A stretch of 64,000 bases of DNA from Tetramitus jugosus (lineage: Eukaryota; Heterolobosea; Eutetramitea; Acrasida; Vahlkampfiidae): positions 124,001 through 188,000 of the forward strand of contig OW569354.1 in NCBI GenBank assembly GCA_937625935.1, written 5' to 3'. The position numbers were made by a program, and so were the translations under genes. The notes under the pieces are model-generated. The model searched no databases and had not been told where the DNA came from. It saw only the letters and a program-made list of their open reading frames with translations. Below are positions 1-64,000 of the stretch, piece by piece; position 1 is the first letter of the stretch; each line of letters starts with the position of its first letter.

Positions 1-29
1 TGTGAGTGTTGGACTTTATCGATTTTTTG

Positions 30-1824
30 TTACTTGGTTCCGGTGGAGGGTGCATTTCCTACTTTTGGTTGACTACTCAAAGTTGTGCCAAACTCTTCAT
101 TCCATGCAATCAACTCTTTGATATTCTTCTGTGACACTGTTGGTCTCACGCGACCGAGAGAGGCCTGGAAATCCTGGAGTGTGATTGCTCTCAATTGATC
201 CGGTTGTAAAGTCAATAGTTGTTGACTGTTAATCTCACGAATTCCTACCATGGCGGACTCCTGACATAACGCTTTCATATCACTACCACTGTAACCTTCA
301 GTCATGGACGCAATTTGATCGTAGTCTTGTGGACTCAAATTGACAACGTTGGATTTCAAGGCATTTTGAATGAGAGCTAGACGGGCTTCCTTATCGGGCA
401 AAGGAATATAAATTCTCTTGATAAATCTTCGAAGAATGGCATCATCCAAATCATTGGGTCTATTGGTAGCTCCCATCACCAAGACACGATTGTTGTTTGA
501 CGTGGAAGTCACTCCATCAATCTGCACCAAAAATTCAGTTTTCATTCTTCTGCTCGCTTCATTTTCGCCCGAGCTTCTACTGGTCAGGATAGAGTCGATC
601 TCATCAATGAAAATGACACTGGGAGCCAAGTAGTTTGCAGCAGAGAACAATGCCTTGACCAATCTCTCTCCTTCACCTTGCCACTTGCTGACAAGAGTGC
701 TGGAGCTAATGCTAAAGAATGTAGCTTGACATTGTGAGCTGACAGCCTTTGCTAAAAGAGTTTTACCTGTTTGTTCAAAGAAAAATTGCAAGTCAAAATC
801 AGTTAAAACTACAACTAAACTATAAGAACAAAATGAATGATAACTTACCTGTTCCGGGAGGTCCAAACAACAACACACCACGAGCAGGAGCTCTCAATCC
901 ATAGAAAATGTCAGGTCTCAGCGATGGTAAGACAATTGCTTCGTGTAGAACTTGCTTGGCATCTTTCAAACCAGCAATGTCCTCCCACTTGACAACAGTG
1001 CCCTCACTCTCCACAACTTGATACAAAATCTGTTGGAGAAGCTTTGGATCAACACCCTGTAGCTCTGGAATTTTTGACAAATCGTCAGAGATATCTCCTC
1101 CGGCTCCTGCGTTCTTTGTAACTTCTTTTGCTCTCTGTTGGGCTTGAGAGCTGGCGACAATGGAAGCTGGGATAGCACTGGCAGGATTACTGCCGCTTAA
1201 AGCTGTATTGGCTGAAGCAGATGATCTTTGTTGTTGCTGTTGTTGCTGCAACAATTGCTGCTGTGATGTGATAGTTCCTTGTTGCTGTTGAGAGGAGGGA
1301 GCGGTTGGAGCTCCAACGTTCGGATTGGTCATTGGAGATTTGGGTGCTACATTTTGATTGTAGGACATTCCTGGTGTAGTGGATTGTGCTTGTTGGTAAT
1401 AGGTCATGGGAGCAGATGGGTTCAAATTTGGATTCATTGGAGAACTAGAAAGTTGCGGTTGATTGTAGGGAGAGGGAGAAGTCATATGACTCGGAGAATA
1501 TGTATAGCTCTGTTGTGGTGGAGGTGGAAAGGAAGCTCGTCTTTGCTGCTGCTGCTGAGGTTGCTGTTGTGTCATTATACTATTGTACTCATAGCTTTGT
1601 GATTGTGAAGGGATTGACATTGAGATTTGATCAGTCTGATTCCAACTCTGTTGATTTCCGCCAATTGGTAGACCTGGCATATAGGATGGCATATGGGGAG
1701 GGTTGTTGGTTGGATAGGGGCACGAGGAAGAAGAAGCGGCTGAGCCCTGTTGGCCACCCAGTTGAAAATTATAGGGATTATTGGGGGAATTGAATTGATC
1801 GTACGGTACTCTTGTTGGATCCAT
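30..1824 (-). CDS. Spastin/fidgetin-like meiotic-clade AAA ATPase
   Basis: Two exons, 849..1824 and 30..766, joined by an 82-nt intron (767..848) give 570 aa. The intron falls inside the Walker A motif: exon 1 ends in GPPGT plus one base of the next Gly, and exon 2 supplies KTLLAKAV. The N-terminal half is low-complexity and Gln/Pro/Ser-rich. The AAA module follows from about residue 280, with Walker A near 321-328, Walker B VIFIDEID, sensor ATNRPNDLD and the second region of homology. The C-terminal helix resembles the WNEEFG end of spastin and fidgetin. Family knowledge: these hexamers sever or remodel microtubules or act on ESCRT-III. No MIT domain is evident, so assignment to spastin, fidgetin or a FIGNL1-like member is open. 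Confidence 0.88.
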
Positions 1825-2036
1825 TGTATCGGTTTTTCTGCTCTGTTGTAGTGGTTCGTTTTGTGGTTGACTAAAAATCCAATAAATTGTTCGTCGATGA
1901 TCTCATTGTTAATTTTAGGAAGGAGTCGCAGTAAAATTACAACCGAAACTCAAGGGAACAATGTTCAAACACAAGGGACATCATGATGATTGTTTTAGGA
2001 AATATTTATGTTGGCTGATGTACATTGATGATTCAC

Positions 2037-5000
2037 TTATTGGTATCCGACAATGGTGCCAAGATTTCTTTCAATCTGTTCAACGGACTTGTTTGTTCTT
2101 TGGGCATAGTCCTCAACTTGATCCTTTGCAATTTTACCTACAGCAAAGTACTGTGATTCCTCGTGTGCAAAGTACAAACCGGAAACAGCAGCAGCTGGAG
2201 TCATGGACAATGTCTCAGTCAAACCAATACCGGTTCTGCTCTCAATGTCTGCCAACTCCCACATAACCAACTTCTCATCGTGATCTGGTTGCGAAGGATA
2301 GCCGGGAGCAGGTCTAATACCTTGATACTTGATCTTGAGCAAGTCATCAGTGTCAAAATGCTCGCTAGAACTGTATCCCCAGTAGTCCTTTCTGACTTCC
2401 TCGTGAAGAACTTCAGCAAAGGCTTCAGCAAGACGATCGGCCAAAGCCTTGGTCATGATGGAGTTGTAGTCATCAAAAGTCTCTTCGTACTTCTTTACCA
2501 TAGCCTCAGCACCAAACACAGCAACAGCGAATTGACCAATGTAGTCCTTAATACCAGTTTGCTTTGGTGCAATAAAATCAGAGATACACATGTATGCTCC
2601 GTGCTTCTCCTTCTCGGCTTGTTGTCTCAAACCGTGGAAGACAGCCTTAACAGTTGTACGATCTTCATTCTCATACAATTCAATATCATCTCCAGAAGAG
2701 TTGGCTGGATAGAATCCAATAAGACCCTTGGCAACAAACAACTTCTCCTCAACAATTCTCTTCAATAAGTCTTGAGCAGCATCGAACAACTTCTTTGCTT
2801 CCTCACCTACAGTTTCATCATTGAAAATCTTTGGATAACCTCTGTTTGGATATTTGCCCTTCAATTGCCAAACAGCAAAGAATGGATTCCAATCAATTCT
2901 TGAAATCAACTTTGTTAGTGGGTAGTCCTCGAACACCTTTTCACCCATGAGGGTTGGTGCAGCAACTGGTGGTTGATTCACCCAATCTATCTGTAGCTTG
3001 TTCTTTCTGGCTTGTTCCAAAGTCAAGAATCTTCTCTCTTGCAATGATTCATAGTGCTCTTCTCTCAATTCATCATACAACTCCTTGATTTCGTCCATAT
3101 ATTCCGTTCTCTTGGCAGGGTCCAAGAGAGATGAGGCAACAACGACAGATCTCGATGCATCCAACACGTGAACAACAGGGGCATTATAGTATGGAGTAAT
3201 CTTGACAGCAGTGTGAGTTCTTGAAGTGGTAGCACCACCAATGAGGAGAGGAGCAACCAATCCTTGTCTTTGCATTTCCTTGGCAACGTGAACCATCTCA
3301 TCCAATGAAGGGGTAATCAATCCAGAAAGACCAATAATGTCTGCACCAATTCTCTTGGCCTCAGCAATGATCTTCTCACAAGGAACCATCACACCAATGT
3401 CAAACACCTCATAATTGTTACAACCTAACACAACACCAACAATATTCTTACCAATGTCGTGAACATCACCCTTCACAGTAGCCAAAAGAATTTTTCCAGC
3501 ATTGGATTGTTGAACAATACCTAGCTTTCTCTTTTCTTCCTTGATCTTCTCCATGTATGGAATCAAATAGTTGACTGCAGTTTTCATCACACGAGCACTC
3601 TTAATAACTTGAGGCAAAAACATTTTTCCAGCTCCAAACAAGTCACCAACAACATTCATACCATCCATCAATGGGCCTTCAATAACCCTCAATGGCTCAG
3701 GAAACTTTTGTCTGGCTTCTTCGGTATCCTCGATAATAAATTCAACGATACCCTTGATCAAAGAATACTTCAATCTTTCCTCGACAGAAGTATTTCTCCA
3801 TTCGAGGGCGCTAGCCTTCTTGACAGAACTCTCTCTAGAGTCCTTGTTTTCTCTCATTTCTTGAGCAAAGGCCAGCAATTGTTCAGTAGCTTCATTGTGA
3901 GTGTTCAAGATGGCAGCCTCACACAAATTCAAAATATCCTTTGGAATATCGTCATAAATTGGCAAAGCACCAGCGTTCACAATACCCATATCCATACCGA
4001 CCTTGATGGCGTGGTACAAGAAAGCACTGTGCATTGCTTCTCTGATCACTTCCAAACCACGGAAAGAGAAGGACAAGTTGGACACACCACCGCTAATCTT
4101 GGCATATGGCAAGTGCTTCTTGATAAGCTTGATCGATTCCAAGAATTCAACACCATAATTGTTGTGCTCATCAATACCAGTGGCAATGGTTAAAATATTT
4201 GGATCAAAGATGATATCTTCAGGTCTGAAGCCAACAATCTTGGTCAAAATGTTGTATGCTCTTTCACAAATGTCAAACTTGCGCTGAGCATCGGTTGCTT
4301 GTCCGACTTCATCAAAAGCCATAACAACGAGAGCAGCACCATACTTCAACACTTCCTTTGCATTCTTGATAAACTCAGCCTCACCTTCCTTCAAACTGAG
4401 AGAGTTGACAATACACTTGCCTTGGACACACTTCAATCCCTTCTCAATCACAGAGAACTTGGAAGAGTCAATCATGATTGGAATCTTGGAAATTTCTGGT
4501 TCGGACATGACCAAATTCAAGAATCTGTTCATGGCAAAGTGAGAGTCCAGCAAACCTTCATCGAAATTGACATCGAGAATCTGAGCACCTGCCTCGACTT
4601 GAGCTCTAGCAACAGCCAAAGCATCATCATACTTGTTGTTCATAACCATCTTCTTGAAACGAATAGAACCAGCAACGTTACATCTCTCACCAACGTTCAA
4701 AAAGTTGGATGAGCTAGTGTATCTCAATGGCTCCAAACCAGACAATCTCATGTCAGTAATCTTGGCAATTCTTTGTCTAGGTTTGTACTCTGCAGCCACT
4801 CTAGCAATAGCGGCAATGTGATCTGGAGTAGAACCACAACATCCACCAACAATATTGACAAAGCCAGATGCCAAAAAGTCGCGAACTTCTTCAGCCATCT
4901 CCTCTGGCTTTTGTCTGTAAGCACCCATCTCATCAGGCAAACCAGCATTTGGATAAGCAGAGACATAGCACTCTGCACACTCAGAGAGCGCTTGAACAAA

Positions 5001-5894
5001 CGGTCTCATTTGCTTTGTACCCAAAGCACAGTTCAAACCAACAGACATCATATCACTGTGCATGACAGAAATGTAAAAGGCCTCAGTAGTTTGACCAGAC
5101 AATGTTCTACCAGAAAGATCAGTAATGGTACCAGAAATGAACACTGGATATCTCATGTTCACTTGTTCAAAAAAGGTCAGACATGCGTAAATGGCAGCCT
5201 TTGCATTCAAAGTATCAAAAATGGTTTCAATCAACAAAATATCAGCTCCACCGTCAATCAAACCCCTGATTTGTTCCAAATAGGCAGTCACAAGTTCATC
5301 AAAAGCTATAGCAGGATTGAAATGTTCACCATGAAAATTGTTGTGTTAAATAAAAAAATTCATCACATGCCACAACAAAAAAAATACCAATAAGAAATAA
5401 AAAAAATACTTACAAACATTTCTGAATCCAGGATCTTCAACAGATGGTGAAATGGAAGCAGTTCTATTGGTTGGACCAAGAGCTCCAGCAACAAACCGAG
5501 GCTTGCTTGGATTCATTTGATTATACTTTTCACAAGCCTTCTTTGCCACTTCAGCAGAACACTTGTTTAGCTCATATGCCAAATGTTCACACTTGTAATC
5601 AGCTTGAGCAATCGTAGTACTAGAGAAGGTGTTTGTCTCAATCATATCAGCACCTGCTTCCAAATACTTTTCATGAATCTCTTGAATGATATCGGGTCGT
5701 GTAATACTCAACAAGTCATTGTTACCCTTGAGATCGTGAGAGTGATCCTTGAATCTCTCTCCTCTGAAATCTTCTTCTTCCAACCGATATCTCTGAATCA
5801 TGGTACCCATCGCACCATCGATAATCATGATACGTTGCGACAAAATGTCGGCCAGTTGTTGCTTCACTGGTGATGGTGGAATAAGAGAAGTCAT
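2037..5894 (-). CDS. MTR/metH: Cobalamin-dependent methionine synthase
   Basis: Exons 5414..5894 and 2037..5305 with a 108-nt intron (5306..5413) give 1249 aa, the usual length for MetH. The splice restores the conserved [12 protein letters not shown] segment. Domains in order: homocysteine-binding barrel with zinc ligands (GLNCALG near 252, GGCCGS near 315), pterin-binding domain ([11 protein letters not shown]), Cap domain, B12-binding Rossmann domain with the DVHDIGKN motif (cobalt-ligating His near 775), and the AdoMet reactivation domain ([12 protein letters not shown]). It transfers methyl from methyl-tetrahydrofolate to homocysteine through methylcobalamin. All five modules are complete, which implies that the organism uses vitamin B12. 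Nothing is broken. Confidence 0.98.
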
Positions 5895-6213
5895 GTTGTC
5901 GTTTGTTTGGTTTTTTCAACAGGAAATATCAAGAGTAAAGAGAGGAGTTTGCTTTTGTTGTTTGCTTTATTGGAGCGAGTGCGTGTGGCGAACGGAAATT
6001 TTTTTTCACTCTGTGAGTGTGAGGGGTGTGTGAGCGGTAGAGAACACCAAATTGAGATCAGACGACATATTTCCCGATTGAATTTGCAGGTGAAATTTCG
6101 ACAACGTGTCCATCCATTCCAAAGCAATAAAGATCCATGCGTCGAAGAAATGCAGGCGAGGTTGGAGTGTCGCGAAGATACTTTCAGATAAAGTGAACAC
6201 GCAATGAATAGTT

Positions 6214-7012
6214 TCAGATTTGGTTGAGGTGGAATCGACTCAGACACTGAGGAATGCTACTAATGATTGTTCCAAACTTTGACTTTTCATAAAAGTCACA
6301 TAGAGGTACAGCTTGAAACCTGAGATTCACAGGAACTTGAAACTTGCACCGCTCAGGCAACATGACTACAAAAATCTTTTTGCATTCCTTGGGCTTTGTT
6401 ATATGAGCTGGAGTATATGGATAGAACAACGTTTCAAAATTTGGTCTATACCACACTGAGATACACTCTCCAATCTGCCAATCTGGCTGAGCTTCCTTGC
6501 TTGTTGGTGCCAATCTCTTTGTAAGCTTACGCTTCAAGCAATCTACATCATCTTCACCTGCTCTACATCTGCCGCCAGGTCTATCAATTTGATACATGAA
6601 AAAAAATTGGCGCCAAATTCATGAGTGGTAAGCTTTTAACGAGCTCACAACAAGAACACACGATATAAACACTACAAGAAAGTGAAACTTACAACTTGAA
6701 AAAACCCTTGACATTGTTGCCAATGCACAACAGCAGCACATGTGGATGACCATGCTTGTGAACCAATAGGACAGCTTCCACAGATCTTCTCATTCCATCT
6801 TTCTCATACTTTTCTTTCATTCTTGTCAACCTCATTGCTACGCTTTTGTCCTTCTCATGTTGAGCCTCCTTTGTGTCAAAAGTGTAGTTCTCAATGCGGT
6901 AAATGTCGAGAGTGGGATGACGAACTGGTGTTGACAAGGGTCTGGGTATTGATTGCTGGAGCTGGGCTTGCTGTTGCTGTTGCTGTGGTTGTTGTGATTG
7001 CTGGGCTTGCAT
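6214..7012 (-). CDS. NUDT21: Pre-mRNA cleavage factor Im 25 kDa subunit
   Basis: Exons 6693..7012 and 6214..6580, intron 6581..6692 (112 nt), give 228 aa against 227 in human CFIm25. The join rebuilds [11 protein letters not shown]. The start is a Met followed by a Gln-rich leader. The core matches the CFIm25 Nudix fold: [18 protein letters not shown], a non-canonical Nudix box ([13 protein letters not shown]) that lacks the catalytic REXXEE residues, [20 protein letters not shown], and a C-terminal [10 protein letters not shown]. Family knowledge: the catalytically dead Nudix fold binds UGUA in pre-mRNA 3' ends and helps choose poly(A) sites. The stretch 5895..6213 between this stop and the methionine synthase start shows no further gene. 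Confidence 0.96.
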
Positions 7013-7140
7013 TGTTGTTGCTTTGTTTTTTGATCAAGTTCTGGGATGTTGTGATTTCCCGACTCGGCCAATTTCCGGAAGAGGAGAAATGATGAAAACA
7101 AAAAGCAACCTTGGATACAATTGATGTAGCAAGTAATTAC

Positions 7141-9393
7141 TTATTTACTCTTTTTCTTTTTCTTCATGATCACAATACCGTTAATCGTAGGAGGGATGAC
7201 CTTGCTTGGCTCTTCTCTCACGACTTCGTGCTCTTTGCCTTTTGACTGGAACCAGATGGATGGACCATCCTTGGAAGAGCCAACCTTGGCATTTGGTGCG
7301 CCACTTAATGTTGGGAATTCTTCTTCCTTGTTCTTCTTCTTCAATGGCTTCTGTGCTGTTTGAGGAGTGACAGGACCCCAATTTGCTGGTGGTTGAAATT
7401 CAACTGCTGCAGGCTTCTTACTCTTCTTCTTTTCCTTTGCGGCAGCCGAAGAAGACTTGGTGGCAGTAGATCGTGAATCCTTTTGTGGTTCATCTGCCTT
7501 ACCCAACTCCTTGCTGTGATAAGAAGCACGTGCTAGATTCAAAGCATCAATCTTTTGTGTGTCACGTTCAGGCATAGTTTCAATCAACAGTGGATACAGT
7601 TCATTGGCCATGTTCTCGCCAAATGTTCTGACAAACTTGGCATAGTATTCAGTGGCAAACATGTTTCCCTTCTGGAAGTCTGTTGACACTGTTCTAAAGT
7701 CGTTAAACTTGTCAAGTGAAACAGACTCCTTCATTCTCTTGATTAAGAGTGCTGTTCTATCCTTAAGAGAGTCATTCGAAGCTGCTGACAAAGGTCTTGA
7801 TGGAGTAAAAGCACTCCGAGAACTCTCTGCAGGTGCGACATATCGAATCTTGTTCTCTTCTTCGGCACTACCGGACGGCACTTGTGATGATCCATCCTTC
7901 CTCTTTAGTGTTTTGCTAGCCTTCTTTGGCGTTGGATAGTCCTTACTCGATGCCGAAACACCACCAGAATTGATTCCATCATTGGCATAACCATTGTTCT
8001 CTGCGATACCAATGAATCGAATCACTGAGGCATCAACCATACCTGTACGCAAATCTCTTCTCGTACGTTCTTGCATTTGATTTTCTATAACTTGTCCACT
8101 GCTTGATCCACTGGCAAACAAATCCAAATTGAGTTTTGTTCCCTTCTTTCCAGTGCCCTTCATAAACTTTGCCGTGTGTTCCTTGAGTGTATGCGTTTGC
8201 AATTCAATCTCAGTCGCAAACGCAACAAAGTGCTTCTCCTGACACAATGATTCCTTGCACACAAAATGACACTTTTCAAAATGCTTTTCCAACAGTGGAT
8301 AATCCTTGTAAAACTCGAATTGAACACCGCTTCTCTCACACAGGAAGCATGTTTCATGCGCAGAGTACATGTGCTTGAACAAGTCTCCATCTTCATAGAA
8401 TCGTCTGTTACAGAATCGACACATTGGATGACCATTGATCTTTCCGAATTGACCATCAGTCTCACCAAATTTCTGATGGTGTTGCAACTGTGCAAACGTG
8501 TACAATTTTTGTTCCTTGACGAACACTTTTCTGTTCTCTAGACACAATTGACTATATGAGTGAAAAAAATTGTGAATAAAAAAGTTCTTTTCTCACACAT
8601 AAAGACAACAACAACAATAAAAAAAAAAGGAAACATACCAATAGAGCAAATTGTGCTTGGTGGAGACGTGATTCTTGAGTTGATGAATCGAAGGAAACAC
8701 TGCATCATAGTCAGTTTCTTCCTTTTCCTCCTTTTCCGTACCTGTTGTTGTTGTTTTCGACTTCGATAAGGATGATTTTTCAACACAAACACGACACTTG
8801 AGTGCCACCAAATCTTCCAAGTGATCTCTAATGGCTTCATTCGCACAATACGTGCCCTTGAAACTCTTTTCATTCATTGGAATCAACTGATTGAGTTGAT
8901 AATCTTGAAAGGAGAGTGATGATGATGAAGAAGATGATGTAGTGGCAGCAGCAGCAGCAGGTATGATAATGACACGATTCGATAACACTTTGCATATACA
9001 ACAATGATCATCATGCATCAATTTTCGCAATGATAGAGTGCACTTGTAGCACACGTCATTGTGTTGACAGTGTTCGTACAGTGTGCGATAAGGTTGATCC
9101 TGTGCACAAATTAAACAAGAAAATGTGGTGGTAGAATTGTTATTGTTACTACTGCTACTTGATGATGTTGTGAACGTTTTTATAATTTCATGTTTTTGTT
9201 GTTGTTGTTGAGGTTGCTGTTGTGATGATGGAGGTGGTTGTTTGTTGTGTTGTTGTTGTTGTGATGATTTCTTTTTTTGACCATTTTTTTTGGATGTGTT
9301 GTTGTTGCTATTGGTGTTGTTGTTCATGTGTTGGACCTTTGATAATTTATTGGTGGTGGTCTTTGTAGAAGTGTTGTTGTTGCTGCTGCTCAT
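7141..9393 (-). CDS. ZNF598: RING E3 ubiquitin ligase of the ZNF598/Hel2 family
   Basis: Exons 8639..9393 (or 9504 if the first in-frame Met is used) and 7141..8551, intron 8552..8638 (87 nt). The splice restores HNLLYCQLCLENRKVF, a hallmark of the family. I prefer the start at 9393 (MSSSNNN), because the region before it reads like an A/C-rich leader; this gives 721 aa. After an Asn/Thr/Gln-rich N-terminus come the C3HC4 RING (CLICAQDQPYRTLYEHC to CCICK), several C2H2-like fingers (CRFCNRRFYEDGDLFKHM and following) and a lysine-rich C-terminus. Family knowledge: it senses collided ribosomes and ubiquitinates small-subunit proteins to start ribosome-associated quality control. The 350 bases upstream hold no other gene that I can see. 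Confidence 0.93.
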
Positions 9394-9749
9394 GATTGTT
9401 GTTGTGTGTAAAAATTGTGTGTTGTTGTTGTGTGTTTGTTTCGTTTTTTTTGTTGTTGCTTGTGTGCGATAATGTTGTTGGTCTTTCGATTGATTGATGA
9501 TCAAACAGTGTGTCCGTGTCTCCGTTGTGCGTCGTGTAGCTAAATAGTGCTTATTTTATGGTGCTATGTATGATTTTATGTGAGAATATTCTCTCTTTGC
9601 TCTTTTGAGTTGGCCGACGAATAAATTTCGCCTTGCGCGTAAATTTGGGGCTTGAGTTCTGCGCTTTCGAAGTCCTCTCCCAAAGGACAAAAAAATGAGA
9701 GTCTTTCTTCAGCGCTTCCCTTCCGTCAGAAGTCAAGCTCAGCAACGCA

Positions 9750-10052
9750 TTAATTGTATGTGCCAGGTGAAAAAGTTTGGGGAGTATTTTCCAGATTCTG
9801 AGCTCCATAGCCATTCATCTGCTGTGGTTGTGGTACCACATGGAATACTTGTTGCATCTGCGATGGATCGAAATAAGGGAATTCTTCCATTGTTATCCCA
9901 TCTGCATGTACCACCACAATGACGTATTGGTTGTTCCTCGAAATGGCAAATGCAGTTGGATAAGTACAGACATCCATGAATGGTTGCATCTGAGTTGCAG
10001 GACCGTAGAATCCGTTGTCATTGGCTTGAGATACGTGGGTGTGATAGTTCAT
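9750..10052 (-). CDS. Small orphan protein, 100 aa
   Basis: Single-exon ORF of 100 aa. The Met at 10052 is preceded by an A/C-rich tract like the leaders of neighbouring genes. It is rich in Gln, Asn, Pro and Tyr, with a central hydrophobic strand-like part (YVIVVVHADGI) and an MQQVF..VPQPQQM tail. I do not recognise a family. It has no signal peptide, membrane segment or cysteine cluster. It could be a true lineage-specific protein or a chance ORF; the even amino-acid composition and the leader favour a gene. Confidence 0.5.
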   Translation of the reverse strand: MNYHTHVSQANDNGFYGPATQMQPFMDVCTYPTAFAISRNNQYVIVVVHADGITMEEFPYFDPSQMQQVFHVVPQPQQMNGYGAQNLENTPQTFSPGTYN

Positions 10053-10543
10053 TTGTTAGGTTGATGGTGTTATTGGTTTTGTTTGTTGTGCTTTTTTGTT
10101 GTAAAGATAAGAGCTATTGTCATTCGTGGTACCAGATCAGTACCGGTACTGCCTGAAACGATACCATTACTTTGACAAGTACTGACCGGTTTTTGTGCTT
10201 TGGGTGCTACTTTTTGCTTACTCATTGATGGGTGACGTTCATTAGCCCGCCCTTTCGTATTGTAACAAATTCCCATTTCTCCTCCCAATGATTTCGCCTT
10301 TCCCTTTTTTTTCAACCATTTCAGCTGCTCCGATTTCATAGTTGAGCGTCATTGTTATGTGTCTTCCTTGTGGGAGATGAATAGGGGATGAAGGGTGTCG
10401 ACGCACCTCCTCTTCACCCTGTTCACGAATGATTTTGCTTTCTTTTCCGCCATAACCTTCGTTTCGCCTCTTTCCCCACCAGCATGAGGAATGTCCCTAT
10501 GCGGCCCAAAAACGTGGAAATAGCTCATTTTCGCCTATAGAGT
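10053..10543. other. Intergenic stretch before the 5S gene
   Basis: About 490 bases between the small orphan gene and the 5S rRNA gene. It contains a basic 89-codon minus-strand ORF (10070..10339) that has no recognisable domain and no good splice link to the orphan downstream. I see no RNA gene or repeat here. Confidence 0.5.
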
Positions 10544-10663
10544 GTCTACGTTCATACAATGGTGGAACCACCTCTTCCCATTTCGAATAGAGAAGTTAAG
10601 CACCATCTGGCTGAGTTAGTATTGAGATAGGAGACTACTCGAGAACCCTCAGTAATGTAGGCT
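10544..10663 (+). rRNA. 5S ribosomal RNA
   Basis: About 120 nt. The 5' end GUCUAC pairs with GUAGGC at 10657..10662 to close helix I. Conserved 5S blocks are readable in order: CAUAC after helix I, CCCAUUUCGAAUAGAG (the loop B/helix III region), the box A core AAGUUAAGCACC, GUUAGUAUUGAGAUAGGAG (compare GUUAGUACUUGGAUGGGAG) and GAGAACCCUCAGUAAUGUAGGC. A TTTT run follows directly. It is transcribed by Pol III from internal promoter elements. It stands alone among protein genes, as expected where the other rRNAs are on a separate molecule, such as the Naegleria rDNA circle. Confidence 0.93.
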
Positions 10664-10666
10664 TTT
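10663..10666 (+). terminator. Pol III terminator of the 5S gene
   Basis: Run of four T residues on the sense strand immediately after the helix I 3' strand, the usual Pol III stop. Confidence 0.75.
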
Positions 10667-10779
10667 ACCTTGGATTTTTCACACTGAACCTTCAATCAAT
10701 TTTTGCACAAAAATCAATTTCGCGCAAAAAACAAAAACAACGACCGACACACCACTCCATTGCATCGTCATTAATAATA

Positions 10780-11325
10780 ATGAGCGCCACCATATCATCT
10801 ACATCATTCATCCAAGCGCCCATCACCATTAGTCTCAGAGTGAGACCAGATGCCGAACTCAGTCTCAAAACAGTCGAACGGACATTGCAACACATGTTGT
10901 TCACACCATTGTTTGAACCAAACAGAAATCAGAAACGATCGTATCGGATATTGATGGCATACAGCAATCCACAGATTGTAAGCGAGGCAGGCATATGGAA
11001 GAATATTGTGAAACCGTTTGTCAGCACTCAAGTTCACATGGATGCCCTATTGTGGCAAGTCAAAGCAGGTGATATTTGCTATGGACAGATTACAGACATT
11101 ATGACGACAGTGGGAGATTACAGTAAGGCCAGTGTGTCCGTGTTTGATCATTTCTCTGCTCAGGTACTCATTCCAAACAACGCATCTGACTTTTCCCAGT
11201 ACGAAACTCAGTCATGGATACAATTTACACTCTCTTCTGTTCGATTGCAATTCAATACGGATAGTGTCTTTTTGGAGGGTAATATTAAGGCTCAGAACGG
11301 AGATGGAATCGTAAAGATGGAATAA
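10780..11325 (+). CDS. RPA43-like RNA polymerase I subunit
   Basis: Single exon, 181 aa. The pattern follows the Rpb7/A43 two-domain fold. An N-terminal SHS2-like part (ITISLRVRPDAELSLKTV) is followed by a segment resembling A43 (RILMAYSNPQIVSEAG, then VHMDALLWQVKAGDICYGQI). An OB-fold-like half contains SVSVFDHFSAQVLIP, comparable to the VHGCFNASIP motif of A43. Family knowledge: A43 forms the Pol I stalk with A14 and contacts Rrn3. The similarity is visible but short, so another Rpb7-family stalk subunit is possible. The gene lies just downstream of the 5S rRNA gene; I attach no functional meaning to that. Confidence 0.6.
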   Translation: MSATISSTSFIQAPITISLRVRPDAELSLKTVERTLQHMLFTPLFEPNRNQKRSYRILMAYSNPQIVSEAGIWKNIVKPFVSTQVHMDALLWQVKAGDICYGQITDIMTTVGDYSKASVSVFDHFSAQVLIPNNASDFSQYETQSWIQFTLSSVRLQFNTDSVFLEGNIKAQNGDGIVKME

Positions 11326-11390
11326 ACAAAACATTAAGAAATAGGAAAAAAAACACGATGAATGTGAAGTGTTTTATATCAATTGATATG

Positions 11391-11404
11391 TGTGTGTGTG
11401 TGTG
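11391..11404. repeat. (TG)n microsatellite
   Basis: Short run of TG dinucleotides in the convergent intergenic gap between the RPA43-like gene and the LRR gene. Confidence 0.85.
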
Positions 11405-11415
11405 AATAGAAAGGA

Positions 11416-14101
11416 TCAGTGATCGTTTTGTGGTTGTTGGTCATGATTGGGTACGGATGGTTGTTGCTCTTCGCTGCTCTCATCACTTGCTATTGATGGT
11501 GATGCTGGTGCTGCAGTGATGATTGTTTCGGACTCTGCTCGCTCAGGTAGTTGTGCTTGTTCTGGTTGCTGTTGTTGTTTTGCTTCGTCTTCCACTTTTT
11601 CATCTGCTTGTCGTTCCTCTTTGTGTTGTTGCTGTTCCGTCTTCTGCTGTTGTAGCTTTTGATATTCTTCCTCTTCTCGTAACTTTTGCTGCTTTTGTTG
11701 TTCCTCGAGTGCTTCGATCAAGTCCAGAGCTTGATTGCACTGTTCTTCCAGGTGACTATAGTTTTGAGCCTGTAACAATGCATCCTCAATTCTCTGAATA
11801 TCTTGCGAGTGAACAGCTTCTTCGAGTATCTTGGAAGCTAGACTCTTGTTCTTCATAAAGGATTTCACATCTTGAGCAAGAGCTACGAGCTCGGTGTCCG
11901 AAGAATCTAGTATCTGATAGGAGAGTCGATACTTTTCTTCTTCTTCAATCATATGAACCAGTTCTTGTTCGTTTTGCTCAGAGTACGCCTTGCTCATTCG
12001 ATTCAATAGGTCATCCTTCTTGAATTTACCCCAGAGTTGACGAATGTCTTGAACATCCTCTGGAGTTAGCACATTCTCGTACTGAGATATAATCTCCTGC
12101 AGCTTCGAAAAATCAAGTGATGCTTTAGCATCGCCCAAGTTGGTCAAAATTGTTTCCATTGTAATCTTCTCTCGAAGTTTCTCCTTTGGTTCTGTGATGG
12201 AAGTTTGTTGTTGAGGCTCGAGCTTGAGGTTTTCTTCAACATGAGATGAATTCGGATTTAAATTTGTTTCTCCCTTGATGTTTTCATTCGAACTCTTCTC
12301 TTCCTTAACTTCTTCAGGGGTGGTTGTGTTTGTTGTTTGGTCCTCTGCCTGATTCAAATCTACTGTACTCTTACTCTCCTCCTTGATTGGAGCATTCTTA
12401 GTTTTGTTGAATCGAACAATGAACATATGAATGACCTTATAAATTGTTAGGGCAGATGATTTTGTTTCTTGGAAGATATCAACAGTCATATTTTTCGTCA
12501 ATCGCATGTGAATCCTATACTCCTTCTCATCATCCATCAATAACGAGGTTTTATGGACTCTACTGAATGGGAGTTCATACAACAGATCATAATTTCGATT
12601 ATTTCTGAATTCTAATGATTTCTGAGTGATACTAAGGTCGATAGTCGTTCTCGTGTCAAGAGCTCCCTGGATAATAACAGTCAACCCTGACACTTCCAAG
12701 CATTTAAACATAGAAATATCCTCAGAGGAGAGATGGGAATCTTGAATCTTTTTCATTTTCTTCCTCTCTTCCTTCACTTCCTCTCTCCGTTTAGTTACTT
12801 CCGCCCTCAATAGCTTAATCTCCTTATTGTACTGCAGTAACATATGAGCTTGGGACGAATTGTCAGTTGAATTGAGGGTTATTAATTGAGGTTCTTTCTT
12901 CTCAGGGGTTTCCGGACGATTTTTTTCTTCTTCTTCAAGCGTTTCATTTGGGAGAAGTATCGTACTGTTTCTATCCTTTGGGTCGAACTTCTCCACATTG
13001 ATTGGGGCCAGAACACTCTGAAGAGAATCAGATAGAAGTTCCTGGTATGGAGCTAGAGATTGAATGAACGACTTATCATCTAAATCGTATTGTTGAATCT
13101 GTTCTATAATAGATGTGTATTCTTCGGATGATCGAGGCTTTAAATCGAGTAACCAGCCTGCTCTGATTGCTTCCACAACCAATGGATTATTTGAAATATA
13201 TTGTTTCACGAACTCTCTTTCCTTGTAGGTCACTGTTTGATCATCAATTTTTTTAATAGATGTCCCTGCTGCGATTAGACACATTAATCGATAGTAAGGA
13301 TGTTTGGTGATTGGATTTCCTTCGAGTAAGATATGTTGAAGCTTTGGTTGATTCTCAAGACCAAAGAATGAGCAAATACAATTGTTACCAACATGAAGCA
13401 TTTCCAATTCTGGTTGAGAGTTGAGGTATTTGAAGGAAAGAAGGTAGTTGTTTTGGATATAGAGTAGTTTCAATTCGCCTCTAACACCCATGCCGAGGAA
13501 GCTTGTTATTCGATAGTTTGGCGCAGAGATTGTCTATTGACCGAGGAGTTATATAACGCCATACAAAGTTTTCCGTAAAACAAACTTAAAAAGAAACTAC
13601 ATACATCAAATCCCATGACAACTGACACTTCCCCGATAGTTTTAGGTTGAATGTTGGTTTGGATTCTCTCCCGTTTGGGAGTGCTTCGTCTGAGTACGGG
13701 GGATGGTGGTCGTTGATACATTGGTTGGGGTGTGGATAGAACAACAGATGATGGTGTAAATGTTCCAAAGCTGCTTCTTTCTCGCTCTGAGAAAAGTTGT
13801 GTTGAAAAAATGGTCAACCATCATTAATCTTCTGTGGTAAAAGAATAGAGTACATACTCTTGTCAATTGTTGGTGAAGCATATCTCTGATCATACGAGGC
13901 TGTAGATTTCATGTAATTTGGCTGAATTTGACTTGGTAATTCAGCAGTTACTAAAGACCTAACATTTTGAGCACTGGCGGACCTTTTGACAGGTAAAGAA
14001 CCTGTTGATCTTCTGTTAAAGTTTAAATTTGTTTCACCTCCAAGTTGAGGTCGTATTGGTCTCTTGTGCGAAAGAGAGTCCTGTGAGAAGGTGCTAGACA
14101 T
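11416..14101 (-). CDS. Leucine-rich repeat and coiled-coil protein
   Basis: Three exons: 13858..14101, 13605..13786 and 11416..13533, separated by two 71-nt introns (13787..13857 and 13534..13604), giving 847 aa. The last splice restores SAPNYRITSFLGM, an LRR strand upstream of further repeats (LKLLYIQNNYLLSFKYLN, LEMLHVGNNCICSFFGL, LQHILLEGNPITKHPYY). The repeats end in an LRR-cap-like segment (MCLIAAGTSIKKIDDQTVT) as in SDS22-type proteins. The middle holds charged coiled-coil stretches and a beta-rich domain near residue 430. The C-terminus is Gln/Glu-rich. The LRR cap resembles those of axonemal and centrosomal LRR proteins, but I cannot name an orthologue. Confidence 0.85.
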
Positions 14102-14181
14102 TTTACTTGGTAATGATTTCTTTCTGCCAGTTTACGGTAAAAAAGAAAGGGCGCCATTGGCGTAACTCCGATGCAGGAGAT

Positions 14182-15480
14182 TTACACTGGTCTCATGAGT
14201 AAGCTGGAATATATTTCGGGGTCGTGAGGGTCCTTCTTAATGGTATATTTCAACACTGCTTCTCTGGTTGATGGTGTTTTATCCATGAAGATATGCTTGT
14301 CTGCTTTTGACTGCAGCTTCCACATTGCTGATTCCTGTACCAGCTCCTTACCAATAGATGCAACGAATTGATAAGGAGGGCCTCTACCTCCAGAGACCTC
14401 AATGCGCATATTGATCATAACAAAGTAGGTATCATTCTGTGATTCTTGAACGCAGTAGAAGATTCTTGATATCCCCATATTTTCAACAATGGCAGATTTT
14501 TCTCTATACATTGCACGGACTCCCTTTGCATCCACAACATTCACCACCAATTCTGCTCGTTTTACAAACTGTTCCCTTGTCAGTCTCAAACCGAGAAAAT
14601 AATTGTTTCGATTGGGCGAACCATTCTTCTTGTAACCCGGATTGCCAGTTCGAATTACAGCTCCCTTCACCACCTTCTGCAAATCAGCTAAACAAAAGAA
14701 CTTGACATCTTTGCTGCCTCCGGTGATACCCATGGCTTCCGATTCCTCTTTTGTTGGCTTGATCTTGGCAGGGAACAACACCATATTCGCACCTGTTTCC
14801 ATCATCTCATGGATCACATGATCGTGCTCCTTGGTTGATAAAATGACCTCATCTAGTCTAGGTATTTTGCTTACGGTAGGACCATCTCGCAAATCTTTCT
14901 CCATTTCGCTTCTCGATCTCTTTGTTTTGCCTCCTACATGAGTACCTTGCTGCTGGCTCTTGCTGGCTGAGACCTTCTCAGGCATATTTTGATTTCCACT
15001 CAGGGACTGAAACATAGGGGAATACATTGACTGAGGATTACAGGCATGCAGATTCCCGAATGGATTGAACATCCATGGATAGAATACATAAGAGTTCGGA
15101 TCATTCATCATCAGAATAGGATGGAAATAAACTGGCCCTCCATTGATGTGGAGCCCATTGCTTTCTGCCGTGTGATTCGTGCTCACAACTTGGTGTTGAT
15201 CTGGCGTGAGAGATGTTTGTTCGAGAACCAGTTGTGACTCCTCTGGCAACTGCTGCTGTTGTTGTTGTTGCTGTGGCAGTTCCTCTTGTTGCAATGGAAC
15301 ATCTTTAGCATCTTGAATATGATAGTCTGAATTTTCACCAGTATTGACAGTTCCCTCTTCCACGTCTGACAAGTCGAGCAAGAAGTTGTAGTCTTGAAAG
15401 ATGTGGCTTGAAAGCCACCCAGATTCCTCAGACTCCTTATCAAAGTCCCACTTTGAGATTGCATCTTGGTCGTTTGTCAT
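14182..15480 (-). CDS. Orphan protein with Gln tract, 432 aa
   Basis: Single exon, 432 aa. The N-terminal 200 residues are low-complexity and acidic, with a poly-Gln run and Asn/Pro/Phe-rich segments. Residues from about 205 form a more ordered domain containing the Lys/Arg/Asn-rich GNPGYKKNGSPNRNNYF, YREKSAIVENMGISRIFYC and the glycine loop SGGRGPPYQFVASIG. I do not recognise the fold. A disordered acidic/Gln region followed by a basic ordered domain would suit a transcription regulator, but that is only a guess. The gap 15481..15790 upstream holds no clear gene. Confidence 0.75.
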   Translation of the reverse strand: MTNDQDAISKWDFDKESEESGWLSSHIFQDYNFLLDLSDVEEGTVNTGENSDYHIQDAKDVPLQQEELPQQQQQQQQLPEESQLVLEQTSLTPDQHQVVSTNHTAESNGLHINGGPVYFHPILMMNDPNSYVFYPWMFNPFGNLHACNPQSMYSPMFQSLSGNQNMPEKVSASKSQQQGTHVGGKTKRSRSEMEKDLRDGPTVSKIPRLDEVILSTKEHDHVIHEMMETGANMVLFPAKIKPTKEESEAMGITGGSKDVKFFCLADLQKVVKGAVIRTGNPGYKKNGSPNRNNYFLGLRLTREQFVKRAELVVNVVDAKGVRAMYREKSAIVENMGISRIFYCVQESQNDTYFVMINMRIEVSGGRGPPYQFVASIGKELVQESAMWKLQSKADKHIFMDKTPSTREAVLKYTIKKDPHDPEIYSSLLMRPV

Positions 15481-15790
15481 TTTGGTATTATCTTGTGTGA
15501 CTCGGCTAGCTATGTAAAGTGCTCGTTATGTGTTTTTGTTGAGTCCTGCATCTGAAAAAAATCAGACGCTTTTCAAGGCGAGAGTGCAGGAGGTAAGGGG
15601 TGTGCGTGAAAATAAAATGTTGAATGACAGGTGGTACCTGCAGTCTCGATATGGGATCAGCGGAAACAACTCTGAAATTTCTGCAGAGACGTCCCAGCGA
15701 TCGTTTACAGGAGAACGGATCAAAGTGATGCTCCATGCAGTGGAAAGAAAACCACATCCATGTTTATATTTTGATTGGAGAAGAATACTC

Positions 15791-16903
15791 CTACACTGGG
15801 ACGTCCGAGTCTTCTCTGTGTGTTGATCTCCAGGTGACGTACACTTCATCAGTCCTGAATCTTTGTGTGATTGTGGCCTCATTCAGTGGTGTTGCAAAAC
15901 CATCCTGGAATTGCAAAATTCCGGCATAGGCAATCATGCATCCATTGTCAATACAATATCTATCATCCATAGCATGGAGCAATCCATTTCTATCTTCCAG
16001 CATTTGCTTCATCATCTCCTGTAATCGAATATTACAACCAACACCACCAACAATCAGTACTTCATTGATACCGCAATGAGCCATGGCTCTCTCCGTAATC
16101 TCCACCAGCATAGCAAACAGAGTCTCTTGCAGTGAGTAACACAAGTCAGCAGCAGTGCACTCATTGTTCTTAAGCATTGGTATTCCAAATTGCTCCACAA
16201 AACTTAAAATACCTGAAAAACTAACATCCATTCCCTTGACAACATATGGTATATCAACCAACTTTGTTCCCTGTTTTGCCAATTGTTCAATATTGTATCC
16301 AGGGCTCGGATCATTAGACAAATTAATCAATCTCGCAAATCGATCCAAACAATTACCAATTGCAATATCAATCGTCTCTCCAAAAATACGGTATCGATTC
16401 ATTGAATATGCAATGACTTGCGTGTTTCCACCACTCACATACAACACGATAGGATCCTCTGCCTTGCACACCACTCTACCCATCTCAATATGACCAATGC
16501 AATGATTGACACCAACAAGTGGAACGTTCCACAATTGAGAGATCACTCTCGCAACAACAGCAACACTATTCAAAGGTGCTCCCATGCCAGGTCCCTTCGT
16601 ATAACAAATGACATCAATCTGTGTTGGATCCGTCAATCCAGCCTCCAATATCGCATTCCTTGTCATTTCGTGAATATGTTCTTGATGATGAATGGCTGTT
16701 TCTCTTGGTAGGAATCCAGTTCCAGGTGGAGTAATGTACGTGTGACGCAAATTGCTGAGAATGGTGCCATCACTGGTGACGACACCAATGGCCAACTTGT
16801 TTGCTGATCCTTCCATGCCCAGTGCCACAAAGTATTTTCCATTCTTGGGTTGTGGCTTTGATTGTTTTTGGTTGTTGTGTTTGGAGAATGAAGTCGTGCT
16901 CAT
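15791..16903 (-). CDS. OSGEP: tRNA N6-threonylcarbamoyladenosine transferase Kae1/OSGEP
   Basis: Single exon, 370 aa; the family is near 335 aa and the excess is a short Lys/Gln/Ser-rich N-terminus. Diagnostic segments: [16 protein letters not shown] (ASKHA phosphate loop), [27 protein letters not shown], the metal-binding HxxxH in [11 protein letters not shown] (His 134 and 138), [12 protein letters not shown], and a late [10 protein letters not shown] supplying the metal-binding Asp. It is the catalytic subunit of the KEOPS complex, which makes t6A at position 37 of ANN-decoding tRNAs. There is no mitochondrial presequence, so it is the cytosolic Kae1 and not the Qri7 form. Confidence 0.97.
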
Positions 16904-17002
16904 TTGTTGTTTCAGTTTTTAAATGTTTTTTTGATGAAGTGTCTGAAGCTTGATTTTTTTGTTGTGTGAAGCTTCTTTCTGAACTTATGAAGGCAATGGT
17001 GT

Positions 17003-17748
17003 TTACTGTTGGGGACATTGAACATCTCCATCTCTGGGTTGCTTTTCGCTGGCCATCAGTTTCAACTCACGGGACTTGGCAATTTCTTTCCGTTTGATTA
17101 TCGAGGGTTTGGCGTAACTTATCACCAATGTATTGTTTGCGTGAGCCCACTGTAGCTCTTCTCTGTCGAGATTGAGACCTTCTCTCTTCATATCAGGGAT
17201 ATCAAATCTCTTGTAGAACTTTTTGTTGCGTGTCTGGATGACAATTTCTTGGGTGGAATCGTCTATTGATACAAGGAAATTGTCTTTTGGATAAGGCAAG
17301 TTTCGTACTCTGAACTGGAATGCATTCTCAGAGTCTTTTCTTGAGAACATTGGCTAAAATTCATGAAATCAGTATTCTATGTCGGCACTAGTGAATTCTT
17401 TCTTCCTATACTTACATTCTTGGAAGAGACTGCGAGGTTATCTCTCATGGGGTTAAAAGGCTTAAACACTTCACCGCCCAGCTCGAAGACCCATTCCCCC
17501 TCACCACCGAGTTGAGATGGTTTTCTGTTTTTTCTTATCAATAATTCATTCGTTTTCAAATCATATTCCTCAACCATCTCAGAACCGTCCTTGTATGTCG
17601 TGTGAAATTTTCGTCTACTTCCACTGATGATTGAGGTTGTGTAAGGGTAAGTTGTGCCATCGTGATCATCTTTCGAGTTCTCTACATTTCGACCTTTTGA
17701 TATTTGATTCCCCTGTTGGGTCAAATTTGACAAAGCTTTATAGTTCAT
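17003..17748 (-). CDS. DPCD: DPCD, ciliogenesis-associated protein
   Basis: Exons 17416..17748 and 17003..17353, intron 17354..17415 (62 nt), 227 aa (human DPCD 203). Start chosen at MNYKAL; an in-frame upstream Met at 17856 would add an unlikely hydrophobic stretch. Signature segments: RRKFHTTYKDGSEMVEEYD, TNELLIRKNRKPSQLGG, SKNPMFSRKDSENAFQFRVR across the splice, NLPYPKDNF, RNKKFYKRFDIPDM and AHANNTLVISYAKP. Family knowledge: DPCD has a CS/p23-like fold, works with the RUVBL1/2 AAA proteins and is needed for motile cilia. This fits an amoeboflagellate. It is divergent with Raptor across about 140 bases. Confidence 0.95.
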
Positions 17749-17889
17749 TTTGCTTTTCTGTCGAGTTCTTCGTAGATGGAGCTCCAATTCTGCGTCGTCT
17801 TCCGTCGTCCAACAAAAAAACACCGCTGGTTGTAAAATTACACCGAAATCAAACAAAAAAAAACAGGTTCTTTCTTCGCGGTATGAACA

Positions 17890-20800
17890 ATGACACAGTC
17901 ATCTTCCGTACCCAACACCAACAACACTGCTGTTGATCAACAACAGCAGCCTTCTACTGCACGATATCAACTTCCTCCCTATCCCTTCCACAATCATGCA
18001 AACGAACAACCACAAACCATCACATGGGCTCAAAACAACAACTCCAATGCTGTTGTCTCTGATCCCAACAGCAATAATAGCTCTGGCAACAACAACACGA
18101 ATAACACGAATACGAATACTGCCAACAATGTCCTTCAACAAATGCTACAAGACATTCAACACATTCCACAATTACCAGTCTTTTTTCAAGACAAGAAGCA
18201 TGAGCACATGAATTGCGAGATGCCAAGGAATCAATTAGTCGATTGGCGCATGAGTCAAAAATTAAAAACGGTGCATGTTGCCCTAGTCATGTGTCTCAAC
18301 ATTGGAGTCGATCCACCTGATGTCATTCGTGTTCATCCATGTGCCAAACTAGAAGCATGGACAGATCCATTTACGTTGCCACATCAGAGAGCGTTAGAGA
18401 CGATTGGTGCAGCACTAAAGAGTCAATATGAGCGATGGCAACCGAGAGCTCGGTACAAGCAATGCTTGGATCCAACTGTTGAAGAAGTGAAAAAGACTTG
18501 TATCAATTTGAGAAGAAGTGCAAAAAAAGAACGTGTTCTGTTTCATTACAATGGTCACGGTGTACCAAAACCGAGCAACAATGGTGAAATTTGGGTGTTT
18601 AATAAGACGTTTACTCAGTACATTCCATTGTCTCTGTACGATTTATCATCCTGGATGGAATCACCATCCATTTATGTGTTTGATTGCTCATCGGCCGGAA
18701 CCGTGCTAGATACATTCCTACAAGTGTTCAAACAAAAAGAGGTAGGTGTGGAATGTCGATTGATTCAAATGATTTGTATTGATTTTTTTTGTTTTGCTCA
18801 TCAAGTTATTTCTCATCCATATTTCTCTCCATTCCTTGTCCTATAGACTCGAGGATCAAAATCAAAGGAAAACATTATATTGGCTGCATGTGGCGTAAAC
18901 GAAACTCTTCCAATGAATCCAAACTTTCCCGCTGATTTGTTCACAGCATGTCTCACTACACCAATCAAGGTTGCTCTCAAGTGGTTCTGTGAAAACAATC
19001 GATTGTTGAACAATATTACCATGGATATGATTGATAATATTCCGGGACAGATTAACGATAGGAGAACGCCTCTCGGTGAATTGAATTGGATATTTACTGC
19101 AGTGACCGACACGATCGCGTGGAGTATGTTACCACGTGACTTGTTCCATAAATTATTTAGACAGGACTTATTGGTGGCGAGCTTGTTTAGAAACTTTTTG
19201 CTTGCCGATAGAATCATGAGAACTGTTAACTGTACTCCTGTTACATACCCTAAGTTACCAGCGACTCATAATCATGAAATGTGGGCTGCATGGGATCTCG
19301 CACTAGACATGTGTATTTCACAGCTACCGAAATTGAATCAAGGTGGAGATCAAGAATATGAATATAGTTCATTCTTTGCCTCTCAATTAACCGATTTTCA
19401 AGTTTGGTTAGATTTTGGACATCAAAACAAGCAGCCACCAAAGCAACTACCGATTCTGTTGCAGGTTTTACTGAGTCAAGCGCATCGTTTAAGAGCTCTT
19501 TCATTGCTGGGCAGATTTTTAGATATGGGTCCATGGGCTGTGAATCTAGCTCTGAGTGTTGGAATCTTCCCCTATGTTTTAAAGCTGCTACAGAGTAATT
19601 CACCTGAACTGAAACAAATCCTTGTATTTATATGGGCGAAAATTTTAACTTTGGATCAATCTTGTCAAGTTGATCTTGTGAAAGAGAATGGACATATTTA
19701 TTTTATTAACATTATCGCAAATAAGGCACACGACGCTAAACTAAAAGCGATGGCATGCTTTGTACTATCAGTTATTGCAAACAAGTTCTCTCCTGGTCAA
19801 AGTGCTTGCTTGCAGAGTTTAAATGTATTGAATACATGTGTTGGTCAACTGACAGAGAAGAACTCTCATCTCAGACAGTGGCTCTGTCTACTTATTGGAA
19901 AACTGATTGAAAACTTCCCTGATGCACAAGCTCAGGCATTCAACTTAGGTATTCACGAGAAAGTATCCAAGTTACTAACGGATAGAGTGCCTGAAGTACG
20001 AGCAGCCGCTGTATTCTGTCTGCAATCATTCATTAGGTTCGATGCTCACGACAACCAAGAAAAAATAGATCTAGATACATTGAGCGAAGAGCGAATTTTA
20101 AAAGAAATGCAAGTTGGTGGAGGATTGTATCAAGCGATGCTTGATGGTAGTCCTCTTGTGCGAAGAGAACTAGTCTATGCTCTAGCAACGTTTATCGATC
20201 GTTATGCTGAGTATATACCACCAGATTTGCTGCGAACAATCATCGAAGAACATACAGCATCGTCTTTGTCTCCTTGTTCTCCCGACAGACAGAGTGATAA
20301 TTCCTTTGCTTTCCTGACTGCACCTCTAAAGAAGTCCAAATCCAAGAAGAAGCAGAAGAAAAATAGTCAGTCGGTCAGTCCCTCCACATCTCCACACATG
20401 TCAAGAAGCGAGCACATCACTGGACACGTGGATGTCTCTGCTCCAAAGGACATGAAGGATAGAGACCTTGGCAAACGAAGTTACTTTGCACTCGATGTGT
20501 GCAGAGTTATTCTCATGCTCTGTTCCGATCCTCTTCCTTATGTATCGACCCCTGCCAATCTGGTTTTGCGATACATGAAAAAGAATTTCCTAAGGCATTC
20601 ATCTGATGACGGTGAGAGAGGTTCATCAAGATCCTCTCGCACTCTTGCCACATCTCCTCCCACTCAACGATCCAAATCTCCTCTATCCAGACAGGTCATA
20701 TCTCCAAAGCCCAATCGACTTTCAGCTCGTTTCCTCATGATTCGAAAGAGCGCCTCAGAGGCTGATATCAGCAAAGTGTCTCAGTCCCAACCACAGGCTC

Positions 20801-22362
20801 AAGCAACAGATACGGAGGAAAGTCTTCATCTCCCAGTGACTCAGTATTATGAGTGGTGCAGCGAATACTTTACCACACCTCTTCTTGCTGAGAATCAAAT
20901 TGAGAAGGAAGTTCCTGTTCAGAAGCCAAATGATACAACAAATGCAAACTTTGGTGCTGTAACCAAGAAGGCCCTTTTGAGAAAACGAAGACAAGATCAT
21001 TTAATCTATGAACGACAAATGCTAGTCAAGAATGTCACACATCCATCAGTCGCTCGACGCAAGTTGGAAGATCAAATTGGTTTCTTCGGTAACCAAACTG
21101 ATATTGTCTCTCAAATGAAGTTCCACTCGACTGAACCATGGTTGGTTGTGTCAGATCATAGAGATGGTATCATACTCTGGGATTGGACAAAGGGAGAGAA
21201 AGTCAGTTCATGGAACGTGGCCTCAACTCTGAAAGCTCAACCCCACCACATTCTCCACCACACCCAATCAGCATTCATCGGCACGACAAGCAACACCAGT
21301 TTGAGTGATGAAGATAGCCTTGAGGATCAACCACTATACCTGAGCAATGAACTTCTGGACTCCACATTAACTGATATGAGGATCACAGACATGCAATTCG
21401 TGAATGAACAAACTGCTGATGAAAGATCTCTCCTGTTGGTTGCTACATCCAGAGGTAACGTTTGTTTGTACTCCAACTATCATCGAAGAAGACCTCCACG
21501 TATGATCACAGCACTCAAAGCCGCACCTGAAGTTATCTCAAGAGATCACGGACCAGGAGTATTAACAACATGGCAACAACGAACAGGTACATTGATCGTG
21601 GGTGGTGATCTCGAATATATCAAGATATGGGACATGACGAGAGAATGGTGCGTCCAAAGCTTGCCATTATATTCTCCAAATGAAACAGACAATATGAACG
21701 GAGGAGCTTGTGTCACTAGCTTAACGACAGATCAGAGCCACAACAATGAACAAGTGTTTGTGGCTGGTTTGAGCGATGGTAGTCTGTTCGTTTTCGATAA
21801 GCGTGTGTCTGGATCTGGGTCAGCCAAGTTTGGCCGCGTTGCTAAGCTGAAAGAAAAGGGTGATGATGACTGGATTGTCAATGTTCAGATGCAAAAGACG
21901 AGTTCAACACAAATCATTTCTGGAAGTTCTGGCGGCATTGTCAAGATTTGGGACATGCGTATTGATTCAAGTGTGAAGACATTTAACGTGAATGATTCTT
22001 CTGGAACGAGCATAGCAGCCGACACATTGCTCAATATTGATGAGAATTTGTTGTCTGGAGGTATCGGAGGTGCGACAAGCTATGCGGCATCTTCGAGTCG
22101 AAAGGCCAATCAGAGATCATGCATGACAGCACTCGCGGTGCATGACTATGCACCAATCATTGCCTGTGGTAGCAACAATCAGTTTATCAAGGTACTAAAC
22201 ACATCCGGAGAAACACTGTCCATGATCTATTACCATGATGGATTTTTGGGTCAAAGAATAGGTCCTGTCTCCTCACTGGCTTTCCATCCGTATCGTCCAT
22301 ACCTTGCAGCTGGCAGCACAGATGCCATCATCAGTGTTTATGGACCTCCGCCACTCCATTAA
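17890..22362 (+). CDS. RPTOR: Raptor, TORC1 scaffold
   Basis: Exons 17890..18741 and 18847..22362, intron 18742..18846 (105 nt), 1455 aa. After an Asn/Gln-rich leader comes the Raptor N-terminal conserved domain with its caspase-like fold: [49 protein letters not shown] and [10 protein letters not shown]. Next is [20 protein letters not shown], then armadillo/HEAT repeats including the [20 protein letters not shown] block. Ser-rich disordered linkers follow. The C-terminus carries WD40 repeats ([28 protein letters not shown]). Raptor recruits substrates and RAG GTPases to TORC1. The gene is complete. Confidence 0.98.
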
Positions 22363-22551
22363 AGATAATATTATACAACACAGTCGCATTGCTGCAATGA
22401 ATGATACACACACTACCATTTCACAAAACACATCCTGTTGCAAAAACTGGATAATTTTACCAAAAAAGATTCCTGCTTGCACTTGTCTGTACAAAATAAC
22501 GATAATCGTGTTTTAATCGCTACAATCCCATCCTTCGGCTCTTCATTCCAT

Positions 22552-23434
22552 TTAAGCTTGAGCTGTTTCAGTTGAAGCAGTTCCAGATCTTGTCTTGGCA
22601 AAAGACTTTGCCCTGTGAGTACAGTACCAAACAAACGAATAGTGTCAACATCATACCATTAAATCACACCACACATAAACTACAAAAAAAGAGCATCAAT
22701 CAATGATGATACTTACAATCCTCTGAGACCTGGTTGAACACCATAGACAGAGACATCTTCTCCTCTTGCTTCAGCTTCCTTCTTCAGGAGCTCTTGACGG
22801 AATTCTTCCTGGTATTGTGCAATCATCTTTTGTTCATGTTCAACCTTGTTCTTGGCAGCAACGTACAGACCTTGTTGCTTATCAAGTCCATAGAAATAAC
22901 CAGATAGAAGGGCGGTACCAAGAACGACCTATAACATCCAATAAAACAACAACAACAACAAGAAAAAATGATTAGTTTTTTTGATATAGTTCAAGAATCA
23001 AAAAATGCATGGTGAAAAAGGGTGACGATGAGTGATGATGGTCAATGGTAAATGATCAATGGCAGTGTTGAATGAAGCTAATGTTTCTCGTTCGTTGTTG
23101 ATTTCGTTTTTGACTCGTTGTTCCACATATGCTTCCAAAAAATGATTGAAAATCGTAAATTGTTTGTTCATGACTATGATTCATTGTCTTCCTCAAAAAA
23201 GTATCACAAAAGATTTCGAGATGATGTCAAATGTGCTTGCTTTTTTGTTTGAGAATCCAATATTAGTAGGAAAACTTCATCCCTATTGATCATCATTTTT
23301 TCACTACCATCATCAATACTACATCATCGTCACAGCCTCAATCGCATGCATCAGTCATTTCATCCAAAAAGCTCCAAAAAATATGATGATGTGACACATA
23401 CGGAACGCCAAACAGGCTTGCGTGCGGAAGACAT
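22552..23434 (-). CDS. Small single-TM protein, possible ATP synthase subunit e
   Basis: Built by hand from three exons: 23402..23434, 22717..22928 and 22552..22612. The introns are 473 nt (22929..23401) and 104 nt (22613..22716). The phases agree at both joins and give 101 aa. The protein starts MSSARKPVWRS, then has one short hydrophobic segment with small-residue spacing (VVLGTALLSGYFYG), then a charged helix (KNKVEHEQKMIAQYQEEF, RQELLKKEAEARG) and a Ser/Thr/Ala tail. The layout of a Gly-rich membrane helix followed by a KxxEE helix resembles subunit e of mitochondrial ATP synthase, a weak but plausible assignment. The first intron is unusually long for this window. A GT-AG pair upstream (about 23446..23532) could be a 5' UTR intron. 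Confidence 0.65.
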
Positions 23435-23660
23435 TATTGTAATAGTTTAGACTGTGATTATTATCGTGGGAAAATTGTTGGTTAGCACAAAAACCGGATG
23501 ATTGAAAGAGCGGCATTACGCGCAACAAGAATGACATACCTTGCTGTTGTGTTGTTTGTGAGATTTTTGGTTGACTAAGATTGTAACAACATTGAACCTT
23601 GCAGTGTAGTTTATCCGACATGGAGAAAAAGAAAAAAAATGAGCCAAATACACTCTGAGT

Positions 23661-24818
23661 TTATTCATCATCGCTCATTTCTTCGTCGCTGTCTGCTGCT
23701 GATGGATGATCAGTGGACACAGTTTCAAAGCTTCCCCTTACAACTTCTTCCTCATCATCGTCCTCGCCTTCGGTTCCTGCCTTGGACAATTTCTTCTCCC
23801 AAGCATCCTTGACTTGTTGGTTCACATCCTTCTTCTTCTTTTGTTGTTCCTTCATATCTCTCTTCTTCAACACATTTTGTTCTTGGTCCTTCTTCCGTTG
23901 GTCCTTGAGAGCTCTCTTTTCTGCCTTCTTGAGTCTCAATTCTTCGATTTGCTTTGGCGTCAGTGTGCTGTCCTTGTTGAAAATCATTTCACCATCCATG
24001 ACACCTTCGGTCACCATTCTGAGACTCATGGTCAAACGAGGACCCAATTCCTTCAAACTGACCTTCTCCTTCTTCTTTCCTGACTCTTCATCAGCTTCCT
24101 CCTTCATATTGATCGAGTAGTGTCTCAAGTGAACACACTCTTCCTCTGGGTCATAATTGAACATGACAACTCTCTTTGTCTCATTCAAATTGAATTTTCT
24201 GACATCTACTGCGGGAAACATATTTTGGAAGGTGACAGCCATGAGCTTCACAGTCGCCGAAGTCTTATCATCACCTCCGACATTGAAATTATTGAGAACG
24301 ACGAGTGGAGAGGTCTTTGTGGAGAATGTGCTCTGGAATTTGACGTCTTGTCCCTCGAAAAACTCCATCAGATCCTTACTCGTACAGAATGATGAGACAT
24401 TAAAGTGAAGCGTTGGACCGTGAGGCAATCTAGCAATAATAAGGGCACATCCACCAATGGATGCCTTGACGGTAACAGTGTGCGTAATCACCAATCCCTT
24501 GCATGTCTCTTTTATCGATTTCCAGTTGGTGGTCGGATGAGTCTCAAATTTCATGGCAGTATAAGGCATCATGATTCTTCTTAGATCGACAATGAGGTGC
24601 TCAACGTCTTTCGGCAGCACTTGTCCTCTACCAATGATCAATGATCTTGGTACGCTCTGAATTTCGGCCTCAAATGCTTCTTTTTGTGCCCTTTTTTTCT
24701 GTTTGAGCTCTTGCACCTTCTTTTTCATGTCAATCGTCTTTTTGTTGTTACGAGTAGGATTCAACTTTTTGTGAATCTTTCTCTTGAAAGCTGGTTGTAG
24801 TGGTAGCTTGTTCTTCAT
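23661..24818 (-). CDS. PPAN: Brix-domain ribosome biogenesis factor SSF1/Peter Pan
   Basis: Single exon, 385 aa. The basic N-terminus is followed by a Brix domain of the SSF/PPAN subtype: PRSLIIGRGQVLPKDVEHLI, DLRRIMMPYTAMKFE, VTHTVTV-like KGLVITHTVTVKA, IARLPHGPTLHFNV and PLVVLNNFN. Later come RRVVMFNY-like KRVVMFNYDPEEECVHLRHY and LGPRLTMSLRMVTEG. The tail is a Lys/Glu coiled coil ending in acidic repeats. Family knowledge: a nucleolar factor that binds 27S pre-rRNA during 60S assembly. Confidence 0.96.
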   Translation of the reverse strand: MKNKLPLQPAFKRKIHKKLNPTRNNKKTIDMKKKVQELKQKKRAQKEAFEAEIQSVPRSLIIGRGQVLPKDVEHLIVDLRRIMMPYTAMKFETHPTTNWKSIKETCKGLVITHTVTVKASIGGCALIIARLPHGPTLHFNVSSFCTSKDLMEFFEGQDVKFQSTFSTKTSPLVVLNNFNVGGDDKTSATVKLMAVTFQNMFPAVDVRKFNLNETKRVVMFNYDPEEECVHLRHYSINMKEEADEESGKKKEKVSLKELGPRLTMSLRMVTEGVMDGEMIFNKDSTLTPKQIEELRLKKAEKRALKDQRKKDQEQNVLKKRDMKEQQKKKKDVNQQVKDAWEKKLSKAGTEGEDDDEEEVVRGSFETVSTDHPSAADSDEEMSDDE

Positions 24819-24952
24819 TGTGAATTGTGTGCGTGTTGATGTTGTGTGTATTGATTGGGTTGTTTTTTCGTTTTTTGGTTGGTGTTTCCACCGTGTTCAC
24901 ACAAGATGCATTCAATGATTTTCTGGATTGGCAAAACACCGACAGACGATAC

Positions 24953-24956
24953 AAAA
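24953..24956 (-). terminator. Pol III terminator of tRNA-Phe
   Basis: TTTT on the minus strand, three bases after the tRNA discriminator base. Confidence 0.8.
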
Positions 24957-24959
24957 GGT

Positions 24960-25032
24960 TGCCGAAAGCGTGGATCGAACACGCGACCTTAAGATCTTCA
25001 GTCTCACGCTCTCCCAACTGAGCTATTTCGGC
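24960..25032 (-). tRNA. tRNA-Phe (anticodon GAA)
   Basis: 73 nt including discriminator A. It folds as a standard cloverleaf: acceptor GCCGAAA/TTTCGGC (7 bp), D arm GCTC-AGTTGGGA-GAGC, anticodon arm TGAGA-CTGAAGA-TCTTA with anticodon GAA, and T arm GCGTG-TTCGATC-CACGC. There is no intron and no encoded CCA. Box B (GTTCGATCC) and box A (TAGCTCAGTTGG) are intact. A LINE insertion sits 41-56 bases upstream of its 5' end. Confidence 0.97.
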
Positions 25033-25072
25033 TTCTTGTTCATAATTCCATCGAATTGTACCATTTTTATTT

Positions 25073-25087
25073 TTGTGATGGAGAGTA
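25073..25087. repeat. Target-site duplication, left copy
   Basis: 15-bp sequence TTGTGATGGAGAGTA, identical to 26514..26528. It directly precedes the LINE fragment and marks the insertion site. Confidence 0.93.
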
Positions 25088-26379
25088 GGGCAGGGTGGAT
25101 CAACCGAGTGAATCATATAGGCAAAGCATTGATCAAACGGGGTTCTGTTGCAATGCGGAGGTACCCCTCAGAATTGTTGCATGTGGCGTGCGATAATGGT
25201 GGCTTCGGTCTCCGTAGATTTGAGGAATCATTGCTGGTGAACACTGCTTGGTTCATCATCAACATGCTGAAAGGGAAGCATGATGGCGAGGCTCACAGAC
25301 TGTTGTTGGATACGCTTGAGGAGATCAGGCATCTACAAACATTCCAGGTAGAGAATGTATTCCAATCCAACAACAGGATTGAGCTCGTCGCACATAGCTA
25401 TCTTAAGTGGTGTGCTGTCCGTATGCACACCAACCACCTCACTATTTCTTGTGGGAATGAGGTCAACTGTCTGAGTTGCAATCTGGCACTCTCTCAGCCA
25501 AATGACATCATCAAAAGGTTGTTCAAGGTGGGAATAGGGCTGAGGAGTCAATTGACAGTGGGTGGAAAGTGGATCAGGCATAGCGAATTGGTCAAAAGGC
25601 ATGGAAATTTTGGAATTAGTTCTCGCAGATACAAGTACTTGACAAGTGACCTTGAAATGCTACAGTGCAATGGAAATCACGAGCATTCAGGCGACACTAC
25701 CCCAAGGTTAATGTACAATGATAGTTTTGAGGTCGTAGAGAAGGAACAGTTGTGGCGAGTCTTCTTGCGACGACATAGGGATAGGGTGAAAGAGGAGAGG
25801 GTATGGTGGATACAGTCTAAGTGTTTAGGAGGTGCTGTAGATTTTAAATTTATGAGATGCCCTTTCAGGGTCGACCGTGCACTGGAATGGTTTGTGGCTC
25901 AGGTGAAAAGTCACACAATTCACACTAAGGCCGTTGTCCAACATCTCTATGGAGTAGTGGACATGGATACGCTATGTCCCAAATGCAAATTTGAACAGGA
26001 AACGGTGTTACATTGTCTCGTTAGATGCCCGGTGGCGATAATGGCCAGAAAACTGTTGGTGAAGGAAGTTTCCACCAAGCTGAGTAAAATGGGTCTTCAC
26101 AAGGACCAAAGAGTAGACATGTGGTTCGACAACCAACGATGGAGCAACGGCGCATTACTAGTCAATAAGCGGAGGAAAACTAGCAAGGAATACATGCTTG
26201 GCATGTTGGGTATTGAAACAAGGGCGCTGAAACAAGTGATCAAAGGACTGACGAAGAGTGGAATAGAGAAGAAGAAGGCAAGGGAGAAGGCCCAACAATT
26301 TGTCGATCATACAAAGAGGAGATGTGTGGAGGTGATGCGACGCCTCTTCACGAGTTCAAAGGAGATTGCTGGTTGCTAA
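25088..26379 (+). CDS. LINE ORF2 C-terminal fragment (post-RT region, zinc knuckle)
   Basis: About 430 codons open in one frame through the whole truncated element. The reading frame also runs upstream into host DNA by chance, and a host ATG lies in the duplication at 25078. The visible part starts after the reverse transcriptase catalytic region. It includes CDNGGFGLRRFEESLLVNTA, which resembles the thumb-region GGLGL motif of LINE reverse transcriptases, and a zf-RVT type cluster CPKCKFEQETVLHCLVRC (CCHC). The YxDD active site is absent, so the fragment cannot act as a reverse transcriptase. It ends in a Lys/Arg-rich segment. Confidence 0.85.
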
Positions 26380-26400
26380 TGCTCTACGAGCATTAGCAAC
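26372..26400 (+). other. LINE 3' hairpin 1 (13-bp stem, TAC loop)
   Basis: GTTGCTAATGCTC (26372..26384) and GAGCATTAGCAAC (26388..26400) are perfect inverted complements around a 3-nt loop. The ORF stop codon TAA lies inside the left arm. Confidence 0.9.
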
Positions 26401-26415
26401 TACTTGAATCAATAA

Positions 26416-26434
26416 TGACGGCATTCTGCCGTCA
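26416..26434 (+). other. LINE 3' hairpin 2 (8-bp stem, TTC loop)
   Basis: TGACGGCA and TGCCGTCA are perfect complements separated by TTC. Confidence 0.88.
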
Positions 26435-26473
26435 CGAAACCGATACAGAGAATCAACAAAGAAGTAAAATGAG

Positions 26474-26486
26474 CAACCAACGGTTG
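26474..26486 (+). other. LINE 3' hairpin 3 (5-bp stem, AAC loop)
   Basis: CAACC-AAC-GGTTG just before the poly(A) tail. It is short on its own, but has the same triloop design as the two preceding hairpins. Confidence 0.6.
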
Positions 26487-26513
26487 TATTTAAAAAAAAA
26501 AAAAAAAAAAAAA

Positions 26514-26528
26514 TTGTGATGGAGAGTA
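26514..26528. repeat. Target-site duplication, right copy
   Basis: Second copy of TTGTGATGGAGAGTA, directly after the LINE poly(A) tail. Confidence 0.93.
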
Positions 26529-26752
26529 CAATTGCAGAGAATCAAGTGGCAACGAGCTAGTTGTCTAAAAAACTAGTTATGGGGAGAAATAGAACGTTTT
26601 TTGTTTGATGCTTTTGTGGTGTTCGTGTGATCTTTGGTGTTTCTCTTCTTTTCTCTGGAAGGAAACACTCCGTCTCCGTCAACAAAAAGATTTTTCCGGA
26701 CAGCACAAAACAGAATCAATTACGACGAGTGATCTTTCTCTCTGTTTTAACA

Positions 26753-28379
26753 ATGGCAGCCAGATATCGTCGACCAGACAATCAACGATACAAAATGTTG
26801 TTGGAAACTCTTCCAAACATTGGTTTGGCAATCATTTTTGGCATTTTTCTGTTGATTATTCTCGCTTCTGCATCATTTAGCTTCTTCACAAATGATGCCT
26901 ACAGCAGCAAGTCATTTGCTGCAAGTGGAAGCAGTGATATCACTTCGATATTGGTAAGCTTTTTGTAATTTTTTTTCACTTGATCCTAATGTGTGAGAGT
27001 ATGTAAAAGCTAAACTTGTTGCGATCACACACAATTCAATCCATGACAGAAAGGAGAGACTCAAGTCGAAGGATTCATCAGTAAAATGAAAAGATTGAAT
27101 ACAGAGCTTTTATTCTGGATGAAAATGTCTCCTAGTCAAACAGTGAGTGAACTAACAGGTTTCAAGCATGATTTGCTACTGAATATTACTGTTCTGGGCA
27201 GTACGAAGCTATACTCATCTGATCAGCAATCGATTAGTGATGAAGGAAAATTTGTTGAGCTCACAAAGAATACGACTTGGGAGAATCGAAGAGTTTTGAC
27301 TTGTTATCAGGGAAAGGACATGTGTGAACCGATTGTGTTGTTCAATGAACCATTTGTTCGATACAAGACATATTGGATACGAATTCGGTTCTTGAATCTT
27401 AAGGAGCAAGCTGATCGAAATGTGTTTGATTCGAATATATTGTTTGGAGTCAATTATGTGGATGAGGAGTATGCGAGAGCAGATATTGCGTATCGATATG
27501 TGTTTTTGGTGATTTCAGTGATTAGTGCATTATTGTTCTTTGGTATTGTGAGATTTAGACAACGGTTTGATGTTTGGCACACGGAGCAAAAGTGGATTGC
27601 AGTCGCACTCTTTCTCTTAATTTTGTACAATAGTATGTGATGTTGTTTGTTTATTTTGATTGTGTCTCAGTTGCTTGATATATGAAAGAATGAACAATGT
27701 TTGACACTCGTGTGAATTAGACCCATTATATGCTGTTCAGTTCTATACTGGATCGTTCTTCCTGCCATTGGTTAATATATTTTTTCGAGTGTCATTCTTA
27801 TGTTTAATGATGTTGGCAATGCTCGTTTTTACACACAGCATGCACACAAGACAGGAGAGAAGAGATTTGGTGACATTCTTCCTGCCCAAGTTTATAGTGG
27901 TTGGTTCCTTGTGGGCAATCGGTTCCGTCACTTATATATCTGCAGAATTTAACAAGATTAATGACCCTACATATTCGATTCAAAACGACAATCCATACTA
28001 TAGATATGTGGTGGTTGCGTTGTTCATGTCCCTAGCTGCTTACGTGATTATGCTATGGTACCATATATCCAAATCAGTTGTTCAAATGATGGCCTTACCG
28101 ACCAAGTACTCATCGAAATTCAAAATTGTGTGGGGAATGACATTGGCGATTTTGTGCTCAACTATTATTTTGTTCTTCGTGGTCTATGCATTCAATAAGA
28201 TGAACCAATCGCTGTTTTTGATCACATTCCAGGTTCTATTCAATGTCTATCCTCTTCTACTGGCGATATTGTTCTTACCATCAAGTCACAGAGAAACCAT
28301 ATCAGAATTCCAGGATACGGATACCACGAGTTTTGATATGCAGGAGGAGGTATTCACTTTAGGCAATGAAAGTGATTAG
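26753..28379 (+). CDS. TMEM181: TMEM181-type multi-pass membrane protein (Wntless-like fold)
   Basis: Exons 26753..26953, 27050..27632 and 27721..28379, with introns of 96 and 88 nt, give 480 aa. The start is MAARYRR. An N-terminal TM helix (IGLAIIFGIFLLIILASASF) is followed by a lumenal beta-rich domain of about 150 residues, then a seven-helix region. The core matches TMEM181: EQKWIAVALFLLILYNNPLY (rebuilt across the second splice), TFFLPKFIVVGSLWAIGS and NKINDPTYSI. Family knowledge: TMEM181 belongs to the GOST/Wntless-like group of lumenal-domain seven-TM proteins; its cellular role is poorly defined. Confidence 0.9.
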
Positions 28380-28430
28380 ACAACATAAATATTTATTGAT
28401 TTTGTACAAATGAAGTTCACACGCAATTAT

Positions 28431-29594
28431 TTACAATTTGCTGGGCAATACGGGGTCTCTATTGTTGAGAAAACTGGAGTAATCGAGAGCTGGTTTCATC
28501 ACCTGGTGCTCACCAATCATGTGTCGCAACGAAATCAATGGTTCAGTGAGTAATTCCTCGGGCTTGCGTACTCGGATAATTGGAAGCTGACTCGACATGA
28601 ACAGTTGTTCCCAATCTGCTGCCGTTTGACGAGACAGAGCAGATTGAATCAGTTTCTTGAGTGAGTCTCTTTGTTTCCCTTGAGCAAACAAGTGTTGGGG
28701 AGATTCATATTCTTTTGACAGTCCAATCAGATTGATAAATTTCTTCCAGAAATGTGGTTCTAGACAAGCAACTGTCAACCATGTCTGATCCTTGCAAGGA
28801 TAAATATCATAGGCAGGTATGGTACCTGACAGAATATCCCTACCAGTGATCGATTGTTTTCCATTTGTACCAAACAAAATGCTGTACGGCATAATCATTG
28901 ACGATAAACTAGCATCAAACATGGATACATCAATCGTACATCCAGGATAATTACTATTGGATTGTTGTTCACATATTGCAGCTGTAATCTGCAAGGCGCA
29001 CGAGTAAGCACTCATGATATCAGCGAGTTGAGCAGGCAATGGTGACATTTCCTTGATATTGCCGTGTAATTGATCACTCGGAGACATTTGAATGCCAAGC
29101 ACTCCAGCATGAGCCAAACTGTTCATGTCATGAGCAGGCACATTGCGAACATTGTCACCCGCATTCTGACCATATGCCGATATCCGAGCGAGGATAATAT
29201 CGGACTTGTATTTTCTCAATTCTTCAAGAGCATTGCCATTTGATATGCCCAATAGTTTCTCCAACACACCAGGTCGATAGGATTCCAAGAGGACATGACA
29301 CGATCGAACTAGTTGCAAGAATTGTTCACGATCAGAGTCCTTCTTCAGATTGAGCGACACGACCGTTTTTCCTCGGTTCAAAGCGTGGTACAGGAGACTA
29401 ATACCATCGGATTCATGCAACGGTGGCATAAACCGAACAGAGTCTCCACCGTTTTCGACATCTTCAATCTTGATGACTTCACAACCCATATCAGACAACA
29501 ACAGAGAACAGAGAGGACCAGGGTAAAGCCTAGAAAGATCTAATACTCGTTTTCCCTTGAGAGGGAGAGGCATGGTTCTTCCATGTGACGACAT
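28431..29594 (-). CDS. CaiB/BaiF CoA-transferase family, AMACR-like
   Basis: Single exon, 387 aa from the Met at 29594. An upstream in-frame Met at 29759 would add 55 residues and overlap the divergent gene at 29741, so I prefer the shorter form. Family III CoA-transferase/racemase features: KGKRVLDLSRLYPGPLCSLL, MGCEVIKIEDV, NRGKTVVSLNLKK, LLESYRPGVLEKLLG, ISAYGQNAGDN and AHDMNSLAHAGVLG. The last holds the His that corresponds to the racemase base of alpha-methylacyl-CoA racemase, and LADIMSAYSCALQ holds the partner Asp. It probably epimerises or transfers CoA on branched fatty acids. No clear peroxisomal tag is seen. Confidence 0.92.
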   Translation of the reverse strand: MSSHGRTMPLPLKGKRVLDLSRLYPGPLCSLLLSDMGCEVIKIEDVENGGDSVRFMPPLHESDGISLLYHALNRGKTVVSLNLKKDSDREQFLQLVRSCHVLLESYRPGVLEKLLGISNGNALEELRKYKSDIILARISAYGQNAGDNVRNVPAHDMNSLAHAGVLGIQMSPSDQLHGNIKEMSPLPAQLADIMSAYSCALQITAAICEQQSNSNYPGCTIDVSMFDASLSSMIMPYSILFGTNGKQSITGRDILSGTIPAYDIYPCKDQTWLTVACLEPHFWKKFINLIGLSKEYESPQHLFAQGKQRDSLKKLIQSALSRQTAADWEQLFMSSQLPIIRVRKPEELLTEPLISLRHMIGEHQVMKPALDYSSFLNNRDPVLPSKL

Positions 29595-29740
29595 TGCTTC
29601 TTTTTCTTTCTCAATGATCCTATCGCTGAATTCAGGCGGAGAAAGATCTGGAACGGAGAAAGGGAACAACCGGTTATTTACGAAAGAAGAAGCGTGTGAA
29701 CACGAGAGGTTGAGTTGATTGGACAAAGCGTGAGTCAGAT

Positions 29741-30272
29741 ATGAGCAATCGTCCACCACTCTCTCCTCGAAGCAATTCGATATTTCCTGAGGGACCCAAC
29801 CTCAGACGGTATCACATTCAAACGAATTCCTTTTCCCAAGATGAATTCTCGGATGTTTCTATTGGTTCAAGCGATGTTTTACAGACAAACAGTGTTATTC
29901 AACCTGTAAGCATGAATGTAGTTTCTCCAGTGTAAGTTGCTTTCTTGTTTGTTGAAAGAGGAATTGTCGTTCGATTGACTGAACAACAACTTTTTGATAC
30001 CAAGTAGTATGAGCGTTACATTGGACCAAGAGAGGAGGAACTTGAGAGATAGAAACTTTGCTCTTGTGATGTTTGTGTTGGGCTTCTTCATTTTCTTGGC
30101 TTGGCCTATAGGGTTCATTCTAATCGCCAGAAGAAAGGACTCATCCGCACGGACGATTTCGAAAATATCGTGCGTCCTTTGTATTATATGGTGTATTCTA
30201 GCTTCGCTTGCTACGTTTGCAGGCATAATTGTTGGTGTGGTACGCAACAAACACTGGTGGGCCCCGAGTTGA
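29741..30272 (+). CDS. Small two-TM membrane protein
   Basis: Exons 29741..29931 and 30005..30272, intron 29932..30004 (73 nt), 152 aa. The Ser/Pro/Asn-rich cytosolic N-terminus is followed by two hydrophobic helices (ALVMFVLGFFIFLAWPIGFI and SCVLCIIWCILASLATFAGI), a short basic loop between them (ARRKDSSART) and a short WW-ending tail. I do not recognise the family. The arrangement resembles small tetraspan-like or LITAF-like proteins only in outline. It is divergent with the CaiB-like gene and convergent with the Lines-like gene 81 bases downstream. Confidence 0.8.
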
Positions 30273-30353
30273 GATCCAAATTTATCGCAAAGCAATGTGT
30301 TGTGCAATCATGCATTACGGAAACATGTCCTAAAAATTTTGTTATCTCCTTCG

Positions 30354-31970
30354 TTACTCCCCATTAAAATATTTCAATCTATTTAGTAAAGCAATTGGTT
30401 TGTATGGAAATATTCCTCGATGATGCAGTCTATCAATATCGTTGTATAGGTTTGATAGTACGAGTGTCACAATTTGATATTCTGGCATTTGTTGAGCTGG
30501 GTAGATCACGTTGTTACTAAGTTCTAACTGGAATAGCTCAGGATCGTTGTGAATAAAATCGCAGATAGCTATTAAGTATGGAAGAAATTCGATTGTCTCA
30601 TTGCTGATCAGATACTCTAGTAGTATTGAATGTTGAAAGTCAATGTATGACAAAAACTTCATCAGTGCACGATGGGGTGATATCATTGCAATTTTGTCAA
30701 AGTCAACAACTTCTGCCAATGATATGTAGAATGATAGCAAGTAATTGAGAACAGATATTAGAACTGAATCATCACCTCCAAATAACTCAAACAGTTTTCT
30801 ATACAGGGTCTCTTCGTCGATTCTATCCGCTATATGAGTCAGGAACAATGTTCCTGCCCTTTGGATGTTGTTCTGACACAAATTCTCAAATAATAACATA
30901 AAGAGAACCCATAGTTGTCTCTGAATTAATATATCTTGAACTTGTATGATGTTTGTGCCTTGTTCAGTGATATCCATGGATAAAAAATCGCGATATACGT
31001 TGTTTTGTGTCATACTGTTCAACACAGAATGACAAATATCAAAGCTGCTCATTCGACACATATTGGTTACGAGTTTAACATACTGAATGACAGGGGGATT
31101 GTCTTCAGAGGCTTTGATTGCCAATAGACGAGTCAATCTTGCCAACAGATCATCAATCTTCTCATGTGTCGCAAGTAGCAAAGAGCGCGAGAATAGGTCA
31201 CATTTCAACATCTTGCTCACACATTTCACGACTTCGAATGACTCCATACTATTCAAGTCTTTTCGAAATAGCCAGTTACCCACTAGAGCTCGAACTACAT
31301 TGCTTACTTTTGCTTGAGTGATCACGCAAAGTTCATTGTCACCACTCTTCAGATTCGATTCTCGTTGAAGTATCCGTACGCAGTTCTTAATGAATTGAAA
31401 CGCAATTTGAATATTAAACTGAGTAGATTCGTGCATCACTTGACCCTTATTGGTCTCACTCTCACATTCAACTGACCCCTGTAGCACACGATCAATCAAA
31501 TACAGTACACTTGACCGTAGCAGCTGCTTGTCAACAACCATCTCAATGTTACCAAGCAATGTCATGACCACATTCATCGCTGCATAAGAAACAAACATGT
31601 CCTTGTGAAACAACATGCGTTCGCACATCACCTTCACAAGGGCAAGCTTTTCAAAATGAGCAACAACAGTGCAATCCTCGTCATGAAAAGCTCTGGTAGG
31701 AAGCAAGTAAGATTGAAATGGTTTTCTATACCGTTTCATCAACTCCTCCAAGCGATTCATCTGATACAGTAGAACATCTTCTTCTGTGCATTGGGTATTC
31801 GTCAAACGGAACAATGAGTCAAAAAAAGTGGAAATGATTGGTCCAAAGTTGTCATCTGAGACAGTCCTTAGTTTCTTGAGGGGATGATCATCCGTGGAGC
31901 TTATGCAATCTTGACCAGACAAGGCAAGAGAAAGCTTTTGGAATAAAACTTCTTGATCTTCGTTCATCAA
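30354..31970 (-). CDS. Lines-like helical-repeat protein
   Basis: Single exon, 538 aa, almost entirely alpha-helical with HEAT-like character and many hydrophobic heptads. The C-terminal part has a segment like the Lines family signature (HSILLEYLISNETIEFLPYL, compare LLDFLxSxETCFLxYLxxxL), preceded by LLSFYISLAEVVDFD. Lines homologues are poorly characterised. The N-terminal match is not visible by eye, so the family name is tentative, but the gene itself looks real. Confidence 0.7.
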   Translation of the reverse strand: MMNEDQEVLFQKLSLALSGQDCISSTDDHPLKKLRTVSDDNFGPIISTFFDSLFRLTNTQCTEEDVLLYQMNRLEELMKRYRKPFQSYLLPTRAFHDEDCTVVAHFEKLALVKVMCERMLFHKDMFVSYAAMNVVMTLLGNIEMVVDKQLLRSSVLYLIDRVLQGSVECESETNKGQVMHESTQFNIQIAFQFIKNCVRILQRESNLKSGDNELCVITQAKVSNVVRALVGNWLFRKDLNSMESFEVVKCVSKMLKCDLFSRSLLLATHEKIDDLLARLTRLLAIKASEDNPPVIQYVKLVTNMCRMSSFDICHSVLNSMTQNNVYRDFLSMDITEQGTNIIQVQDILIQRQLWVLFMLLFENLCQNNIQRAGTLFLTHIADRIDEETLYRKLFELFGGDDSVLISVLNYLLSFYISLAEVVDFDKIAMISPHRALMKFLSYIDFQHSILLEYLISNETIEFLPYLIAICDFIHNDPELFQLELSNNVIYPAQQMPEYQIVTLVLSNLYNDIDRLHHRGIFPYKPIALLNRLKYFNGE

Positions 31971-32146
31971 TTATTTCAATCGGGAAAAAGCGGGAGAAAA
32001 TCTCCGAGAATGCATAAAGGGCGAGAGACCGCATGACAAGAACTACCATCTTGAAATTGAAAGGCCACGATACTGTGAAATAGGTCAGACTTCATTCTTT
32101 CTTCAGGATGTGACACACAAACTATTTCACAAAGAAGAAGGTTATA

Positions 32147-33364
32147 ATGGCGAAACAAATTGTTCACATCATTGGCGCGGGAGTCGGTGGACTCACATTG
32201 GCAAAATGCCTATTGCAAAGCAATAAGTTTACAGTGAAGGTCTTTGAGAAGGCACCTGGAATGAAAAAGGAACTTGGTGCTGGATTTAGTATCACAACTT
32301 CATCGATACTTCTTTCTAGGATTGGATATGATATATCCCATATCGTGCACCCAACCAGCACACTTGTGAACTATACTCATACAAAGGTTCTGGGAGAGAG
32401 TGAACTGTTTTCTCACATGAAACAGCATTCGAAGTTTGCAGATTCCTTTCAAAATATGGGCGGTGGAGTTGTGAGAGGTGAACTGTTGGAGTTACTTGTG
32501 AAAGGATTGCCCGAGAGTACAGTTGTATTCAACAAGAATCTGATTGATTTCCATGAGATAAATGATGGGGATAGATCTGGTGTCCAGTGCACTTTTGAAG
32601 ATGGAACAGAGGAATATTGTGATATCTTGGTGGGTGCTGACGGTATTGGAAGCAATGTGAGAAAGGCCCTCATTTTCTAACATTGGAGTCTGGTATGGAA
32701 TGTCGAAATTAGATACCAATAGTGAAACTTATCAAAGTATGATTGGTAGAGCATACCAGATCCATGGACCTAACGGTCAATTCTTCATCAGTTATCCATG
32801 CGGACATGAAGGTAATGTAACGATTGCACTTGGATTTCCAATGGATGTGCCAATGCGCGAGGACTGGAGTCTGGAAGGAGCCAAGAAGAATTACAGAAAA
32901 TTACTCAAGAATATAACCATCAAATGGTGCATGACATTGTCGATAATTCTGTCAGACTCATGAAGTTTGGTCTGTTTTATAGGGAACCAAGTGAGGCTTG
33001 GTTCAAAGGTCCTGTGGTTCTTCTTGGAGATTCAGTTCATGCAATGCTACCATTTATAGGACAAGGTGCTAATCAAGCCATCGAGGATGCATACACTCTA
33101 TCTAAGTATTTATCCAACGATGATATGTCGCTCGAAAAGGCCTTTACCGCCTATACCAATCAACGAAAACCTAAAACCACTAAACTTGTTCAAGCTGCGA
33201 CAACAGTAGGTCAGTATCATATCGAGTCTGGATGGTTCAGAGTACTATTGAGAGAATGGTTTTTACGGTTCTATCATTGGACGGGTTTGTTCCAAAGAAA
33301 AATCACTGAGCAGTGGGATGGTGTGCTAGAAGATTTTGCTCACGACAGACCAAAGTCTTCATAA
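32147..33364 (+). pseudogene. FAD-dependent monooxygenase with two opposite frameshifts
   Basis: Three overlapping reading frames (32147..32680, about 32665..32920, about 32920..33364) together encode one flavoprotein monooxygenase of about 400 aa. Segments: IIGAGVGGLTLAKCLL (Rossmann GxGxxG), ILVGADGIGSNVRK (DG motif), and VVLLGDSVHAMLPFIGQGAN (GD motif binding FAD). A +1 shift occurs at the ATTTTC run near 32672 and a -1 shift near the AAGAATATAA stretch about 32915. Together they restore the original frame. No GT-AG intron fits either place. It may be a young pseudogene, or the shifts may be sequence errors in homopolymers; as read, the product stops at 177 aa. Confidence 0.8.
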
Positions 33365-33530
33365 ACACCTATCAACACTGGAAGGAACGTATTGAAGGAC
33401 TGCGTGCGATACAATCGAACACGACCAAAATAAAAGGAACTTCTGCTTTTGTTCGGTTCAGAAAACTTTGGTCTTTGACCAAACACACAAACCAAGCAAC
33501 AAGAACACAAACAACAAAAAAGAATAATAC

Positions 33531-34265
33531 ATGTGTGCCCTTGCGAGATCATCGACTACTACTCCTCTGGATCATGTCGCACTCAACTTGTTGAATTGTC
33601 CAACAGAGAGTCATTTACAGCCCGTTGTTCTGCTTACCACAGGTTCGTACAATCCAGTTCACAAGATGCATATCCACACGATTGCGGAAGCGAAAAAGGA
33701 ATTGGAAACGAGATATAACATGGTAGTACTAGGTGCTTTTATTTCTCCATCTCATGATCGTTATGTGGGAAACAAGTTGAAAACAGATGCCATACTAGGT
33801 GAGCATCGATTGGCCATGTGTGATAGTGCCATTCAAGATGCCGGTTATGGAGAATGGTTAATGGTTGATCGATGGGAATGCATGAATTCTAACTTTATTG
33901 ATTTTCCATCATGTGTCCGGACCATGAAGGAATATGTGAACCAAACAATTGTGGGCAATTATCAAGAGATTAAGGTGCTGTACTTGTGTGGAAGTGACTT
34001 GTTTTTGAAGTGTGGCCAATTGAGAGGACTACGGAATCGTGGCAGTGGTGTAGTGGTACTCAAGAGGGACGACGGTAGCTCATTAGGAATGGATCAAGTC
34101 CTTACATCTGATCCATCGACCAATCTGTATGTCATGAAGTCAAACATGCTGGAGAAGAATGATGTGTCCTCGACAATGATTAGAACATTGAAGCAAAAGA
34201 ATGAAGACTACTCGTATCTCACCTTTCCATCCGTGTACGAATACATGACTCGGCACAACCTCTAA
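33531..34265 (+). CDS. NMNAT: Nicotinamide mononucleotide adenylyltransferase
   Basis: Single exon, 244 aa. Nucleotidyltransferase signature TTGSYNPVHKMHIHTI (GSFNPxxxxH type), then GAFISPSHDRYVGNK, EHRLAMCDSAI, WLMVDRWE, LYLCGSDL and the C-terminal NDVSSTMIRT (SSTxxR) motif. It makes NAD from NMN and ATP. The length matches eukaryotic NMNATs. No targeting signal is obvious. Confidence 0.96.
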   Translation: MCALARSSTTTPLDHVALNLLNCPTESHLQPVVLLTTGSYNPVHKMHIHTIAEAKKELETRYNMVVLGAFISPSHDRYVGNKLKTDAILGEHRLAMCDSAIQDAGYGEWLMVDRWECMNSNFIDFPSCVRTMKEYVNQTIVGNYQEIKVLYLCGSDLFLKCGQLRGLRNRGSGVVVLKRDDGSSLGMDQVLTSDPSTNLYVMKSNMLEKNDVSSTMIRTLKQKNEDYSYLTFPSVYEYMTRHNL

Positions 34266-34475
34266 CAGCATAATAAAAAACCTTCAAATACATCTCCGTC
34301 AAATACAGACAGCAGATGAGAACGCAACATCAGCTATTTTGACAGAAAAGATATTCCCCGCAATTCAAAATCACGTCAAAATCCCCAAAAGCTTTTTCTT
34401 CTCAGAAGGACCAAAAGAACGAACAACCACAGCAACAACACGTATATCCACACAGAAGTAGATCTTCTGATCATC

Positions 34476-36584
34476 ATGCTTGAATCTTTTTTTGTGATCC
34501 TTCTCGTGGGAGGTCTCATCGCAGCTCTCTGTCAAATCCTATTTATCAAAGTCAAGAGAAGCTCCACTCGTTTCTCCAAGCCAGTCATTGTCCAACCTAA
34601 GCAAGACTCTGTGGCGAACCGATTGATCATGAGTGCTGATACGACTCATGACTCACCTAGTGCCAACAAAAAAATCAAGACAATTGCTTCGCCGCAAACA
34701 CCAACGACAGATGCAAGTGAGGAGACATTGTTGGGTGGTGGTGGTGGTGGTGGCTTGAGAAAGAGAAGAAGTAGATGCTCTAGCTTGAGTCCTCAACAGC
34801 AATCTCCTCTGTCCTCTCCTTCTTCGATTCTTGCCAAGTCATCAAGCTTATTGAGTTCTTCATCTGCCTCCTCATCTGGTGAGCTTGTTGAAAACAAGAG
34901 CTTAGAGTCACAATCGTTGTACTCACTCAATGTCGATGATGACAATGACATATTTGATGAGAGCGAAATGTGTAATTTGAGCAATCGTGCCTTGACAATG
35001 CTACCAATGGACTTTCAAAAGACTCTCCTTGGAAAGAGTGGCAGTGCATTGGTGGTAAAGTACCTTGATCTCAGTGCCAATCAATTGTCAGTGTTACCTG
35101 CTTGGTTCTTCCAAAATGCTCAACTCAATCAACAGTTGATTCGATTGGATTTGTCTCAAAACAACTTTTTTGAAGTACAGAACGGATTGAGCAAGATGAA
35201 TCACTTGAAATATTTGAATTTGAGTAATAATCGATTGGCACAGTTTCCAACAGCTGTTTTACAGTGTAGTGAGTTGATGAGCTTGGATCTATCTGATAAT
35301 TCAATTGAATTGTTGCCTCGAGATGTGTCTCAATTGCAAAATTTGAGAGAATTAGACATTTCTGACAATTCTTTGTTGAGTTTACCTGAATCAGTCATCG
35401 ACATGAAGAACCTGAACCAATTTTATTTGCAAAACAACAAGTTTATCGACAGTATCCACCATATATTGAGCGAAATGCAAAAGAATAATCCACAGCTGAA
35501 AATATCACAGATGGACACAGAAAAGGAGAAGCGCAAGTCAGGTCCTGTTCGTAGAACAATTGCAAATCGAGTGAAATCAAAGCAAGATCGTCTTCATGCC
35601 CTCAAAGAATTGCTCAAGAGCGAGAAGCAGTACTGCTTCTTTTTGAATGTGATGTACAATGAATTTTACAAACAACTCACCTTGAGAGCAGATAGCAATT
35701 GCACTCTAGATTTTAGCAAAGTGGAACTCGCCGACGATATCAAGAAGGCAATGTTTCCTACTGGCTTGGCAGCTATTGTGAACTTTAATTTGCAGTTGCT
35801 TGCAGAAATTGAGAAATGCATCAAGGTGGATAACGATGAAATATTGGATAAGAGTGAAGTAGGAAATGTGTTTATTGAGAGAGCTGCATTCTTCAAGGTG
35901 TACAGCAATTATATTTCTGGATATCACTCTGCGCACCGACTTTTGATGAAAACTATCAATGAGAATGAAGAGTTCGCAAAGGTGATTCAAAAGGGCCGCT
36001 CGCTGCCTGGAGTTAATGGAATTGATCTTCCTAGTTTGTTGATTATGCCAATTCAGCGTATTCCTCGCTATGTACTCCTGTTGAAGGCTATTGCGGAAAA
36101 CACAGATTCATTCCATCCAGACTTCAAATCATTGAACAAAGCAATTGAATTGATGTCCGACAATGCTACCTATGTCAACAAAAAGATTGCTGAGGCTGCC
36201 AATTTACGAAAGGTGATGGATATTCAACAAGAATTGAATTTCCAGGATCTTGTGGCACCTCACAGGACCTTTGTCAAGGAAGGCAACCTTCATTTGAGAA
36301 AAACTGGCCAAGATATCACGCAAGAAAGTCAAGTCAAACTCTTCTTGTTCAATGACCTGTTGATCATCACCGAATTCAAGCTCCTTTATGCTTTGTTTGG
36401 AGACTTTATTCGCAGATATGAGCTTGACCAAGTGGAACTGCAGAACTGCACAGAAGAGAACGAGTTCGATCTTGTTGTGCCAAGCTTTGACAAGTCATAC
36501 AGAATTCGTGCCAACAACAGCACAGAAAAGAGCGCATGGTTCAATTCCATTCAAAAGTACATTGAAGAAAGTACTGTCGAGTAA
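34476..36584 (+). CDS. Membrane-anchored LRR-DH-PH Rho guanine nucleotide exchange factor
   Basis: Single exon, 702 aa. Residues 1-25 form a hydrophobic anchor (SFFVILLVGGLIAALCQILF) followed by basic residues. Next is a Ser-rich disordered stretch with a Gly run. LRRs occupy about 170-340 (LDLSANQLSVLPAWFF, LRLDLSQNNFFEV, YLNLSNNRLAQFP, SLDLSDNSIELLP, ELDISDNSLLSLP). The DH domain follows from about 365 (RLHALKELLKSEKQYC; CR3 helix LPSLLIMPIQRIPRYVLLLK). The C-terminal PH domain is at about 590-695. It should activate Rho/Rac-type GTPases at a membrane. The LRR-DH-PH order is seen in amoebae; the TM anchor is the odd part. Confidence 0.92.
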   Translation: MLESFFVILLVGGLIAALCQILFIKVKRSSTRFSKPVIVQPKQDSVANRLIMSADTTHDSPSANKKIKTIASPQTPTTDASEETLLGGGGGGGLRKRRSRCSSLSPQQQSPLSSPSSILAKSSSLLSSSSASSSGELVENKSLESQSLYSLNVDDDNDIFDESEMCNLSNRALTMLPMDFQKTLLGKSGSALVVKYLDLSANQLSVLPAWFFQNAQLNQQLIRLDLSQNNFFEVQNGLSKMNHLKYLNLSNNRLAQFPTAVLQCSELMSLDLSDNSIELLPRDVSQLQNLRELDISDNSLLSLPESVIDMKNLNQFYLQNNKFIDSIHHILSEMQKNNPQLKISQMDTEKEKRKSGPVRRTIANRVKSKQDRLHALKELLKSEKQYCFFLNVMYNEFYKQLTLRADSNCTLDFSKVELADDIKKAMFPTGLAAIVNFNLQLLAEIEKCIKVDNDEILDKSEVGNVFIERAAFFKVYSNYISGYHSAHRLLMKTINENEEFAKVIQKGRSLPGVNGIDLPSLLIMPIQRIPRYVLLLKAIAENTDSFHPDFKSLNKAIELMSDNATYVNKKIAEAANLRKVMDIQQELNFQDLVAPHRTFVKEGNLHLRKTGQDITQESQVKLFLFNDLLIITEFKLLYALFGDFIRRYELDQVELQNCTEENEFDLVVPSFDKSYRIRANNSTEKSAWFNSIQKYIEESTVE

Positions 36585-36755
36585 ACAACAAAGACATTAT
36601 TGCAAGTATTCAATACAACAGGTTGTTTTAACGCCAATGTTTTCTCCGACGTTGTAAAAATTTTGGTTCGGATAATTACCGACCGACAAGCAACAAAAAC
36701 ACAAAAGACAAAAAGCTTTTTTTCACGCGTGCCACATTTTCACATTAAGCCAATC

Positions 36756-37412
36756 ATGCAAGCTTCAGTCAAGAGATTTTTGCTCCAACAATCCGCAACA
36801 TCACACAGAGCTCTCTTATGCAACAGCAATACCAGCAGATGTCTCTTGAATACTACTCCTTATCACAACAACAATAACAATAACAACAGTCATCGCCTCT
36901 TCCACATTGCTCATCCAAGCTTGTTCAATGCATCACCAATAACTCCATCTACAGCTGAAGCTACGACCACTACCACATCTACCACATCTACTCCATCATC
37001 AACATCGACCACTACCACCACTACATCAGCATCAGCAGAGCAATTGAAGGCTCGCGGTAGAATCTTGTTCATTACGTTGGCCAATTCTCGTTTCCACAAG
37101 AGCAAGCATTTGACTGAGGCATTCAAGGTGTTGGGACTCAAATTGATCAATCAAACTGTTGTTCACAAGGACACACCATCGATTCGCGGTCTCGTTTTCC
37201 GTGTGAGAAATTTTGTGACTGTGGAGAGCGTTTCCACTGCAGAATTGTTCCCAGAAGGCACTGAACATATTCAAGTCGAGAGAAAGAGCAGATCGGACAT
37301 GAGAAAGGAATGGGTCGCACAAAAGAAGGAACAACGCCACAACACTGCTGCTCATTTGGAAGAGGCTGAGAGAGTCGTTGCAGAGTACAAGCGAAAACAA
37401 CAACAACAATAA
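36756..37412 (+). CDS. MRPL30: Mitochondrial large-subunit ribosomal protein uL30m
   Basis: Single exon, 218 aa. Start at MQASVKRFLLQQ, an amphipathic mitochondrial presequence; the frame is open further upstream but without leader character. A long Asn run and a Thr/Ser tract separate the presequence from the conserved domain: ARGRILFITLANSRFHKSK, AFKVLGLKLINQTVVHKDTP and SIRGLVFRVRNFVTVE, which fit bacterial L30 throughout. A basic Gln-rich tail follows. The low-complexity insert within a mitoribosomal protein is notable. Confidence 0.93.
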   Translation: MQASVKRFLLQQSATSHRALLCNSNTSRCLLNTTPYHNNNNNNNSHRLFHIAHPSLFNASPITPSTAEATTTTTSTTSTPSSTSTTTTTTSASAEQLKARGRILFITLANSRFHKSKHLTEAFKVLGLKLINQTVVHKDTPSIRGLVFRVRNFVTVESVSTAELFPEGTEHIQVERKSRSDMRKEWVAQKKEQRHNTAAHLEEAERVVAEYKRKQQQQ

Positions 37413-37470
37413 ATGCATAAGGAAATCAATTTAAAATAAATAAACAACGTTTTTACATCAAAAATTTTTC

Positions 37471-39513
37471 TTAGTTTATTCTTGCTTTGAAATAGTGAGC
37501 ATTTCTTCTGCTCCCTTGTTCTTCTTCCTCATCGTCGTCTGACTCATCAGATTCTTCATCACTGCTGCTTTCATCGTCTGTATATTCTTCCCTGCTATCT
37601 TCTTCTTCATCTTGTTCGCTATCCCCCTCTTCATAGTCACTGTCATCATCATCCTCGTCATCACTATCATAGGAATGCTTTCTTCCACGTGCATGACCTT
37701 CTTTGTCATCTTCCTCTTCCTCTTCTTCATCCTCTTCCTCATCTTCATCGTGAATTGATCTAAAATCAAATCCGCCCAGAGAACATGGGTTGGGGCTTGC
37801 AGGTGACAACAAATCACTGAGATAGTCGACAGAGCTAGCGGTCGATGCGTTGGCACCTGATTTTCTTTTTAGATCCGATATCTCCACTTCATCCTCGCGA
37901 GGAGAATGGACCTTTGATGGTGATGGGAGACGACTAACGTTATTTGAGTGATTGTTTTCTCGGTCGTTTTCATCGTCGTATTCCGTGCCCAAATCACCTA
38001 ACAAGTGCTTTCGACATGCGTGATACGCACTGTCACTGTGGCGAACATCGAACATGTTTTGGGTCTTTTGACACGTGCTATTGGCCAAGAAACAGCACTG
38101 TGGATCCGCGTAGGTCACCTGTTGATCCTTACCACTGGAGAAGAATGAAAAGGAGCCACTTTGATTGAAGATGGGCAGACAAAACAGGAAGGAAATGCCA
38201 GGACAGCAATGTTCTTCACCGAGTCGTGCAGACAAGAGTTGATTGACTTGAGGCTTGAGAATCGAGTGAACGCACAGTGGTAGACCATCAAACGTCCACG
38301 AAGTAACACAGTACATGCGTGTAACAGAGGGTAATGAACCACCATAGGGAATCAAATCTTGCTTGTACACTGTAATTTCATCCAATGTGTACAACTCGTT
38401 CAACAATAGGGAACAAGTTTCATCATCCAAATGCTTCAGTATGGTTTCACTGTCCATCATTTGAATCATGATGTCTTCTTGCTTGGGCTCTTTGTTTTGT
38501 TGAGCAAAGGACTCATAGTCATCATCATCACAATCATCGCAATCTTGTTCCTCATAGTTTTCCTCATCTTCATCCTCGTCATCATCATCATCATTGGTGC
38601 CACAATTATGCCACGATTCTTCTTCATCTTCATGGTCATCATCATGGTCATCGTCATATTCTTCTTCTTCTTCATCATCATCATAATCAGAGGAGGATGA
38701 TTGATTGAATGGATCATCTTGATGTGGTTCTTGTTGTTCTTGTTGTGCCAAAATCTGAGCAAACAATCGCATTTGAGTCTCATTGTTGATGCACATGCGT
38801 TTCACTCGTCCAATATACTTTTTGGGCTCTCTGCTGTTGGCTGCTCTGCCCTTCTCCACATGGAGCAATCTCAAGTATTCTGACATGATCCTAGAGACAT
38901 GCTCAGGTTCTTCCTTACTGAACCAAAACATGGTCGATTGATGTGCATTAGAGCAGGGACTTGTGGCTGGAGTTGGCAACAGTGATTTTGGTTGTGGGAA
39001 CACTCTCCTTTGCGTCACTGGCGGAGTATATGGATTACTCGGAGAAAAACAATTTTTGCCCGATGGAGGAGAAATTAAGAGGGAGATTCGAGAAGAGAGA
39101 GATTCAACGATCGTTGGTGTGGAAACACCTTCATCTTCACAATCAGTGGTGCTCACCTTGTCACAACACGAGGGCACGTGCTTGTGTTCACTGTGGAACG
39201 TTTCAATTCGCAACGATTGAAATTTGTTGTTGTTATTGGAACAACTCATCATTGTTGATTGTTGTTGCAGTTGCTCTGTAATCGTTTTCACGATGGCTTC
39301 TTGTTGAGCATTATTATTATTATTATTATTATTTGTATTGTTATTGTTGATTTGTTGAGAGAGTAATGTAGTTGTTTCTCTCTTGTTGTTACCAGTCACA
39401 CAACAAGTCATTTCCTTGTGTGTTGCTGTTGCTGTTGAGTATTGTAGTTTGTTCATTTTGTTGTTGTTGTTGGAATAAGTTATCATGGTTGTTATTGTTG
39501 TTGCAGTAGTCAA
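37471..39513 (-). CDS. Acidic low-complexity orphan protein, 680 aa
   Basis: Single exon, 680 aa. Layout: Thr/Asn-rich N-terminus with an Asn run; an ordered segment from about 205 (MFWFSKEEPEHVSRIMSEYL, IGRVKRMCINNETQMRLFAQ); a very acidic Asp/Glu stretch; a second ordered segment from about 345 (YKQDLIPYGGSLPSVTRMYC, SWTFDGLPLCVHSI, many Cys and Phe); and a second acidic C-terminal region. I recognise no family. The alternation suggests a nuclear or nucleolar scaffold, but that is conjecture. Codon repeats (GAT/GAC, AAT) could mark expansions. Confidence 0.75.
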   Translation of the reverse strand: MTTATTITTMITYSNNNNKMNKLQYSTATATHKEMTCCVTGNNKRETTTLLSQQINNNNTNNNNNNNNAQQEAIVKTITEQLQQQSTMMSCSNNNNKFQSLRIETFHSEHKHVPSCCDKVSTTDCEDEGVSTPTIVESLSSRISLLISPPSGKNCFSPSNPYTPPVTQRRVFPQPKSLLPTPATSPCSNAHQSTMFWFSKEEPEHVSRIMSEYLRLLHVEKGRAANSREPKKYIGRVKRMCINNETQMRLFAQILAQQEQQEPHQDDPFNQSSSSDYDDDEEEEEYDDDHDDDHEDEEESWHNCGTNDDDDDEDEDEENYEEQDCDDCDDDDYESFAQQNKEPKQEDIMIQMMDSETILKHLDDETCSLLLNELYTLDEITVYKQDLIPYGGSLPSVTRMYCVTSWTFDGLPLCVHSILKPQVNQLLSARLGEEHCCPGISFLFCLPIFNQSGSFSFFSSGKDQQVTYADPQCCFLANSTCQKTQNMFDVRHSDSAYHACRKHLLGDLGTEYDDENDRENNHSNNVSRLPSPSKVHSPREDEVEISDLKRKSGANASTASSVDYLSDLLSPASPNPCSLGGFDFRSIHDEDEEEDEEEEEEDDKEGHARGRKHSYDSDDEDDDDSDYEEGDSEQDEEEDSREEYTDDESSSDEESDESDDDEEEEQGSRRNAHYFKARIN

Positions 39514-40083
39514 ATATTTGTGGTAAAGTTTGAATTGAAAAAGACATTGTCAAATGTTTTGTTTTGGATCACAAATGCAAAAGGGAAAAGCTATTGGAGA
39601 GAGTAGTAGGTAATTGTTTGTTTGTTGTTACGGTTTGATTTTGTTGTTGAGAGTCAAATCAATTCTTAGTGTTGTTGAGTGTTCATATTTTCAAAAGAAA
39701 AGTGTGTGTGAATGAACGACAGCTATGTGAAAGGTTGAATGTGGTGGTGGTAGTGGGTAAGGATAATAGGTAATGGGGTTGTGTGTGGAGGTATGTTGTT
39801 GTGGATTTGTGGAAGATGGTTGTGTGAGGTTTTGGTCTCTCAAACTAGTGCAGTGTAGCTCTCTCGGTTCGTAACGTTAGCTTTTGTGTGCTTTTTCTTT
39901 CGCTTTTTTTTGTTCACGAATGCGCACGCAATCTAGAGGGACGCGGTGGGTAGGAATGATTGACAACATGTGAAGAACGAGGGCGCAACTTGACCTGCCG
40001 GAAAAGAGGAGAATTTTTTGGAGAGCTACAACTTTTTTGTAACGTTGGAACTTGAAGAAATAGTGACAAAAAGAACCTGGAGT
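39514..40083. other. Intergenic region, 570 bases
   Basis: Between the acidic orphan start and the stop of the quinone oxidoreductase gene. It is T/G-rich on the plus strand, likely the orphan leader and promoter plus the 3' region of nothing visible. I see no ORF of substance, RNA gene or repeat unit. Confidence 0.5.
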
Positions 40084-41082
40084 TTATTTTCTCAGGCTCT
40101 TCAATACTCTCAGCACGATTTTACCTACGGCTGCTCTGGATTCAATTTCTTGATGGGCTAGTTTTACATCTTGCAAGTTGAAGGACTTGTGGATGTTCAC
40201 CTTGAGCTCGCCCGAGGCAACCCATCTGAATAAATCCTGAGCTCTACGATCTGTTTCCTCCTCTGTTACAGTGAAATCAACGAGCGAAGGGCGGGTCATT
40301 CTGATAGATCCATACTTTGTTAGCAACAGAGGATCCACTGGTGGCACAGGACCAGAGGCATTTCCAAAGAATACAACATCACCTCTTCTGCCTACACTCT
40401 TCATACTTTGTTCCCAGGTTGATGCACCAACACCATCGTACACCACGTTGACACCACTTGGTACAATCTTTCGAACTTCATCACTCACCACAACACCAGA
40501 CTTGGAGTAAACAATCGTGTGAGTCGCACCAAAATTCTTTGCTAATGTAGCCTTTTCTTCGCTTCCAACTGTTCCAATAATGTTCTTTGCTCCCTTGATA
40601 CGACAAATCTGAGTAATGAGCTGACCTGTGCCTCCAGCAGCGGCATGCACCAACACAGAGCTCTCTTTGGACACTGGATGACAATCATGAACCAAGTAGT
40701 GAGCAGTCATTCCATTGACCATGCATGCTACAGCACTATCCAATGGAACATTATCAGGTATCTTAACAACCTTATCTGCACCGACAGCCACGTACTCTGC
40801 ATAACATCCTCTTCCATAGACACCAACACGATCACCAACCTTTACATTCTTGACAGAGTCACCGACATTGGTGACTACACCAGTAGCATCACTACCAAGA
40901 GTGAAAGGATACTTATCAGCCTTGTACAAACCATTTCTAAAGTAAGTGTCAATAAAGTTCACACTGGAATAGTGTACTTGGACGATGACTTGATTGGGAG
41001 AAGTGATGATAGGCTTGGGTGCATCAGTTACAAACTTGAGAACGTCGATCCCTCCTGTTTCTTCGATTACGACAGCTTCCAT
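40084..41082 (-). CDS. Zeta-crystallin-like NADPH:quinone oxidoreductase
   Basis: Single exon, 332 aa from MEAVVIEETGG at 41082. The frame is open to 41418, but the added residues would overlap the divergent TFIIE gene and look non-coding. Medium-chain dehydrogenase features: VHYSSVNFIDTYFRNGLY, YPFTLGSDATGVVTNVG, GDRVGVYGRGCYAEYV, VLVHAAAGGTGQLITQIC (nucleotide-binding AAxGGxG) and VVYDGVGASTWEQS. No zinc ligands are present, as usual for quinone oxidoreductases. An alternative start at 41193 would add a 37-residue basic leader. Confidence 0.95.
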   Translation of the reverse strand: MEAVVIEETGGIDVLKFVTDAPKPIITSPNQVIVQVHYSSVNFIDTYFRNGLYKADKYPFTLGSDATGVVTNVGDSVKNVKVGDRVGVYGRGCYAEYVAVGADKVVKIPDNVPLDSAVACMVNGMTAHYLVHDCHPVSKESSVLVHAAAGGTGQLITQICRIKGAKNIIGTVGSEEKATLAKNFGATHTIVYSKSGVVVSDEVRKIVPSGVNVVYDGVGASTWEQSMKSVGRRGDVVFFGNASGPVPPVDPLLLTKYGSIRMTRPSLVDFTVTEEETDRRAQDLFRWVASGELKVNIHKSFNLQDVKLAHQEIESRAAVGKIVLRVLKSLRK

Positions 41083-41385
41083 TGTGTACAATTGTTGATC
41101 TGTGTTGATGTGTTTCGACTTGTTGTTTTGATCAACGAGGCAAACGGACTTTGTTCGGATCATCATCCAGAAACCTTTTGTCCGCATTGACATAATTACA
41201 ATGAGCAATTTCAAGGAAATTCTGATTGCGCACAGACAGAAGCTTACTTGTGCATTTTGCCAGATCAAGAGAGGTATTTGACAATGTGCCGAATGAGAAA
41301 AAATGGTTTTATCAAGTTCAGCTCTCAGAAAAAAAAATGCATCACAAAAGTTTTTTTTGCGAGCAAAAACAAGTGAAGCACCATC

Positions 41386-42862
41386 ATGAGTTACGCATTT
41401 GATGAAGATTATAATCACCCAGCCGCCAGACTGGTGCGCTACATTGCCAGAGCTTTCTTTGATGATCTATCGATTGTCATCTTGGACAAGCTACTAGAAG
41501 TCTATGAGTACGTATCCAGCCATTATTGATTGATGTCAAGAAATGATCATTTTGATCAAGTCAAATACTGTTTGATTTTCAAATGAAAACTCACACTTGA
41601 AACATTTTTTTTTTGACATGACACCAATTAGGGTCAAGGAAAGTGATTTGGCAAACATGTTGCACGTGCCTCAAAAAGATGTGATCAAAGCTTTGGGTAA
41701 CTTGAAGTCGTATCATGTTGTGGGTAGTTTTGCAGGAGCGACCAATGTGACCTATGTGACCAAGGATCAAGTCACTGGTCAAACGAGAAACATTATCAAG
41801 AGTGCAGTCAAGAAGGGAGGCAACATGTGGTTCATTGATTTCAAGGTGTTTCATGATGCGACAAAACTTCGCATGCATTACATGAGGGAACTCTGTCAGA
41901 AAAGGTCAGAAGTGGAAACAAGATATGCCTGCACGAATTCTAATTGTGGACTAGAGTACGATGAGATGGAATTGATGAATATTACGGATATGAATACTGG
42001 TATGGTGAATTGTAGTCGGTGTGGAAGTGAAGTGGATCTGATTTCTTCAACAACCGATGGAGAAGATGATGAGTCACCAATCAAGAAATTTGAGAGACAA
42101 ATGAAGCGAATTATTGATTGCTTGGATGAGATGAAAACAATGGTGATACCATCAGATATGGTAGCCAGACGAAAAGCTTCTTCTATTCTAACGAGAGAAG
42201 AGGCCAACCAGGAGAAGTACGAAAGAGAGAGGCAGATGCAGAGAGAGCAGACAATGGGTGGACACAGCGCTGGTGGATCCAAGCAAAGTAGACCAGCTCT
42301 CGGTGGTTTGGGAAGTACAGGTCACGGTGGTCAACTGAATCAAGGATTTAGAACGGGCAATCATCAGGCAAGCGCTGATGGACGTACAATTATTGTTCGC
42401 GAAGATGAAGAAGAGTCAGAGGATGAGTATGCCGATGTTGGAACACCAAAGGAAACGAGAGATAGTAGTTCTACCTTTGGACCCTTGCCTGACTTTTTGC
42501 TCGCAGATTCACACATTAACAGACAGGAAGAAGAAGAGAGGCGATTGCTACAGGAACAAGCTCAACAAAGAAAGAGACAGGAGCAGATCTTTGAACAAAC
42601 ATACAATACTTTATTGCATGGACATACACCAAGCGGTGAAAGTGCATCGCCTGCAGAAGTTGTAGAAGAAGAGGAAGCACCAGTTGAATCTGAACAGAAT
42701 CAGGAAAATAACGGTGCAGAGATCGTTTATGTACTTGTATCAGGTACTTCAATACCCATCGATCACATTACACCTGCCGAAATTAGCAACATGACTGATG
42801 AGGAGTACTCGGACTATTGTTCTAAAAGACAAACCTTGGGATTGGATGATGAATGGTTGTAA
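41386..42862 (+). CDS. GTF2E1: General transcription factor TFIIE alpha subunit
   Basis: Exons 41386..41507 and 41632..42862, intron 41508..41631 (124 nt), 450 aa. The winged-helix domain is split by the intron: AARLVRYIARAFFDDLSIVI, then VKESDLANMLHVPQKDVIKA. It is followed by WFIDFKVFHDATKLRMHYM and the zinc ribbon (C-x4-C in ACTNSNCGLEY, C-x2-C in VNCSRCGSEVD). The C-terminal half is acidic and Gln-rich, ending EYSDYCSKRQTLGLDDEW. It recruits TFIIH to the Pol II preinitiation complex. Confidence 0.95.
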
Positions 42863-43165
42863 ACTGGTAAAACTGAACAATCTTCTATTCCCCTTTTATA
42901 CAAGTTTTACTTTTCGATTATCGGATCCGACTTCCCGCTCTTCTTTTCGCCAAAAAAGAAGCAGTGTCGTGGTAGGAATCCTTGTCAATTATTCTTCGAC
43001 TCGTTAATCATTTGCCCAAGACAGACCGAGGACACTCAAACAAAATACCCAAGCTCTTCACACTCTCTCTTGAAAAAACCACGTAAGACAACTCCTGAGG
43101 AAATTTTATTTAGTTCAACTCTTTGTGTCCCAGAGTCCCAATTATTGGCTTAGTGTTGCGCGATC
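42863..43165. other. Intergenic region before the rhodopsin kinase gene
   Basis: 303 bases. It holds the 3' end of the TFIIE gene and the putative promoter and leader of the rhodopsin kinase. No recognisable motif stands out. Confidence 0.5.
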
Positions 43166-46100
43166 ATGAAAACATCGACAACGAAAAACAACAATACCAC
43201 GACAACCATACCACCAACCGCAACAACGGCGACTGCACCATCATCGGCAACGACAACAGCGTCACTTACTACACCTATTATCATCACGAATAACAAAATT
43301 GCTACAATGGAGGAGCGAAAACGGAGGAGAGCAGAAACCTTGGAGTTGCCTCCCGATGCTGTCACAGCTGAACGTCGTGGCAGCAACTCTAGAAAGTCAG
43401 TGTCTACGATATTTGGTTCGTTGCACATGTCGAAGGCAAACAAGACTCCCACTGGCACAGACTATGAAGATGATGAAAGAACAGATCCAGACAATTGTCG
43501 TGATGTGAGTCCACTGCCGTGTCATCATGATTCGTCGCCTTTATTGAGATCGGCAATGACAAGCTCCATGGAGTCATCATCATCGTTAGTGTCTTCTCAC
43601 GATGATATTTTGGAGTGGGCTGAGAAAACTTTGAAACAGTATAATGATCAGAGAGCGACTGATGAATTGGCCACGTTTTCTCATTGGTTCACTTGGCGGT
43701 ATTTAACTTTTTTCTTGGCTCTTTTTGTATTGATATTTTCGGTGCTTGTATTGGTGAGTGATGATCCTGGCCAGGTTGATGCTCATTTGGATGGAAAAGC
43801 AAAGTACACATGCACAAGTTTAGTGTTCATATTTGCATTGTTGTTGATAACTGATATCAATAATTGTTATCAGCAAATTAGTCAGTTGAAGCAACAAGTG
43901 TGCATGGTGGTTTGCTTTGTGAATGGAATTGCTCTTTTTACTGTACGTGTGATCGATTGTTGTCGATTAGAATATTTGAACTTTGTACGTTATTTGGGCA
44001 GTAGTTTTTATGATTGACACATACAATGTATTGATTGACTATAGAATGTTTGCCTGCAATTTCATTGGACTCCAGTACTCGCGGACTGCTTTGGTCGATC
44101 GCTTTATCCCATTCGATGTATGTATGATAATTTAATTGCTTTAAGTGCATGGTATCTAATTTCGTTTCTTACGTTACAATAGATTTAGAATGGACATTTA
44201 CGACACCGTGCCTACTGTTTTTGATTCATCGGTTAGTTTTTTCAATGAGATTTCCAGGAAAAACACATGGCCTGGACAAGAGCTTGGTGACATTGTTGCT
44301 TTGTGAGATTGCTATGCTTATTACAGGATTTTTGGGATCTTATTTGTCGAATCCATTGATGAGATTGTTGAGCATTATTCTCTCATTCGTGTTCTTTATG
44401 CCAGTAGTGTTGATATTGAATTATGAAATCCAAGATTGCCTCAATGGTTTGACTGCCAAGTTCTATGGCTCTGTACAAAGTTTACAATTTTTGCGCATTG
44501 TAATATTTTTGACATGGTCATCATTCCCAGTTGTATGGCTCATCTCTGCTATGGATCTAATTTCAATTGAGAATGAAGCGGTTGCGTATGGACTTTGTGA
44601 TCTGGGTGCAAAGTTCTGTCTATCAGTGCTGCTCGTCAGTGGTAACTTTGCAGTGTTGGATCACATGGATATAGTTCAAAGGATTCGAATTACAGAGGAT
44701 AATCGAAGACTGGGTGCAATGAATAGAAAGGTTGAACTGGATTCCAGGCTTCAGAGAAATTTTTTTGCAATTAGTGCACATGAGCTACGTACTCCATTGA
44801 ACTCTATTATCGTGTTTAACGAATTGGTGTTGGATATGGAGACTGCTCCTTTGAAGCAAGAGTATCTTCTCTCATCATTAACTTCAGCCAAAGCTTTGCT
44901 GTCAGTCATTAACAATGTATTAGATTTCACAAAGTATGAGTCGGGAGATTGGGAGCTCGATAATACCGAGTTCCATTTGTATCAACTGTTGGACGATGTG
45001 ATCGATATTGTATCTGCTCGTGTGAGTCGCGAGAGTATTCATTTGGAAGTCACTTGTACCAGTTGCAGAGATAAGCTTCTGTTTGCTGATATGACCCGTC
45101 TCAGACAAGTATTGCTCAATCTCGTGAGTAACGCTATTAAATTTAGCAAACAGGGATCAGACATCTATTTGGATGTTCACTTAGTTTCCGAGTCCGAAGA
45201 TTCCATCGAGCTCGAATTTGCCGTAATTGATCAGGGTGTCGGTATGGCTCCTGATAGCCTCGAGAGAATATTTCATCCATTTTTCCAAGTGAGTGAGACT
45301 TCTCACAAGCAGGACGGCACTGGGTTGGGTCTCGTTATTTGTAAGAGTATTGTTGGAAAAATGAATGGTGATATTGATGTGAAATCGACAGTTGATTATG
45401 GCTCAGAGTTCAGTTTCCGAATTCCAGTCAAGAAGGTTCGAGAGGCTGATTACTACCTCGAGTTTGAACAGGGAAAGATTGACAGAACTCTCATCATTAC
45501 TCCAAGAGTCGTATTTGGAGAGTTTCTTGGTGATTTACTCGTTGACTGGGGATCGGGCAAAGTTGAAATAATAAGCGATGTCCCACCAGATCACAAGTTG
45601 GGCGACTATAATCTCATTGTTGTCGATATCAGCACTGCCAGCTGGTGTGAAAGACCTGATTTTGAGAGATTAGCGAAAGGATATCAGACCAATTGTCTCT
45701 TTTTGATTCCCTTGATGGAAACAGAAAACATAGCAAAGCTTGTGTCTGTGAAACAGATTCTATCGAAGCCGATGAAGTTTTCCTCTCTGTATAACGCTAT
45801 TTCCCATCTGAAGGACAAGACAAGACGTCCTAATAGCAGTAACCATCAAGACAGCATCTTGCAAAATAACTATAATCCCTCAAAGAAAGATTTTAGGATC
45901 TTGATTGTTGAGGATAATCAAACGAACCAAAAGGTGGCAATGGCTATTCTTGCCAGAGAGGGATATTCTTACCATTTAGCAACCAATGGCTTTGAAGCAA
46001 TCGAAAAGGTTGGACAGAATAATTATGATGTCATGTATGTAACTCTTTTTATCCCCACACATCAATTTGAAAACTCACCCATCGTCTTTGACAGTTTAAT

Positions 46101-46350
46101 GGACTTGAATATGCCAAGATTGAATGGCTTAGAGGCATCAAAACTCATCAGAGAGTCCGAAACCAATTGGAGGAATCATATCATTGCACTGACAGCAGAC
46201 TCAACAGACGAAACCAAGAGGCAGTGCATGGCTCATGGAATGGATGATGTAATCATCAAGCCCATCAGTACAAAGCATCTCTCAGCTGTTCTAGATGTTC
46301 AATTCAAACAAAAACGCTCACAAACAAGTAACAAAGCATCAGAAACATGA
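43166..46350 (+). CDS. Microbial-type rhodopsin fused to histidine kinase and receiver
   Basis: Four exons (43166..43942, 44045..44117, 44183..46034, 46095..46350; introns 102, 65 and 60 nt) give 985 aa. A Thr/Ser-rich leader precedes eight hydrophobic helices: one extra N-terminal helix (about 178-198), then helices A-G. Type I opsin signatures: helix C RYLEWTFTTPCLL (Arg283, Glu286 at the counterion site), helix F FLTWSSFPVVWLI (Trp395, Pro399, Trp402) and helix G GLCDLGAKFCLSVLL (Asp423, Schiff-base Lys427). The kinase follows: H-box FFAISAHELRTPLN (His483), N-box LVSNAIKFS, G1 DQGVGM, F-box FHPFFQ and G2 GTGLGL. Then come a degenerate receiver and a complete receiver (ILIVEDNQTNQ, Asp904 in ILMDLNMPRLNG, IIKP). 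It is a likely light-driven phosphorelay sensor; the retinal source is not in the window. Confidence 0.93.
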
Positions 46351-46516
46351 ATAGCCAACAGTTATGATGTTGTATCACAATCAAGGAACAAGGAATAGTC
46401 ACACAAATTGTACAGGAGCAGATCAACTTTGCTGCCCTATTCTTCGAGCGAAAAACTTGAAGATCATCTCTATGTCAAACAGCAACATGGACAAGAGATT
46501 ATAAACAACCAATACT

Positions 46517-46834
46517 TCACAAAGTTGTTTGGCGATGCTTATTCTTCAAATGTTGTCTTTTTTGTACTTTGTCTTGATTGACCTGTATCTCTTCCAACTG
46601 ATAAATGGTTGTCTCCATGCCAAAGGACATGGCCAGCGAGCTTTGTTCGAGAACTTCAAACCTATTCATCGCTTCCTTACTCTCCTCCACTGATTATCGA
46701 GCACACCATGAGAAATGAAGTGAACTCAAACAGACTAGAAATCAACACTTACTTATTGAATTCAGTAAAATTGAAATCTGAGCCAAAGTTTCCACATCTT
46801 TGTTTCTTTCATCGTTGCTCGCTTGGTGGTTCAT
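46517..46834 (-). CDS. Small coiled-coil protein, 84 aa
   Basis: Built by hand: exons 46753..46834 and 46517..46689, intron 46690..46752 (63 nt, GTAAGTG donor, ATAATCAG acceptor). The junction codon becomes ATG. The product is nearly all helical and charged: ERNKDVETLAQISILLNSI, ESKEAMNRFEVLEQ, SLAMSFGMETTIYQLEEI and VQKRQHLKNKH. The hydrophobic spacing suits a coiled-coil subunit of the size found in BLOC-1/BORC or kinetochore complexes, but I cannot assign it. It is divergent with the longin/roadblock-like gene across 199 bases. Confidence 0.65.
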
Positions 46835-47033
46835 TTTAAGGCTATTGTTGCGTTTTTTGTATTCTAGTAGGACAACGTCAATCACATCTCTGGTGTCATC
46901 CTTGAGCGACGTTGGGCGGGAAAAAAGCCGCAAAAATTACAAAAACAAAAATTCACAACAGCCAGAACAACAAACAACATCAAAAAAGCAAACAAAACAA
47001 CCACCATCAACAAGAACAAGCTGAATCGCCAAA

Positions 47034-48098
47034 ATGATACACAACATTGTTCTCATCACACTCAAAGGTGGTGTCGTCAAGTACAAGCGAGAATTTCTTC
47101 ATCCAATCGGTAAAGCTCAAATGCTTGCCGGTCTCTTTGTCACCCAAATGAAAATTACGAAACGTGAAATGCGTCACACACTATCCTATGTTGAATTTGA
47201 TAAGATTGCTGTGACTATTGTGGATGATGATGAACTCGATTTGGCATGTGTCGTGTTTCACGATGTGAGTGACGGTTGGGAATTTGGACAATTGTTGGCC
47301 ACTCAAATTCTATTAAAGTATCTCGAGGCAAACAATGTGAAACCCATTCATTTCAACAGTGCAAGCAGCAGCAATCTAAACAATAATATCAATGGAAGCA
47401 ATAACAACAACAATAACAATAATAGCAATAGTAATAGTAATAATAATAATAATAATAGTATGAATGGTAATGGTCACAACAGTATTGGTAGTGGAGGAAT
47501 CATGATTGGAAATCGAATGGGCAACAATGGAACATCATCCATTTCGATTGCTTCATCTGCTCCGACATCTATTGCCACGACATCTCGACCTTCTTCCAAC
47601 AATTTGACACAATTATCATTCCATAACAGCAGTAGCAGTGGAAATGGTGGCAGTGGTTTTGGCAGTGCAAACAAAATAGAGTACAATATTGAACAATCAG
47701 TGTTTCATACAAAGTTGTCTGATGCGTTCAAGTCAATGACTCTTCCCATCATGTTCAATCTACAACAGCAGAGAGGCATAGAGAAGGCTGCATTTGTCTC
47801 TGCACACAATAGCAACAACAAGGTTCTTTCTTCCATTTTTGCAGATTGGAATTTGGAGGCATTTTTGGGTCATTTGATATCGACATCGAATGACTTGGTC
47901 GGAGGAACACCACAGTCGATTGTGATTGAGGGTGATGCGACCAATATTCAAGTCATTCAGGTGGCACCTTCCTATCATTTGGTGTGCTATGTTTTGAAGA
48001 ATATTGACCCAAAAATCATTGAAATGGCTATCCACAAGGCTGTGAAACTATTGCGACAGGTGCATGATTTGTTGACTCATACTCACTCGGTCAAGTAA
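47034..48098 (+). CDS. Longin- and roadblock-like protein with Asn-rich linker
   Basis: Single exon, 354 aa. The N-terminal 100 residues look like a longin/profilin-like fold (IHNIVLITLKGGVVKYKREF, LAGLFVTQMKITKREM, AVTIVDDDELDLACVVFHDV). An Asn/Ser/Gly linker of about 120 residues follows, mostly AAT/AAC codons. The C-terminal 130 residues resemble a roadblock/LC7 domain (GIEKAAFVSAHNSNNKVLSS, PQSIVIEGDATNIQVIQV, YHLVCYVLKNIDPKIIEM). Such folds occur in regulators of small GTPases and in vesicle-trafficking complexes. The fold assignment is by pattern only. Confidence 0.8.
   Translation: MIHNIVLITLKGGVVKYKREFLHPIGKAQMLAGLFVTQMKITKREMRHTLSYVEFDKIAVTIVDDDELDLACVVFHDVSDGWEFGQLLATQILLKYLEANNVKPIHFNSASSSNLNNNINGSNNNNNNNNSNSNSNNNNNNSMNGNGHNSIGSGGIMIGNRMGNNGTSSISIASSAPTSIATTSRPSSNNLTQLSFHNSSSSGNGGSGFGSANKIEYNIEQSVFHTKLSDAFKSMTLPIMFNLQQQRGIEKAAFVSAHNSNNKVLSSIFADWNLEAFLGHLISTSNDLVGGTPQSIVIEGDATNIQVIQVAPSYHLVCYVLKNIDPKIIEMAIHKAVKLLRQVHDLLTHTHSVK
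47390..47465 (+). repeat. AAT/AAC trinucleotide repeat coding for Asn
   Basis: Imperfect AAT, AAC and AGT triplets encode an Asn/Ser run inside the longin/roadblock-like gene. Confidence 0.85.
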
Positions 48099-48443
48099 GA
48101 TTTTTCTTTGCACAGTTGAAACCAATTTGTATAAGTTGGTCACTCAACCCTGGCAAACGAAAGATTATTTTCTGTTAGGAGAGGTGTTCAAACGAAGGAG
48201 GTTCGCTTGGTCACAAACGGAAAAGAGTGAACTACTAAGACAAATGTCGACAGTAGAACTTCTCAGTAAAAAGACAGAACATTGTAACAAACTCAAACTC
48301 CTGTTGTTCTTCTCTTTATATAACCAACGGTTCATTGAATTGGCTGAGCGATGCATTCCCGCCAACCATTATTTTATTGCGGTAAATAAAACCCCGAAGT
48401 ACACAAAAACCGATCGAAAAACACCAACCACCGAAAAAGAGCA
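48099..48443. other. Intergenic region, 345 bases
   Basis: Between the longin/roadblock-like gene and PRPF40 on the same strand. Open frames here lack domain or composition support. The last 60 bases are an A/C-rich leader. Confidence 0.5.
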
Positions 48444-50802
48444 ATGTATCATCATCACTACCCACAACAGCAGCAACAACCGATTCCTCAACAATGCCCC
48501 TGGCAAGAATACACCACATCAGATGGTAAAAAATATTATCACAATGCCTTTACGAACATTACTCAATGGCACAAACCACAAGAGCTCATTGATCATGAAA
48601 ATGTATGGTACATCATTGATTCGTTACCTTTTCATCGTACGATTCTTGATCTCTCACACTTTGATTTTTTGTATTTCATATTTTTCTGGTGTTGTTTTTG
48701 TATTCCCTTCTTGCTTGACAAAAAAACATGATAGATGATGAGAATGCAGCAAACACAAGTTGCACCAGTAGCTACTACGGCAACTACCCCTACCACCGCA
48801 CAAATGATGATGAACAATCCATGGACAGAACACGCTGATGTTCAAACTGGAAAAACATACTATTATAATGCAATGACTGGAGTGTCCACATGGACTATAC
48901 CTCCTGAATATTCAGGTTCGTTTCCTCAACTTTCATTTGATATGATTTTTGCTTGTTGTATGTGAAGCCAATCATTTTGCTGACTCGCCATTTTTTTACG
49001 TGATAGATTTCCTCAATCGCCAACAACAACAACCGCCCATGTCAACAACAACAACCGCAGCAGCATCAGCATCTGAACCGTCATCATCATCATCAGTCAT
49101 AACGAACCATTCAAGTAGTAGTTTGCTTGCTGCACCTGGAACTACACCTACTAAATCAATAGCAACTACCACCACTCCAGCCAAATCAAAGAATGGACAA
49201 GCAACAACAACAACAACAACGATTCATGCACCTAGTGCTTCTGCTGTCATGACACTCGAACCCAAAAAACCTCAATCAACTACCACCTCCTCAACAGCAA
49301 CAACAGCATCTGCCAATGAACAAAAACAACAACAAAAGTTACAAGAGTCATCATCATCATCATCACCCAGAATGGACTCATCATCATCATCTCAACAACC
49401 ACCATCACAACAATACAAAACAAAGGAAGATGCCATTCGAGCATTCAAACAATTATTGAGTGATACAGGTGTAGGAGTAGGTTGGGACTGGCAGAGTGCC
49501 ATGAAAAAGATTATTCATGATCCAAGGTATCGTTCACTAGGCAAAGTATCGGAGAAGCAACAAATTTTTCATCAATTTGTCGACGAGAAGAAACAGAGAG
49601 ACAGAGACGAGAGACAATCACGATTCAAAATCATGCAAGATGACTTTAACGCACTTCTCTCGGAGATTTTATCAAATACTCCGAAGAGCGGAGTAATGTC
49701 TTACCGCCATTTTTCGTCATTGGCCATGAATGATGCACGATTCTATAGAGTGCAAGACGAGTTGGACAGACAACGATTCTTTGACGAATACATGTCAAAG
49801 CTACGAAAAAAAGAAAAGGAAGAATATGAACAGCGAATGAAACAGTACATGGACGAACTGCGAAAATTGATTCTTCAGAAAGTGGATGAAAATTTGATTA
49901 CGAGTCAGTCTTCATCGCGCAAAATGGATGAATTGTTCTCCCAGGAGGAATGCTACATGAAATTGCACAGAAATGATCGATTTTATGTGTGGGATCACGC
50001 AATGCCAGAAATTGAGCAAAGAGAGCACGCAAAACGAGTCATGGAACGACAAGCGCGAAAACAACGAGAAAAGGAAGATAGAGCACTGTTTCACGAGCTG
50101 CTGTTGAAATTGAAGAATGAAAAGAAGGTGAATGTGTTGTCGCGTTGGCAAGAAGTGGAACCCATGATACGCAACGAGAGTATTTATCAAGTGATGCAAG
50201 ATGTTCATCTCATTAAGCCAAAGGATCTGTTTGAGAGCTTTTTGGATGAATTGGAGCTGGAGTACAAGGAGAATAAGAAGATTCTTCGATCGATTTTGAA
50301 AGATGTGAATTATGAGGTGAAACTGAGGGAGGCCAATGGTGATAATGACGACGAAGGATACTCTGAATTCTATCAAGTGGTGAACAAGGATGAGAGAACA
50401 CAAACGATTAATTCACAAAACTTGAAAATTTTGTTTGAAGAGTTGATTGATCAGGCAAAGAGAAAGGAGAAGCGAAAGAGGAAGCAAGCAGCAAAATTCT
50501 TCGATATGCTGCGTTCGTTGGGTCTCGTAAGGCCAGATTCAACTCTCGATCAAATTGCACCACTTGTGCAAGAAAAGGAACCATGGCTGAAGATCAAGAC
50601 AGATCAAGAACGCCAGAACTTGTTCGCTGACTATATCAATAGTCTGACGAGCAACAACACTGCAGAGACTGCCGATGGGAAAGAGTTGCAGAACAAGAGA
50701 GAACGACCAGCAGACATCCAAAATGGTGAAGCTGAGAGTGAGGCAAAGCGGGCGAGAATCGATCTTGAACCGAGCGAAGATTCAAGTGTCCAAGCTGAAT
50801 AA
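48444..50802 (+). CDS. PRPF40: PRPF40-type splicing factor with WW and FF domains
   Basis: Exons 48444..48602, 48735..48915 and 49007..50802, introns 132 and 91 nt, 711 aa. Each of the first two exons carries one WW domain: WQEYTTSDGKKYYHNAFTNI then QWHKP, and WTEHADVQTGKTYYYNAMTG then STWTIP. A Ser/Thr/Ala/Gln-rich linker follows, then a run of FF domains (DAIRAFKQLLSDTGVGVGWD, KSGVMSYRHFSSLAMNDARF, LFHELLLKLKNEKKVNVLSR, FFDMLRSLGLVRPDSTLDQI). Family knowledge: Prp40 is a U1 snRNP protein bridging the 5' splice site and the branch-point complex. The one-WW-per-exon arrangement is tidy. Confidence 0.94.
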
Positions 50803-50849
50803 AGGAAGTTGTCTGTATTTTTTTCAAAGAACAAATGTATTAGGAATGC

Positions 50850-53297
50850 TTAGAATAATTGCTTCAATTGGAATGCAACTCCGTGAACTTGTGGTGTAGG
50901 AGAGGTAGTAAACTGTTGCACCAGTTGAGGAAGGTTGTAAGTCGATGCTCGTTGTACGAGAGCTGGTGAATGTTTCAACAGAGTACCAGCAGCAGCCAAC
51001 AATCTATAAATCAACGAGTGATCCACGATCACCGTCAACATTTCGCTGATCACGGAGAGCAGCAATTCTTCGGACTCTTGTGCACTTCGCTTCTGAGCAG
51101 CCAAGTTCAGCACAAGTGTTGTCGAAGATGTTTGAATATTCTTGTCTTGGGACTTGCTGAATGATTTGGCCACCATAACCAAATCATTGTAATGTCTGGC
51201 CGCGATATCTGCATTGTGAATGAATATGTTGGCAGCAAATCTCATGAACAACATGTTCAATACATTGTTGGAAGCTGCTTGCTTCATGACTGTCAACAAA
51301 TCGCTCAAGATATCTCTGTTATTCGTTTGCAGTTGTTGTGCATAGTGGCGAGATCCGACAGGTGTCAGAATAACAAGTCTCATCAGATCCATAATAGGGA
51401 ACAATTGTTGCAATGGCCATTTGAGGAGCTTGTCATCAAGCAGAGAAAAGTGTGCATCAGTAACACCAGAGAAGTTGGATGTCTTGATTGCCGTAATCAA
51501 TGAGTTGAACAAGTCGAGTTCAGCATCGCTCATTGCGACATTGGATCCTCCATTCTTGAGAGCATCATTAAACTCCTTGACCTTTCTCACGATTCCATCA
51601 GTGTTCGCCTGATCAAAAGAAACAGGTTTTGCTGGGTAATGAGTAATGGCTCGTTGTGTACTTCTCTCTTGCTCCAGTTGTTGCAACTTCTTTTGTTCCT
51701 TTTCCCACTCGCTCTCCTCCTGTTTCGCTGCTCCAGTGCCCATTTGATTGGCATCTGCCGAGTCAGAGTTCTTCATCACAAACTTTGCAATCTGATCCAA
51801 GTAATACTGTGGCATTTCGTGCTTCCAAATAAAGTCTTGAGCTGCTTCATACGGATTCATTGCTCGGTTGTAAGGCAACTTGTATGTTCGTGTTCCAGAT
51901 CCAGCTTGCTCCAACTCAATATCAAATACATAATCATACATGTTTCCCTCATAAAATACTCTGTCAGAGAAACCAGATCCGACACCAGGACCTTCCACAA
52001 TATCACCCATCTTCTCCCACCTGCCTTCGTCAGCATTCCATGACCATGCCTCTGGCATACCATTGTTGTTCACCATCTTGACTTCGCCACTCTTTGATCC
52101 AGGCTTCTGAAGAGCAGCAGGACTCTGCAACGTTGCTGTATCAACTCCACTCTTCTTCACCTTTGAACTCTGAATGTTCTTGTTAAAGTTTTGAATGACT
52201 TGAGCATCAGCGATACGTGATTGTTCTCTAGTGAACACTCTAGCAGTGCAGTCGGCACATGCCGTGGCAATGTCACCATTGTCCAATTCAACAACTTTCC
52301 AAACACATGCCGGATGCTCAATCGTTTGCATCAATTCACCATTCTTCCACACTTTAACAGTCTTGTCTTCTGATGCTGTATAAATGAGCGAGCCACCGCC
52401 ACCAGACTCCGAACGAGACGACACTGTGACACTATAAGTCAAATTGTTGTGTGCGTTAATCTCTTGAATGTTCTCTCCCTGGAGTGTCCATGTCTTCATG
52501 AGACCATCGTTGGACACGGACAAGAATCCAATACCAGGCAATTCGGCAAATCCTCTGACACATGTCGTACTACCCATCACAGTCTTGAGTTCTCTGAATG
52601 CACCAATCGTATCACTCATGTTTGGATTGTCGCAGACCCATAGCTTCATGGATCCATCGCCACAACCGGAAACAAGCATTGGTTGACGAGGCATCAAACT
52701 CAGCAAACAAAGAACGTTCATTTGATGACCCTTGAGTGTCTGAACACATTGCAACACAGCTCTAGCCTTATCATAGCACCAAATCTTGATTGATTTGTCC
52801 CAGGATGCAGTCGCAAAGTGAACCAAATTGGATGGCAAAGAATTCGCGCTTGACGTTGGCAACTTTAGGTATTCTACACTGGTGATGGATGAGTCGTGAG
52901 CAGCCTGCAACTGAATCAATATTTCACCAGTCGCAGCATTCCACACGATAATTGACTTGTCATGAGAAACACTCAACAACAGACCGTGCTCCTCCACATA
53001 TTTCACATCAGAGACAAAGTACTGATGACCGACCAGTGTGCTCATGCAGGCATATCTCTTTTTATTGATTTGTTCATTGAGGAGAGCTTCTGTGTCAGCA
53101 TCATTGGCATCATTGATATCTTGCATGCTCGTGCTTGACAATTCTTGCTCTTTGGATTGCCAAATCTTGAGTGTGGTGTCTAGTGAACCTGTGATGACAC
53201 CATGATGAAACAGTGGCAGAGAAGCAATGGTACGGACTTGATCTGCGTGATCTGATAATTCCGCAGAGAGATGAAATTGACTACTATTGTTGGACAT
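50850..53297 (-). CDS. PLAA: PLAA/Ufd3/Doa1, ubiquitin and Cdc48 adaptor
   Basis: Single exon, 815 aa. Seven WD40 repeats fill the first 340 residues (GSLDTTLKIWQSKEQ, SHDKSIIVWNAATGEIL, TASWDKSIKIWCYDKA, GCGDGSMKLWVCDN, ASEDKTVKVWKNGELMQTIE). The PFU ubiquitin-binding domain follows (GPGVGSGFSDRVFYEGNMYD to RTYKLPYNRAMNPYEAAQDF). The C-terminal PUL domain forms an armadillo-like array (LFNSLITAIKTSNFSGVTDA, KWPLQQLFPIMDLMRLVI). It binds Cdc48/p97 and controls ubiquitin homeostasis. Confidence 0.97.
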   Translation of the reverse strand: MSNNSSQFHLSAELSDHADQVRTIASLPLFHHGVITGSLDTTLKIWQSKEQELSSTSMQDINDANDADTEALLNEQINKKRYACMSTLVGHQYFVSDVKYVEEHGLLLSVSHDKSIIVWNAATGEILIQLQAAHDSSITSVEYLKLPTSSANSLPSNLVHFATASWDKSIKIWCYDKARAVLQCVQTLKGHQMNVLCLLSLMPRQPMLVSGCGDGSMKLWVCDNPNMSDTIGAFRELKTVMGSTTCVRGFAELPGIGFLSVSNDGLMKTWTLQGENIQEINAHNNLTYSVTVSSRSESGGGGSLIYTASEDKTVKVWKNGELMQTIEHPACVWKVVELDNGDIATACADCTARVFTREQSRIADAQVIQNFNKNIQSSKVKKSGVDTATLQSPAALQKPGSKSGEVKMVNNNGMPEAWSWNADEGRWEKMGDIVEGPGVGSGFSDRVFYEGNMYDYVFDIELEQAGSGTRTYKLPYNRAMNPYEAAQDFIWKHEMPQYYLDQIAKFVMKNSDSADANQMGTGAAKQEESEWEKEQKKLQQLEQERSTQRAITHYPAKPVSFDQANTDGIVRKVKEFNDALKNGGSNVAMSDAELDLFNSLITAIKTSNFSGVTDAHFSLLDDKLLKWPLQQLFPIMDLMRLVILTPVGSRHYAQQLQTNNRDILSDLLTVMKQAASNNVLNMLFMRFAANIFIHNADIAARHYNDLVMVAKSFSKSQDKNIQTSSTTLVLNLAAQKRSAQESEELLLSVISEMLTVIVDHSLIYRLLAAAGTLLKHSPALVQRASTYNLPQLVQQFTTSPTPQVHGVAFQLKQLF

Positions 53298-53580
53298 TTA
53301 GGTGGATCAAGCTTGTTGTTGCTGCTTTGCTTTTTTTGATGTTTCCTTGTGCTGTGTCGCTCTTTGTTGATCGAGAGTTATCGATTGTTCGATGCGTTGT
53401 GTTTGGAACCTGAGCTAAGAATAGAATATTTTCGTTACAACATTCGTTCTTGTGCAGGTCTCCTGCACTCCAAAACAATTAATCTGAACATGGGAAGTAT
53501 GAGAAAAATAAAATCTTCACAAGGAAACACTTTTTTGATCAACAAGAAACAAAATTCATCCAAAGTCTTCTTACACTACC

Positions 53581-53715
53581 ATGACTACCGCATCCAGGGA
53601 CATGTGGCGGCCAACCAAAGTCATCTGTGCTGGTGCGATGATTCTTGGTCCCAAAGAGGTCCTTGAACCCATCGCCAAAAGAATCAGCCAAGGAAAATCA
53701 TCGAACCAACCATAG
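53581..53715 (+). CDS. Possible 44-residue single-helix protein
   Basis: Short ORF of 44 aa preceded by an A/C-rich leader. The sequence MTTASRDMWRPTKVICAGAM is followed by a mainly small/hydrophobic helix and a basic Lys/Ser/Asn tail. Size and layout resemble small inner-membrane subunits of mitochondrial complexes, but it matches none that I can name. It could be a chance ORF. Confidence 0.35.
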   Translation: MTTASRDMWRPTKVICAGAMILGPKEVLEPIAKRISQGKSSNQP

Positions 53716-53734
53716 GCTGCATCAGGGCCTCACA

Positions 53735-53828
53735 ACCAAAAGATACACTCATATGCTCACTCGCTCACAGGGAATCGAACCAACTACTCCGTGCGCACGA
53801 ACACATAACTAAACCACTCAACAAAAAA
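53735..53828 (-). ncRNA. tRNA-like A/B-box element (SINE or tRNA relic)
   Basis: On the minus strand, TGGTTTAGTTATG (A-box-like) is followed about 30 bases later by GGTTCGATTCC, a perfect box B, and then by a TTTT run at about 53735..53740. The arms do not form a cloverleaf: the T-stem partners GTTGG/CCCTG pair only at two positions and the acceptor arms do not match. A Pol III transcript of about 90 nt is possible. It could be a decayed tRNA or the head of a tRNA-derived SINE. Only one copy is in the window. Confidence 0.4.
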
Positions 53829-53900
53829 GCAGTTGATATCCCTGTTTGTCAAATTAATATTATATGAAATGTTGGCCGAAAATACATAACGCCTATTCAT

Positions 53901-56900
53901 TCATGAATCATCAAATTCGTAGTTCTCTCTACACCGTATGCAATAATAATGATCTGGCCAATCTTCTGGATCTGGATCAGCAGGGTTGACTCGAACACTG
54001 AATCCTTCACAGCCGGGACAGCACACATTGTCACAGTCATCACCTTCACACATCAAGAGCTCTCCCTTCTTCTTGCATCTCATACACTGATTCTGGTGAG
54101 ACTTTTCTTCGTCATTATAATTATCACACTCTTCTTCATCATAATCTGACTCTAGCTCTGACTCTCCACAATCATCTCCATTGTGCAATTGAGAATACGA
54201 TGTCACAGATCTGTGTCTTCGTGTGGAAAGAATATTAGCAAGACGAATACCATCTTCTTCGTCTTCATCAGATTGTGTATTCTTCTTTGCAGTTCTGGAT
54301 ATCTTCGGTGACTTACAGGAGCTTCTACTAGTGGTGTTGCTTCGTTTCCGCTTTCCGGACTTCCCGGAAGATATAGGCTTCTTCTTAGATTGCAAGGCAT
54401 GTCCTCTCTTCTCAATTAATCGATCAGTGTATTCCTGAACAGTCAACTCTCGATCTGAATGCGGCTGTGTTGATACCAACAGATCATAGTGCTTCTCTAC
54501 CGTGGATATGTCAACATTATTCCTCTCACAACCCTTCACAACTACTCCATATGCTGCTACTGTGTCTGCTGTTGCTTGGTGTTGTTCATACTTATTCTTC
54601 CCAAAATAATACTCATGTAAACTGGGCAGTGACAATGACTCAAGTTCAACATGTTCCATCTGAGTGATATGCTTCACCACAAACTGCAGATCTGTGAATA
54701 GCAGATTCTTCATAAATCGCAAGCCAACACCAGCAAATAGTTTGACCAATAATCGATAATCATGTGATCTGCCAAAATATGCAGCCAGTGCAATCTTATC
54801 TGCGTTGACCATATTGAAGAAGTGCTGGATCTCAGAACAGACATGAATGGGGGTTGGTGCTGATCTCAATTGCTGCTTCGTAATTCCATGGATATCCACT
54901 TTGCCAGCACTGCCTTGCCTGACAAGACTGTTGAATACAATACCAGATCTGGGATGGTTGAAGCAAACGGATATAATCTGGAAATTTCCATTCCACTCAA
55001 AATCACAGTAGACAAAATCCTGAGCCACATGCTTCAGCGGACGGAGCTGCTTCTTGTCTGGTCGTTTCCACAACTCAGTGTATTTCATTCCAAAGGACAT
55101 TTCTCCGGAATGTTCTGATGTGACTGGTGCAGAGTCAACACTCTTGGTTGCCTTGATCATGACCTCATCCACCGTAACACTCATACTTCTCAGCTGCATG
55201 AAAGCCACTGCCTCTTGAGCGAATGATCCAATCATGTAGTCTCTACTCTCCTTTGTTCTAATTTTGAGTTGATGTTCCTCAATTAACTTGGCTCGGCTGT
55301 ACTGCTGATCATTGTATTCAGCTTGCTTCCGCTGGCGTCTGTTACTAATTGCAGCAATTGCAGTGTTTGTGCTCTGGATCTGAGTGTTCGTGTCGCTGTA
55401 ATATGCGTCTGTTCCAATGCTGGCTCGATGTAGATGATCTGGATGATGTTTCATTATTCGCTGCTGATTCACTTTGGAAAACACTATCAGAAATGCAAAC
55501 ACTGTGAATCTTCGTAACACTGCTCTGAATTCACCGAACAATCCTTCCAGCATATTTGTCATAAATAGATGCAGATTGAAGGTAGTAATACCAAAATGTT
55601 CCAGCAGTTGTCCCAGTGATTGAACAGACTCAGCATTGAGCAAGTATGAATCCAATGTCTCCTTTGGGAAATTGTATTTGCTGCAATCGAGAATTCCATA
55701 TACACTCTTCCAATGAGATAGTTCTGCTGTGTCTGCACTCAAACACTTACTATAATCAGATAGTTCAGACTTCTGTACACACTTGTGGTAGGTATTGTTC
55801 ATCAGACTAACAAGCCGAATTAAACCAGTGAATTGAGGAAACTCTTCCTGCAATACTTTCAGATAATCATCACTACATACAGCAGCCATATGAGACTCGC
55901 TTTGCTTGTCTGTTGTAAATATATCAGAAGGCTTCAATACCTTCCTCACTGCCTCAGAATTCTGGTATGTATAAATAATTGTATCCAGGCCAACAATATG
56001 TGTTGTATAAGCAACAATAGTCATAGAGACTTCACTGTCACAAGCAATCTCCAGGTGATCAAATGCTTTTGCAGGAGTGAGGATTCCAATCTGTACTGCA
56101 TTATCACCCGCTTCTCTGTGTCCACCTTCTACTTTCTCATCAAAATGGTGGACCGTATTATCATCTGAATGAATACAATGGTACAACACAGAGTTACCAC
56201 TTTTGCACTGCAATTGAAATGAACTAGAATAGTTGATAGTCAGCAACAGATAGTTGATTGCCTCTTGTCTACACCGAAGTACCTTTCTCGGCTTCAATAT
56301 GTACTTTGCGACAATACTGTACTCCTTCACTGGAATTAGAATTTGCTTGAGCTTCATGTTGCATTTGTCACTTTTGCACAAGTGACACACACAAATCATT
56401 GCTGGTAATTTCACCTGTGTTCCATCTTTGAGCTGAAACGGTGGTGTCTTCAATTGTAGATCCTTCAGAGCACTAATATTTGCTCCATCTGCTGCAAGTA
56501 AGCCAACATTTATATTGTGATCATTGCATGACCGAATACCTTCGGAAACTAAATCTGTAATTACTCCAGATGTCTCAGAATATGTGCAAGTGAATCCCAA
56601 TATCTGTGCCACTTCACCTGAAGCATGAACTAACAAACAAACAATAGCCTTCTTCGCTAATTGTTTGTGAGATAAACTGAGTAGCTGATTGAATAATACA
56701 TCATCATCGATGTCCGATATTTTGTGTATCTTCTGAGATTCACCATATATATATCCAGTGCTTCCAGATACTGTGATACCACTGATTAGCTGTATGCCAT
56801 CAATCATGATAGCCCAAAAGTTTTCTAGTTTCAACTCGGTCATTAATAGAGAGCAGAAATTGACATTATCTTCCATAATTCCATATTCATGCACGAGTGA

Positions 56901-57987
56901 TGGTGACATCTGGTCTATTAATGAATTTGAAGGAAGAATAAACACGAGATCTCGAACATCGTATTCTCCCTTATCTTCCTTGTCACCACTCTGTCCCAAT
57001 AAATATTGATACTTACGGCGACTGGTGTATGTGCGAATGTTATGACCGAGTATCTGCAATGGAACTGGATGACTCCAACTATGTTTGTTAAATATATTAA
57101 TGTTTCGCAACTGTGACGCGATGAATTGTGTAATCAATGCATCTGGTGGTAATCTGCCATTGCGTAATGCCTTCTTCAAATTTACAACTAATTCATTATT
57201 GTCTGAATCATCCTGTATGTCATATATGTGCTGTACGATTTGGATAATCTGGACAAACTACATTGAATAATTCTTCTTCGTCATCTAGATCACTCTGAAA
57301 ACTAAATTTCGGTGACTCATCGCCGGTCTTATGTCTACTTATTACTGTGCTTTGAATTGTATCTGTAATAACTTTCGATTCACTATGAACTATGATAACA
57401 AAGCTTCTGTTTGAGCCCTTCTTCTCAACATGCAAACACGGCTTCAGTATAACGCTCTTGTTGATATTGTTGATTGGTTTGCGACTAGTGACTTGCTCCT
57501 GCAGTACGTTCGATACAAATTGAGGTACTCCCATAAAGCCAGTACTCGCTGCGAGATGCTGAATCGCATTGACATGATGCTGTGCGAATGCCTGCTTCTT
57601 GGCAATCAAGTCATTCACTGTTAGATAGAGAATAGAATCTTTCGTTGTGCTCTGCTCGCGAGTAAATATATTGTTTGCGTTCGTTTTGTCGGAGATGAAA
57701 TTTTGTAATTTGGTCACGATCCCAGTGTCAAACAGATCCAGTGGTATTGGATAAGCAAACGATGGAATCTCATATCCTGCCATCACTTGATACGATAGAT
57801 AGTGATGTATATGGTACTGTGATACTCCAGAAACTAGTTCCAGCTCATTGTCAATCGAATTGAAATCATAGCGATGAGTCTCGAACAATTTCATTATCTT
57901 CTTGTGCATTGTGGAGTCAACAAATCCTTTGTATTGTAGAGCATAACTACCCTTGCTAGCTTTTGCTCTTCTGAAATAATCATTCAT
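53901..57987 (-). CDS. P-element-like transposase core + DEDDh exonuclease + PHD finger
   Basis: Exons 57262..57987 and 53901..57212, with a 49-nt intron (57213..57261), give 1345 aa from the first in-frame ATG. The frame is open to 58110 but no ATG lies upstream, so the true start may be in a missed exon. Middle third: a THAP9/P-element-like RNase H fold with candidate acidic residues in FWAIMIDGIQLISG (Asp380), VGLLAADGANISALKD (Asp484) and TNMLEGLFGEFRAVLRR (Glu798). Then a DnaQ-type exonuclease with all DEDDh motifs: DFVYCDFEWNG (Asp979, Glu981), GRSHDYRLL (Asp1060) and EQHQATADTVAA (His1120-x4-Asp1125). A Lys/Ser-rich linker and a C-terminal PHD finger (CMRCKKKGELLMCEGDDC to HYYCIRC) finish it. 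No THAP domain is seen. It is a transposon protein or a domesticated derivative. Confidence 0.8.
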
Positions 57988-58238
57988 CAGTGCGTCATTG
58001 TTTGTTGTTTTCGCACGAATTTGTTCCAGAATAATGTCCCGAAATTGATTGAACCACTTTGACAGAGAACTTTCTTCACAGTGGTTATACCACAACACAA
58101 TCACAGACAATAATGATCCTTGCCTCTAGAGATGTTCTCCCTAGGAGAGTTTGAATGGTTCTGTTCCTAGGTTGTGGAGTTCTATGTCAAACAGATGGAA
58201 TTCTATAGAAAAAATGTGGCGAGTGAACGATCACAGGG
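57988..58238. other. Gap between transposase-like gene and Nudix gene
   Basis: The first 123 bases (57988..58110) continue the transposase-like frame without an ATG. An AG at the CTCTAG near 58126 could be a splice acceptor for an unseen upstream exon. The rest would be a shared promoter. No inverted repeat to the other side of the gene is convincing. Confidence 0.4.
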
Positions 58239-58913
58239 ATGGGAGGACCTGGGCTGCATGAGGATCTGAAAGAGATGGCAATACAATTCGCCAAGACCAA
58301 TATGAAAGAAGACAAAAGAGAATGGCAAGAACTTTTGACACCCAAACAAAAATCCGAGTTGACTACTGAAGAGTTTATTTATTTTATGGCCGTTCCACTT
58401 GAACACACACCGGAACAAGCCCTTCAGCACATAAACAAATATGTTGACAAAGCGACACTTGACTGGATTGAAGAACAAGAACAGTCCTATACCGAAGGTA
58501 CAATCCATTTTGTGGACCCGGTGTTGAGCAAGAAGCGTTTTATTGTGAGTGATCGACTCAAGAACAGCTATGAGAAATTAATCACGAGAGTCAAAGATAT
58601 TGATAAAACCTGGTATTACTTGATGGGAATCGAACCATACACTACTAATAGTTGCATGTATGGTTATGACCACAGGACTCTTTCTGACTTTGCAGGAAAG
58701 ATCAATGATTTAGTGGAGGAGCCCTTCGAGTGTGCCGTCAGGGAAGTGAGAGAAGAGAGTTATCTGGATATTTCCTCACTGATTGACCTAACTCTCTATG
58801 TGAATATAGATGGTACCAAGGGCAGAAATGTTAAGAGTCGTACTCGAATGTACATTATTGCTTTGGGTTCAAGTCAAAACGTTCGTTTTCTCGATCCTCG
58901 AGAGAACCGGTGA
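58239..58913 (+). CDS. Nudix hydrolase-like protein
   Basis: Single exon, 224 aa, with an in-frame TGA just upstream of the Met. The N-terminal 130 residues are helical with no recognised domain. A near-canonical Nudix box follows (GKINDLVEEPFECAVREVRE then E), with the REVREE catalytic helix intact but one extra residue between the Gly and the first Glu, and Ser where the box usually has Gly. Only about 60 residues follow the box, shorter than usual. GTGAGC at the stop codon could be a splice donor to a further exon, though I found no good continuation. The substrate is unknown. Confidence 0.75.
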   Translation: MGGPGLHEDLKEMAIQFAKTNMKEDKREWQELLTPKQKSELTTEEFIYFMAVPLEHTPEQALQHINKYVDKATLDWIEEQEQSYTEGTIHFVDPVLSKKRFIVSDRLKNSYEKLITRVKDIDKTWYYLMGIEPYTTNSCMYGYDHRTLSDFAGKINDLVEEPFECAVREVREESYLDISSLIDLTLYVNIDGTKGRNVKSRTRMYIIALGSSQNVRFLDPRENR

Positions 58914-59155
58914 GCCAATAAATGTAAATTGTAACTTCTTATTGAACTCTTGTTCGCAATTAACTTAATGTTGCTTAATGCCCGGTAAGTGACCTCATAG
59001 TTGAACACTTGTCCTCCAACGTTCGAAATTCCCTTCTATTTTCCGACTTGACGAACAAAAAAATCAAGCCAGAGAACCCAAAAAAACAAAGCAACAACAG
59101 ACGACACGACGAACAAAAAAGAAAATTCTCTACAAGTCATCGACATTCATACACT

Positions 59156-59581
59156 ATGCCATTTCTCGATCGTACCACAGAACTAACATCCATCATTGAG
59201 TCCAGACTCTCCTCGGCTAAATCCAATCAACAACAACAAAAGAAAAAACAACAACAAAAATCAAATAACAATCAATTACAGACAAAGTTTTATGAGAGAG
59301 CATCAACAGTGTCCAATGAACTCCAAACAACAGCCGATACACTTCAACAATTGACTAAACGTATGTTCATATCATTTTTCTGTGTATCATCATCATCACA
59401 TTACACAATTTTTTGACAATACTAACGACATTATTCATGTTTTTTGTTTGGTTTCAGTGGTCAAGAAGAAGACGCCCTTTGATGACAATGTCGTCCAAAT
59501 TCAATCTCTCACAGCATCAGTCAAGGAACAATTGGCTCGTCACGATTATTTTTTGCGCGAAATGAATGAATTGATTCAACA

Positions 59582-59612
<31 letters not shown>

Positions 59613-60239
59613 AAGGGTGATCAAAAAACAGAACATTCCAATCATATTGTCACTGGACTCAATTCTAGACTCATGTACGCCACACAACAATTTCAAAACG
59701 TGCTTCAAACAAGAACGAAACAAATTAAGCAACAACAAGAGCGAAGAAATATTTTCACTAGCAACAGCAGCCGAAGTCAATTCAATAAGCCATTGTATCA
59801 ACAGCCACAACAACAGCAACTGCAGCAACAACCTTCTCATTTCGTCGACAATAACAACAACAATGAAGTGACAGTGCACATTAGTGGACCTAATCAACAA
59901 CAACAACAACAACAACAATTGGCAGTGCAAGAAACAGTGATACAAGTCCAGAGAAATGATCAACATTTGAGGATGAGATCAGATGAAATTAAATCCATTG
60001 AGAAGGACATGAGACAATTGAGTGACATGTTTGTGGAGTTGGGTCAAATGGTCAAAATGCAAGGGGAATTGGCCATTCGTATCGATGACAAGGTCAGTGA
60101 AGCTGTGTTCCACATAGAAGAAGGTCAGAGTGAATTGGCAAAGTACTTCAAACGTGTTTCATCCAATCGGGGACTCGTACTCAAAATGTTCCTCGTTATG
60201 GTTGTGTTCATCATCTTTATCGGCGTATTCGTCGTATAA
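59156..60239 (+). CDS. STX5: Syntaxin-5/Sed5-like Qa-SNARE
   Basis: Exons 59156..59360 and 59458..60239, intron 59361..59457 (97 nt), 328 aa. Start MPFLDRTTELTSIIES. The splice restores QLTKLVKKKTPFDDNVVQIQ, matching the Sed5 Habc start. Long CAA/CAG Gln runs interrupt the Habc region and linker. The SNARE helix follows (SIEKDMRQLSDMFVELGQMV then KMQGELAIRID, with the zero-layer Gln in MQGE), and then a C-terminal anchor (FLVMVVFIIFIGVFVV). It mediates ER-Golgi and intra-Golgi fusion. Confidence 0.93.
59577..59613 (+). repeat. CAA/CAG repeat coding for poly-Gln
   Basis: About a dozen CAA/CAG codons in a row within the syntaxin gene; a second, shorter run lies near 59897..59920. Confidence 0.85.
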
Positions 60240-60346
60240 ACAACACATGCTTAATACTTTCATTATTATTGTCGTTTATTTCATTATAAGTTAAGGTGGT
60301 CATAAGGTAGTTTTGATCCGAACCATTCATAACAATTTGACACTCA

Positions 60347-61757
60347 TTAGAGCTTCAATAGAGGAGAACCGTGAGTGTTGATGGTTATTAGCACATATGG
60401 ATGGAACTCCATGTTTCCGAATTGAGCACCCAAGCCTCCGAGTTCAGACTCATCGACCTTATCGAATGACTCCTCTTGCAAATGTCCATAATTGTCCTTG
60501 AAGTACTTGTGGATCTTCTTGTCATTCTTATTGACCTTCAACAATACAGAGCAGAAACGAGGTGGCAAACCATATCTCAAGACAGTTTCAACAAAAGTTC
60601 TCACAGCCTTCAAGTGAATCCAAGAGGAGAAGCACTCACTGAATCCCATCTTGCACCAGTCAAACAACTCTCTCTTCAGGGAGTCTCTCTTGTGCTCCAT
60701 CTCGCCCTTTTCCAACTGAGAAAGCTTGTACTTTTCCTCATCGAAATCGAATTGACGGACGACCCACTTGCGCTTGGAGCATGCATTCTTGAAGTCACCA
60801 GCAATCTTACGCAAAACAACAACACTAAACAATCCATATTCATTATCTTCGACAATCAAGCTATTTTGGAAGAACATTGCATAAAAAGCACACAATGGTT
60901 AGTTCCGCTCAAGATAATCAAAGTGCGAAGTGAAGTGCACAGACACAACAAATTTGTTAGACATACTCTGATGATCCTGGAACAACGCCAGATTCCAATT
61001 CTTCCAAATCGTCATAACCCATTTCCCACTCCTTAAATTGTCCTCTTGGTACAGCAACAAACAATGTTTGCAAATATTCTGACTCGACAATGTGTTCAGC
61101 TCTAACAATACCGTCCAATGACTTGATGGACAAATTACCACTGTTTTGATTTTCACATTTTCACACACAAAAGGTTAATAATCACGTAATGTTTGCATTT
61201 TGTTGTTGTTGTTGCCAAATGAAAACAACAGACAAAAAAAAAACAAAAAACACACAGAGAAAAAAGTTTCCACACACGTACGATGTCTTTCTTTCAATTT
61301 GTTGAATGTTGGTCTTTAGGGTAGTGTACTCTGCCAACTTGACCTTCAACTCATCATCAATCTTCATTGCCTTCTTGTAGATATTGTCAGTAATTTCAGT
61401 CAAGCTCTTGTTCAACAAGTATTGATTCTCATCCCATTGGAAATAGTTGAGGTACATGGAGGTAGGAACAGCGCTCTCATCAAGCAAAATCACCTCTGGA
61501 ACAAACTCTTGTTCATCAATCTCACCAACATCAGACAAAGTTCTCAACATTTTCATAGTAATGCTCTCTACTGTGTTGTCGTATTTGATCAAGTCATCAC
61601 TCAATGTCATCAATTGATCCAAAGTGCCAGTCTTTAGCTTTGGAATTTTAAATTCAAAGCATTCGCATAGCTTTTGTTCAGTTTGCAATTTTTGTTTGAT
61701 ATTTTTGAATGTCTTTGACTTGTTTTCTTCGTATGGCACACTCACTATCCAGTACAT
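60347..61757 (-). CDS. ATP6V1C: V-type proton ATPase subunit C
   Basis: Exons 61282..61757, 60967..61140 and 60347..60860, introns 141 and 106 nt, 387 aa (human 382). Start MYWIVSVPYEENKSKTF. Matching segments: FKIPKLKTGTLDQLMTLSDD, WDENQYLLNKSLTEITDNIY, RKTSGNLSIKSLDGIVRAEH across splice 1, SEYLQTLFVAVPRGQFKEWE, SSDLIVEDNEYGLFSVV across splice 2, SSWIHLKAVRTFVETVLRYG and FHPYVLITI near the end. It links the V1 stalk to Vo and controls assembly. Confidence 0.97.
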
Positions 61758-62112
61758 TTTGCTGATGATTTGTTATATTTACGTGTGTGTATCGACAAGT
61801 TGATTTTTTGTGTGGCGAGCTTTTGTGTATGTCGGCGTTTCTTCACGTTTACAAAAAAATCAGCAAATTGGATATCTGGCTCAGACGTGAATTTCTCAAT
61901 AGCATAATTTATGGCATAATGGGCGAGATACACATCTGACCGACACCAGGTCGAGAATTTTTCTGTATTGAAGGGACTCGTTCATCTCTTGTGGCCCTAA
62001 CTCGGGAACAACTGCGGTTGTGGACTTTCTGCCACCTTCATCGGAATTATGATCAGGGTCCAGAAACATCTGGAAGTAAAAATCAAGGCAAACACAACTT
62101 CACAAAAAACAA
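61758..62112. other. Divergent promoter region, 355 bases
   Basis: Between the V-ATPase C and F-box/ankyrin genes. Short open frames on both strands have no support. The end nearest each gene is A/C-rich in the sense direction. Confidence 0.5.
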
Positions 62113-64000
62113 ATGAACGATCACGACAGCGACAACGACGACATGATGATTGAGGAGGACATTGACAATAATGACATTGATCCCTCAACAATGTATCAGG
62201 TCATCCCACAAGAGATTCAATTCATCATCTTCACCTATCTGCCCGCATTGCCATAGTATGTACTTTTTTGTATGCAAAATCTCTGTGAAGAGATGATCAC
62301 TGACTCTTGACTCACACATATCTTTATCCTCAACCACTGTAGCTACTTTTCTCTCAAGTCACTCAACAAGTACTTTGCCTCTCAGTTCTCCAGTGATGAG
62401 ATGACATGGTCAGAAATCAATTGCCTCAATCTGTCTCCCTATAATCGATATGAAAAATACATTTTTCAGTCACCAGCCAGAAGAATCATTGACTCTCACT
62501 TTGTTGACAAGTGCAAACCTGAAATGATTCAAAAGCTTGTCTTGTCTAGTTTATACAGGCCATACGCTTCACATCTAATCAAGATGCTTCCCAATCTCAA
62601 AGAACTGACATATCCGTCTGATTTCTTGCCACAGGTTCAATGGAGATATCGTCTTCCAGTGTTGGACTCCACCTTTTCATCAGAGTTAAAATTAATGGGG
62701 TCCGTTTATTCTCATGATCAAATCGAAACGTTGAATGTGTTTTTGCAAGTGCCCGTCGGTTTGAGAAGATGTCAAATGCGATCGAGAGATGCAATGTATG
62801 GAGCTGTGCGTCCTGATGATGGTGATAATGATAACGAAGAGAACAATGACAATAAGAAGAGCAAAGAAGATGAAGAAGCACAGCGATGCGAGAGACTCAA
62901 GTTGATAAGTACAATAGTGGATGCGTTGAGATCTTTTCCAAAATTGAAGCGATTAAACGTGTACAATACGACTGTCAGTGATGCAGATGTTGCAAAGTCA
63001 TTGAGACAAGTTCAGTATTGGATGAGAAAAAAAAATGAAATTCTTGACAAGATACAGTCACAGGAATTTACAGAAGCGAGACGCTTGGTAGGAACTGTTG
63101 CAGATTACAATCGATTGTGCTTGCATCCAACTGCCATGAGTGAGGATTTTGAACTCAATGTATACTCTTGTCTACGTCAACAAAACAAGACTCTGGCTTT
63201 TGATGACTTGATTCGATGTGGTTTGTCACCAAGCACTTTTGTACAAAACAATCAGAGAAGCTACTTGTTCATGCTGTTGCACTATGGTAACTGGGCAAGA
63301 AGAAAGGCACCGTTGGAAGAGTTGTACAAGAAACATCCCACTGAATTCTTCTCTTGGTTCCGACCATCGGATTGGAGTCTCCTTCTATCGGGAGAGACAT
63401 GTGAAGCCACGAATTTTATCTCCTTCTTCCTTCCAAAATTTACCAAGAGTGAATTCATGCATGTTGTTTCACCTCTCATTTTGTCAGATGTTGGAGACAA
63501 TGCCTATGTAGTGATACAAAAGTTTCCAGAGTATGGATTCGACTTCAAATCTGTTCCCAACTTGCTCAAGACTGTCGAAAAGGCTCCTAGGTTGTATCAA
63601 TACTTTTGTGAACAGGGTTGCTCATTGCAAGAAGAGGCAATTGTCCCTCAGGACTACCTCAAACAATTAGTGCAGCCATGTGTTCTCCATAAGGTGTTGG
63701 AGGAGAGCGTGTCAAACGGGATCGATCTTGCCAATTCCAAAGAGTTCAAGGATCACATCTTCAATACTATTAGTGTAGGTGATGAGCAGTTTGCGCTCAT
63801 GGCTTTGGACAAAATTGGAGTTGAGAGTGTACAAACTCATCGAGATAACCACGGTGATACGTACTTGCACGCAGCATTGGCATGGACTCGCTTAGAACTA
63901 GCAAGATCCATTATTCGCAGATATGGAATTAAGGATATCAATATGATGAATAATAGCAACGAGACTGTTCTGCACATTGCCTGCAGATCCATGAAATGTC
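62113..64000 (+). CDS. F-box-like/ankyrin repeat protein, runs off the window
   Basis: Exons 62113..62255 and 62343 to beyond 64000, intron 62256..62342 (87 nt); 600 residues are visible and no stop is reached. After an acidic leader comes an F-box-like motif (YQVIPQEIQFIIFTYLPALP) whose end is joined by the splice to YYFSLKSLNKYF. Then come an Asp/Asn/Lys-rich insert (about 245-265) and a long helical region. The last visible part shows ankyrin repeats (DNHGDTYLHAALAWTRLELA, MMNNSNETVLHIACRS). Ankyrin repeats combined with an F-box suggest a substrate receptor of an SCF ubiquitin ligase. The C-terminus is outside the window. Confidence 0.85.

Follow-up and report, generated by a model that had tools for sequence, protein, structure and literature searches.

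Does the gene at positions 43166..46350 of the window, the 64,000-nucleotide stretch of DNA analysed here, encode a light sensor in which a microbial rhodopsin is joined to a histidine kinase, and is the junction genuine? The window is part of a 588-kb contig, in an assembly of 26.35 Mb and 56 contigs. All parts of the gene are located on the + strand. The gene is split into four exons, and the spliced product measures 985 aa. Exon 1 (43166..43942) encodes a Ser/Thr-rich N-terminal tail (residues 1-174), an additional transmembrane helix (TM0), helix A and most of helix B. Exon 2 (44045..44117) encodes the end of helix B, the B-C loop and the start of helix C, ending with R283 and one base of the Y284 codon. 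Exon 3 (44183..46034) includes helices C-G, a linker, the HisKA and HATPase_c domains, a degenerate receiver and the beginning of a canonical receiver; exon 4 (46095..46350) the rest of the receiver with D904, T934 and K956, and the stop codon. The introns are all of the GT-AG type, and measure 102 nt (intron 1, 43943..44044, GTACGT...TATAG), 65 nt (intron 2, 44118..44182, GTATGT...AATAG) and 60 nt (intron 3, 46035..46094, GTATGT...GACAG). Intron 3 is in frame and stop-free, and its retention would add 20 residues to the receiver, ahead of D904. Gene limits, opsin motifs and their order are as described in an earlier, sequence-only reading of this DNA. In the spliced protein RYLEWTFTTP starts at residue 283, WSSFPVVWLI at 395 and CDLGAK at 422, and the numbering given there for Lys427, His483 and Asp904 holds.

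The whole protein was compared with 24736 Pfam families. Matches above the curated cut-offs were obtained for Bac_rhodopsin (residues 221-438, E 7.4e-22, 78.4 bits versus a cut-off of 24.6), HisKA (474-538, E 2.8e-13), HATPase_c (586-700, E 1.6e-27) and Response_reg (856-967, E 4.5e-26), the last spanning the junction of exons 3 and 4. PDE8A_N and HATPase_c_3 matched below cut-off. In unspliced exon 3, opsin (1.2e-16), HisKA and HATPase_c all score above cut-off, the receiver piece below. The receiver score rises from 25.0 bits for the exon 3 piece to 91.6 bits when exon 4 is joined, in support of the third splice. The opsin score rises from 61.3 bits for exon 3 alone to 78.4 bits with exons 1 and 2. 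Exon 1 by itself has no opsin match, and no Pfam family above cut-off; helices A and B are therefore placed by hydropathy, by the profile match of the spliced protein and by one splice. Since helices C-G and the kinase share one exon, the opsin-kinase fusion is independent of splicing. As judged from the sequence, there is good support for a fusion of rhodopsin and hybrid histidine kinase.

The opsin part has the marks of type I rhodopsins, the Bac_rhodopsin profile match and, in helix G, a Lys preceded four residues earlier by an Asp. The membrane region falls inside the microbial rhodopsins, as the sequence-only reading had held. The alignment to bacteriorhodopsin, a comparison suggested in that reading, has 47 identities over 216 aligned residues. 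R283, W287, T290, T291 and P292 correspond to bacteriorhodopsin R82, W86, T89, T90 and P91; W395, P399, W402, D423 and K427 to W182, P186, W189, D212 and K216. The alignment is unsure in helices A and B. The helix G motif D423-L-G-A-K427 (44599..44613) is predicted to provide the retinal Schiff-base lysine and a counterion, and retinal is the probable chromophore. Bacteriorhodopsin D85 and D96, the primary acceptor and the cytosolic proton donor, are replaced by E286 and L297, respectively. The top PDB match of the opsin part is 6kfq ("Rhodopsin", E 5.1e-9). Of the 110 distinct PDB sequences reaching E 10 or better, the best 60 bear the names of rhodopsins, opsins or their pumps, apart from 6gyh ("Family A G protein-coupled receptor-like protein") and 7cj3/7d7q ("Phosphodiesterase"). 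The latter are taken to be the rhodopsin phosphodiesterase, and 7cj3 aligns to residues 39-268 of the query, corresponding to helices A-G.

Upstream from the opsin profile match, which starts at 221, a hydropathy segment spans residues 173-205 (maximum 2.88). It marks TM0 (43688..43762, residues ~175-199, ends set by hand), and suggests an opsin with eight transmembrane helices, as in other enzymerhodopsins. The count of eight is a reading rather than a measurement, obtained by adding the hydropathy segment to the helices of the profile match. Helix C stays below the hydropathy threshold of 1.3, and was placed through its motif and the profile; helices D and E merge in the scan, and a segment of the degenerate receiver (719-737) exceeds the threshold. 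The charges of the short loops are consistent with both ends being cytosolic. The exception lies immediately before TM0, where the 15 residues ahead of the hand-set helix end include 1 K/R and 3 D/E, contrary to the positive-inside rule. The N-terminal tail of ~170 residues is predicted to be cytosolic. Eight helices with cytosolic N and C ends have been concluded for Cop5/HKR1 and the 2c-Cyclops (PMC6284317), and eight helices including TM0, with cytosolic ends, have been established in the crystal structure of a rhodopsin phosphodiesterase (PMC7644710).

The HisKA dimerisation and phosphoacceptor domain (44752..44946) carries HELRTPLN at 483, the His being H483. The HATPase_c domain (45088..45432) has its N box at N600, G1 at 633-638, F at 647-652 and G2 at 662-667. 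In the receiver, E860, D861, D904, T934 and K956 are all present, and ILMDLNMP starts at 901. Names and roles of the kinase boxes and receiver residues follow general usage. The boxes and the receiver Asp are those noted in the sequence-only reading, in domains above the Pfam cut-offs. Opsin, histidine kinase and receiver are covalently joined in this order, with the phosphoacceptor His, the ATP-binding boxes and the receiver Asp, Thr and Lys intact, as in the histidine kinase rhodopsins (HKRs). The stretch between kinase and receiver (residues ~715-825; 45475..45807) is matched by no Pfam family, also when the limit is relaxed to E 10. Its place, the motif IVVDIS and LSKPMKFSSLYNAI make it look like a degenerate receiver. 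The architecture had been recognised as opsin-kinase-receiver, TM0 and the degenerate receiver being overlooked; the description as a phosphorelay in one protein is incomplete, since a separate HPt protein is likely needed after Asp904. A C-terminal guanylyl cyclase, hallmark of the 2c-Cyclops, is absent from the Pfam scan to E 1. When compared with the pieces translated from 30 HisKA loci of the same genome, the kinase found its best other match in L012, only 28% identical over 565 aa; no recent in-genome copy was therefore seen.

A relative was found by a protein search with the kinase region. Among 8000 candidates scored, 6320 passed E 1e-20, and the best 120 were examined. P0001, an unannotated protein of a public assembly (source label lgn, 6072-base contig), ranks first of the 120 (474 bits, 50% identical; the runner-up reaches 465 bits at 30%), and is the only one among the 120 matches listed in which the opsin family is visible. 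P0001 is 47% identical to exon 3, and runs from opsin helices D-G through HisKA, HATPase and the degenerate receiver into the beginning of the receiver. Identities are 48/133 (36%) in opsin helices D-G, 11/29 in the linker, 49/65 (75%) in HisKA, 63/115 in HATPase, 43/107 in the degenerate receiver, 7/28 in the spacer and 21/44 in the receiver part; by this pairwise measure the opsin has changed more quickly than the kinase core. D423, K427 and H483 are conserved. The helix F retinal-pocket Trp (W395) is replaced by Arg in P0001, and E325 (bacteriorhodopsin D115 position) by His, so that in this relative at least the retinal pocket is unusual. Both frames read D-V-M-Y-V where intron 3 starts with GTATGT, and the intron is probably common to the two genes, at the same codon. 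The E-values of the whole protein versus 24736 families, and the repetition of the arrangement in P0001, argue that the domain matches are not due to chance. The fusion is very probably genuine, and more ancient than a single species. When the opsin part was the query, protein searches gave no match at E 0.001 (2343 candidates) or 0.01 (418 candidates); they are no evidence of absence, because they did not return P0001, found via the kinase region. No relative was detected by scanning for related loci viral contigs (245 stretches matching the pattern) and prokaryote genomes (80 stretches).

The preferred reading, to which a probability of about 0.75 is assigned, is that the protein is an HKR, an eight-helix photoreceptor in which retinal at K427 alters the activity of the fused hybrid histidine kinase. 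Retinal would be bound at K427, E286 and D423 would act as counterions, and the change in kinase activity would be transmitted from helix G through a linker of ~40 residues to the helix of H483. The phosphate would move from H483 to D904, and from there by way of a separate HPt protein to a RegA-like receiver-phosphodiesterase, and light would thereby regulate cyclic nucleotides. The sign may be either, inhibition by light being as likely as activation.

It is distinctly unlikely that the light function of the opsin part is lost or altered, and that next to a conserved kinase it anchors the protein in the membrane or senses another cue such as pH, voltage or lipid. The lower conservation of the opsin relative to the kinase in the comparison with P0001 (36% versus 75% in HisKA), the lack of the retinal-pocket Trp in P0001 and an uncertain source of retinal speak in favour of such a change. 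K427, D423, R283, E286, W287, W395, P399 and W402 are, however, all found in the window protein, and D423 and K427 are retained in P0001. Fast divergence of the sensor part is moreover ordinary among histidine kinases. Much less probable is a light-driven ion pump or channel, to which the kinase would be an accessory. The Glu at the bacteriorhodopsin D85 position is shared with ChR2, but L297 stands at the position of the proton donor D96, so that a cytosolic donor is missing and a pump is disfavoured; direct fusion to the kinase argues for signalling. A false fusion, by misassembly or by reading two adjacent genes as one, can practically be discounted: the gene model derives from DNA rather than cDNA, but helix G and HisKA lie within one uninterrupted open frame of 739 aa, and P0001, coming from other data, shows the same opsin-kinase junction, on which ground misassembly was rejected.

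The same genome was searched in six frames, exon by exon, counts of large families being lower bounds. The 26.35 Mb include one opsin match, no BLUF match, at least 30 HisKA stretches, the rhodopsin kinase included, and at least 40 receiver stretches, of which 3 fall below cut-off and some are fragments of a single domain. HPt stretches are three. One ends a single-frame protein of 1002 aa (L041:1616-4621, G000 C5), in which a receiver and a class I cyclic nucleotide phosphodiesterase precede the C-terminal HPt. Another is at the C-terminus of a gene (L039:1884-4427, C12) made of a receiver, split over exons, and PDEase_I. The third is in a frame of 295 aa, located in the same contig as the rhodopsin kinase gene. 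Receiver and phosphodiesterase pieces are found also at L040:4554-7184 (G000 C17), in several frames and with no HPt match; a hydrophobic C-terminal segment was noticed there by eye. Receiver plus phosphodiesterase is presumably the plan of Dictyostelium RegA. Given these RegA-like proteins, control of cyclic nucleotides is the most plausible output, and a RegA-like receiver-phosphodiesterase the most likely downstream target of the HKR.

The source of retinal is less clear. The genome has one carotenoid-cleavage gene of the RPE65 family (L032:1258-2868, G000 C17). In PDB rankings its nearest proteins are a carotenoid 9,10-dioxygenase and an NCED-type enzyme, apocarotenoid-15,15'-oxygenase ranking lower, and for this reason the product may not make retinal. 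SQS_PSY matches are two. Squalene synthase accounts for the first (TIGR01559, 388 bits versus a cut-off of 286.75), the second is below every NCBIfam cut-off, and no phytoene synthase was recognised in the genome. A carotenoid pathway of its own is hence unsupported, and a carotenoid would need to come from food; a food-derived carotenoid as the source of retinal is a guess.

The HKR class is already known, and what is new is its occurrence in a probable heterolobosean, rather than a mechanism. In Chlamydomonas HKR1/Cop5 and in the 2c-Cyclops (Cop6, Vop6), as here, opsin, histidine kinase and receiver follow one another in one chain. The extra N-terminal helix and the cytosolic ends, predicted here, are reported for HKR1/Cop5 and the 2c-Cyclops, and the latter are described as inhibited by light, their phosphoryl transfer having been demonstrated by mutagenesis (PMC6284317). 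In contrast to the 2c-Cyclops, no cyclase domain was found, and the chain measures 985 aa rather than the 2549 and 2210 aa of the two 2c-Cyclops (PMC6284317). The degenerate receiver between kinase and receiver distinguishes the protein from both HKR1/Cop5 and the 2c-Cyclops. Cop5 is said to be devoid of the Asp85 acceptor (PMC7693036), whereas a Glu occupies this position here. P0001 has opsin D-G, both kinase domains (HisKA and HATPase) and both the degenerate and the canonical receiver in common with the protein, and differs in the helix F Trp to Arg change. The rhodopsin phosphodiesterase of Salpingoeca rosetta and the rhodopsin guanylyl cyclases are eight-helix enzymerhodopsins with TM0 (PMC7644710), and differ in having an output domain other than a kinase. 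From Acanthamoeba, a heterotrophic amoeba, two rhodopsins carrying a histidine kinase and a response regulator have been reported, and their domain order is the same (PMC4053784). Acanthamoeba belongs to the Amoebozoa, and the present organism probably to Discoba; the comparison of the two draws on the published description. A third distant lineage would bear on the origin of the fusion, which may be ancient, transferred or repeated. The protein is also a candidate optogenetic kinase with no cyclase attached.

The heterolobosean affinity of the genome is supported by CYP51. In 54 PDB rows, the CYP51 fragment scored 550 bits with 5tl8, 356 with 6q2c, presumably from Acanthamoeba, 288 with 4uhi, presumably human, and 288 or less with the others. 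5TL8 is the Naegleria fowleri enzyme (PMC5746216). Identities to the latter are 120 of 206 columns, over two of the alignment blocks, so that the source is probably a heterolobosean other than a Naegleria. Adenosylhomocysteinase is weakly in favour of the same placement, which draws on these two proteins: its top match, presumably from N. fowleri, scored 818.7 and the next, presumably from Acanthamoeba, 807.0, a small margin.

In Heterolobosea, light sensing through flavins is known from Naegleria and Acrasis. The photoactivated adenylyl cyclase of Naegleria is a flavin-based BLUF sensor. The title of a reference names an N. gruberi photo-activated adenylate cyclase, and BLUF proteins and light-induced development are reported for Acrasis kona (PMC11589745). 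The present genome, in contrast, has no BLUF match. In the main text of the A. kona genome paper, which counts 28 kinase domains in Naegleria gruberi, no word starts with "opsin", and "rhodopsin" occurs 0 times (PMC11589745). No description of a heterolobosean rhodopsin kinase was found among the papers listed in searches of one open-licence library, which covers few subscription papers and no preprints. It may tentatively be proposed, though the proposal is more probably wrong than right, that a heterolobosean has swapped BLUF sensing for a single type Ib rhodopsin kinase, whose phosphorelay ends in HPt-bearing RegA-like phosphodiesterases and controls cyclic nucleotides. If such a replacement were true, enzymerhodopsin kinases would be common to green algae, Amoebozoa and Discoba. 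With one opsin, no BLUF match, three HPt matches and a plausible cyclic-nucleotide output, the genome seems a simple test case. Elsewhere in the window, long open frames at 53901-57257 and 24919-26379 have, by eye, a repetitive or transposon-derived look.
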